Positions 1-64,000 of a stretch of DNA of 64,000 nucleotides are shown one piece after another. Below the pieces are notes generated by a model. The model ran no database searches. It was not told where the DNA came from and was given only the letters and a program-made list of their open reading frames with translations. This DNA comes from Thunnus maccoyii (taxonomy: Eukaryota; Chordata; Actinopteri; Scombriformes; Scombridae): the NCBI RefSeq assembly GCF_910596095.1, contig NC_056537.1:808574-872573 (forward strand). The letters run 5' to 3'. Both the position numbers and the translations under genes were made by a program. Position 1 is the first letter of the stretch. Each line of letters opens with the position of its first letter.

Positions 1-1226
1 CTAACTAGTTGATGTTGTTTTCTGAGCTTCAGCAGCTTCAATCTAAATTATAAACACACAGACAATCTTTAATCCAATTCATCGTTTTGAGTCATTTTTT
101 TTAAGGAAAAAATTGCAGCTTGTTAAATGTGAATATTTTCTGGTTTCTTTAGTCTCAGTGACAATAAACTGAATAAACAACTAATCAATTAATACAGAAA
201 ATAATAAATAAGTAACAGATTAATAAATAATGAAAATACTCTCATTTCTATTTTTGAGAAGTAGAAACTGTTTACAGAAATATTAAACACATTCAGTCGT
301 CTCTCCGCTTTCCAATTGATCAAATAAAAAGTTTTTTATCATCTGTTCAGCACAAACACAAGATCCAAAAGTCCCAAATCTTTGAACTTTTGACTATTGT
401 TTTTATCTCCAGTCCGTTCAAACACGTGTAAACAGTCTGATACCATGTAAGCATTTAAAGGAGACTTGCTGCCCGATACTGAACCTGTTAGCATGTTTCA
501 TCGTCGTAGTGATTAAAATGTTGCTGTATTTAAACGACTTATTTTGAAGACATAACGTATCAGCGTTGTAATGGGGAAATTGCTGATGACTCAATAAACA
601 CACAAAGAGAGCATTGTCAGGTTATGAAATAATACAATCAGAAGTATAATGCATCATAGTTCTGGAGACAAAGATACCACCTAGCTATCTTTTCTTTGTC
701 TGAAAGGTTAACCAGTCCCTTAAATACTGCTCGTACAGAATTTAAGACATCTGTTTACTAACCTTACAGGTCAGCAACCCTCAGATAGAAACATAAGTCA
801 AAAGTTCAGCTAACCTAGGAACAGACTTTCTTCACAACCATATATGACAGTACATAAGCACCAAGTAACATCACAAAATAACATTACTACTATATTAAAT
901 TAAGGACAAACCACACTATCCTCTAAAGCTGATCAGTTTTACACATAAACATCTACATAACTACAGTTTATCTTATCACTGGCTCAGGTAAAGGTATAAC
1001 AGAATAAACTGCCTCATCTTACACAGCAAAGAACTAAGTTTAGAATAGACACAGAACACACAAACTAACACTAAACTGAACTTAAACACTGTCTGAAACA
1101 TGTATGATATATTGAAGAAATACATCAAATGATAACCTGTTATTCAGTTTTCTTTTACAGCTTCCTACTGATTCATATCAGAGCCATATGTAACATGTTC
1201 TGGTGTTTTATTGTTTTGTCCGGCAG
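1..1226. other. ACTR6 intronic sequence, AT-rich, no exon recognised
   Basis: This AT-rich stretch lies upstream of the last ACTR6 exon, so it is presumably intron. I looked for the preceding ACTR6 exon and saw none. Roughly 60-190 resembles a dispersed fish repeat (phrases such as GAGTCATTTTT, TATTTTCTGGTTTCTT and GACAATAAACTGAAT) that recurs near 3,950, 19,150, 40,530 and 54,400. Confidence 0.5.
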
Positions 1227-1356
1227 CCCGATCAGTTTCTCGTGGGAAGGAGGGAAGCTGCTGTCCCACAATCCGGACTACGATGAGATGGTGGTGACGC
1301 GGGAGGATTACGAAGAGAACGGACATTTTATCTGTGAAGAAAAGTTTGATATTTGA
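1227..1356 (+). CDS. ACTR6: Actin-related protein 6, last coding exon (partial gene)
   Basis: The exon follows acceptor TTTTGTCCGGCAG and reads PISFSWEGGKLLS, then MVVTREDYEENG, and ends CEEKFDI before TGA (1354-1356). This matches the C-terminus of vertebrate ACTR6 (ARP6) almost residue for residue, including the terminal EEKFDI. The first base completes an Asn codon split with the previous exon, consistent with the family's ENPI motif. ACTR6 is a nuclear actin-related subunit of the SRCAP complex, which deposits histone H2A.Z. Only about 43 of some 396 residues are in the window; the rest lies to the left. SYCP3 follows on the same strand 1.3 kb downstream. Confidence 0.93.
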
Positions 1357-2640
1357 CTGTCAGACAAAAACTGTTTTATATCTGATTTATGGTGCAAAAT
1401 GGATTCAAACAAGTAAAATGAAAAATGTTTTGTTTTTTTTCTAAAGCAGTTACATTTTATTTCATTGTTTTATATTTGAGTTTGTCTGGAACAAGGACTG
1501 TCAGATGTTTTATACATGTGTAAATATGCACTTTCTTTATTTTTTGTTAGTAAACTCTGAACATGAGTATGATGTAAGAAGTGTTAAAATATTTCAACCA
1601 ACACCACACAATCCTTGTTTTCACTTTTTACTTGTATTTCATTTTTGAAACAGTGTTGAATGTATTTTAATTTAATTTACAGAAATCTTGAAGAGACTTT
1701 AAGTAATTTTGTCTAAAGCAAGAAAATATTTTTTTTTAGTATTTTTTGGGGGGTCATTTAATGCATTTATTAGAGAGTGGAGAGCAGAGAGGTGACAGGA
1801 GACGAGGAGAAAGAGACCAAATCCTGTTTATATAATAGAGGTTTTTTGTAAAGACAGGAGATCACAGTATTATATTAGTCCCGTGGCCCACTGTGATAAA
1901 GTGATAAAATGAGCTTTTTTTAAATACACATGGTAAATTAAAATTTTACTTAGTCAAACTTATCGGCTTAAAAGTAAAAATCAATCATAATTGATTATGA
2001 GATGTCATCATTTCAACGTCTTATCTCACAACAAATTTATGAGATAAAAAGTCAAAATTATGAGATGCCATAATTTTCACTTTTTACCCAGTAATTTTGA
2101 CTAACCATGAGCAATTTATAAATTCACAACTAACTTTTCCTCTTGTTTTTCTTTTATTGGCACCATTGGTCTTCCATACGAAGGAAATCTAGCAGTGACG
2201 AAACTTTTATGCAAATTTAGGCTTAATGGAAATAACTTTTATAAAACAATATAATTCGACAGTTGAACAAATAAATATGATAAATTCAAGCATTTTACAC
2301 TTTGATTTTGGACTCATGACCCATATTTTTTAAAATCCTGACTACAGAAGGCCCACATACAGGTTATTGTCCTTTAGACTGTCCGGGATTTATGGCGGGA
2401 ATCCAGCCTGATTTGAGGCGCTAGCTAGGTTAGCTTTACCCGGTGTAGTTAGTGTGGTACTTATTGTGGTCTAAACTCACTCGGAGTAAAACCAGGAGCC
2501 AGGAGAGAGGTCCGCTGGGTTTAAAGAGTTCACTTAAAGCGAGTTGAGTCAGTCAGTTACTTAAACTGCTGTAATTAACAGTGGCCAGGTCGATTAGCAG
2601 CTAAAGCTAAGCTAAGCTAACGTTAGCCGCCATTAGCAGA
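1357..2640. other. ACTR6 3'UTR and ACTR6-SYCP3 intergenic region
   Basis: This is AT-rich sequence with no coding potential that I can support. The first few hundred bases are presumably ACTR6 3'UTR. Near 1,960-2,110 there are repeated ATTATGAGAT/TTATGAGAT phrases on both strands, suggesting a degenerate inverted repeat. The right end (about 2,390-2,640) becomes richer in GCTAGCTAGG and GCTAAGCTAA phrases and is the likely SYCP3 promoter and 5'UTR. Confidence 0.45.
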
Positions 2641-2700
2641 CTCCAGTTTAAAGTTTCAGATTATCTAACTGGGTCTATGCCGACGGAACAGACTGGAGGA

Positions 2701-5700
2701 ATGGCGACAGGAAGAAGACAGATGAAGAAAAAACACCCAGAGGAAAAAAATGATAAAGTTTTTGATTTTACTGGAGACGAAAAGAAAGAGCTGAGCGGTT
2801 CAGAGGACGATGTGAGAGGTGAGTTTACCTTTAGCTTTACGTTAGCTGCTATTAGCTTATTACAGCTAGCAGCGGTGCAAAGTAACCGAGTACTTTTACT
2901 CAAGTACTGTAGTACAATTCAGAGGTATTTGTACTTTACTTGAGTATTTCCATGTGATGCTACTTTCTACATTTCAGAGGGAAATATTGTACTTTCTACT
3001 CCACTACATTTATTTGACAGCTTTAGTTACTTTTCAGATGAAGATTTGACACAATGGATAATATAACAAGCTTTTAAAATACAACACATTGTTAAAGATG
3101 AAACCAGTGGTTTCCAACCTTTTTGTCTTTTGACGTCTTACAAAAAGCAGTGTGTAGTCGGGGTCACATTTCACATGTCTATGAGTTGTTAACAGCTCCA
3201 CCAAATAGTGATTTTTCCCTCTAAACTTCTCACATGCTTTCATTTCAATAAATGATGTGAGTAATTCCTCCTCCGCTGGCAGCTGTTCAGTAACTATTAT
3301 GAACTTGTTTGATGATGTTTTTCTAGATGAAACTCCGGTTGTGGACAAACTGGCAAAGAAAAGACCAGCTGCTGACTTTGAAGAGGAGGGAGTGACCTGT
3401 GCTGTTGGGTATCACAGTATTATTTATATATTATGGGAACTAATAGTGAACAATATCTGACATCAGTGCAGGATAAACGATCTAAATATGACTTTTGTTT
3501 CTTGTCACTTCTTCAGAAATGAGGTTCAGTCCATGTTGGAGAAGTTTGGGGGTAAACAACTTTGTGTTTGTTTATTACTGATTAAACACTGTCTGTTGAT
3601 TTTAATGTTTAAAGGGTCGTAAACTGTGGCAGTGAGGGTTTGATCAGATTTCTAGTCTCTAATTTGAAGCACAGCAGTGATGATTCTTTAACATGTTTAG
3701 TTATTGTTCAAACATTTAACACCAGATTATCTGAGCAGGTTTGCTGTCACGTGTTGTTAAATGAGGAATAAATGTTTTTATATGCAGAAAAGCAAAAATC
3801 ATTTTGATAGAATTTGATAATAATTTGAAACTCACATTGAAAAACTATAAATTCATCCAGTCACCTTAAAGTAATGCAGCATTATAAATCTATTAATCTA
3901 TTAAATGAATCACCAACAATCAGATTAAATCAGTCGCAACTATTTTGATCATTGATTCATAGTTTTGAGTCATTTTTATGTGAATATTTCCTGGTTTCTT
4001 CAGTCTCTCTGACAGTAAAGTGAATATATTTATATTATATTATATTATATTATTATTATATTATTATTCTATTATCAGCTGATATCAGCAAGGTGATGCA
4101 GGCCAAGAAGAAACGTCTGGAGTGTCTGACGAAGAACTACATGAAGGGAAGTCAACACAAGCTGGAGGAGCTGTGGAACAACTACCACGGTCAGAGGTCA
4201 GTCTGTCACCTGCACCCGACTATTGATCGGTGATCAGCAGCGACGGACGCGCTGTCTGTACCGTCAATCAATAATCAATAGAAAAGAGCTGAGCATAAGG
4301 AGACTAACAGCTGCAGTAAAGACAAATAAGAACATTTACAGCATTAAAAGCGACTTTTATTCAATTTAGTCCAAAAAAATCTCCAAAATGAAGACAAACT
4401 GTTGTTAAGAAATCAATTTAAAAGTGTTTATTTTAAGAGACCAGCAGCATAAATACTGTTACAACAATAAATACAAACAATCATACCAGTGTCACACACT
4501 ACAGACCAGTAAACACAAACCAGTAAGACTGACCAGCACCACTAACTTATTGATCCTTTAGATTGAGTTACATTCTGACTGGAGCTCTGCTGTCTGCTGG
4601 TCCATCAGTGTGTTTAAAAGCTTTTTCATAATAATAATAATAATTATAATAATAAAGTGTGTGTGTGTGTGTGTGTGCGTGCAGGCAGAAGATGACTCAG
4701 CAGTATTCTCAGCAGGTGTCGTCGGCGTTGCAGCAGTGGGAGACTGAAGCGCAGCGAGCCGAGGAGCAGGAGGAGAAACTCAACGTCTGTCGACTTGTTT
4801 ACCGTCAGACGGGAAACTTCCTGTTTATCCTCTCACATTATATTTAAACATCAAACAACACGGTTTTATCCTTCAAAGTAAAGTTCAGTCGATCCTCATC
4901 ATTGAAGCTGAATATCAGCACCTTTATAGTCTCCTAAACTAAACTATGATGGAGATTATTGACCTTTTTCACTCCGTGTCAGATTCAACAAACCGTTTTT
5001 GGCTGAGCTGAGTTCTTCTTCTTCTTCTTCTTCTTCTCTGCAGAATCTGTTCAGACAGCAGCAGAAGATCCTGCAGCAGGCTCGAGTCGTCCAGAACCAG
5101 AAGCTGAAGACGGTCAGAGAACTGTACGAGCAGTTTGTGAAGGTGAGACTGATTAAAAAAAAAAGCTTCCTGTCGGTCTCCACGGATCATCCTTCCAGCT
5201 CGTCCTCCGTCAGAGACAAACTCACCGAGTCTTCTGTCACAAACCTCGCCGTCTTATATGAAACAGACACAGAAAGCATCACAGCTGCTTCATTTCCTCA
5301 CGAAAACCCAGAGAAAAGATCATTTTACTCCCCACTAATGTCTCCGTACTGGTTACCAGTTCATCATGTCGCCGGCGTCCTCAGACAGGAAGTCGTTGGC
5401 AGGTGTCGCACCGAAGAAACGTTTCCTGTCGATGAACTCAAGATTCACACAACCACAATCTGAAAACACAATAAACTTTTAATGAGGTGTCTGTGTGTCT
5501 CCTGCAGAACATGGAGGACATGGAGAAGAGTCACGAGTCCTTCCTGCAGGGGGCGCAACAGGAGCTGAGGAAGGAGATGGCCACTCTGCAGAAGAAGATC
5601 CTCATGGACACGGTCGGTTCACTTACTCTGTGAAAATAATAATGAACTACCGTATTTCCTCTAATAGTGACCGGGGGCCTTTATTTACCTCACCTGCAGA

Positions 5701-6806
5701 GGGCAGCAGGCAGGCTTATATCAGAGAGACGCCTTTAATATTTTAGTACGAAGCCTCCCTGTTCTCTGATCTGCTTCAGTTTGTTCTGTTAAATTTTTGT
5801 TACTGTGTTATACTATTAATAAAATTATGTGAAACATTACACAAACATTTCAATACTTTTTGTGTGAAGTATGACCGGTCGAGTACGGGAGGGGAAATAT
5901 GGCCGGTGTCAGTTAAAAACTAATCTGAGGTAACGTTATGCTGGATATAAACATTATCTAAGCTAACTCTAACGTTAGCTTCAAGCTAATTTTCTTCCTC
6001 CCACCTCCAGCTAGCCATGCTCTCCTCTAACAGCAGCTCATGTTTTTGTTTTTTCTGATTCTTTTCGGGTCGGAGTCAAAATGTCTCGCAGCTTTCGCTC
6101 CTTAATTGTAAAACTCTCTTTGAATTTGACGTCAAACGTCCGTCTGGTGGGCGCCATGTTCTCTCTCTACGGTGTTGTGGCGTCAGTGGTGTTATGGAAA
6201 ATGTAGTCACTGACACTTGCACAGGTCCTATATGGTACTTTAATTATAGCTGCCGCCATCCTGTGGCACTCGTACATCGCTACAAACCACAGTCACATTA
6301 TAAAAGGCGCCGAGAGGAGCCGGGCGGCTTTGCTGTTGGTTTCCAAACTCGTTTTAAAAAAAGACGAGAGAAAAAGAGGGAGAGGGGGGGCTAGAGAGAA
6401 AGCAGTGAATCAGATCAATAAAACAATATCTAATTGTTTCACAGCGGTTACTGTCTAGAGCTCAAATAAACACACCCGCACCCCCCCGCACACCTCCGTA
6501 CAACCCTGCAGCGATGCGCAGCAACAGCTGATGTGGTCTGAATACGACCTGGTTTTTCCCTCCCCGGCCTGTATTTGTTCGTGTTGACCCCCCCCCCCCC
6601 CCGCCATTATTGGAGAACCAGCTTTTAATTGAATACCGGCCACTATTAGAGAAAATACGGTAATGTACAAACTATTGATACATAGTGACAAACGTGGTAA
6701 ATGATGTCAGATGTGTGTGATGTCACTTCCTCTTGTTTGTCCGTTTCCACAGCAACAGCAGGAGATGGCCACAGTCCGCAAGTCTCTGCAGTCCATGCTG
6801 TTCTAG
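2701..6806 (+). CDS. SYCP3: Synaptonemal complex protein 3, complete, 8 coding exons
   Basis: Exons: 2701-2818, 3327-3408, 3517-3551, 4079-4196, 4685-4784, 5044-5142, 5508-5612 and 6753-6806. All introns are GT-AG and the frame is continuous through 236 codons plus TAG, the same length as human SYCP3. The product has the acidic N-terminal segment [14 protein letters not shown], then the COR1 coiled-coil core with [20 protein letters not shown] and ELYEQFVK, and ends [13 protein letters not shown], the family's near-invariant C-terminus. SYCP3 forms the lateral/axial elements of the synaptonemal complex in meiotic prophase; its tetrameric rods self-assemble and bind DNA through their basic ends. 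An in-frame ATG at 2677 would add eight residues; I prefer 2701 because of its better context (GGAATGG) and the length match. Intron 7 contains a transposon-like insertion. AATAAA signals lie near 7,078-7,085. Confidence 0.95.
2860..3255. repeat. Dispersed repeat spanning the SYCP3 intron 1
   Basis: The phrases AGTACTTTTACTCAAGTACTGTAG and TATGAGTTGTTAACAGCTCCACC belong to common fish interspersed elements. The second recurs almost exactly at about 32,920-33,000. The related TACTTTAC/AGTAC phrases recur near 19,370. No coding content was found. Confidence 0.55.
5650..6660. mobile_element. 1.0-kb element with 25-bp terminal inverted repeats and TA duplication in SYCP3 intron 7
   Basis: The left end CCGTATTTCCTCTAATAGTG is matched in inverted form by the right end (6636-6660; CACTATTAGAGAAAATACGG), with two mismatches over about 25 bp. 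TA dinucleotides flank both sides (5648-5649 and 6661-6662), consistent with a TA target-site duplication. The interior has a poly-C run at 6590-6602 and no transposase-like frame, so it looks like a non-autonomous, Tc1/mariner-type or similar DNA transposon. The superfamily is inferred from the TA only. Confidence 0.75.
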
Positions 6807-7690
6807 GCTGCTGTTGCCGCGGCGACAGAGCTTTGTTCCTGCTAGGTCGGTGTTACCGTGGTTACTGCGGTTATTGTGGTTAAATAGCTGCCGTTGACTT
6901 TGTTTACATGTTTACACTGAGGTTCTCTGTTTGTTGTTGAAGCTCTGAGTTGTTTTATTTCAGTCAGAAACAGTTCAAACGTCTGTTCAACGTGTGTTTA
7001 TATGAGATGTGATTTAATTTGTAGAAGAGCTGATGGTCAGAATGTCGACGTCGTCTTCACCGTCTGTGAGAAAGTAAATAAATAAACTTTTCTACTTTTC
7101 TGTTTGACTCAAAGTCTTTTTATTTAATGCTGATTATCTTTCATTTATAACTCATCAGGTCTTCATGGAGACACTTTGTTCATATTCAGAACAATCAAAG
7201 AATATGAGAAGAAATATCAATACGAAGAAGAAAAATACCACAAAAGGCGGTTTACACATATATAGATAATGTTTAAAGAATGAAAGGATCTTGTAATGTA
7301 CAGTGTAAGAATACAAAGAATTGTGTTAATGTAACAGCATATTATATGCTATATATAGATATTAATGCTGCAGTTGATGTGATTGACAGTTCAGAGGGTT
7401 TATTAATGGCTCATCACTGTGTTGTGATATAAAGAGCGCCGGCCGACATGCTGATAATCATTTTAACCACGTTAGCAGCAGGATGATGATGATGTCACTG
7501 AAGATTCAAACACGTAAAACTGCAAAAAAAAAAAAAAAAAACATCAGAGACGTGAAGGATCCACAAACATTACAGAGAAAATAAAATCAACACTGATGAA
7601 AGTCTAAAGATGTTTCAGAGTCTGTTGTATTTAGTTCACATCCTTAGTAAATGTTTACTTCATTTTTTTATTTTACAGTTAATTTGTAAT
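6807..7690. other. SYCP3 3'UTR and downstream intergenic
   Basis: The sequence after the SYCP3 stop carries AATAAATAAA at about 7,077-7,086, a plausible poly(A) signal 270 bp downstream. The remainder is AT-rich with an A18 run near 7,524-7,541. No gene was seen. Confidence 0.5.
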
Positions 7691-7694
7691 GCTG

Positions 7695-8300
7695 GAAACT
7701 TCTCACATGCTTTCATATCAATAAATGTTCAAACAGATTTGTGTATCAGAACTTTGTTTTTTCTTCTTTCCTCTCCCATTAATCATCTCACCACCCCTCA
7801 GATTTATCTGCTGACCCTTTGGAGGGGCCCGACCCCTAGGTTGGGAACCACTGGACTAAACTAGCTAACTGTATATAAAGTAGTGTAAACTAGCTCCACC
7901 TCCAGCAGCTACAACATTAACATGCTGCTCTAACACTGATGCTTCACTATTAATAATCTAATGATGTCATATATAATAATATATCAGTCAGAGGGACCAA
8001 ACCACTACTTTTACTGCAATACTTTAACTACATCAAGCTCATAATACTTATGTACTTTTACTGCAATACTTTAACTACATCAAGCTCATAATACTTATGT
8101 ACTTTTACTGCAATACTTTAACTACATCAAGCTCATAATACTGATGTACTTTTACTGCAATACTTTAACTACATCAAGCTCATAATACTTATGTACTTTT
8201 ACTGTAGGAGGATTTTTCATGCAGGACTTTTACTTTTAATTGGGTATTTTCACATTGTTGTATTGGTACTTTTATTGCAGTAGGGGATCTTAGTGTTTCT
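7695..8300 (+). repeat. Interspersed repeat copy A with internal 47-bp tandem array
   Basis: The segment beginning at GAAACTTCTCACATGCTTTCAT and passing through CCCATTAATCATCTCACCACCCC is repeated near-identically at 32,960-33,840. It contains a tandem array at 8006-8207 of a 47-bp unit (TACTTTTACTGCAATACTTT and onward), about 4.3 copies here against about 8.3 copies in the second locus. The element ends in TTTTCATGCAGGACTTTTACTT and similar phrases. It is a transposon family whose internal satellite has expanded independently; no protein is encoded. Confidence 0.75.
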
Positions 8301-8559
8301 TCCACTAATTTTCTCAAATGAAAAATAAAACTAAAATATAAACCGAGACTTTTCGGGACTTTTCGGGATGACTCCATATTCACGACTTGCTGTTGGCAAA
8401 TGTGTTTCCGTTGGATCGCGACGGAATGACCCGCCCTTCTCTGCCTCTGATTGGCTACTACTCGTTGAGGAGTGATATGATTGGGTTAGAGTAAGAATAT
8501 CCAAATAGGTCAGAGCCAATCAGAGGTAGAGGAGGGGCGGGTCTTCGTCCTAAGAAACG

Positions 8560-8646
8560 TACACTCGCTTCCTGTTGTGACTCCGGCTAATAGCAGCAGC
8601 TCATCGTCCGTTAAGAAGCCGAAAGAGGAATTCAACGTTTATGCAG
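8560..8646 (+). promoter_or_regulatory. Probable promoter/noncoding first exon of the RING-H2 gene
   Basis: The sequence rises in CpG content here. It contains an ETS-like CTTCCTGTTGTGAC and ends in a good donor, TTTATGCAG|GTAAAAT (donor GT at 8647-8648). An acceptor CTGGCTAACAG just before 9821 would join this 5'UTR exon to the exon carrying the ATG at 9835. The start of transcription is not visible; the exon is inferred from its splice donor and position. Confidence 0.45.
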
Positions 8647-9834
8647 GTAAAATAAACCGTCAACACGTTTATAATCTGACTGTGTTGTAACGTGTCGGTG
8701 TTTTTTATATCGATATTTCGTCGTGTTTGTTTCAAAAGCAGCTACTTTCCTTTCTGCTAACTGCTAACTGATGAACGCTGCTGTTTGTACCGGTTAACTG
8801 CGGCAGGTTTGCTAACAGAGATGTTTTAGTTTCTTTGCTTCTTTTTTATAAATAATCTGTAATAGTGTCACTTAATCCCGAGTTTAGTTGTAGTTTAGCT
8901 TTAGCAACGTTAGCTCGCTGTATTATTCATTCGTCCGCCGGCGTGTGGACAGTCTGATGTCCTGCTCAGTGTTGGGTAACTGAGTGAATGAGATGTCGGT
9001 AATGTTATTATTAGTTACTATGTTAAGTAACGCGTTACCATCATCAGCACGTGAACCGGAGCGGTTTCCCGCTCACAGTGACGTTTAACCGGAGCTGTTT
9101 CACCGTAACGTTAGTTGACTCATCAGATTGGAAGAAGTAACGTTGCTGCAGTAAATGTTTGATTTATAATGAAAATGAAACAACATCACACTCTTCCATC
9201 TTATAACCTCTAATCGCTCCTCTGCCGGTATTTTGATGATATTAATGTAAAAGTAATGTAAGAAGTAACGCGTTACTCTAAACGCAGTGATGCTGTAGCA
9301 TAATGTAGTAATTTCAAATGAAAATAACTAGTAACATGTAATCTATTACCTTTTGAAAGTAAGAGTGATTCTAGTTCATCCTCATGAACACCTGAGTGAC
9401 GTCATCAGCCTCCTCCAGGTGATCTGATGCTGTTCAGGTGATATTTAGATATAAACCTAAAGAAGGAAACTGACAGGATGACGTCAGGGATCGTCTCTAA
9501 AGAGCAGCCTCCTCCTCCTCCTCCTCCTCCTCCTCATACCTTCCTCATGCTGTTTGTAGATATTTCAAACCACCGTTATGTTCACCTATCGCACGCACAT
9601 CCCCTGCTTTCAGATTAAAACCATGAAATATGGACTGATCAGTTTACAGTTATCACCTGTGCAGCATCAGTCGAGCTTTATTCTGTAACCACATCTAATC
9701 AGGAGGGATCGATGATGTCACTGAAGAGTTATTGAGGATTAACCAGAATATCCATCATCAAACTGTTGACCTCAGTACCTGCATGATTCTAAGTCTAAAT
9801 CTGAGCTAACTGGCTAACAGTGCTGGAGGACGCC

Positions 9835-12800
9835 ATGGACGAGCTGTTAGCAGACACTTCCTGCTCGTCTGAGCCGGACAGTCCTGGAGCTCTGAACCGA
9901 GGCTGCCTGCTGGACCCCGCCGAGGTCCTGTACCATGACCTGTCCATCATCGTCCCAGAAACACCCAGGTAACGTTAACACAACTCTGTTTAAACTCAGA
10001 AACATTCAGGTAACGTTAACACAACTCTGTTTAAACTCAGAAACATTCAGGTAGCGTTACCACAACTCTGTTTCAACCCAGAAACATTCAGGTAACGTTA
10101 CCACAACTCTGTTTAAACCCGGAAACATTCAGGTAACGTTAACACAACTCTGTTTAAACCCAGAAACATTCAGGAACTTTAATTTAAAGAATAAAACATT
10201 TCAAGGCTACAAGAACAAACAAGAACATGAAATAAAGAGTTGAATGAATCATTAAACTGACGTGTTGAAGTTGAAAAATTCAAGCTGAGAAAACGTTTTA
10301 AAAACGTTTTTAATGTTGATGAAACAGATCACTGAGAGTTTGAGGACGTTGACTGAAGCTGCTGCTCCTGACGTCTTTACTGTCGTGACATAAACCTGGT
10401 TTCTATAATCTGGGATTAGACAAACCTGGTTTTTATAATCTGGGATTAGACAAACCCGGTTTTTATAATCTGGGATTAGACAAACCCGGTTTTTATAATC
10501 TGGGATTAGACAAACCCGGTTTCTATAATCTGGGATTAGACAAACCCGGTTTCTATAATCTGGGATTAGACAAACCCGGTTTTTATAATCTGGGATTAGA
10601 CAAACCCGGTTTCTATAATCTGGGATTAGACAAACCCGGTTTTTATAATCTGGGATTAGACAAACCCGGTTTCTATAATCTGGGATTAGACAAACCCGGT
10701 TTCTATAATCTGGGATTAGACAAACCTGGTTTCTAATACACATGTGATCATCACATGACTGATGTCTGAAACTGAAGCTGACGTTCTGACTGCTGAGCTG
10801 CGTCGGGCGGTGATGACGAGCTCTGATCTTCCTCACTGAGCTTCGTCTACTGTCAGATCTGTGAGTCACCACGAGGTCTGAGTAGGACGTGTAAACACTT
10901 CAGAGGAAGGTCGAGAAACTCTTCATCACCTCCGACCTGCAGTCGCCGCCGTCAGCGTGAGAATAGTGATCTGATGTCAGAGTTACTGCCAGAAGTGAAT
11001 CTGATGTTAAAATGTGTTTCAGTCCGCAGCTCGGCAAGCGGAGGAGACGCCGTCGTATCACGGAGGAACATTTCAGCCCGGTGAGTCACAGAGCTGCAGC
11101 GAACGGCGGTGACGGACGGTCGGCGTCCATCACTGTCTGACTGTGACGGTCGGCGTGCTGTTGCCGTCTGACTGTGACGGTCGGCGTGCTGTTGCCGTCT
11201 GACTGTGACGGTCGGCGTGCCGTCGCCGTCACCGTCTGACTGTGTGTTTCTGTCGTCAGGTGACGAGTCGCAGCTCGGCCGAAGCTCCAGAATCTTCCAG
11301 CAGCAGCAAACGCAGGCGGCTGGCAGCGGAGCGCAGCTTCGTTCCTGCTTCATCACTCAGCGTGTTTCCTCTGAGCAGCTGGCTGGAGACGCCGCTGTCC
11401 ACCGCATCCTGTTCTTCATCCTCATCCTCCTCCTCCTCCTCCTCCTCCTCCTACCTCACACCTGTATCAAAGGAGGAAGTGGAAGCGGTGGCTCTGACTG
11501 TGGCGGGCTCCACAGGAGAAGCCGGCTCCGGTCGTTTCAGTCGGAGAGGAAGTCAGACGTCTCCTCCTCTTCCTCCTCCATCTCCTCCCGGCCGCGACTC
11601 TCTGTCCTTCCTGACGGCGGAGGAGAGGAGGTGGCTCAGCGGCGAGCAGGGAAACATCTCACCAGGTGAGACAGCGTGTTTACAGTCAGTTTATGTTTTC
11701 TACACGTTATTGACGACGAGCTGATGATCAGTTAATGAAACTATCAGTTGATCAACAGGATCAATAGATTCCAGTTTAGCATTTGACTTTAAAACGCGTC
11801 ACACAGACAAAACAACGAGAGATTCACCTGCTGCTGGTTGTCTGAAGACGGTGAGGAGAGAGAGAGACGGCGGAGGGGAGAGCGAGTGTCACGGTGCAGA
11901 TGCCTCCTCTTCCTCCCCTCCAGCTGCCTCGGTGTCGCTGTGCTGCTGCTTACAGCTCTCTCTCTCTCTCTCTCTCTCTCTGCTTCCCCGCTGGAGGAAG
12001 CAGCATCACTGAAGAGGAGGAGGAGGAGGAGGAGGAGGCGGAGGCATCTGCACCGTGACACTCGCTCTCCCCTCCGACATCTCTCTCTCTCTCTTCAGTC
12101 TCCTCGCTATCACGCCGCCGCCGCCGTTACATTGAGATTTAATCTACAATAACTCAGCATAAACTGTGAACTGCAGGACTTTGTTGAACAGGATCAGGTT
12201 TGTCGTCTTGACGCCTCGTTTGTTTCCGCAGCAGCGGAGCAGATCATCATCAGCGACGATGAGGAGGCGGCGGTTCGCTTGGCGCAGGAGGAGGAAGACG
12301 AAGCGTTAGCCCGAAGCCTGCAGGTAGGAGGACGAAATAACGTGAAACATTAAAGCGAAGTCCGGACTGTGAAACTGATGCTTCTCCTCCTTTTAAGGCT
12401 CAGTTTGACAGAGAACATCACCTTCCTCATCAGCATCGCCATCATCTTCATCAGCAGAGCCACCACACGGTGAGGCAGCACGGCGCCGCCGCCTCCTGCT
12501 GTTTGTTTGTTTAAAAACTAGATACTTGTGATGAGTTTATGATTCTTATCGAGTGTCTGTGTTGTTCTCCGCAGTATCATCGTTCCCACATGGAAGCCAG
12601 CTGGATGCCTCACCTGCTGGCCGCCGTCGCTCCGCTGGTCGGCTTCGAAGACGGTACGACGAGTTCAGGGAGGTCGTTAAACCAACAGTCAGCTGTTTAT
12701 CTCGCTGTAATCGTTGCTCCTGTTCATACTGACCAATCAGAAGATCCTTCATAATGACCTCATCATGACCTCACAATGGAGGACAAACATGTGTTTAAAG

Positions 12801-15800
12801 TTTATCTGAAGCTGATATGAAGCTTACTATCCTTCCACCTGCAGCTCAACAGGGAAACACGAAGAGGGAATTTGATGCTGACTGCTGGTTTAACACACTG
12901 GGAACACTGGGGACACTGGGAACACTGGGAACTGGTCCTTTTTTAAACCTGTGATCAGCTGTTTCTGTTCCGTGAGGCGGCGTCTGACATGTTGCGTAAT
13001 CGTGTGTTTGGTTTTCTTCAGTTGAGTCGTAACTCAACTGCTAATTAGAAACTATCAAAACCTTCCACTATATATATATATTTTTATCTTTTACCCATGA
13101 TCCTCGGCTGCAGACGCTGTGTCGCCATGTTTTTGCTGAATTCACTTGACAGTGAAAATAAGTTTCTCGTCGTAATAATCTGGAGCTTCTGCTCGCCTTC
13201 AGCGGCACACGAGACAGAGAGTTGTTTGCAGCTCAGTTATTGGCTGTTCTTGCTGAAATGCATCTTGGGAGTCGTAGTTTCATGTCGATCAGAGAACCGA
13301 GTCACTGAACAGCCTGAAACTCTTCACTTCTGCTTTCCACAGATCTGATGGGTCAACACAGACGGCGTGGGCGGGGCCGGAGGAGGAACGCCATGCCCGA
13401 CTTTTCGGACAACGTTCAGGGAAACGACTACGAGGTGAGGAAGAGGAAGAGGAGGAGGAAGGGCTGCGGTGTTCAGAAACACGACGCCTTAAACTCACTG
13501 TAGATGTTTTTATTGATTCAAACACCTGCACAACAAAAACACACTTCTGTTTGTTTGTTTGTTTGTTTATTGGTGCAGACATAAAGACCAGACACTATAA
13601 CAAACAAATAAACAAACAAACAAAAACAAATTAACTATTAAAGCTGCGAGCAGCGTTGGTCGGGACCTCGCTCTCTGGCCCGACAGGATCATTTTGCTTT
13701 TTAAAAATGAGAGATATTTCTTACAAGTGTGGTGTGCTTTTATTTTGAAAGTTTGATTGACATGTGTACTGTCAGGTGTGTAGAGACAATAAGTAACTGC
13801 AGCTGGACACAGAAAAATACTCATATATTTGAATGGAGAGTGTGAGTGAACCCACACCTTTTTGAACATTTATTGCTTCCACATAGTTTTAGATACAAAC
13901 TTCATTTGAACTTTAAATGAGTCACGAGACTTTGACCTACAAATCTTGAATTTACATGTTTTTTCTATCTTTTATTGTTTTTGAGATATTAGAGTGTGAG
14001 TTTTAAAGTCTTTTCTTGCTCCTCCTGTGATTTTATAATGAGTGTGTATTGCGGAATGTTTCACAGCACTGAGGGAGTGACATCACCAGGAGCAGTTGGA
14101 GAGGAGGATTTTAGAGTACGCTTCTTGTGAAATCTCCTCATAAATCCCATGACTTTGGCCAAATCTAACATTAAAAATCATATTTTAGTAGGAAATTTCG
14201 TTGAGAATCCATTGATACAGGTTTGAAAGTGGTCAGACTTATAGTTTAGACGTCAGAAGCTTCTGTTTGACACAAAGTTCATGCCCATAGATTGCCTCCC
14301 CACTGGTTTACATTGTAAGGGTGATGTGGCACTGCAACTTTCAGGGCTTATAAAATCTAAACCATTCGAGTTATTACAAAGTTTTAACAACTTTTTTTCA
14401 GCATAGTGTCATAAGTCATCTATTAAAGTTTGAAGCTGATACCATCAACGCTCTAGGAGGAGATAGTGTTTGTTCGGGGGCCAAAATTGGGGCAAAGTCT
14501 TATTTTGAAAGGCTAATTGCAGACTTCCTGTTGGATTTAGGTCAGGGGTGTCAGTGTATGATTTGTAGGTCTTGATGAGACGAATAATTGAATTTTGGTT
14601 TGATCTCGCTACGACATTCCTAGGGGCCGTGGCGGCCATTTTAGTTACATAGGTGGCGCTAGAGAGCACATTTTGGAGTTTTTGAGCATGTTTAGGGGTC
14701 AAATTAAGGGTTTAAGTAGCGTAATAATAAAGAAAGAAACAAACAAACAAACACATGAAAAACAATCGGGTCCTCGCCCTTAGACAGGGTCCCTAATAAA
14801 GGAAAATGAAAATAATTGTTAGCTGCAGTCTGAGGAAACAACAGCTCATTTTACCAACAAACTGTTGAAGAAGAAAATCTAAATCTGAACATGTTTTAAG
14901 AGCTTTCAGTAATAATTCATGTTAAAACCTTTTAATCCAGAATCTGTGAATGAAGCAGCAGTCAGTCGACAGTAACAGCTGCCGCCAACGTTATTCAATA
15001 AAAATCATCTACACGCTACAAAATCATGTGTCTGACATGTTTTATCCTTTTAAAAGTATTAAAATCCTTCAGACGTCTGTTCTCACTGTTTGTGTCACAC
15101 GTGTGTAAACCGGATACTGGACCGTGATTGGCTCCAAACTGGTTGTGATGTCACAAATCCTGCAGGTGCGTCCAGGTGTTAAATGAGATGTAAGATGAGA
15201 ACAACAAACAAACAAACAAACAAACAAACGCTGCTGTTATTCTGGAGTTAAAACCAGGAAACAACAAGCAGCAGGTTTCAGGTTCTCCAGGTTCTTCAGG
15301 TTCTCCAGGTTCTCCAGGTTCTCCAGGTTCTTCAGGTTCTCCAGGTTCTCCAGGTTCTTCAGGTTCTTCTTCTCGTGTCTTTCAGGCTCTTCTGGAGTTC
15401 GAGGAGCGTCAAGGTGCCGTCGTGTCCAAAAAGTTGACTCGGAGGGAAATCCAGAGATTTCCCACCAAAACCTTCCAGTCCACCGGCGGCGGCGGCGGGA
15501 ACACGCAGTGAGTCCAGCTGCTGGTCACATGACTGAACATGTTCTCAGCTGCCATCAGCTGTGTTTCTCAGTCTGTCTGCTGATTGGTCCGCAGGTGTCA
15601 GATCTGTTTCTGCGACTACAGTGACGGGGAGAAGCTGAGGATGCTGCCCTGTTTCCATGACTACCACGTCAAGTGTATCGACCGATGGTTAAAGGTAACA
15701 CAACGGCTCTCACTAACACACACACACACACACACTAACACACACACACTCACACTAACACACTCACACACACTAACACACACACACACACACTAACACA

Positions 15801-16467
15801 CACACACACACACACACACTAACACACACACTCACACACTAACACACACTAACACACACACTCACACACACACTAACACACACTAACACACACACACACA
15901 CTAACACACACTCACACTAACACACACACTAACACACACACACACACTAACACTCACACACACACTCTCACACACACACACACACTCACACACACTCACA
16001 CTAACACACACACTAACACACACACACACACTAACACTCACACACACACTCTCACACACACTCTCTCACACACTCTCACACACACTCTCACACACACACA
16101 CACACACTCACACTAACACACACACACTCACACTAACACACACACACACTAACACACACACACACACACTAACACACACACACACTTTCACACACAGACA
16201 CACACACTAACACACACACACTCACACTAACACACACACACACACTAACACACACACACACTTTCACACACACACACACACACACTAACACACACACACT
16301 CACACTAACACTCTCACACACACTTTCACACACACTAACACACACACACTCACACTAACACTCTCACACACACTCTCACACACACTCTCTCACACACTCT
16401 CACACACACTCTCACACACACACACACACACTAACACACACACACACACACACACTAACACACACAC

Positions 16468-16509
<42 letters not shown>

Positions 16510-16603
16510 CTCTGAATCTACAGATTAAAAATGAAAACATTTATTCAGAAATGTTTACTGTGAAACATTCGTCTGTCTGTGCGTCTGGTTTAAAGGAATA
16601 TTT

Positions 16604-16635
<32 letters not shown>

Positions 16636-17190
16636 TTTCCTGTCTAAATATGAAACTACAGCTTCTTAGCTTAGCTTAGCATACAGACAGGAAACAGAGG
16701 GAAACTGCTAGCCTGGCTCCGTCTCTCCATCGACCAGCTGAAACAATCAGACTGTAGATCAGTTCACCTTCCCGCCTCAGTGATCAATAAGTCATTATTA
16801 ACGAGTCATTAACGAGTCTTAACGAGTCATTAACGAGTCACCATCTTCATCCCAACCAAACACTCGGATCCAGACTGAAACATCTCAGCAGCTGAACTCT
16901 GTGTTTGCTGCTGATTAGTAAAGGTTAGCATGCTAACACGCTAATGCAGTGAACATCATCAGTCTCACATGTGACGCTTCGATGTTTCCGACTTGATAAT
17001 AAACTGAATATTTTAGTGTTTGGGTGAAATTGTCTCCGTTTGCTTTTCTTCAGTTATGTTCAGTGAGTCTAACGAGTCTAATGAGTGTTTTAACGTTTAC
17101 TTCCTGTCTCTCTTACAGGATAACACCACCTGTCCGATCTGCAGAGCCAACCTGGCCGACAGCGACTCCCCCGGCACCTCTGACCTCTGA
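9835..17190 (+). CDS. RING-H2 E3 ubiquitin-protein ligase with SIM-like and UIM-like motifs, 10 coding exons
   Basis: Exons: 9835-9968, 11023-11080, 11260-11665, 12232-12323, 12398-12469, 12575-12653, 13343-13434, 15386-15507, 15595-15694 and 17119-17190; 408 aa, all GT-AG, frame continuous. The ATG has an ideal context (CGCCATGG). Order of elements: acidic N-terminus; LSIIVPE (36-42), a SUMO-interacting-like motif; a basic stretch KRRRRRR (50-56), probable NLS; a Ser-rich region with a run of 13 Ser from a TCC tract; IIISDDEE (204-211), hydrophobic then acidic, a textbook [15 protein letters not shown] (219-230), UIM-like; a His-rich segment; a pre-RING helix [12 protein letters not shown]; and a C-terminal RING-H2 with C353, C356, C371, H373, H376, C379, C390 and C393. 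The RING resembles RLIM/RNF38/RNF44/Arkadia-type ligases, but I could not assign an orthologue. Function inferred: nuclear ubiquitin ligase that may read SUMO chains. AATAAA lies at 17383-17388. Confidence 0.88.
9954..10173 (+). repeat. 41-bp tandem repeat that includes the intron 1 splice donor of the RING gene
   Basis: The unit runs from CAGAAACA(C/T)(C/T)CAG through GTAACGTTAACACAACTCTG to the next CAGAAACATTCAG. The first unit begins inside exon 1 (CCCAGAAACACCCAG), so the array has copied the exon end plus its donor. GTAACG or GTAGCG donors sit at 9969, 10010, 10051, 10092 and 10133, exactly 41 bp apart. Confidence 0.85.
10388..10735. repeat. 30-bp minisatellite, about 11.5 copies
   Basis: The unit contains TATAATCTGGGATTAGACAA followed by ACCCGGTTT(C/T). 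Copies differ mainly by C/T at one position and CCTGG/CCCGG near the ends. Because 30 is a multiple of three, the array is open in several frames; the long minus-strand reading frame over it is a by-product. It lies in intron 1 of the RING gene. Confidence 0.9.
11100..11235. repeat. Short GC-rich tandem repeat before exon 3 of the RING gene
   Basis: About three to four copies of CTGACTGTGACGGTCGGCGT and onward, roughly 31 bp long, end within 25 bp of the exon 3 acceptor TTCTGTCGTCAG (exon starts at 11260). Confidence 0.7.
11871..12076. repeat. Foldback (inverted) repeat with 37-bp perfect arms
   Basis: The left arm at 11871-11907 (starting CGGAGGGGAGAGCGAGTGTC) is the exact reverse complement of the right arm at 12040-12076. 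The inner flanks, pyrimidine-rich (TCTTCCTCCCCTCC) and purine-rich (GAGGAGGAGGAGG), extend the pairing imperfectly, and the outer flanks (GAGGAGAGAGAGAG versus CTCTCTCTCTCTTC) extend it further. The loop contains a CT tract. It lies in intron 3 of the RING gene (11666-12231), so the pre-mRNA could form a long hairpin. Confidence 0.9.
12660..13040. repeat. Dispersed repeat, family with GGGAACACTGGGAACTGGTCC
   Basis: The phrases GATCCTTCATAATGACC, GACTGCTGGTTTAACACACTGG and GGGAACACTGGGAACTGG recur at about 48,950-49,195, 50,430-50,525, 52,080-52,170 and 56,040-56,180. The short direct repeat GGGAACACT varies in number between copies. Non-coding; lies in intron 6 of the RING gene. Confidence 0.65.
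13625..14815. mobile_element. Interspersed element of about 1.2 kb, family not assigned
   Basis: The left end AAAGCTGCGAGCAGCGTTGG leads into CGGGACCTCGC; the right end carries CGGGTCCTCGCCCTTAGACA followed by GGGTCCCTAATAAAG, preceded by AAACAAACAAACAAAC. Teleost genomes contain many elements with these phrases (GCTGCGAGCAGC, GGTCCTCGC, CCCTAATAA), so I read it as one copy. No open transposase frame was found. It occupies intron 7 of the RING gene. Confidence 0.6.
15268..15372. repeat. Minisatellite of CAGGTTCTC/CAGGTTCTT units, 9 bp
   Basis: About eleven 9-bp units of CAGGTTCTC or CAGGTTCTT end just upstream of the exon 8 acceptor TCGTGTCTTTCAG of the RING gene. Every unit contains CAGGTT, a 5'-splice-site-like hexamer, and the pyrimidine-rich units may contribute to the acceptor's tract. 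Confidence 0.8.
15710..16505. repeat. Compound (CA)n/CTAACACA microsatellite, about 800 bp
   Basis: Uninterrupted blocks of CA alternate with CTAACACA, CTCACA and CTTTCACA variants. It begins about 15 bp after the intron 9 donor (TTAAAG|GTAACA) of the RING gene. Higher-order repetition (blocks of CACTAACACACACACACTCA) suggests repeated local duplication. Confidence 0.95.
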
Positions 17191-17490
17191 CCTCTGACCT
17201 CACAGCGTTTCTACTGTTTTTGTACCGACGGGTTCAGTCTCTTCCCGCCGACAGCGACTAAGTTTACTTGAAGACGTGAGTCGGCGTTTCTTGTCGGATG
17301 AAGGACGACTCATCAACTCACAGCTCGTCTTTTTATACTTTTATTTTAAACGTTTCTTCGCTGCTGAATCGACTCTCGAAACAATAAAACGTTGAAGCTG
17401 CTTTTTTTTGTCGTCTGGTGTTTTTCTGAGACTGAAATAAACAGAAAGGTTTTTCTCTCATGTTTTAGTGTCTGTCTGGTTTTTTTTTCG

Positions 17491-18387
17491 TCAGTCGTCA
17501 TAGTAACGTTTCTTCATGGCTCGGTACTTCCGCAGGTAGTAAAGCGCCTCCAGCTCTCGGGCCACGAACTCTCCTCGAGCGATCATCTCTTTGATCCGCT
17601 CCGGGTCCTGGACCTGCTTGTTCTTAGTGAACGCCGCTCTCAGACGGTCCCTGAAGTAGTCGCCGCCTTTGGGATACTCGCGTCCGAGGTAGAGGAGCTG
17701 CGGAGCGACAGAGAGGAGACGTTCAGGTCACATGATCGGCTGAAACCAGCTCAGCTGTTGCTGTTTTTATTTAAATTTAATATTTTGGGTTTTTCAGGAC
17801 GGATTAATTGTGAGAAACGTTAATATATTTTTATTTCTGGTGTTTAATTACATTTAAAATACATTTCTGATTGAAAACAGTTTATTAATATGTGAAGATA
17901 TTTTTCACGTTTTAACGAGTTCTCGTTATTTTTTCCCACCAAATGAAACTTTTGGAAACTTTCCTGATGGAATCTGCAGCCGTCTGATGTTTTCATGTGA
18001 ATTTAATTCATTATATTAAAATTTAAAGCTGCAACTAACAATTATTCTCATTATTGATTCATCTCTTTAATTATTTCCTGTGTTTCCTAAAGTCCAGGAT
18101 GACGTCATCTTCAGTCAATCAATTATTCAAATAGTTGGATTTTCATTTTCATTGGCAAATAATTGATTAATCAACTAATTGTTGCAGCTCCAACATCATC
18201 AGTTATATTATATTACTGTTGTATTCTGACTGAAATCTGATATCATAATCAATAACTTCAGTTTGAAGGTTTTATCAGCTGCAGATATTCTGATTGAGCT
18301 GACAAATAAAAACCGACGAAGAAGAATCTTCTACAAACTCACGTTTTTATAGAGTCGAACCACTTCCGCCCTCAGCGGGTTGGCCAT
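17491..18387 (-). CDS. ETFRF1: Electron transfer flavoprotein regulatory factor 1 (LYR-motif protein 5)
   Basis: Two coding exons on the minus strand: 18387-18343 ([15 protein letters not shown]) and 17697-17491 (from [12 protein letters not shown] to [15 protein letters not shown] at 17493-17491), 83 aa in all. Both splice sites are canonical (AAC|GTGAGT and GTCGCTCCGCAG|CTC). The protein carries the LYR-type motif LYK at 12-14, then LGREYPKG and the C-terminal [15 protein letters not shown] that mark LYRM5. ETFRF1 is a small mitochondrial-matrix protein that binds the electron-transfer flavoprotein and displaces its FAD, lowering electron flow from fatty-acid and amino-acid oxidation. A noncoding first exon ends at 19615 (TGACAG|GTAGG) and splices to 18400 (TGTGTCAG|CTGCTG), 13 bases before the ATG. 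The only close poly(A) signal (TTTATT on the plus strand, 17340-17345) lies inside the 3'UTR of the facing RING gene. Confidence 0.93.
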
Positions 18388-18796
18388 CGTCCCCCAGCAG
18401 CTGACACACTGAGGATGATGATGATGATGATGATGAAGAGTTACAGCAGCAGGAGACGAAGAAACAAATATTAAAGTATTAAAATATAGACAAGAACTAA
18501 ATAAACTGACTCCAATATAAAAAATACACAAATAAATAAAACTGGAGACACAACTGGAACTAATCTAATATTTACTGAGTAAACAAACAAATAAACAAAT
18601 ATTCAGATGCAACCAGCAGCTTCTACTAGATGACGTCAGTCCAACATCGTTCATGTTTACAATAATAACAATAACAACAATAATAATAATAAAACTTTTG
18701 TCTTAACAAACAGATGTAACACGACACGCTTCACACAACATTTTTAAAAATTCAAATGCAAGAATTTTAGAAACATAACAGAAGATCAAACATTAA

Positions 18797-18799
<3 letters not shown>

Positions 18800-18850
<51 letters not shown>
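18800..18850. repeat. (TA)n microsatellite
   Basis: About 25 TA units run from 18800 to 18848 and continue into TGTATGTATATATG. It lies in the 5'UTR intron of ETFRF1 and can form a cruciform. Confidence 0.95.
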
Positions 18851-18857
<7 letters not shown>

Positions 18858-19079
18858 ATATGTGATGCAGCAGGTTTATGTGGCATAAATATAACAAACA
18901 TCAGTTTCTTACACTTTATTTTGAATGTTTAACTTCCGGTTTCTGATTCATTATGTCAAATATAAATTAAAACTATAATGTGAGAAACTAAAAACAGAAT
19001 TAATTTTCAGGTTTTCAGTCGATACAGAAACATTTCAGACATGTTGACAGAAGGTTTTCTGTTTATTGATTTATGACTG

Positions 19080-19420
19080 AATTAGAGCTGCACTGATTAG
19101 CCGATTAATTGATTAGTCGCCAACTATTAAATTAATCACCAACTTTTTTATTTCTGATAATTGATTAATTTGTTTTGAGTCATTTTTTAAAGAACAAATT
19201 GTCCAAACTCTCTGATTCCAGCTCGTTAAATGTGAATATTTTATGACATTAAACTGAATCTATGCGGGCAAAACAAGACGTTGATGACGTCATCTTGGGT
19301 TTAAATGTAGTGGAGTATAAATTAGCATTAAAATAAAATACTGAAGTAAAGAACAAACACCACAAACTGTACTTCAGTACAGTAATAGAGTAAATGTACG
19401 TAGTTACTTTGCACCGCTGC
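19080..19420. repeat. Two adjoining dispersed repeats in the ETFRF1 intron
   Basis: GAGCTGCACTGATTAGCCGA through GTTTTGAGTCATTTTTT is a copy of the fish repeat also seen at about 18,020-18,190, 40,530-40,640 and 54,330-54,640. It is followed by TGTACTTCAGTACAGTAATA, related to the element near 2,880. No coding content. Confidence 0.6.
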
Positions 19421-19654
19421 TGTTCTCAGACTTTAATTAAAATGTCAACAGATGAGTGTAAATGAAGGAATCCGGAGTTCGAGAGTTTAAAACCTGAATG
19501 TGACTGAAGCTAACACCTGAGCTAACACGCTAACTGAGACTCTGAAACAGGAATTATGATGAATAAATACAGATCGTGATGTTAGCAGCGGTGTTAATGC
19601 AGTTTGTGTCCTACCTGTCAGGGTGAACTCTGCTCTCTGACCGAAGTGCATCTG

Positions 19655-19797
19655 CTAACCGAGCTAAGCTAACTTCTGTTTGCTAACAGAGCTAAGCTAA
19701 CTTCTGTCTGCTAACAGAGCTAAGCTAACTTCTCTCTGCTAACCGAGCGAAGCTAACTTCTCTCTGCTAACCGAGCTAAGCTAACTTCTGTCTGCTA
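19655..19797. repeat. 28-bp tandem repeat at the ETFRF1 5' end
   Basis: Five units of GCTAAGCTAACTTCTGTCTG plus CTAACAGA lie just upstream of the noncoding ETFRF1 exon that ends at 19615, so they are in its 5'UTR or core promoter. The GCTAA hexads resemble those at the SYCP3 start and at 35,640-35,685. Confidence 0.8.
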
Positions 19798-20057
19798 AAA
19801 CCGACTAACTCGTCTTATGTCAGTTTGTGACGTTGGTTTATCTGAAAGGTCTGCAGTGACGTCAGCGGCCACTTTATGAACAGACGCGTTAAAATGTTTG
19901 TTAATGTTTAAACTTTTGTAACGAGCTCCGTGTTTAAAAGGTAAACAACCAAAGAGTCGAACAGGTTGAGATGATAATCCTCCAACACACACACAAACTG
20001 TCTGAAGGCTCCGCGCATGCGCACAGCTGCCTCCGTTGTTCAAAAACCAACCAATTG

Positions 20058-20160
20058 GTCACGTTAGTTTATTTAGAAACGGTTCCAAAGACTAATAACA
20101 ACATCATGTTTTCATTCTCTGGAGAGCAGTTCAGTGTAATGCAGACGCCTCCACATATAC
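20058..20160 (+). repeat. Dispersed repeat family with GAGAGTAGTTCTGTGTAAG, copy 1
   Basis: TCACGTTAGTTTATTTAGAAACGG through CTCTGGAGAGCAGTTCAGTG is a diverged copy of a family also found at 25,540-25,880 (two tandem parts), 26,540-26,690 and 36,585-36,740. All copies are in the same orientation here. The longer copies continue through CGCTACTGAGCATGTGCAGG and CTTCACCAGCTTGTTGTGCT. No coding content. Confidence 0.7.
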
Positions 20161-20220
20161 AAATAAACTGAGACAGAGAGTAAAACAAGTATTAACAAGT
20201 ATCAACTACATAAAAACACT

Positions 20221-20292
20221 GATATATTATATTATATTATATTATATTATATTATATTATATTATATTATATTATATTATATTATATTATAT
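20221..20292. repeat. (ATATT)n microsatellite
   Basis: About 14 perfect pentanucleotide units lie in the intergenic region between ETFRF1 and DRD4. A separate (ATC)n tract of about 13 units follows at 20446-20486. Confidence 0.95.
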
Positions 20293-20446
20293 AAGAGGAT
20301 GTAAACGCCGTCGTTTCCTCTCTGCTGCCACAAATGAAAACATGTTTAGTGAAATGAGTTTGTCTGTTTGTCTCGTATCATCAGAATGTTGTGGAACAGA
20401 AAACACTTTGTCTTCTTCATCCTGCGTTTGGTTTCTGATGAACGTC

Positions 20447-20486
<40 letters not shown>

Positions 20487-20883
20487 GGTCACTTCAGCTT
20501 CGTCTCTGCTGCTGCAGGATGTTTCTGTTCGAAACATCAACTAATCCAGTGTGATCATGAAAACTTTACTGACTGAACACGTTCAGGTTTCTCTCAGAGT
20601 CATTAAACAATAAAAAGATTAAATCAAGATAATATGATGATCCTTCATAACTATCAGCCAACACTGAACTACAACAGAAATCCACTGTCGTGTCTGTGAT
20701 GATCGGATCCTGAAGGAAGTTTCCAGATGTGCTAAAGAACATCTGGCAGGAATGATGTAGAAACATCAGGATCTGTATATAAACTACAGACACATCTGGA
20801 CTGGTTTGTGACCATGGATCCATGTTTGTAGTGAACAAACTCCATCTGTGTCTGGAGCATTCCCACTTCATTCAAACCCAACA

Positions 20884-21290
20884 GTGACCACCTGGCAACA
20901 CCATAGCAACCGTTCAGCAACAACCCCAGCCATATCAACAGCATAGCAACCGTTCAGCAACAACCTCAGCCATATCAACACCATAGCAACCGTTCAGCAA
21001 CAACCCCAGCCATATCAACACCATAGCAACCGTTCAGCAACAACCCCAGCCATATCAACACCATAGCAACCGTTCATCAACAACCCCAGCCATATCAACA
21101 CCATAGCAACCGTTCAGCAACAACCCCAGCCATATCAACACCATAGCAACCGTTCATCAACAACCCCAGCCATATCAACACCATAGCAACCGTTCAGCAA
21201 CAACCTCAACCATATCAACAGCATAGCAACCGTTCAGCAGCAACCCCAGCCATATCAACACCATAGCAACCATTCAGCAACAACCCCACA
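20884..21290. repeat. 40-bp minisatellite, about 10 copies
   Basis: The unit is CCATAGCAACCGTTCAGCAA followed by CAACCCCAGCCATATCAACA. Variants are mainly CAGCAA/CATCAA and CCATAG/GCATAG. It lies between ETFRF1 and DRD4, 1.1 kb upstream of the DRD4 start codon. Confidence 0.92.
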
Positions 21291-21751
21291 TAGCAACGCC
21301 TCAGTAACCACGTGATAACACTGAGAACTAAGCAGCCTCATTCTCAATAAGGTTGTAATGAGCTGTAATGAGCGTTGCAGCCTGCAGGAGGCGCTGGCAG
21401 CTCTTCAGACTGACACTGACTGATCTGTTGAATGATTTGATATGTGAACCTTATTAAATATGAGTATTAAAGTGTAACTCTGCCTCCACTGATGTGAATG
21501 TGTTTCTGTGTAAATCCAGATGTTGAACAGCAGCAGAGGATTCACTCTACACTGTAAAAAATGTCCCACCAACATGTTTCCATGAACCAAAAGCTCGTCT
21601 TCATTGAAAAATAAAGTTCCTGATGATCAATTAATGAACAGCTTTCATGTTTTTTGGCCGAATTTAAAGGCGTACAATATGGGCAATTTAATTGATATTT
21701 TAAATGATGTTCATTTCACTGTTGCTGTGCTTGTGACACATTTACCGTCCT

Positions 21752-21752
<1 letters not shown>

Positions 21753-21818
<66 letters not shown>
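21753..21818. repeat. (CA)33 microsatellite upstream of DRD4
   Basis: A perfect CA run about 590 bp upstream of the DRD4 start codon. The sequence right of it becomes GC-rich and is the likely DRD4 promoter and 5'UTR (about 21,900-22,410). Confidence 0.95.
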
Positions 21819-21820
<2 letters not shown>

Positions 21821-22410
21821 TGTCTCCTGCTGGAGCTCAAGGACTGAAGGACACCGTAAAGCGCAGCTGATAAGCGGCTTTAAACGGTTAATTTGGCCCC
21901 GGTGGCCTTCAGCAGGCTGCAGGTAAACGCAGCCGCAGCCCGACTCACTGAGCTCGGTCTCAGCAGAGACGCTCCGGATGCTCTTCAGTCCTCAACATGA
22001 GCTTTAACGGAGGAAACATCTCATCATCCGCAGCTTTCTGTCATTTTAGGATTTTAACGCGTCTTTGAATCAGCTGATTTTCATCTTCAAAACACAAAAT
22101 GTTCCTTTTCAAGAAGACAGGCGGAACTTTATTAGCATCTGTTTAATAACTATGAGTTAACGGTGTGAATGTGTGTTTTACTTTGTGAATAAGACCGAGT
22201 TCCACCTGTTTCCATCCAGTTTTACGCGGAGTCTTTTGCGTAAAGTGCGCAGCGGCGCCCTGGAGCTCCACAGCACAGTCTGGTAGAGTCTCCGGGACAC
22301 CGTGATGAGACTGCAGTGCGGGGACCAGAGTCCTGCCCGGCCTTCATGAGAGGCCGCTGGCCGCGCTGCTGTGGCTCGGACCGGGACGGAGCGGAGGAGC
22401 CGCGGCGGAG

Positions 22411-25400
22411 ATGTCGGCCAACCTGAGCGCGGCGGAGGCGGAGGAGGCGGCGGCGGCGGCGGCAGGACACAACGTGCCGGCCCTGGTGTTCGGGGTGCTG
22501 CTGATCGTGGTGATCATCTGCGGGAACCTGCTGGTGTGTCTGAGCGTGTTCACCGAGAAGGCTCTGAAGACCACAACCAACTACTTCATCGTCAGTCTGG
22601 CGGTGGCGGATCTGATGCTCGCGGTGCTCGTGCTGCCGCTCTTCGTCTACTCAGAGGTGAGACCGACCGGACCGGACCCGACCGTCTGAGAGAAACTAGT
22701 TTACCTGTTAAAGGTTCGGTTCAGGTGTCAAATCTGAACAAAAAACCCTTAAAACAGCTTTAATCAAACCTGAAAAACACTTAATATTAATCTGCAGATC
22801 ACTGAAAATACAATTTAGAAACACTTAAACTAATGAAGTCACATTAAAGAAGTTGATGGGATGGCATATAGACAGCGCGCCACTTTTAAGGACACTGTCG
22901 TGTCATTTAACGCTGTTGGTTTGTTTAGTCATAAAAAAACATTTGGTTGTGTTAAAATGCGGTAAAAATGTCCCGTTAACGACACTAAAATGCCCCACGT
23001 GACGGTCTCAATAAACTATCAAACCAGCCTCCTAATGAGGAAAATTCACCTTATAAAATAAAAGAAAGTCACATTATACAGACGTCATTTCAAACATAAG
23101 GGAGTGAAATGACACGCGACCAATGAAATGAATATTCATACATGTTATTACATCATTATGTTGATTCAGATTATGAGATTGTATAAAAACACAAAGATGT
23201 TGCTGCTGCAGAAAGAAACACTGGACTGAACCCACAGTTAAGATCTTTATTGACCCACAAGAGGAAATTCTTTACACTTCTATATATTCTATAAGTTCTA
23301 TATATTCTATAATACAATAAAATCATTAAAAGTGCTCAGAAAAAAGCAACAATACGAACAGGAAAGCGATAAAGTACCAAGAATGAACACTTGAAAATAA
23401 AGTGTGATGATTAAACTTAAACAAACAAGTAAACCCAGTAATAAACAGATGAAATATATAAATGAAATAAATAAAATGTTAACAGATGACAGATTGTCAG
23501 TCTGTAGCGGTATATACACATATAATACATTGTTCATAATGTAGTTATAAGCAGTTATAAGGACATTTGAAGTGTTTATTACTGTGCAGAAGACATATAT
23601 TACATATTTTATATCATTTTATTACAGCTGTCATACTATCTTTCATTATCTGTGTATGAACCAGCATCCAGGACTAATTAAATTTGCTTACAATCGCAAC
23701 AATTAACACTTATAAAAGAGCTTATGTCTGCTTACAGCTGTATTATAGTGTGTTACAGTATGAAACATTGATTAAATGTTTATAAATGATAAATAGTGAG
23801 GAGTTACTGAGATCAGGACAGGAAGTTAGTTTTTGTGAGATTTTTATGGACTTCAAAGCAGCTGTTATGTATATTTCTATAATAATGTCTGATGTGTCAG
23901 TGTGTAACGTGTTGGTGATGAACCTACAGAGAATCATCAGAGACTCTGCAGCTCCTCTCGGCTTTACGGAGCTTTATAGTGAGTTTCAGCTCATTGTTTA
24001 TCTGTCCGGCTGCAACTTTACTGTTCTGGTTCACTCTCAGCGTCTCATAGCGTCGTTTTCAGAGAAAAAGCTGTAAAAAGCTGCTGAACACTACCTGCTA
24101 ACAGTTAGCTGTAGAGTAGCTGGTGAACATAGTGGAGCATTTAGCAGCTAAAGAGCCAGATATTTCCCTCAGGAGTTGGTAGAGAGTAAAAACAGAGCTA
24201 AAAGAGAAACACGACTCCACATGAATGATCATGTTGCTCCGTAACTGCTGGATGTGGAAATAAACAACTGTTTGCTAACATGTTAGCCACAAGTACTTTA
24301 TAAGATGATAATATGACAGAAGTAGTTTTTACAGACTATTCTGCTGAAAACAAGTTCAGGCAGCTTTAACCAGATTGAAACTATGAAGGACCAAGACTAG
24401 AACCCTGAGGAACCCCACATGTGATTATTGACATTATCAATGGGAGGATCATGTTGCTCCGTAACTGCTGGATGTGGAAATAAACAACTGTTTGCTGACA
24501 AGTTCAATATATCAGATGATGAGTCAGAGTTTTATTCACTGCTTGTTTCTGCAGGTTGTGACACTTTAATATAAAGTCAGTTATGAATTCACGTCTATAA
24601 TAAAGTAACATCGTTTGTAAAGTAAACGCTGGTCGTTATTTTCAGCTAAGTGACCTCTTTTAGGGGTCAGGACCCACAGGTTGGGAAACATTGGTTTAAA
24701 GGATCAGTTCCATGTTTTTACAGACGCAGCTTCAGTCTTGAGTCAGGAACTTAACAACAAAACCATTTGAGGCTTTCTACCATATCACATGGTCTTCACT
24801 GAGCACGCTCAGTTGTACTGGAGCTGTAAACAGTCAAACCACTGTCACAGCTGACAGAACAGTCAAACTGAGGGATCTCTGGTGGCATTTATTTATTTAT
24901 TTATTTATGTAATTCTATTAAATACAGTGTATTTATTCTATCGTCTAGTATAGTCTAGAAGGAGGATGTCCAACTTTAGATAGAATTAGATTCAACCTGT
25001 CAACGGGGCAAACCAAACCCAGCAGCCTTCATTTATTCATTCGGGGTTCAGGTCTTTGAAACATTCAGTGTAACGAGGTCAGAACCAAGTTCGGCAGCTT
25101 TCGGTGTCACTCGTAGTGATCCAGACCTGCCGGACCTGGACGGGATGCTTGGAGAACCACTTTGGCGACTTTGATGTGCCGTTCATATAATGAATTATTA
25201 TACATAATTTGCATCATCTGCACGCATGCAGCAGTCAGACAGACAGATAAGTGATAGAAGCTCTGATATGAAAACTCTTGACACCAATAACAGATTGTTT
25301 ACATAAACAGGCTACACGCTAACCTCCCATGACTGCTGCATTATATAGTTTCTGTTGTTTACACCTCCACAATAATCAAACTTTAAGCCAATTAGATTTT

Positions 25401-28400
25401 TGAAAACATGATTTTGATCATCTAGACTTGAGTGCTGCTCCGTCGAACATCACCAGCTTTTTGCATAGAGTGACAGATCATATCAGCGTCCTTTGATGTC
25501 AGAATGCGTAACCTGCTATCCAGAAAAGCGTACAGGTACATGTTTTCAGTCTCAGGAGAGTAGTTCTGTGTAAGGCAGACGCTACTGAGCATGTGCAGGA
25601 ACGCGGTTCTGTTTACAGCTTCACCAGCTTGTTGTGCTACGGATCACAACTTCTGGACTTCTGTGCTGAAGCTCTTTGAGAAATGTATAATATCCAACGT
25701 CAAGAGACAAACTAACGTGACCAAACTCTTCATGAAGAGTCACTTTAGTTGTTTAGAAACGGCTTCAAAGATTAATAACAGTGATTTTCAGTCTCAGGAG
25801 AGTAGTTCTGTGTAAGGGAGACGCTACTGAGCATGTGCAGGAACGCGGTTCTGTTTACAGCTTCACTAGCTTGTTGTGCTACATATATATTATCAATCAA
25901 TCAATCAGTTTTTATTTATATAGCGCCAAATCACAGCAAAAGTCATCTCGGGGCATTTTTCACATAGAGCAGGTCAAGACCGTATATATATCTCAAAGAA
26001 CTTGAGAACAAAGACAAGCCTTTCATTCAAATTAATTAATCTATACATATAAATATATATTAAATATATATTTGTAAAATATTAAAGGGTATTACTGATG
26101 TGTTTTCATCTGTCTGTTGGACTAATTATTAACTAATTATTATAAATAACATGTCATCAGACCTGTTTGATGGTGGTGCAATATTAAACAATCGGCCAAA
26201 ATAAAACAAAGCTTAAAATTAAGTTCAGTCAGCAACTGTTTCTTCATACATGGAGCCTTGATAGAGTGAACTAGACTGCCTAAAACTGGCAAACCGGTTC
26301 TGATGTATCAGACGAAGACGCAGGTGATTCAGACGCAACAAACCCCTGAAACTCCCTGCAGGAACATCAGAGGAAACTCTGTGCAGTTGATTAAAGGGAA
26401 GAGGTCAAAGATCAGCCGTAACTCACCGACTCCGTGTCATAACCTTAATCTGTCTCAGGCCAGAGTCGGTCAGGATCAACCAGCTGGTTAATCAAACCAG
26501 GACGCTGAGCTGCACGTTATTAGTGACTCTTCGTGAAGACTTTGGTCACGTTAGTATGTTTAGAAACGGCTTCAAAAGACTAATAACAGTGATTTTCAGT
26601 CTCCAGAGAGTAGTTCTGTGTAAGGGAGACGCTACTGAGCATGTGCAGGTTCTGTTTACAGCTTCACCAGCTTGTTGTGCTGCATATATATTATATATTT
26701 CTCAATATTAATTTCTCAAAGAACTTGAGTACAAAGAACGTCCACAGAACTACTCTCCGGAGACTGAAAACCTGATCAATGTTATTGGTCTTTGTTTAAA
26801 TTTAAAGTACAGGCTGGTTAAACGGAACATTTGTCTTTTGCTTGTTGTTCTCTGAGCTCTGATGGACAAACACAAACACAATCTGTACATTCCTCCTGAG
26901 GTCAGCTGGGGGTTCCGGGGTCAGAGGTCATCTGAGGGGCCCCACAATGGATTTTAGGATAACAATGAAAACAAGTGTTTGTCAATTAGTGTTCACTCCT
27001 TTTTTTTCTTCTTTGTGTCTGTTTATTTGTCCATTCATCATGTTTTCCTGAAGTTTCCTCCTCACAGTTTATCAGTCTGCGTGTTCTGTAATATATATAC
27101 AAATATTTAACCACACAAACTAAACGGACGGATCAGCTGACTCATATTTCAGCCTCAGGGAAAGCTGTTATACCACAATGACTGAATACTCCACTACAAG
27201 TAAAAGATCTCAAAATGTACATAAGAAAAAGTTTCAAAGTAAATCTACTCATGCATTTAAAGGTCACATCGTTCCTCCGCTGTGAGAAACGTATTCATGG
27301 TTTTAATTCATCCTGCAGACTGAACGAGCTCCATGAAGAACCTGTAAAACAAAAAAACCTCCAACTGATCTGTTTAAAACTGCTTCAACTGTTACAGGAT
27401 TAACTGACATTTTAGTTGCTTATTTCACTTGTTTTTAAATTAGTTTTAAAACATTTAAAACAAAACTTAAAACTCGTTTTCTCTTTTATAAAAATGCTTT
27501 TACTTAAACACTTTTACAGGATTAATTGTCATTTGATTTACTATTAATTTTGCTTGTTTTTGTCTTTTTTTTAAATACTTCCTGTTATGTTTTTAATGTT
27601 TACAGCTTCTTGTTTATCTCTTGTTTATCATGTTTTGCTTCTTTTTGTATTTAACCTGCTATTATTATGATTTAAACATGAGACACAAGACGTCATATTT
27701 TATTCAGATGATCAAATGTTTTGTAGAATCTTACAGCTGTCAGATAAATGTAGTGGAGTAGTAGTAATGAGGTGGACAAAATATTAGAAACACCTTTCAG
27801 TATAAAGCAGTCGACCAGCAGCTACAACCTCAATAATAAACATAAAGTAGAATAATCACCGTTCTGACAACGTCAACACAAACTGAAACTGTAAAAGCTC
27901 GTTTGCTCGTTATTATTGATGAGTGTGAGCGAACTCGGCGTCTCTGTGGTTCAGTTCCAGGACGGCGTTTGGACCCTCAGCACCACCATCTGTGACGCTT
28001 TGATGACCATGGACGTGATGCTGTGCACCGCCTCCATCTTCAACCTCTGCGCCATCAGCGTCGACAGGTCAGTGCTCACCTGCACAGGTGCACAGAATAC
28101 ACCACGAACCCTACTTTTATACTAAAATAACAGCTTTTATTAGGTGATACTGGTGGAACCATGTTACAAAACAGACTGATGAATGATTCTGGTTGTCTGA
28201 CAGCTTTATATTTGACACTTGAACACCAGAAACAGCAGGATCAGTCTGGTTTGACTCGTTTCTAAAACGTGTGTGCTGATGAAGCTGATGAAGCTGATGA
28301 AGCTGAAGAAGACGTCTGGTAGAGTTTCAGTCTTGAGAGGTTCAGTGTGTAATGTTCTGAACTGCAGTCTGATACAGACAGAAGAACAATCAACTTGTTC

Positions 28401-31400
28401 TTGTTCTCTTAAATGGTCCAATGGATCTGAATTTGTGAGTGTAATTGATCTATCGATCTGTTCTTGAGACCTTTCAGAGACCTTTATGAAAATATGATTT
28501 AATGTTTCTTCTTCCGATCTAAAACTAAAAAACAAAACATTTTAAGATTTACGTTCCTTATAAAAAGAAAGTAAGATGTTATTGTTGGAGTTTAAAGTTC
28601 ATATCTTCATCCAGAACACCTAAAACCAGAACTGGAGACTTGGACTCTTCTGCTGTAAGACTTGAATCACGTACTTCTGTTAGTACACTATGTACGCTGT
28701 ATATTACTGGCGTAGTGCGTGAAATTTACAGGGTAGTGTCGTCTCAAATCAAACACAGCCGTTGTGCGCTTACCGGAAATGACGATCACAAACTAGCATT
28801 AGCTAGCGTTAGCATTCACGTTATCGTTCGCGCTACCAAATCATTACAGACCGCTAAATTAACCCAAAAAACATCCTGATGGCTTAAATCTGACAACAGT
28901 ATAGTGGTGCTTAGTGCTAAAAAACACATGTATAACTTACATTTGTATAATGTGGCGATGTTCACCGTAGTTACAACATACCGTTCCGCCACGTAGCCAA
29001 GATGGCGACCATTGAGGGCGAGAAGCGTCCGTAGTGCCACACTCAACTTTTTGACCGTTGTGAGTGCATCATCCAGGTTCTCACAGTGCGTTTCTCTGTA
29101 CTTCTCAGTGTGAACGCACTTATGCACTCAAAATGTTCAGTGTAAGGACGTATTGATCCTCTCGGAGCTGCCAAACTGTCATCAATAATTAACAACATAA
29201 TGAGGACACGCACAACGTCTCCGTAACGTAACGCAAACGCTCAGCTGCTGCACCTCGAATTAATTATACATATACTATACATATAAATGAATCTGTGACA
29301 ATATTCTGATACACAAATGATTTCTGTACGTTATCTGCTAACTTTTTGAATTGCAAGTCACATCTGAAACACTTGAAACCTGAAACAGATCTGCCTAAAA
29401 CCGGCCCGGTTCTGATGTATCAGCAGATCCGCTTTAGTCGAGGTGTAGAGACGAAGACGCAGGTGATTCAGACGCAACAAACCCCTGAAACTCCTGCAGG
29501 AACATCAGAGGAAACTCTGTGCAGTTGATTAAAGGGAAGAGGTCAAAGATCAGTCGTAACTCACCGACTCCGTGTCATAACCTTAATCTGTCTCAGGCCG
29601 GAGTCGGTCAGGATCAACCAGCTGGTTAATCAAACCAGGACGCCTCGCTGCGGGTCGTCAGGGTCACGCTGTCACAGTTCGCTCTCTGGAAATATGACGA
29701 CGACCTTTAGTGTTTCCTGTAAAAAGCTCCAAAAGAAGAAAAATCAGAGCAGACAGAACAATTTAAAGCCCCAAATGAAGGACGCGTCTGCGATGATGAA
29801 CTGCGCTGACGGTCGCTCGCCCTCGTTAGTTTGACTCAATGAGATTATCTGAACCTTCGGCTGATGTTGAAGGATGAAATCTGATGTTCTTACTCCAGGA
29901 AATATGATTACATGAGAGACTGATGGCGGCAGTGAAGCTAACGTGGACGGATGGTGATGAGCTGAAGCTTTTTGAAGCAGTTAGAGGTTTAACTGCAGGA
30001 CAGAGTCTGAATAATTTACCAGACGGGGGCCGGAAACAGATCCTGGAGGTCTGCAGAGAGTCCACCTGCTGCTGACCTGCTGTCAGTCATGGATGGATTA
30101 CTGAACTGAACTGGGTCCCAGGGGCCGGGGTCTGTCCTGATCCTGATCTCCGTCCTTTAATATCGAGCATCTGTCAAACAAGTCTGATCTTTATTTTGTT
30201 TCATGATACAGCTGCAGACACAGTAAGACTATATTCAAATGGTTCACTTCAGAACAACTTTGCTTCCGTTTCCTGTTTGGTTTCATGTCTCACCAGAACC
30301 TGAAGCAACACGGAAACAACTTTTGGAAGCGATTCATGTAAAAATCAGGTTTATTTGTACAGACGTCGGAGTCCGACTGTGATAAACGTCTTTTTGTGAA
30401 TCTCGCTGACAAACCTGGAGAAAATAAAGTCATAGAAATCTGTAAATCTAGAATAGAATTTAAAATCCTTCTCCTAACTTACAAAGCCCTTAATGGTCAG
30501 ACACCATCATATCTTAAAGAGCTCATAATACCGTATTATCCCACTAGAACACTGTGCTCCCAGTATGCAGCTTACTGGTGGTTCCTACAGTCTTTAAAAG
30601 TAGAATGGGAGGCAGAGCCTTCAGCTATCAGGCTCCTCTTCTATGGAACCATCTACCGGATTCAGTCCGGGGTGCAGACACCCTCTCTATGTTTAAGAGT
30701 AGGCTTAAAACTTTCCTTTTTGATAAAGCTTATAGTTAGGGCCGACCAGGCTCGCCTTGGATCAGCCCTTAGTTATGCTGCTATAGGCCTAGACTGCTGG
30801 GGGACTTCCCATGATGCACTGAGCTCCTCTCTCCTCCTCCTCCTCTCCATCTGTATGCATTCATGTAACATCAATGCATGTCACTAACTTTGCTTCTTCC
30901 CCGGAGTTTTTTGTGCTTTCTCATCTCACAGGAGACCCTGGGTTCTGGGCTGAACCTTTGCGGTCCTGTTGGCGTCCTTCCCTGGCTACTGCTGCTGTTG
31001 ATACATATACTTATTTTTATTGTTATGATTGTTGTTATTCTGCCCCCCTCTTTCCCTCTTTCTTTCTCTCTCTCAACCCAACCGGTCAAAGCAGATGGCC
31101 GCCCACCAAGAGCCGGGTTCTGCTTGAGGTTTCTACCCGTTAGAGGGGAGTTTTTCCTGCTGCTGATGGGGGATTGTCGGGTCTCTGTAAATTAAAGAGT
31201 TCAGTTTAGACCTGCTCTATGTGAAAAGTACCCTGAGATGACTTTTGTTGTGATTTGGTGCTATATAAATAAAAACTGATTGATTGATTGATTGATTGAT
31301 TGATCCTGACACGTTTATAGGAAACACATCAGTTCAAATAAACCAGAATAATATTCAGTCATTATTAATTATTGTGAATGAAACTTCTCCATGAATTGTA

Positions 31401-34400
31401 AAAACTCTCTGATGTGTTGCAGGTTCATCGCCGTGTTGATTCCTCTCAACTACAACAGGAAGCACGTGGACACGCGGCAGATGGTCCTGCTGTCGGCCAC
31501 CTGGATCCTCGCCCTGGCCGTGGCCTCGCCCGTCATATTCGGCATCAACAACGTGCCGGGCCGCGACCCCACCGAGTGCAAACTGGAGAACGACGACTAC
31601 GTGCTGTACTCGTCCGTGTGCTCCTTCTTCATCCCGTGTCCCATCATGCTGCTGCTGTACTGCGGCATGTTCCGCGGCCTGCGGCGTTGGGAGGAGGCGA
31701 GGAAAGCCAAGCTGAGGAAAAGCATCCAGGCCTGCCGCAAACTGCAGGAGGCCGCCGCCTCGCTGCCGCCGCTGGCCTCGCTGCCGCCGCCCCTGCCGCC
31801 CATCATTGAGCGAGAAATGACGGACACTCAGGACGAGCCGTCCACCTTCCCGTCCTCAGACCGGCCCTTCCCCTCGCCAGGGTGCAAAGACGGCCTCGTG
31901 AAGACGGTGAGCTTCACAGAGATCAAGTTCAACCCCGACCCTCACAGGAGGAAGACAGCCAAGATCAACAGCCGCGAGAGGAAGGCCATGAAGGTGCTTC
32001 CTGTCGTTGTGGGTGAGTTTACTTCCTGTCGGTGACATCACCGCCACCTAAAACTGGATTACCAACAAACTGGGCAACTGGTCCCGGGATTAAAGGGTCC
32101 AAACTCCAGCAACACTTGTAATATTAAGAACAAAGTGTGATTTACTGGCGTCTACATGGAGAAATTAAACATTATTAAAGAGTCCAAACTCCAGAAAGAC
32201 GCAAGCAAAACCCCCCAGAAGCTTTACTGTGTGTCAACAACCAAACATTTGACTCATATCAGAGTCAGATTCCTTGTATGTATGAACATATTTGGCCAAT
32301 AAAGCTGATTCTGATTCTGTCCTCATGATCAATGTAAACGCCGATCGGTTTCTTCTAACAACATGAACGTGTCTTCAGAGAGGAAACTTTCATTCATCAG
32401 ACAACAGTCAGCTGTAACGTGAAATAATAAGAATATAAATCTAAAAACTCAAATTTAATACCAACAGTAAAAAGGCTGAAGCTCCTGAACATCAGTGACT
32501 AAATAAATAAATAAGAAAATAAAGTAAATGTCATTTCAGTCTAAATAACTGTCTGTGGTTTTATGTGTAAAGCTCAGTGACAGTATGAGGCTGTAACCTG
32601 AACATCAGTAAACACCTGCAACACACAGTCTGACACAGTCTGACACAGTCTGACAGTCCTACAGCGTTTTATCAGGAAAAAGGTTCAGGCGGATTTCCAA
32701 AAAGCACATTTGGTGACTCCTTATTTTTGTAAACACGTCCTGATTATGACACAATCAAAAAGAAAGTGAGAGAAGGACGACTTGTAGACGCTGCCAACAG
32801 CCAGCCAATGGTTGTTCCAGATATTAATGAGGCGTCAAACTGAACATCAAACCAACAACTGATCTGATGGAAACCTGTCAGTGGAGATCAGCTGATATCA
32901 GTTCAGCAAAAAGCTGAGCTGTCTATGAGTTGTTAACAGCTCCACCAAATAGTGATTTTTCCCTCTAAACTTCTCACATGCTTTCATTTCAATAAATGTT
33001 CAAATGATCCAATATTTCAGCAAAAATCAAAGATTAGAGAAAAAGTCCAAAAACTGAAAACAGATTTGTGTATCAGAACTTTGTTATTTCTTCTTTCCTC
33101 TCCCATTAATCATCTCACAACCCCTCAGATTTATCAGCTGACCCTTTGGAGGGCCCCGACCCCTAGGTTGGGAACCACTGGACTAAACTAGCTAACTGTA
33201 TATAAAGTAGTGTAAACTAGCTCCACCTCCAGCAGCTACAACAGTAACATGCTGCTCTAACACTGATGCTTCACTATTAATAATCTAATGATGTCATATA
33301 TAATAATATATCAGTCAGAGGGACCAAACCACTACTTTTACTGCAATACTTTAACTACATCAAGCTCATAATACTTATGTACTTTTACTGCAATACTTTA
33401 ACTACATCAAGCTCATAATACTTATGTACTTTTACTGCAATACTTTAACTACATCAAGCTCATAATACTTATGTACTTTTACTGCAATACTTTAACTACA
33501 TCAAGCTCATAATACTTATGTACTTTTACTGCAATACTTTAACTACATCAAGCTCATAATACTTATGTACTTTTACTGCAATACTTTAACTACATCAAGC
33601 TCATAATACTTATGTACTTTTACTGCAATACTTTAACTACATCAAGCTCATAATACTTATGTACTTTTACTGCAATACTTTAACTACATCAAGCTCATAA
33701 TACTTATGTACTTTTACTGTAGGAGGGTTTTTCATGCAGGACTTTTACTTGTAATGGAGTATTTTTACGTTGCTATATTAGTACTTTTACTGCAGTAAAG
33801 TATCTGAGTACTTCTTCCATCGCTGTCAGTCTCATAATGACATCATTATTCTTACTACAAGTCCGGTTGGAGTTTCGACTCTTTAAGATAATTTTCGTTC
33901 TGCTGGAAATCTGAAAGTTTCAATGAAGTTACGTTTAAGTTCAAAACATTTAGTAAGATGTTTTCCATCCACACACTTGCATAAATAGTGATATAATGGG
34001 TACCTGAACGCCTCACCTCCACCTCTGATGTCTGTTCAGAGGCTGCAGGTACCTGAACGCCTCACCTCCACCTCTGATGGAGGCACTAACCCATCAGTTA
34101 GAAAAGGTCGGCCTATTAATAACCGCCGGTGTTGGTCCTAATGCGTAGAAGTGCTTCCCTTTAGCACACAGCAGCTAATCCTGCAGCTCCTTAATCTTAA
34201 ATCCAATTATTACGTAAGACTGGGTCAGACATGAGTGTCAGTGTGCAGGTATCCCATGAAGCTCTGCCTCATTAGCTCCTTTGATTCAAGTGGAGGCCGG
34301 AGAGTAACGATAACAATAAGAGAGAAATAACTAACTATCATTCTGGTGATTTTTTTTTAAATATTCTTTTTGGGACAGTTGTAAACCTTTATTATAGGGA

Positions 34401-36032
34401 CAGTGGAGAGATGGCAGGCATTGAAGGGTGACATGCAACATGTCTGCATGCGTCTTAAAGGGGACCTATTATGCTCATATCCAGCTCTATATTTTTATTC
34501 AAGGACTCCACTAGAGCAGCTTTGCATGATTTCCAGTTAAAAACTCCTTATTTATCTTCTACTGGTCCTTTATGCAGCCCCTCAGTTCAGCCTCTGTCTG
34601 AAACAGGCTGTTTTAGCTCCTGTCTCTTTAAGGCCCCGCCTCCCGATGAGCCCACTCTGTTCTGATTGGTCAGCTTCAGTAAGCTTCGTAAACAAACTAT
34701 GAAAGAATCTATAGTAGCAGGATTTCACAACTTTTTTTGTTTTTTGTTCTTTACGCTAAATGTCAACTTCTGAAATCCATCCGTACATGTTGGAGCTGAA
34801 TCTAATCCAAAATATGCAAGTTAAAAACGCAAACAATACATGGAACACCTTAGCAACCACCTTAGCAACCAAGGCAATGTAACAGACGGCCGTTTAAGGG
34901 CAACAATCTGATGTCAGCTAGTCTGCTAGGTAAAAAAAACCCCACAAACTAAGTGTTCAGAGCAGGTTGAAGCCCTGAGTTTTGACTTGCAGGCAGCATT
35001 TTTACATTACTACCTTGTTTAACATCCGACATCAGAACAGGAAATAAACAACAGAAAACCTCTAAAAGCAGAATATGAACCCTTTCACCAGTAGGCTACC
35101 AGGGACAATTTAGGTGATTTTCTATATTTTTTCTTCAGTGAACTGATCTGTTAACCAGCGTTGTGTTTGTATCAAGGCTGATATATCTTATTCCCCCGTT
35201 GTTGTCCAGAAACTATTGAAACCCCTCAGTGAGTCACATGGCTGGTAGGTAGGTGAAGCTCTGTCTGATTAACTCACCTGATGATGCAGGTGGCTCCTGA
35301 GAGGGCCGAATGGTAAACTGGGTACACTGGGAGGTTGGTTTGCCAGCTGGTAGTTAAAGTGGTGGATTGTCAGGTAGGTTGGATGTAAGTTGGAGGCTGC
35401 TCAGTAGGAAATTAGATGGTTTGGTGAGTTGTTTCGTGTTTTGAGGACATAAATCATTCAACGTTTAATCAGTTTGAAAATTGCACTTTTCAAAATCCGG
35501 ATTTCAAAAAAATATAAAATAAATTGTTCAGCCCAACCTGAGAAACATTCTGTTTCTCTTCTAGTCCAGATTATCTCAAGATGTAGTGTGAACAGTAAAT
35601 GTCACACACATTTGATGGTGGATATTTTTCCAGTCTTTGTGCTAAGCTAAGCTAAGCTAAGCTAAGCTAAGCTAAGCTAAGCTAAACCCTGAACCTGTTT
35701 CTGTACTGCTCACAGAGATGAACCTGAATCTGACTGTTCTCTGGGGAAACGAGGGTTTACAGACGTCTTTCTGTCCCTCTGTAGAGGAACTTTTTTTGAT
35801 CTGTGATTCATGTCCTCGTCCTGCAGGTGCCTTCCTGTTCTGCTGGACTCCCTTCTTTGTCCTCCACACGATGCGAGCTCGCTGTCAGGACTGCTACGTC
35901 CCACCGGCGCTGATGAGCGTGGTGACGTGGCTCGGCTACGTCAACAGCGCTCTCAACCCCGTCATCTACACCGTTTTCAACACGGAGTTCAGGAACTTCT
36001 TCAAAAAGTTTCTGCACCCCTGCTGCTCCTGA
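22411..36032 (+). CDS. DRD4: Dopamine receptor D4, complete, 4 coding exons
   Basis: Exons: 22411-22656, 27955-28067, 31423-32012 and 35827-36032, giving 384 aa; introns are GT-AG at the same positions as in mammalian DRD4. Class A GPCR features: N-glycosylation sequon at N4; TM1 with N39; TM2 with D67; C95 (disulphide partner C172); TM3 with the amine-binding D102; D119-R120-F121 at the end of TM3 (DRF, typical of D4); TM5 serines S183, S184 and S187; CWTP at 322-325 in TM6; NPVIY at 360-364 in TM7; a short tail ending HPCCS with palmitoylation-type cysteines. The product is a plasma-membrane Gi/o-coupled dopamine receptor. Intracellular loop 3 (about 205-305) is proline-rich ([12 protein letters not shown]) but lacks the 16-residue repeat polymorphic in primates. 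The Ala8 run at 11-18 comes from a GCG tract. AATAAA at 36305-36310. DEAF1 faces it tail-to-tail, as in human 11p15.5. Confidence 0.96.
23935..24510 (+). repeat. Interspersed repeat, copy inverted at 41.8-42.3 kb
   Basis: The segment with TTTAGCAGCTAAAGAGCCAG, CTCCGTAACTGCTGGATGTGG and GAACCCTGAGGAACCCCAC is found again as its reverse complement at about 41,810-42,330. Within each copy the phrase ATGTTGCTCCGTAACTGCTG occurs twice, so the element has an internal duplication. It lies in DRD4 intron 1; the partner copy is in the last DEAF1 intron. Confidence 0.8.
25540..25880 (+). repeat. GAGAGTAGTTCTGTGTAAG family, two successive partial copies
   Basis: The phrases TCTCAGGAGAGTAGTTCTGT and CTACTGAGCATGTGCAGGAA occur at about 25,545 and again at about 25,790, indicating local duplication in DRD4 intron 1. 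A further copy sits at 26,540-26,690. Confidence 0.75.
25895..25990 (-). mobile_element. LINE 3' tail fragment, inverted
   Basis: ATCAATCAATCAATCAG followed by TTTTTATTTATATAGCGCCAAATCACAGC and CACATAGAGCAGGTC is the reverse complement of the tail seen at about 31,205-31,305. It is a short 5'-truncated insertion in DRD4 intron 1. Confidence 0.75.
26285..26510 (+). repeat. Duplicated segment, copy A (partner at 29.4-29.6 kb)
   Basis: AGACGAAGACGCAGGTGATTC through AACCAGCTGGTTAATCAAACCAGGACGC is almost identical to 29,445-29,643. Copy B retains about 25 extra bases (including GATCCGCTTTAGTCGAGG). The copies flank DRD4 exon 2 in direct orientation, 3.1 kb apart. Confidence 0.85.
29385..29645 (+). 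repeat. Duplicated segment, copy B (partner at 26.3-26.5 kb)
   Basis: Same sequence as copy A, located in DRD4 intron 2. The two direct copies bracket exon 2 (27955-28067), the exon that encodes the TM3 ligand-binding aspartate. Confidence 0.85.
30395..31305 (+). mobile_element. 3' end of a LINE (L2/CR1-like), decayed
   Basis: The translation contains [22 protein letters not shown] and, in another frame, [20 protein letters not shown] followed by [17 protein letters not shown]. These are the conserved C-terminal residues of fish LINE ORF2 proteins of the L2/Rex1/CR1 group, here broken by frameshifts. A 3'UTR follows and ends with TGATTTGGTGCTATATAAATAAAA and a (TGAT)n tail at 31277-31303. 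It inserted in DRD4 intron 2 only about 120 bp before the exon 3 acceptor. The exact clade is inferred. Confidence 0.8.
32920..33840 (+). repeat. Interspersed repeat copy B with 47-bp array expanded to about 8 copies
   Basis: Same family as 7,695-8,300, in DRD4 intron 3. The array of TACTTTTACTGCAATACTTT-type units runs from about 33333 to 33720 with very little divergence between units. The flank also holds the TATGAGTTGTTAACAGCTCC part that stands alone at about 3,180. Confidence 0.8.
33960..35640. other. Unique-looking DRD4 intron 3 sequence
   Basis: The stretch includes a direct repeat of GTACCTGAACGCCTCACCTC (33,999 and 34,049). I see no exon or structured element that I can name. A run of GCTAA units closes it at 35640-35685. 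Confidence 0.4.
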
Positions 36033-36310
36033 AAATGCCTGAACAGGATGCTGCTGCTGCTGCTCGGACGACTTCTGAATGCACAACTGCAAGAAATGCT
36101 TCTGACTGTCAAAGTAGCGTCTTTAGTCTGTATATGTTGCCATTGTTTACTTCCTCTTTTGATTTTCTACATGTGACGACAGCAAAGTTTGTTTGAGCTT
36201 CCATGTTTCCTGTGAAGAAGCTTCAGAGGATCAGCAACACGTTATCATCGTACATCACACAGCAGATGAGAGCTGGTTTTATATGTTGAAATTCATCTTT
36301 TCAGAATAAA

Positions 36311-37385
36311 TGTTTTCATTAAAATGCAGTCAGAGCAGTGTGTTTGTGGAGCGATGAAGATACAACAGCTGAGATCTGCAGATTAAAGACTGGATCAGTT
36401 CATCTCACAGCTTAAAGGATCAATTTGCTGGTTTTCTATCTTTGTCTTCATGTTTGGATCCAAACCAAACATTGAACTGATCTACTAACCAGTGTCGTGT
36501 TTGTATCAAAGCTGATATATCTGATTAAAAACACGTCAGTGAGTCACATCGCTGCACTGGGTCACATGTTCCTTCATCATGAAGAGTTTGGTCACGTTAG
36601 TTTGTTTAGAAACGGCTCCAAAGACTAATAACAGCATCATGTTTTCAGTCTCTGGAGAGTAGTTCTGTGTAAGACAGACGCTACTGAGCATGTGCAGGAA
36701 CGCTGTTCTGTTTACAGCTTCACCAGCTTGTTGTGCTGCAGATCAAAACATCTGGACTTTATACTGAAGTTCTTCACAGTGTAAAGATGAAGCAGTTCAC
36801 TGTTGGTTTGTTGACAATAAGAAAAATACAGAAAATCAGCAGATTGATCCTTGAACAGGGAAAAATGGAAGAAACTTTTCCTGAAAATCATCGCTGGAAA
36901 AGAAGCAGCTGGGAAACAGTAATTAAATGTTTTTGAGTGAAATTATTTGTTTTATCATCAGAATTTGATGCATTCGGTCTGATAACATTTGGAAAACCTA
37001 AAACAGCTGCATGATTAAATTATTTTAAGTCAGCCAGCTCTGTGGGTCCAAAAACATCCGTGTCCTCTCTTTACAGCCTGTGTTCAGAATCACACACTAA
37101 CATACTAGTCATACTAAGTATGACTTAATATGAGCTCATTGGACATATTCAACCAACCCACAATGCATTGCGTCTCCTCAGACAGACGGTCCTGGCAAAA
37201 TATTTAACAACTTTAATTTGATTTCTTAAAAATAAAACTGGAAAACATTACGTTGAATGGAAGAGGTAACGTTTTACATTTGTGATAAACAATTTTCATT
37301 CAACTGTAGCTCAGACCGGTAATGTTGTGATCGATACAGTCATGTGATGCAGTCACATGTGAGGAAATAATAGTATTCAATAGAA
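36311..37385. other. DRD4-to-DEAF1 intergenic region, left part
   Basis: After the DRD4 poly(A) signal the sequence holds another copy of the GAGAGTAGTTCTGTGTAAG repeat family (about 36,585-36,740) and AT-rich DNA with CATACTAGTCATACTAAGTATG (about 37,101), a phrase common in fish DNA elements. No gene was seen. Confidence 0.5.
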
Positions 37386-38685
37386 ACATTCAACACGTTA
37401 ACATTTTTATCAGGAAACATATTTACGGTGCAGCTTTTAATATGCAATTAAGACCAGACATTGGTATTAACTCAATAAGGCAACACAGCTTAATAAATCA
37501 TAACATTCCAATCAATAAAAACAGTTATGTGCATTAAATTGAAATGACTGAAATGTATTTAATACTTGGTGGAAAAGCTTTTGTTTGCAATGAGCTTCAA
37601 GACACTTCCTGTCTGAAGAAACTAATCTCAGTGTTCAGGAGGGATTTTGCTCCATTCTTCAGACAGTCTTCATATGTTGAATCTTTATCTTTGGTTCCTT
37701 CCATAAATGTTTTGTTGGGTTCTAGTCAGGTGATCAACTGGACCATTTCAACACCTGTATTGTCTTTCTCTGGAACCAGTCGAGTCTCCTTTGCAGTGTG
37801 TTTTGGATCGTTGTCTTGTTAGAAGGTCCATGGCAGCAGATTCTCTGTAGAACATCCTGATACTTGACTCCATTCATCTTCCTTTCTGCTGGTACCATGA
37901 GAGGAGAAACGGCTCCAGACCATAAAGCTTCCACCTCTGAACGTCACTGGAGGTGTTTTCAGGATCTTATGCAGCAGACATTTCTCCTCCAAACATGGCA
38001 CATAGTTTTATTGCCAGAAATTTAAATGTTTGTCTCGTCTGACCACATCTTCCAGTAATCTTCAGGCTTCTCCAGATGTTGTGAAGCAAACTTCAAACGA
38101 GCTTCAACATGTCTTCAGTAATGGAGTCTAACGGGGTGATGGTTCATGGAGACTGGTGGTGGAGTCCATTGCCGGTTGTATCTGCTTCTTCCAGGTCTTT
38201 CTCGGATCTTTGGCTACTCTTCGGTCTAATTTTCTTCCTGCCCGGTCAGCGGTCTTGTGAGGAGCTCCTGTGCATAACCAGTTGCTGGTGGAGTGTTAAT
38301 GGTCCCAGTGGTGCTTTACGTGAACGTTTAGGAGTTGAGGAATCAGTCGGTAAACCTGTGTCACCTGCCTCTGATCATCATGAGATGGTTCTTGTGTGAC
38401 AGCTTGGTAGCAGTGATCTGCGCAGATGTTAAACCTTTTTAAGATTGAAGCACTGACCAGCTGGTCCTAATTAGCAAAGGTGAGAGGACTCATTAGTGGA
38501 ATCACCTGGTGCAGAGCTTTCCTTACTGCGGGTTCAATACTTTTCACCTGTCAATCCAATTTAATGCACAGAACTTTTTTATTGATTGGAATGTTATGAT
38601 TTCGTTTGCTGTGTTGCCTTATTGAGTTCATGCTAATGTCTGGTCTGGAAATATGTTTAATCTAAAACAAGTCGACGTGTTGAAT
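37386..38685 (-). mobile_element. Tc1/mariner-like transposon remnant with long inverted terminal repeats
   Basis: Read on the minus strand, the interior contains GGSFMVWSRFSSHGT and further on DWFQRKTIQVLKWSS followed by SPD-NP with stops. These are the conserved blocks near the second and third catalytic acidic residues of Tc1-type transposases (MVWGCF and LKWPSQSPDLNP in active relatives). Frameshifts and stops make it dead. The ends are long inverted repeats: ACTCAATAAGGCAACACAGC with CATAACATTCCAATCAATAAA near 37,470-37,520 is mirrored at about 38,565-38,640. Outer parts (ATTCAACACGT at both ends) place the boundaries near 37,386 and 38,685, a length typical of Tc1-like elements of the IR/DR type. 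Confidence 0.85.
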
Positions 38686-39376
38686 ATTTACGGTCCTTCA
38701 GTGTGAAGAGTCTGCTGGTGATGACAGTATGTAGTCGGCAGTTTGTCAACATGTGACATGAACAGACGCCATCTTTGAGTCGTATATTTACTTCTTCATA
38801 CATCTATGGGAACACGGAGCGCTGCGCCCTCTGGCTAACGTTAGCTACGAGTCACGGTAAACTTAGTGAAATATTGCGACAACAGTCAGTGTGAGCCAAT
38901 CAGCAGCCACACAGCAGACATCAAAGCTGCTATAAGTCTTCAAATCTTTTTAACGGAGCAATAATTTCCAAAATGACCACCAGCACACTTATTAGAGGGT
39001 CTGAATCTAGAGACTGAGACCAGAATGACTCGTTGGAAACAATGATTGACTCAGTATTTCCAGAGAGAAGTTGAGGCTCTTTGAATGGGAGTCAGTTGGA
39101 GCAGCTGGCGGCCGTCGGTGGAACTTTTAAGGTGCTTCAGACTCAAGACGTGAAGCTGCTGATTGGTCGTAAGGTGAGAAGTGACTTCCAGAACCACTGG
39201 AGGTCCCCAAAAACAGATTTTGAGCGGGTGGTAAGTGGTTCTTTAAACTACGTCAGAGCCCTGCAGGATCTGGACCGCCACAAAGTCAACTGAAGGTCAT
39301 TCAAGTCTCAGGATGCAAAGTCTGAGACGAGATGCTTTAAAGCTTCTCAGCAGATTTAATCAGAGTCCAAAGAATG

Positions 39377-39595
39377 CTGGTCTCTCTGCTGGTCCCTCTG
39401 CTGGTCCCTCTGCTGGTCCCTCTGCTGGTCTCTCTGCTGGTCCCTCTGCTGGTCTCTCTGCTGGTCCCTCTGCTGGTCCCTCTGCTGGTCCCTCTGCTGG
39501 TCCCTCTGCTGGTCCCTCTGCTGGTCCCTCTGCTGGTTCCTCTGCTGGTCTCTCTGCTGGTTCCTCTGCTGGTCCCTCTGCTGGTCCCTCTGTGA
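39377..39595. repeat. 12-bp minisatellite, about 18 copies
   Basis: Units of TCTGCTGGTCCC with TCTCTGCTGGTC variants. It is open in several frames on both strands because the period is a multiple of three; I see no sign that it is coding. It lies between DRD4 and DEAF1. Confidence 0.92.
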
Positions 39596-39599
39596 TGTT

Positions 39600-41560
39600 C
39601 AGTCAGTGAAATATTAACGGAGACGTTAGAAAACGTTGCAGCTTCTTTTGTAAAAGTTTCCAACATTTACAGTTGAGGCGACGCTGTTGTCCCCTTCACT
39701 GTCAGCCAGCAGCGGCGGACATCTGAGCGCCGCCGGGACTGAGACGCAGCAGAATCAAATGTCTGAGGTGATTCGTCAGGAGTTGGTCTGACGGAATCTC
39801 AAAATATTTGGATGGATAAAATAAAACCTGAAAGTGATTCATTAATAAATGAACTTATTTAGCAGTTGAGGAGCTGAATGAAGATTTAATGTTCATCAGG
39901 ATTTAAACTGCCTGAGATGCACTACGAGGCCAAAAGTATGTGGACAGTCAGTCATTACAACCTTCAGTGTGGTGACGAACGAACCCTCAAGGTCCAATTA
40001 CCAGCCTTTTCTGGAGCTTTCAACCATATCTTACTGCCTTCATCTGCTAAAGGAGTATCATTAAATGTTAAATATAATAATAGAAGGGTAAAAGGGGTAG
40101 ATTTAAATTAATCAATTAGTTCATCAACAGAAAATTAACTTATATTGATGATCTATTGATTGATTGATTAATTAATTGATCTCCCGAAGACACCAAACAC
40201 ATTCAGTCAGCTGGACGTTTGAAGTGATGAAGACGATGTTTCCTGTAACATCAGTCACTGTGAGGAGCTGAATGAAGATAAAACTTGGTTTTTATGAACC
40301 GGACGACGTCTGCAGCATGAAAATGTAAAGATCGATATTATCAGAGATCACATCGCATCTACGCATCAAGATCAAAATAAAACTTTATTAAATCCCGGTG
40401 ATCCACAGCGAGGCCGCAGCAGGACGAGACGCTGGATTCTGTTCAATCCAGAGCAGGTTCTGTAATAATCAAATAACACTTTAAATAATTTAAAAAGCAA
40501 AAAAATACCTCCAAAAAGACTTCATGATTCTCTGAGTCAAACGTGACAGTAAAGTGAATATCTTTGTGTTTCGGACTCAGAAATTAAAACAACAATTTTT
40601 CACTATTTTCTGATTAACTGATAATGTAAATAATCGTTGCAGTGATGTAATGTGCAAACTGGACATTTCTAACTAAAATAAAATGGAAATGTCCTTTTTA
40701 TCAAAAAATTTCAGGATTTTATCTGAAATCTGTGAAACATGACAGATCCAGTGGGCGGGACATTACAGGTGATTGGCTGAAACGCACCAATCAGACGCTC
40801 TGGTTTTATTAAATGGTTTAATATCGGCAGGTTTGGACTTCCGTACTCGACTGCTGCAACTATTTTAGTTTCTGAGTTTGAATTACGAGTAAAAACTTGA
40901 AAAAAACCATAATTTGTTTTTAAGTTGTTTATATTGAAGCAACAAGATATCAGCTGTTTCAGGACGTCGTCGTCTCCGCGGCGACGGAATTAAAGGACGA
41001 GTTCACGACATTCAGTCTTCAAATGAACCAAACACCTCGAAACCTTCAACAGCAGCCAATAAATAATGAATCTATAATAATAATAATCCAGGTGGAGCGA
41101 GTTTAAAGTGATCACTTTTTTATTTTATTGATGATTGATTGATATTTAATCATGATGGTCTGCGGAGGATTAAATCTGTTTATGAAGAGCAACAAACCAA
41201 CAGAGAGATGAAAAAATCAAAACAATGAACTGATGGATAAGTTGAAGCTTTAAACCTTTTCACCGTGTGACGTCATAATATATTGAAATATTGATTCTGT
41301 TCAGTTGAGCGTGATCCGTCTGGAGCTGCAGTTCCCTTTCATGTCCACTAGGTGCTGCTGCATTGAAGTGAGCAGGAAAAAAAACCTTCGACTTCTCTCC
41401 GCGGACACAAAGTCAGAGCCGTTTTCTCACCGCTAAAAAGGTCCAGCTCTCAGCAGAAGACCGCTGAGCTTCTTCTCATGCAGCTGTGTTCAGAATAAAC
41501 CTGCACCAGGACTTCCTGTCTGCAGCGGCTGGCGGCGGCGGCGATGACCTCGCTGACAGA
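39600..41560. other. Intergenic DNA and DEAF1 3'UTR side
   Basis: No coding sequence was recognised. A copy of the fish repeat with GAGTCAAACGTGACAGTAAAG lies near 40,530-40,640. TTTTATTTTATTG at about 41,121 would serve as a minus-strand AATAAA-type poly(A) signal for DEAF1, about 450 bp past its stop codon. Confidence 0.45.
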
Positions 41561-41571
41561 TCCACCGACCT

Positions 41572-55246
<13,675 letters not shown>

Positions 55247-55465
55247 TCTTCCGCCGAACGACAAGAGCCGAATATGACCGAGCAGCCGCGGGACAGCCGG
55301 AGAGCAACCGACAGCAACCGACAGCACGGAGCCTGTTCACGGTGAACCGTTAAATCCACAATATTGTCTCCGAAACTGACGGAAACGTCAAAGGAGAATC
55401 AGGAGAAAAAGGCCGGAGAGACGAAGGCCGCCCGACGGTTTGTTTTTCATCAAGAAAGAGATGCG

Positions 55466-55712
55466 CCGGAAACTGCCGAGAGAACACGAGCCCGCCCGAA
55501 GCGACACACAGCGGCCGGAAACTACCGAAAGAACACGAGCCTGCCCGAAGCGACACACAGCGGCCGGAAACTACCGAAAGAACACGAGCCTGCCCGAAGC
55601 GACACACAGCGGCCGGAAACTACCGAAAGAACACGAGCCTGCCCGAAGCGACACACAGCGGCCGGAAACTACCGAGAGAACACGAGCCTGCCCGAAGCGA
55701 CACAGCGTCCGA
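55466..55712. promoter_or_regulatory. 49-bp CpG-rich tandem array upstream of DEAF1 carrying DEAF1-type binding sites
   Basis: Five units with a period of exactly 49 bp lie 220-466 bp upstream of the DEAF1 start codon. On the DEAF1 sense strand each unit contains TTCGGTAGTTTCCGG (plus-strand sites at 55515-55529, 55564-55578 and 55613-55627; weaker first and last versions at 55466-55480 and 55662-55676). From memory, the reported selected site for mammalian DEAF1/NUDR is TTCGGGNNTTTCCGG, so the three central copies differ at one defined base. Each unit also has a second TTCGGG half site (plus strand CCCGAAGCGAC). DEAF1 is known to bind and repress its own promoter; that this array does so is inference. 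Confidence 0.7.
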
Positions 55713-55739
55713 TACAGAAAACACAAATAAAATAATAAG

Positions 55740-56993
55740 AATCACAGGATCTTATTAAAGGACTATTTCACCTCAATTAAACTAAATGTTTCTATTCTTT
55801 CAGTCACTTTTCTTTTGAGTTCGTAAATTATATTTATGTGCTGTTTTTACCAGGTTTTTCCAACAGTGATTACATCTGGGTTTTTTTTATATAAATCATG
55901 TAAAAAAAAGAGTAACCAACCACAAGAAGTTCCACAATTAAAACCATTTATTGCATGTATAGTGATGTCAGCTGGAATGTCAACATAGAGAAAAGAAACT
56001 CTTAAAGCTCTTAAAAGGACGGGTTCACCATTTTTCTTCCATTGTAAGGTCATTATGAAGGATCTTCTAACGGTCTGTATGAACAGGAGGAATGATTACA
56101 GCAAGAAAAACAGCTTTGATGTTCATTTGGGCTCCTGACTGTTGGTTTAAGACATGCTTGAAAAACTGTGAACTGGTCCTTTAAATCTCCTCAGCAGTGA
56201 TCTGTGGTGTAACGCAGACAGACTGAAGGTGTCCCTGTAAACCATGAACAGACAACAAAACACACACTGAACTAAAACTGCTCATCAAACTAAAGTGAAA
56301 CACGACTGAACAAACTTCTCCATAAAGATGATTAACCAGCGATGTTTGAAGCTCGTTTAAAAAGACTTCCTGCTGGTCTGAAGGTCTCCAGATGATTCGA
56401 GGAGTCTTTGGAGGTTCTGGACGTGTTTTTAAATGACCTTCTGTCTGCTGATACATGAGGCGTAAACTGATCCTCTGCTGCTGGTTTTTCAGGTTATTTA
56501 AATACAGACGATCACACATCATTTTTTATCTATGAACTCTCTGCTCACACACTCTGTGAAAGCTTTGAAACAGCAACTGAACACTTATTTATTCAACCTT
56601 GCTGTTAACTGACGCTCCTCCTTTGTTTTTATTCTTCTTCTCTTGTTCTTTGCATAGCTGTTCTTGCTATTTGCTGCTTCTTTTGTTGTTTTAATTCACC
56701 TGCTGCTGTTTATTATTATTATTATTAATTTCTAGGAGACAGTTGTTATTTCCAGAGAAATAAAACATCCTCAAAAACTGTTTTAAATTACTGTGTAGTC
56801 TGGAAGTGTGATCTAATCTAATGAAAGTCTTGGGGCAAGTTTGACTTGATTGACGGCTTCATCAGCCTATCACACGCGGCCGTGGTGTTTGCCACTCCCA
56901 CCCGGCTGCAGCAGGAGCAGGACGAAGGTGACGCTGAGCCGGATCCTCCATGGCCGGGTCTGTGTCTATCAGTAGCCTGCAGTGTGTTTGGTC

Positions 56994-57029
<36 letters not shown>

Positions 57030-57120
57030 ACCACGCCCACTCCCTGCTGAGCTCGTCACCGTCACCGTCACCTCCACCGCCACATCCAACGATTTACCAT
57101 AATATTTCCTGTCTACTTCC
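55740..57120. other. DEAF1-BET1L intergenic region
   Basis: The region contains a copy of the GGAGGAATGATTACA repeat family (56,040-56,180), a CA run at 56999-57022, and TTTATTATTATTATTATTA at about 56,708 that could serve as a minus-strand poly(A) signal for BET1L. No gene was seen. Confidence 0.45.
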
Positions 57121-57248
57121 TGTTTGTCTTCTCACTTTGGTGCAGAATAAAAAGCCTTCCTCCCGTGCAGGAGATGATTTTAGATCGATCAGATATAACG
57201 TCAGAGTCTACAGGCTCAGCAGCTCCGCATCAGGACCAGGTTCCGGCG

Positions 57249-58640
57249 TCAGCGCTGGATCCTGGAGACCAGGTAGTAGAGCAGGAAGAAGACCAGGACC
57301 AGGCCCACGGAGACGTAGCAGAGGATGCGGCGGTTGTCTCGACTGGATCTGACCATAGTGGAGAAACGCTTCACGCTGCCGGTCAGCAGGCCCGTCGCAC
57401 TCAGGAAGTTTGAGTCCTGAGAAGAGAAGAAGAAGAAGAAGAAAACGACACCATATTTTAGCTAAAACTCGTTTGCATTCACATTTTTTCACCGATGAGA
57501 AACAACTTCATGAACGTCGGGTAAATTAAAAAAGGTTAACGATCCGTTTCACAGACAGGAAGTACTCACCATGCCGTCCAGATACTCGTTCTGATCGTCA
57601 GCCTCTCTGTCTATGTCGTACGCCAGCTGTCAGACACACACACAGAGCAGATCATCCGCTTACACTTTAGTTTTCTGATCGGTTCCCTGCAGGGATCAAT
57701 ACTGAGTCAACAGCAACAATTCTGGATCAAACTGTGACACATTTGCATTTTTTTACACATACAATATACACATTTACACACTATCAACCATTAAACTACA
57801 GAAACACAATGAAACAGTGATGTAATAAAGATCCTCGTGTGCTGCCTGTTGTTGTGTTTTTATCTCGGTGTGTCTGATTGACACTTTAGTTGTTTGTGTG
57901 TAAAATGAGCTGCTGTGTTGAAACAATCTGTGATCGTTATTTAATCTCAGGGTCATACAGCAGACATGACTCACAGATTTCAGTCTGGAGACTTTGGCGG
58001 CCAAGTTCTCAGCCAGACGTTTGTTTTCAGTGTCCAGCACATCGTCCACGGAGCCGTGACCTGGAAACACAAACACACACTGGATTAGACATTAAACTGT
58101 GAGGTTACACTTCTGACATCACATAGCTGCTTCTTATGATAGAGAAACACAGTTAATGCTGAATACTACCAGCTGATAATCAATTATTATTGGACAACAT
58201 TCACTGATGCAGTGAAGGCAACAGCAGCTGCTGGCTGTGAACACACACAAACTCAACCATAGAGCAGGTTCATCAGCTGAATATGAGGTTAAAGCTTCTT
58301 AAGAAAAGAAACACAGATGAGTATTGATTTTAAGGACAAAGCTACATGTTCTGTTCCTGTGTTTTCAACATCTGTAATCACCAGTTAACTCTGTCACCAG
58401 TTAACTCTGTCACCTGTTAACTCTGTCACCTGTTAACTCTGTCGCCTGTTAACTCTGTCACCTGTTAACTCTGTCACCAGTTAACTCTGTCACCAGATAA
58501 CTTGGTCACCAGTTAACCTGAAACACCGGTGTGGAGGATGGAGAGGTGACATGATCTTTCTGTTGTATTACAGCAGCAGTAAAGGAAGCAGAACAAGAAT
58601 CTGATGATGACACTAATAATAAACCATCAGCCACACTGCT

Positions 58641-58704
<64 letters not shown>

Positions 58705-59162
58705 TAATCTCCTGTTGTCCTTCTAAACACACCAGTTTTATTTTACTGCGAGTCACAATTAGCAACTAACTGTCGACCTGTCACTAACACACACAGATCA
58801 CTTCCTGCTCGGGATGGAAGTTAACAGCTTTTCTCTCACTTGCGGAAACATTAGTTAAAACCTTGATAATGAGACTGATGTTAGCAGGAAACATCTCAAC
58901 TCCTCAGCTGGTTAGTTAGCTAGTTAGCCTGCTAGTTAGCCTGTTAGTTAGCCTGTTAGTTGGTCTGTTAGTTCGCCTGTTAGTTAAACTGCTAGTTAGT
59001 TTCAGGTTAGCCTGCTAGCTCAGCTGCAGGCTCGTTCGGGTTCACAGTGAAGTAACTTCAGCTCCGGACACATGAGCTCAGTGCTGCTGGAAACCGCTAA
59101 CTGCTGAATATATGAACATGAATACGTGTCAAAAACAAAATACCTCTGTTCCAGTCCGCCAT
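57249..59162 (-). CDS. BET1L: BET1-like Golgi SNARE (GS15), complete, 4 exons
   Basis: Exons: 59162-59144, 58060-57975, 57626-57570 and 57416-57249; 109 aa against 111 in human. All introns are GT-AG, and the ATG sits in CAACATGGCGG. The protein starts MADWNRG, then the Qc-SNARE heptad region ENKRLAENLAAKVSRLKSLA with DIDREADDQNEYLDGM, where Q47 is the zero-layer glutamine. This is followed by LLTGSVKRFSTMVRSS, then a single C-terminal membrane anchor at about 85-104 and SRIQR. GS15 forms an intra-Golgi SNARE complex with syntaxin-5, GOSR1 and YKT6 for retrograde cisternal transport. It sits upstream of DEAF1 on the same strand; both genes are on human 11p15.5 but much farther apart there. 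Confidence 0.95.
58386..58515. repeat. 16-bp minisatellite, about 8 copies
   Basis: Units of TCTGTCACC(A/T)GTTAAC in BET1L intron 1. A (TAA)n tract of about 21 units follows at 58643-58702. Confidence 0.9.
58910..59000. repeat. GTTAGCCTGTTAGTTA-type tandem repeat
   Basis: Short 12-bp-like units (AGTTAGCCTGTT) in BET1L intron 1, close to the first exon. Confidence 0.75.
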
Positions 59163-59253
59163 GTTGGTGAATGACGTCACGATCAGCTGTGCGCAGGGTT
59201 TATAGATGCACGTGACCAAACCATACGTCATTTCCTTTCCTGTGGTAAGCATA

Positions 59254-59274
59254 CCCCCCCCCCCCCCCCCCCCC
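59254..59274. repeat. Poly-C run just upstream of BET1L
   Basis: An uninterrupted run of about 21-22 C lies 92 bp upstream of the BET1L start codon on the complementary strand (G run in transcript sense). It falls in the promoter or 5'UTR and could form a G-quadruplex/i-motif. The length may be an assembly estimate. Confidence 0.85.
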
Positions 59275-59739
59275 AGAGACCATCAGATAAAAATATTCCC
59301 AGTAATCAGCTGGAGGTGACACTTGTCCCTGCTCAACCTGTATGAGAAGAAGAAAATAAATGTATTATTGTGCGTGAAATAATGTAAAGTTGACATTATT
59401 ATAGACAAATATAAGCAGATATATGGGTCTTTTTTAAGACTATACATACATTTACACACAGAATTCAGACACATGGTGAATATAGTGCGCTGTATGGTGA
59501 GCAGGGAGTGTTTGGCATGAAAGCAGCTGGAGTTGATGTTGGTTAATGTTGGTCTCCTTCAGTGTTACATCATCACAGCCTTTATAATCCAGTCTGATTG
59601 TTGTTCTAAACAGTTTAATGTGGTAGATGAAGCTCCCACCTCCTCCCCCAACAGTCACACGCAATAAACAGGTTCTCCTTGACTAAAGGCGGTGTGAGTG
59701 TGTGCAGTGTGTCGACTATGAGTGACCACTGGGTGGAAG

Positions 59740-59753
59740 CACACACACACACA

Positions 59754-59795
<42 letters not shown>

Positions 59796-60112
59796 AACAG
59801 TACACTCACACTGCATTTACCAAACAAGTTCATTTCACAGATTTGTTCATTTTCATGAGATTAATTAATTTATTTTAATCACAACAGTCTCTGTTTTAAT
59901 CTAATTAAGTGTGCACTAGATTAAAATGAAGTGCACATGAATCCAGAGCTCTGATAGGTCGGTGGAGGTGTAGGGGCGTGGCCAATCCCTACACTAATCT
60001 GTCCAATGAGTCCCTAAACTACTACTGTTGTTTCCTGTGGGGTCAAAGGTCACGCTAGCTCACTGTGAAAACACTATCATACAAATGTGAAACTGTGATA
60101 TTACATATTACT

Positions 60113-60149
<37 letters not shown>

Positions 60150-60188
60150 CAGTTAATCCTCCTGTGTCTCTATGCACTGTAATCCACC

Positions 60189-60224
<36 letters not shown>

Positions 60225-60284
60225 ACGTGTGTGTGTGTGCCACCTGACGTCAGCATGCATCACTGCTACTCAGAGGGTGGGGGG

Positions 60285-60326
<42 letters not shown>

Positions 60327-60330
60327 CAAA
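59740..60330. repeat. Cluster of CA and GT microsatellites
   Basis: CA run 59740-59793, GT runs 60113-60147, 60195-60238 and 60289-60324. Opposite-strand (CA) and (GT) blocks a few hundred bases apart can pair with each other. Confidence 0.9.
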
Positions 60331-60394
60331 TGAAGACAACGGTAGTGAACAACAACTAATGTAGCCAGAACACCAATAACACAACAGGCATAAC

Positions 60395-60600
60395 AGCCAG
60401 CTGGTTGCTAGGCGGCTGTTTCTTGATGGTTACTAGGACATGATAACTGGTTACTAGGATGTTTCTTGGTGGTTGCTAGGACAAGTTGGCTCGTTGCTAG
60501 GGGTTTCCTCAGTGGTTGCTAAGGTATGATAGCTGGTTTCTATGTTTTTTCTTGATGGTTGTGAAGGGATGCGAACAAGTTACTAGACTGTTTCCTTAGT
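60395..60600. repeat. GGTTGCTAGG-type degenerate repeat
   Basis: The phrases GGTTGCTAGG, GGTTACTAGGA and CGTTGCTAGGGG recur five to six times with spacing of about 25-40 bp. Confidence 0.6.
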
Positions 60601-60609
60601 TGTATGTGT

Positions 60610-60614
60610 GACCT

Positions 60615-60652
<38 letters not shown>

Positions 60653-60690
60653 GACCTGGTGTGTGTGTGTGTGTGTGTATGTATAGACCT

Positions 60691-60732
<42 letters not shown>

Positions 60733-60737
60733 GACCT

Positions 60738-60771
<34 letters not shown>

Positions 60772-60801
60772 CCTGGTGTGTGTGTGTGTGTGTATAGACC
60801 T

Positions 60802-60843
<42 letters not shown>

Positions 60844-60848
60844 GACCT

Positions 60849-60882
<34 letters not shown>

Positions 60883-60885
60883 CCT

Positions 60886-60921
<36 letters not shown>

Positions 60922-60925
60922 CCTG

Positions 60926-60956
<31 letters not shown>

Positions 60957-60959
60957 CCT

Positions 60960-60995
<36 letters not shown>

Positions 60996-61001
60996 CCTGG
61001 T

Positions 61002-61035
<34 letters not shown>

Positions 61036-61098
61036 CCTGGTGTGTGTGTGTGTGTGTATAGACCTGGTGTGTGTGTGTGTGTGTGTGTGTGTAGACCT

Positions 61099-61134
<36 letters not shown>

Positions 61135-61300
61135 CCTGGTGTGTGTGTGTGTGTGTGTGTAGACCTGGTGTGTGTGTTTGTGTGTGTGTGTGTGTGTGTA
61201 TAGACCTGGTGTGTGTAGACCTGGTGTGTGTGTGTGTGTGTATAGACCTGGTGTGTGTAGACCTGGTGTGTGTGTGTGTGTGTGTGTTTATAGACCTGAT
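60610..61300. repeat. (GT)n array punctuated by TAGACCTG, about 690 bp
   Basis: GT blocks of 7-19 units are separated by TAGACCTG or TATAGACCTG more than 20 times, i.e. a minisatellite with a variable-length GT core. Both strands are open over long frames only because of the repetition. Confidence 0.95.
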
Positions 61301-61311
61301 GTGAGTGTGTG

Positions 61312-61349
61312 TTTCTCTCTCTCTCTCTCTCTCTGAGTGTGTGTGTGTG

Positions 61350-61380
<31 letters not shown>

Positions 61381-61424
61381 GTGTATATGTGAGTCTCTCT
61401 CTCTCTCTCTCTCTCTCCCTGAGT

Positions 61425-61472
<48 letters not shown>

Positions 61473-61498
61473 GTCTCTCTCTCTCTCTCTCTCTCTGA
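61312..61498. repeat. (CT)n array with GAGTGTGT interruptions
   Basis: CT blocks separated by GAGTGTGT-type spacers, a direct continuation of the GT array with a new core. Confidence 0.95.
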
Positions 61499-61739
61499 GG
61501 CCACAGATTGTCTAATTAGATTAACGAAGGCTTTCCTCAGATAATCATTGAGCAGCTCCTGTTTTTTCCTGCGATGCAGCGCTGCTGGCCGCCTGTGAGC
61601 TCGCTGAAGGTCAAACTGTATTTCTGAACCAACAGGCTGCTTTTGGGAGTAAAGTGTGTTGTTGGAGCAGGTGTGTGTGTGTGCGGACCGCCGGCCGAGG
61701 AGCTGCGGCGGGTTATGGGCTGTTTCTGGAGCTGTGTGT

Positions 61740-64000
61740 GTGACGCTGCTCGGTGTGATCGGACCGCCACTAATACCTGCTGCTGCTAACAGGAGGCGAT
61801 GGGGGAAGTTTGTGTAAGTAAAGCTCTTCTTCTTCTTCTTCTTCTGTAATGAATGTTTGAGCAGCTGAGTGCTGACTTTATTCAGCTCTTTACTGTTTAT
61901 TGTACTGCTGTGATGATTTGTTCATTACTGACTGATGAACAGAGAATTATCATGTTAAAGCTTCTCTGAAGTGAAGATTTACAGCTTTTCCTTGTTGTAA
62001 ACAGAATCTGTTTGTGGATTTGAACTGCAGCAGAGCTTCATCTGTCAGTTAGACGCTGTGGCTTCTGTTCAACCTGTTCACCTCCCAGCAGATCTTTTTT
62101 CTTTCTCTCTGCTTCAGCCTCAAACAGGCTGCTTCTCTTCTCTCTCTCGCTCAGATTAAGCCTCGGCTGACTGATTGACACAGATTACAGCTGAAGGCAC
62201 AGAGGTCACAACCTGTGAGGAACAAATATAAAGGCTTTCAGTTCACACACCAACAGGCACCGTTCTCTACACCACAACCAATCAACTATTAAAACCTACC
62301 AATTACTTCTTCGTTAGCAGAGCGGAGGTTTGACGCTCGACCCGTAAAGTAAACGTAGTAAATGTTGAGTTTGATCAGGAGATTCTACAAACTTTAACTG
62401 TAGTTTTTCAGACTGTGTTTCTCCGTCGCCCCGAACAACAAAGAGCCAGAGAGTCTTTTCTGTCATTCAGCTCGTTGCCTCGATTTAACGTCCTGCTGCC
62501 CCTGAGCAAGGCACTAGAACGGCTCAGGTTATATATTCAGACACGTCTCCTTCCTCTGTCAGTCCCGACATCTCAGGAATAATTACATCTTTTAGTTCAG
62601 GTCAACAGATAACTCATTAAGCTCCTCATGATGGTTTTATTATCTGCCCACATTTTCCATTTCATGATACATATACATATATTGGCAAAATATTGTTAAA
62701 CATGGTGATAATGATTGATATATAACCACAACTCTAACAACCAAAACCACATGTTTTCTATGATTATTATGATCATAGATTATTTAACTGTCCTGTTATA
62801 TTTTCATTAGATCTAATCTAATCTAATTAACCCAGGAGTGTAATTCTGGTAGAGACGACTGTACTGTAATCAATCCTTCTTCATTTATTGAAAATTATTG
62901 ATCGTATTTCAACAACTTAGAATAATCAGCTTCTATCTGCAGTCTGAGTGGTTTTGACATCCTAGTCAACTGATCTACAGTATAGTTCTTTTATTTATTA
63001 TAATATATTCATATCAATATATCATATCAAACTCCTATCACATGTTTAAATGGGCTTTTATGATCAGATGGTTTTCAGACAGAAGCTTCTAACTCTGAGA
63101 ACTCTTTGTTTTGGGATTATAAGTTTCAGGAAGTGATTCTGTTGAAAACTGTTGACAGATTAGTCTGATTTTGTTTTAATCAATATATGAACTACTTTAT
63201 AATATCTGCATGTTTTAAATTTAGACGTTAATACATTTTCACTGACTGATAATACAGTTCATACAGTTTTACCAACAATAAAATTAATTCAACACAGTTA
63301 GAAATAAAACATTTAAAAATGTTTTTCATTTCATTTGCTGATATTTTCTCTCCTGTCTTGCTTTGTTTGGTTCTTTTTTTTACTTCTTTTTGACTCTGAA
63401 TGTTTCTGTCATCACACAACAACCCAGTTAGCAGCAGCTAGAGTTAGCGTCTGCAGCTAGCAGCCTGAATGTGTCTCATATTCTTAGATATTAATATTTT
63501 GACTTTCACTGCTGTCATTTGTTAAGAAGTCAGAGTAACTTATGTCACTAATAATAACAGTAATTACTGCTAACAACTGTGTTAACTGCATAATTAAACT
63601 GTGTATCTAAACTTAGTAAGCTAGCTGACTAGCATGGTAGCTAAAGGTAAAAATCTGACTTTAACTCAGTCAGTGTTTGTATCAGTGTCTTAATGAGTTT
63701 GATAAAATAATCAATAACTCAAAGAATAGTTTCATGTGAATAGAAGGTCATGATTTGTTAACGGAGGACGTGACCTCGGTGCCTTGCGCTCCTTTGTGTG
63801 AAAATATTTCTGCGCTTGTTTAGCCGGAGATGCTTTTAAACGATCTGATCTGCTTCCCTGCAGTCACAGAGTCCCTGTCAGACCAGATCTGCACCTCAGG
63901 CCGACCACTGAGTCCGTGTTTTTCGGGAAGGCCTCTGTCAAACCCCAGAGGAAGGAGACATGGCCAACAGCTCTTTTCGTGGGTCCAAACATGGCCGCCG
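61740..64000 (+). other. Possible 5' end of an unidentified + strand gene
   Basis: GC-rich sequence at 61,560-61,800 is followed by ATGGGGGAAGTTTGT|GTAAGTAAAG (a strong donor at 61,816) and, 2 kb on, by acceptor CTTCCCTGCAG at 63,863 and an exon running past GGAGACATGGCC. Joining from the first ATG meets a stop after about 20 codons, so the first ATG is probably in the 5'UTR. The likely start is the ATG at 63960, which opens MANSSFRGSKHGRR to the window edge. I do not recognise the protein. The gene and its start are inferred from splice-like sites only. Confidence 0.35.
61830..63860. other. Non-repetitive DNA, probable first intron
   Basis: AT-rich sequence with no microsatellites of note, no open frame of interest and no recognised element. 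Confidence 0.4.

Follow-up and report, generated by a model that had tools for sequence, protein, structure and literature searches.

Mammalian DEAF1 represses its own promoter (PMC4274154, PMC5458005), and this repression serves as an assay (PMC5458005). The 2014 consensus site consists of repeated TTCGGG half-sites whose CpGs lie 6-11 nt apart, both half-sites favor TT before CG, and methylating one half-site abolishes DEAF1 binding (PMC4274154). The DEAF1 promoter plasmid carries multiple TTCG sequences (PMC3307728), and the N52-69 element of that promoter has paired CpG half-sites and is repressed by DEAF1 in mammals (PMC4274154, PMC3307728, PMC5458005). SAND mutations that lose both binding and own-promoter repression cause intellectual disability in people (PMC4274154).

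Multiplication of a regulator's own operator within its promoter is already known in general from two apple genes. In the R6 allele of MYB10, a minisatellite-like multiplication of a 23-bp unit increases the number of the factor's own sites in its own promoter and leads to positive autoregulation, with binding and effect established by experiment (PMC5671642). In MdNAC18.1, a 61-bp promoter duplication created a self-binding site and negative autoregulation, again shown experimentally (PMC11933844). A separate precedent concerns the mobilization of promoters: in bats, HelibatN3, a TC...CTAG element with a hairpin near its 3' end, captured the NUBPL promoter, read-through continuing into host sequence where the hairpin was missing (PMC4778049).

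Here, we analyze a 64-kb stretch of Thunnus maccoyii DNA (hereafter, the window) in which a minisatellite lies just upstream of DEAF1. Compared with the mammalian N52-69 element, the fish locus differs in that a 49-bp array has multiplied the sites at the edge of a CpG island, and in that its pairs are 8-spaced and imperfect, whereas the mammalian pair is 11-spaced with two TTCG. Against the fish array, the MYB10 R6 allele stands apart as a plant case with a shorter unit and autoregulation of opposite sign, and MdNAC18.1 as a single duplication instead of an array. What is new here is that the repeat unit and its distal flank recur at at least eight other loci between Helitron sequences. In contrast to HelibatN3, the fish family comprises nine decayed composite copies whose 3' end comes from a second Helitron. 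In the literature searched, by titles and listed matches, we found no study of a fish DEAF1 promoter and none that joins DEAF1 to a minisatellite or tandem repeat.

Results

A 49-bp minisatellite lies at the edge of the DEAF1 promoter

The gene, on the minus strand with its ATG at 55246, is DEAF1: it encodes a SAND domain with KDWK in the SAND exon and a MYND finger, and a Pfam search of manually joined exon pieces returned SAND at 3e-27 and zf-MYND at 6.1e-11; the remaining exons were identified by eye. By eye, the first intron seems to open with GC rather than GT (GCAG/GCAAGG on the minus strand, 55042-55048). A second DEAF1 gene that might have served as a natural control was not present among the four matches listed, two of which lay outside DEAF1 at 47 and 50% identity. 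Upstream of DEAF1 on the same strand lies an exon (57252-57461) without a Pfam family at E 0.01, which we take to resemble the C-terminus of BET1L.

The first-pass annotation had described five 49-bp units just upstream of DEAF1. This array is a real minisatellite: Tandem Repeats Finder places it at 55465-55704, with a period of 49, 4.9 copies, and 97% matches; we annotate it on the minus strand as 55465-55709. The four ATG-proximal units are 49 bp long and the distal unit is 2 bp shorter; upstream of the ATG, the array reaches from 219 bp out to roughly 460 bp and occupies the upstream margin of a CpG-island-like stretch (Table 1). On the sense strand, each unit has four CpGs spaced 10 bp apart (8 nt between CpGs), and a TTCGGG half-site is present in all five, as annotated. 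The three middle units read TTCGGTAGTTTCCGG and the two outer units CTCGG(T/C)AGTTTCCGG, so the 12-of-13 match claimed for three units is reproduced and the two outermost units are weaker matches. Every unit also contains CTCGTG, the string that holds the sole CpG of mouse Htr1a, to which DEAF1 binds weakly (PMC4274154).

Table 1. Features of the DEAF1 promoter region, in window coordinates. Match scores out of 13 refer to the motif given in the first-pass annotation, TTCGGGNNTTTCCGG.
Feature	Position	Strand	Remarks
DEAF1 first coding exon region, including first intron bases	55010-55246	-	
CpG-island-like stretch, 930 bp	54851-55780		91 CpGs, observed/expected 1.25; spans array, leader, and first exon
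Leader (unique DNA separating ATG from array), 218 bp	55247-55464	-	5/28 CpG pairs one mismatch from paired TTCGK
TTCGGTAGTTTCCGG, middle units	55515-55529, 55564-55578, 55613-55627	-	12/13; one mismatch to TTCGKN5TTCGK
CTCGGCAGTTTCCGG, ATG-proximal unit	55466-55480	-	11/13
CTCGGTAGTTTCCGG, distal unit	55662-55676	-	11/13
TTCGGGCAGGCTCGT, 8-spaced pair	55535-55549; also 55584, 55633, 55682	-	One mismatch
TTCGGGCGGGCTCGT, variant of 8-spaced pair TTCGGGCAGGCTCGT	55486	-	
CTCGTGTTCTTTCGG, 8-spaced pair	55525-55539; also 55574, 55623	-	One mismatch
Distal unit and AT-rich flank	55661-55785	+	Recurs in Helitron composites at at least 8 other loci
Left piece of Helitron-borne segment	55401-55430	+	Pieces on one diagonal in 6/7 composite copies tested

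Several other accounts of the array were tried and rejected. An origin of the unit from a decamer is not favored: the best lag over 5-24 was equalled by 273 of 5,000 shuffles, and the unit matches itself at lag 10 in 22 of 49 positions, a value attained by 321 of 20,000 letter shuffles. A role at the RNA level is unlikely, with the sense transcript at z +2.49 and 199 of 200 shuffles folding at least as well, and upstream open reading frames within the array are unlikely, the sense unit being without an ATG by eye. A bacterial promoter scan of this vertebrate region was uninformative, and neither the viral nor the prokaryote collection contained an exact match (0 and 0).

Array units resemble DEAF1 sites more than their composition predicts

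At two mismatches or fewer, TTCGGGNNTTTCCGG occurs at seven places in the window, against a shuffle mean of 0.42: the three middle units (12/13), the two outer ones (11/13, with CTCGG for TTCGG), and two matches outside the DEAF1 region, at 8352 and 17784. Since the copies are not independent, we counted significance on a single unit with 20,000 dinucleotide shuffles, of which 12 reached 12/13. The annotation's proposed check against shuffled sequence thus comes out in its favor. The optimum it gives fares less well: the array resembles TTCGGGNNTTTCCGG, but this motif was not found in the literature searched, and the published 2014 consensus has no perfect pair in the array.

Scored against paired TTCGK, 11 of 44 array CpG pairs match at 9/10. 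In each middle unit, three 8-spaced pairs overlap, all of them a single mismatch away from TTCGKN5TTCGK, and two of 20,000 single-unit shuffles had three 8-spaced TTCGK pairs at 9/10 or better. We chose the 8-spaced form because PMC4274154 scans with it. When three pairs with at most one mismatch were counted over spacings 6, 8, and 9, 31 of 20,000 shuffles did as well; over spacings 6-11, the conservative figure, 280 of 20,000 reached the same pair count. Four CpG steps of exactly 10 bp arose in 15 of 20,000 shuffles. Neither array nor leader has a perfect (10/10) TTCGK pair at spacings 6-11, and the rest of the window has three, two of them 8-spaced. These two, at 8352-8366 and 25090-25104, exceed every array pair, and the one at 25090 is followed by a one-mismatch pair at 25100.

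Enrichment for candidate self-sites extends across the promoter

The leader is single-copy DNA, with 55247-55480 matching only itself genome-wide. Near-consensus pairs make up 5/28 of its CpG pairs, compared with 9/1094 in the rest of the window and 7/666 in control DNA (100 kb from ten other places in the genome), a comparison whose Fisher values overstate the difference, since pairs share half-sites. Twelve of 5,000 leader shuffles reached five pairs. Elsewhere in the window and in the control DNA, we scored 41 CpG-dense stretches of 218 bp, of which none reached three pairs and two reached one. Single TTCGK half-sites in the leader were not above its own shuffles (948/5,000). The first-exon region has 4/40 near-consensus pairs on the opposite strand, with as many in 4 of 5,000 shuffles. 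Across unit, leader, and first exon, TTCGK was the most enriched of 32 half-site patterns (NNCGK/NNCGM), at 18-fold, followed by CTCGK at 5.9-fold.

Together, the enrichment in leader, unit, and first exon makes the whole promoter look like a DEAF1 target, with the array as its multiplied edge, and the candidate self-sites are not limited to the repeat. The proposal that the array multiplies the DEAF1 operator at its own promoter is thus partly borne out: the array and its near-consensus sites stand, but the signal is common to the unique leader, and the array pairs are all imperfect.

The array lies in a minisatellite-rich neighborhood

By the rule of a period of at least 15, at least 2.8 copies, and at least 80 bp, we count 13 distinct arrays in the window, including that of DEAF1, versus one in the 100-kb control. 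Arrays are also present between exons of DEAF1, at 46122, 49503, and 52394. At this minisatellite density, an array at the promoter is unremarkable in itself and needs no selection. It is quite possible, on these counts, that slippage or unequal exchange copied an ordinary CpG-rich promoter segment, that its likeness to DEAF1 sites stems from ancestry and the base composition of promoters, and that copy number is without effect. The absence of an intact TTCGG at the middle position from the two outer units, and from the eight aligned Helitron-borne copies described below, would fit such neutrality. However, composition alone would not readily explain why the unit matches better than composition-preserving shuffles, nor why none of the 41 CpG-dense control windows equals the unique leader.

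Among the other arrays, that at 52394-54306 in DEAF1 intron 1 consists of 62 copies of a 31-bp unit over 1.9 kb. Those at 8006-8204 and 33333-33719, 25 kb apart, have a common 47-bp unit, which a dispersed element may have carried. The start of the contig is 0.8 Mb away from the window.

We also considered whether the array serves other promoter factors or whether, as an array of unmethylated CpGs, it merely extends the CpG island. Its antisense strand reads CCGGAAAC, which we take to be ETS-like, a GGAA core occurs once per unit, and the CpG observed/expected ratio in the array is 1.30. The ETS optimum is CCGGAAGT, from which the array core differs, and we judge this explanation improbable.

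The distal unit and its flank recur within composite Helitrons

The distal unit with its AT-rich flank recurs elsewhere in the genome inside a composite element, found at nine loci (L019-L025, L033, and L058), that consists of a truncated Helitron, a promoter-like segment, and a second Helitron. A segment of ~150 bp is flanked on one side by a module cut shortly before its 3' end and on the other by a further module starting TCTAACTAAAATGG or similar. The ninth composite (L058, on C1) keeps both junctions and has lost the unit, retaining only the segment ends. Most of 12 simple copies have CAATACCGGAGG or similar, then a palindromic end and CTAG followed by T. Of 27 copies scanned, 20 have CTAG, with T next in every case, although seven of these 20 are near-identical copies on C12 and not independent; the remaining copies were missed by the script patterns or have changed. 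An A followed by TCT[AG]AC occurs in 12/27. TC after A at the 5' end and CTAG before T at the 3' end are Helitron marks, and by these ends we classify the dispersed relatives as Helitrons. The 3' end of one copy, when folded, gave z -1.75 with 9 of 200 shuffles as good, and its 7-pair hairpin appears in the centroid and is absent from the minimum-energy structure; palindromic ends were seen by eye.

More than one unit is present in two of eight copies. One (L002/L033) contains a separate array with a 49-bp period, 3.5 diverged units, and 82% matches (L002 1501-1673), and the other (L003/L025) has about two units, one of them shortened, by eye. A near-consensus DEAF1 pair is kept in one of eight copies.

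Junctions favor capture of promoter DNA over insertion beside DEAF1

Two directions of exchange can be weighed. First, a composite Helitron carrying the unit could have inserted beside DEAF1 and lost its Helitron parts, with the unit expanding afterward; the sites would then not be native to the promoter. This origin would accommodate the occurrence of unit and distal flank within Helitron sequence at at least eight loci (the ninth composite having segment ends only) and the 3.5-unit array of L002. Identities do not polarize the exchange: every one of the eight copies shares 80-82% identity with DEAF1, the copies are 77-88% identical among themselves, and such near-equal values leave the tree without a root. 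The surroundings of DEAF1, however, speak against insertion. Four Helitron stretches used as blast queries (E 0.01) matched nothing in the window but TG repeats near 59.7 kb and the segment, and so revealed no Helitron part beside DEAF1. Moreover, DEAF1 homology runs out on either side at, or close to, the segment/Helitron junction, and insertion would require two separate clean losses. We consider a transposon origin unlikely.

Second, a Helitron could have captured the promoter piece by read-through. On the right, DEAF1 homology ends at AAACTAA, where copies go into the Helitron 5' end, preceded by 12-17 further bases in L019, L023, and L025 and by an altered stretch in L024. On the left, the diagonal alignments (Table 1) span only 9 and 15 bp in two of the six copies, and controls were as good in 0 of 1,144 alignments for two copies and in 8 to 122 of 1,144 for the other five. 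Some 34 bp of DEAF1 between this left piece and the array are absent from the copies. Because the segment at DEAF1 is free of Helitron sequence and its homology ends at or near both junctions, we infer that these alignments favor capture over insertion followed by two clean losses. Against capture, two Helitrons would once have had to flank the promoter, either on an ancestral haplotype or on a duplicate since lost, and today neither of them is seen.

The copies also bear on the history of the unit. Across the seven CpGs of the DEAF1 distal unit and flank in eight copies, 15 of 56 cells are CG, 35 TG/CA, and 6 other. This loss in the copies, with retention at DEAF1, is the pattern that germ-line methylation of the scattered copies, but not of the DEAF1 sequence, would be expected to leave. 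At the base that distinguishes CTCGG from TTCGG, six of eight copies and the two outer DEAF1 units have the CTC state, L022 has the other state, and L019 has a third base (by eye); the CpG at this site is intact in only two of eight copies. Since CTC prevails in most copies and in the outer units, TTCGG in the three middle units is probably a derived change, which would have raised two overlapping pairs from 8 to 9/10 before amplification.

Discussion

Our tentatively preferred reading, and the likeliest of those considered, is that a conserved negative feedback loop has gained weak operators through the array. In this view, a single 49-bp piece from the upstream margin of the CpG island at the DEAF1 promoter would have been amplified in tandem. 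The promoter, including its unique part, is enriched in near-consensus dual-CpG sites, a pattern to be expected if this fish shares the negative autoregulation described for mammals. To it the array would add a cluster of low- to medium-affinity candidate operators, which DEAF1 may occupy when they are unmethylated, and such occupancy would strengthen repression. The first-pass annotation was mistaken that DEAF1 is named for autoregulation, the name referring to Deformed, and correct on autoregulation itself, as own-promoter repression is published for mammals (PMC4274154, PMC5458005).

A more detailed history, which we think rather unlikely as a whole, would run as follows: a C-to-T change first improved two overlapping half-site pairs, the repressor's operator was then expanded into a minisatellite so that negative feedback came to depend on copy number, and a Helitron captured and scattered the same piece, its copies dying by CpG decay since only the home copy is unmethylated.

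The composite family may represent host-promoter capture by Helitrons in fish. Its dispersed copies would be fossils of a promoter piece and allow the sequence of its changes to be reconstructed. The function of DEAF1 is important in people, and if the array works in the tuna, repeat count would determine how strongly a repressor feeds back on itself, which would make this locus the vertebrate counterpart to the MYB10 allele of apple.
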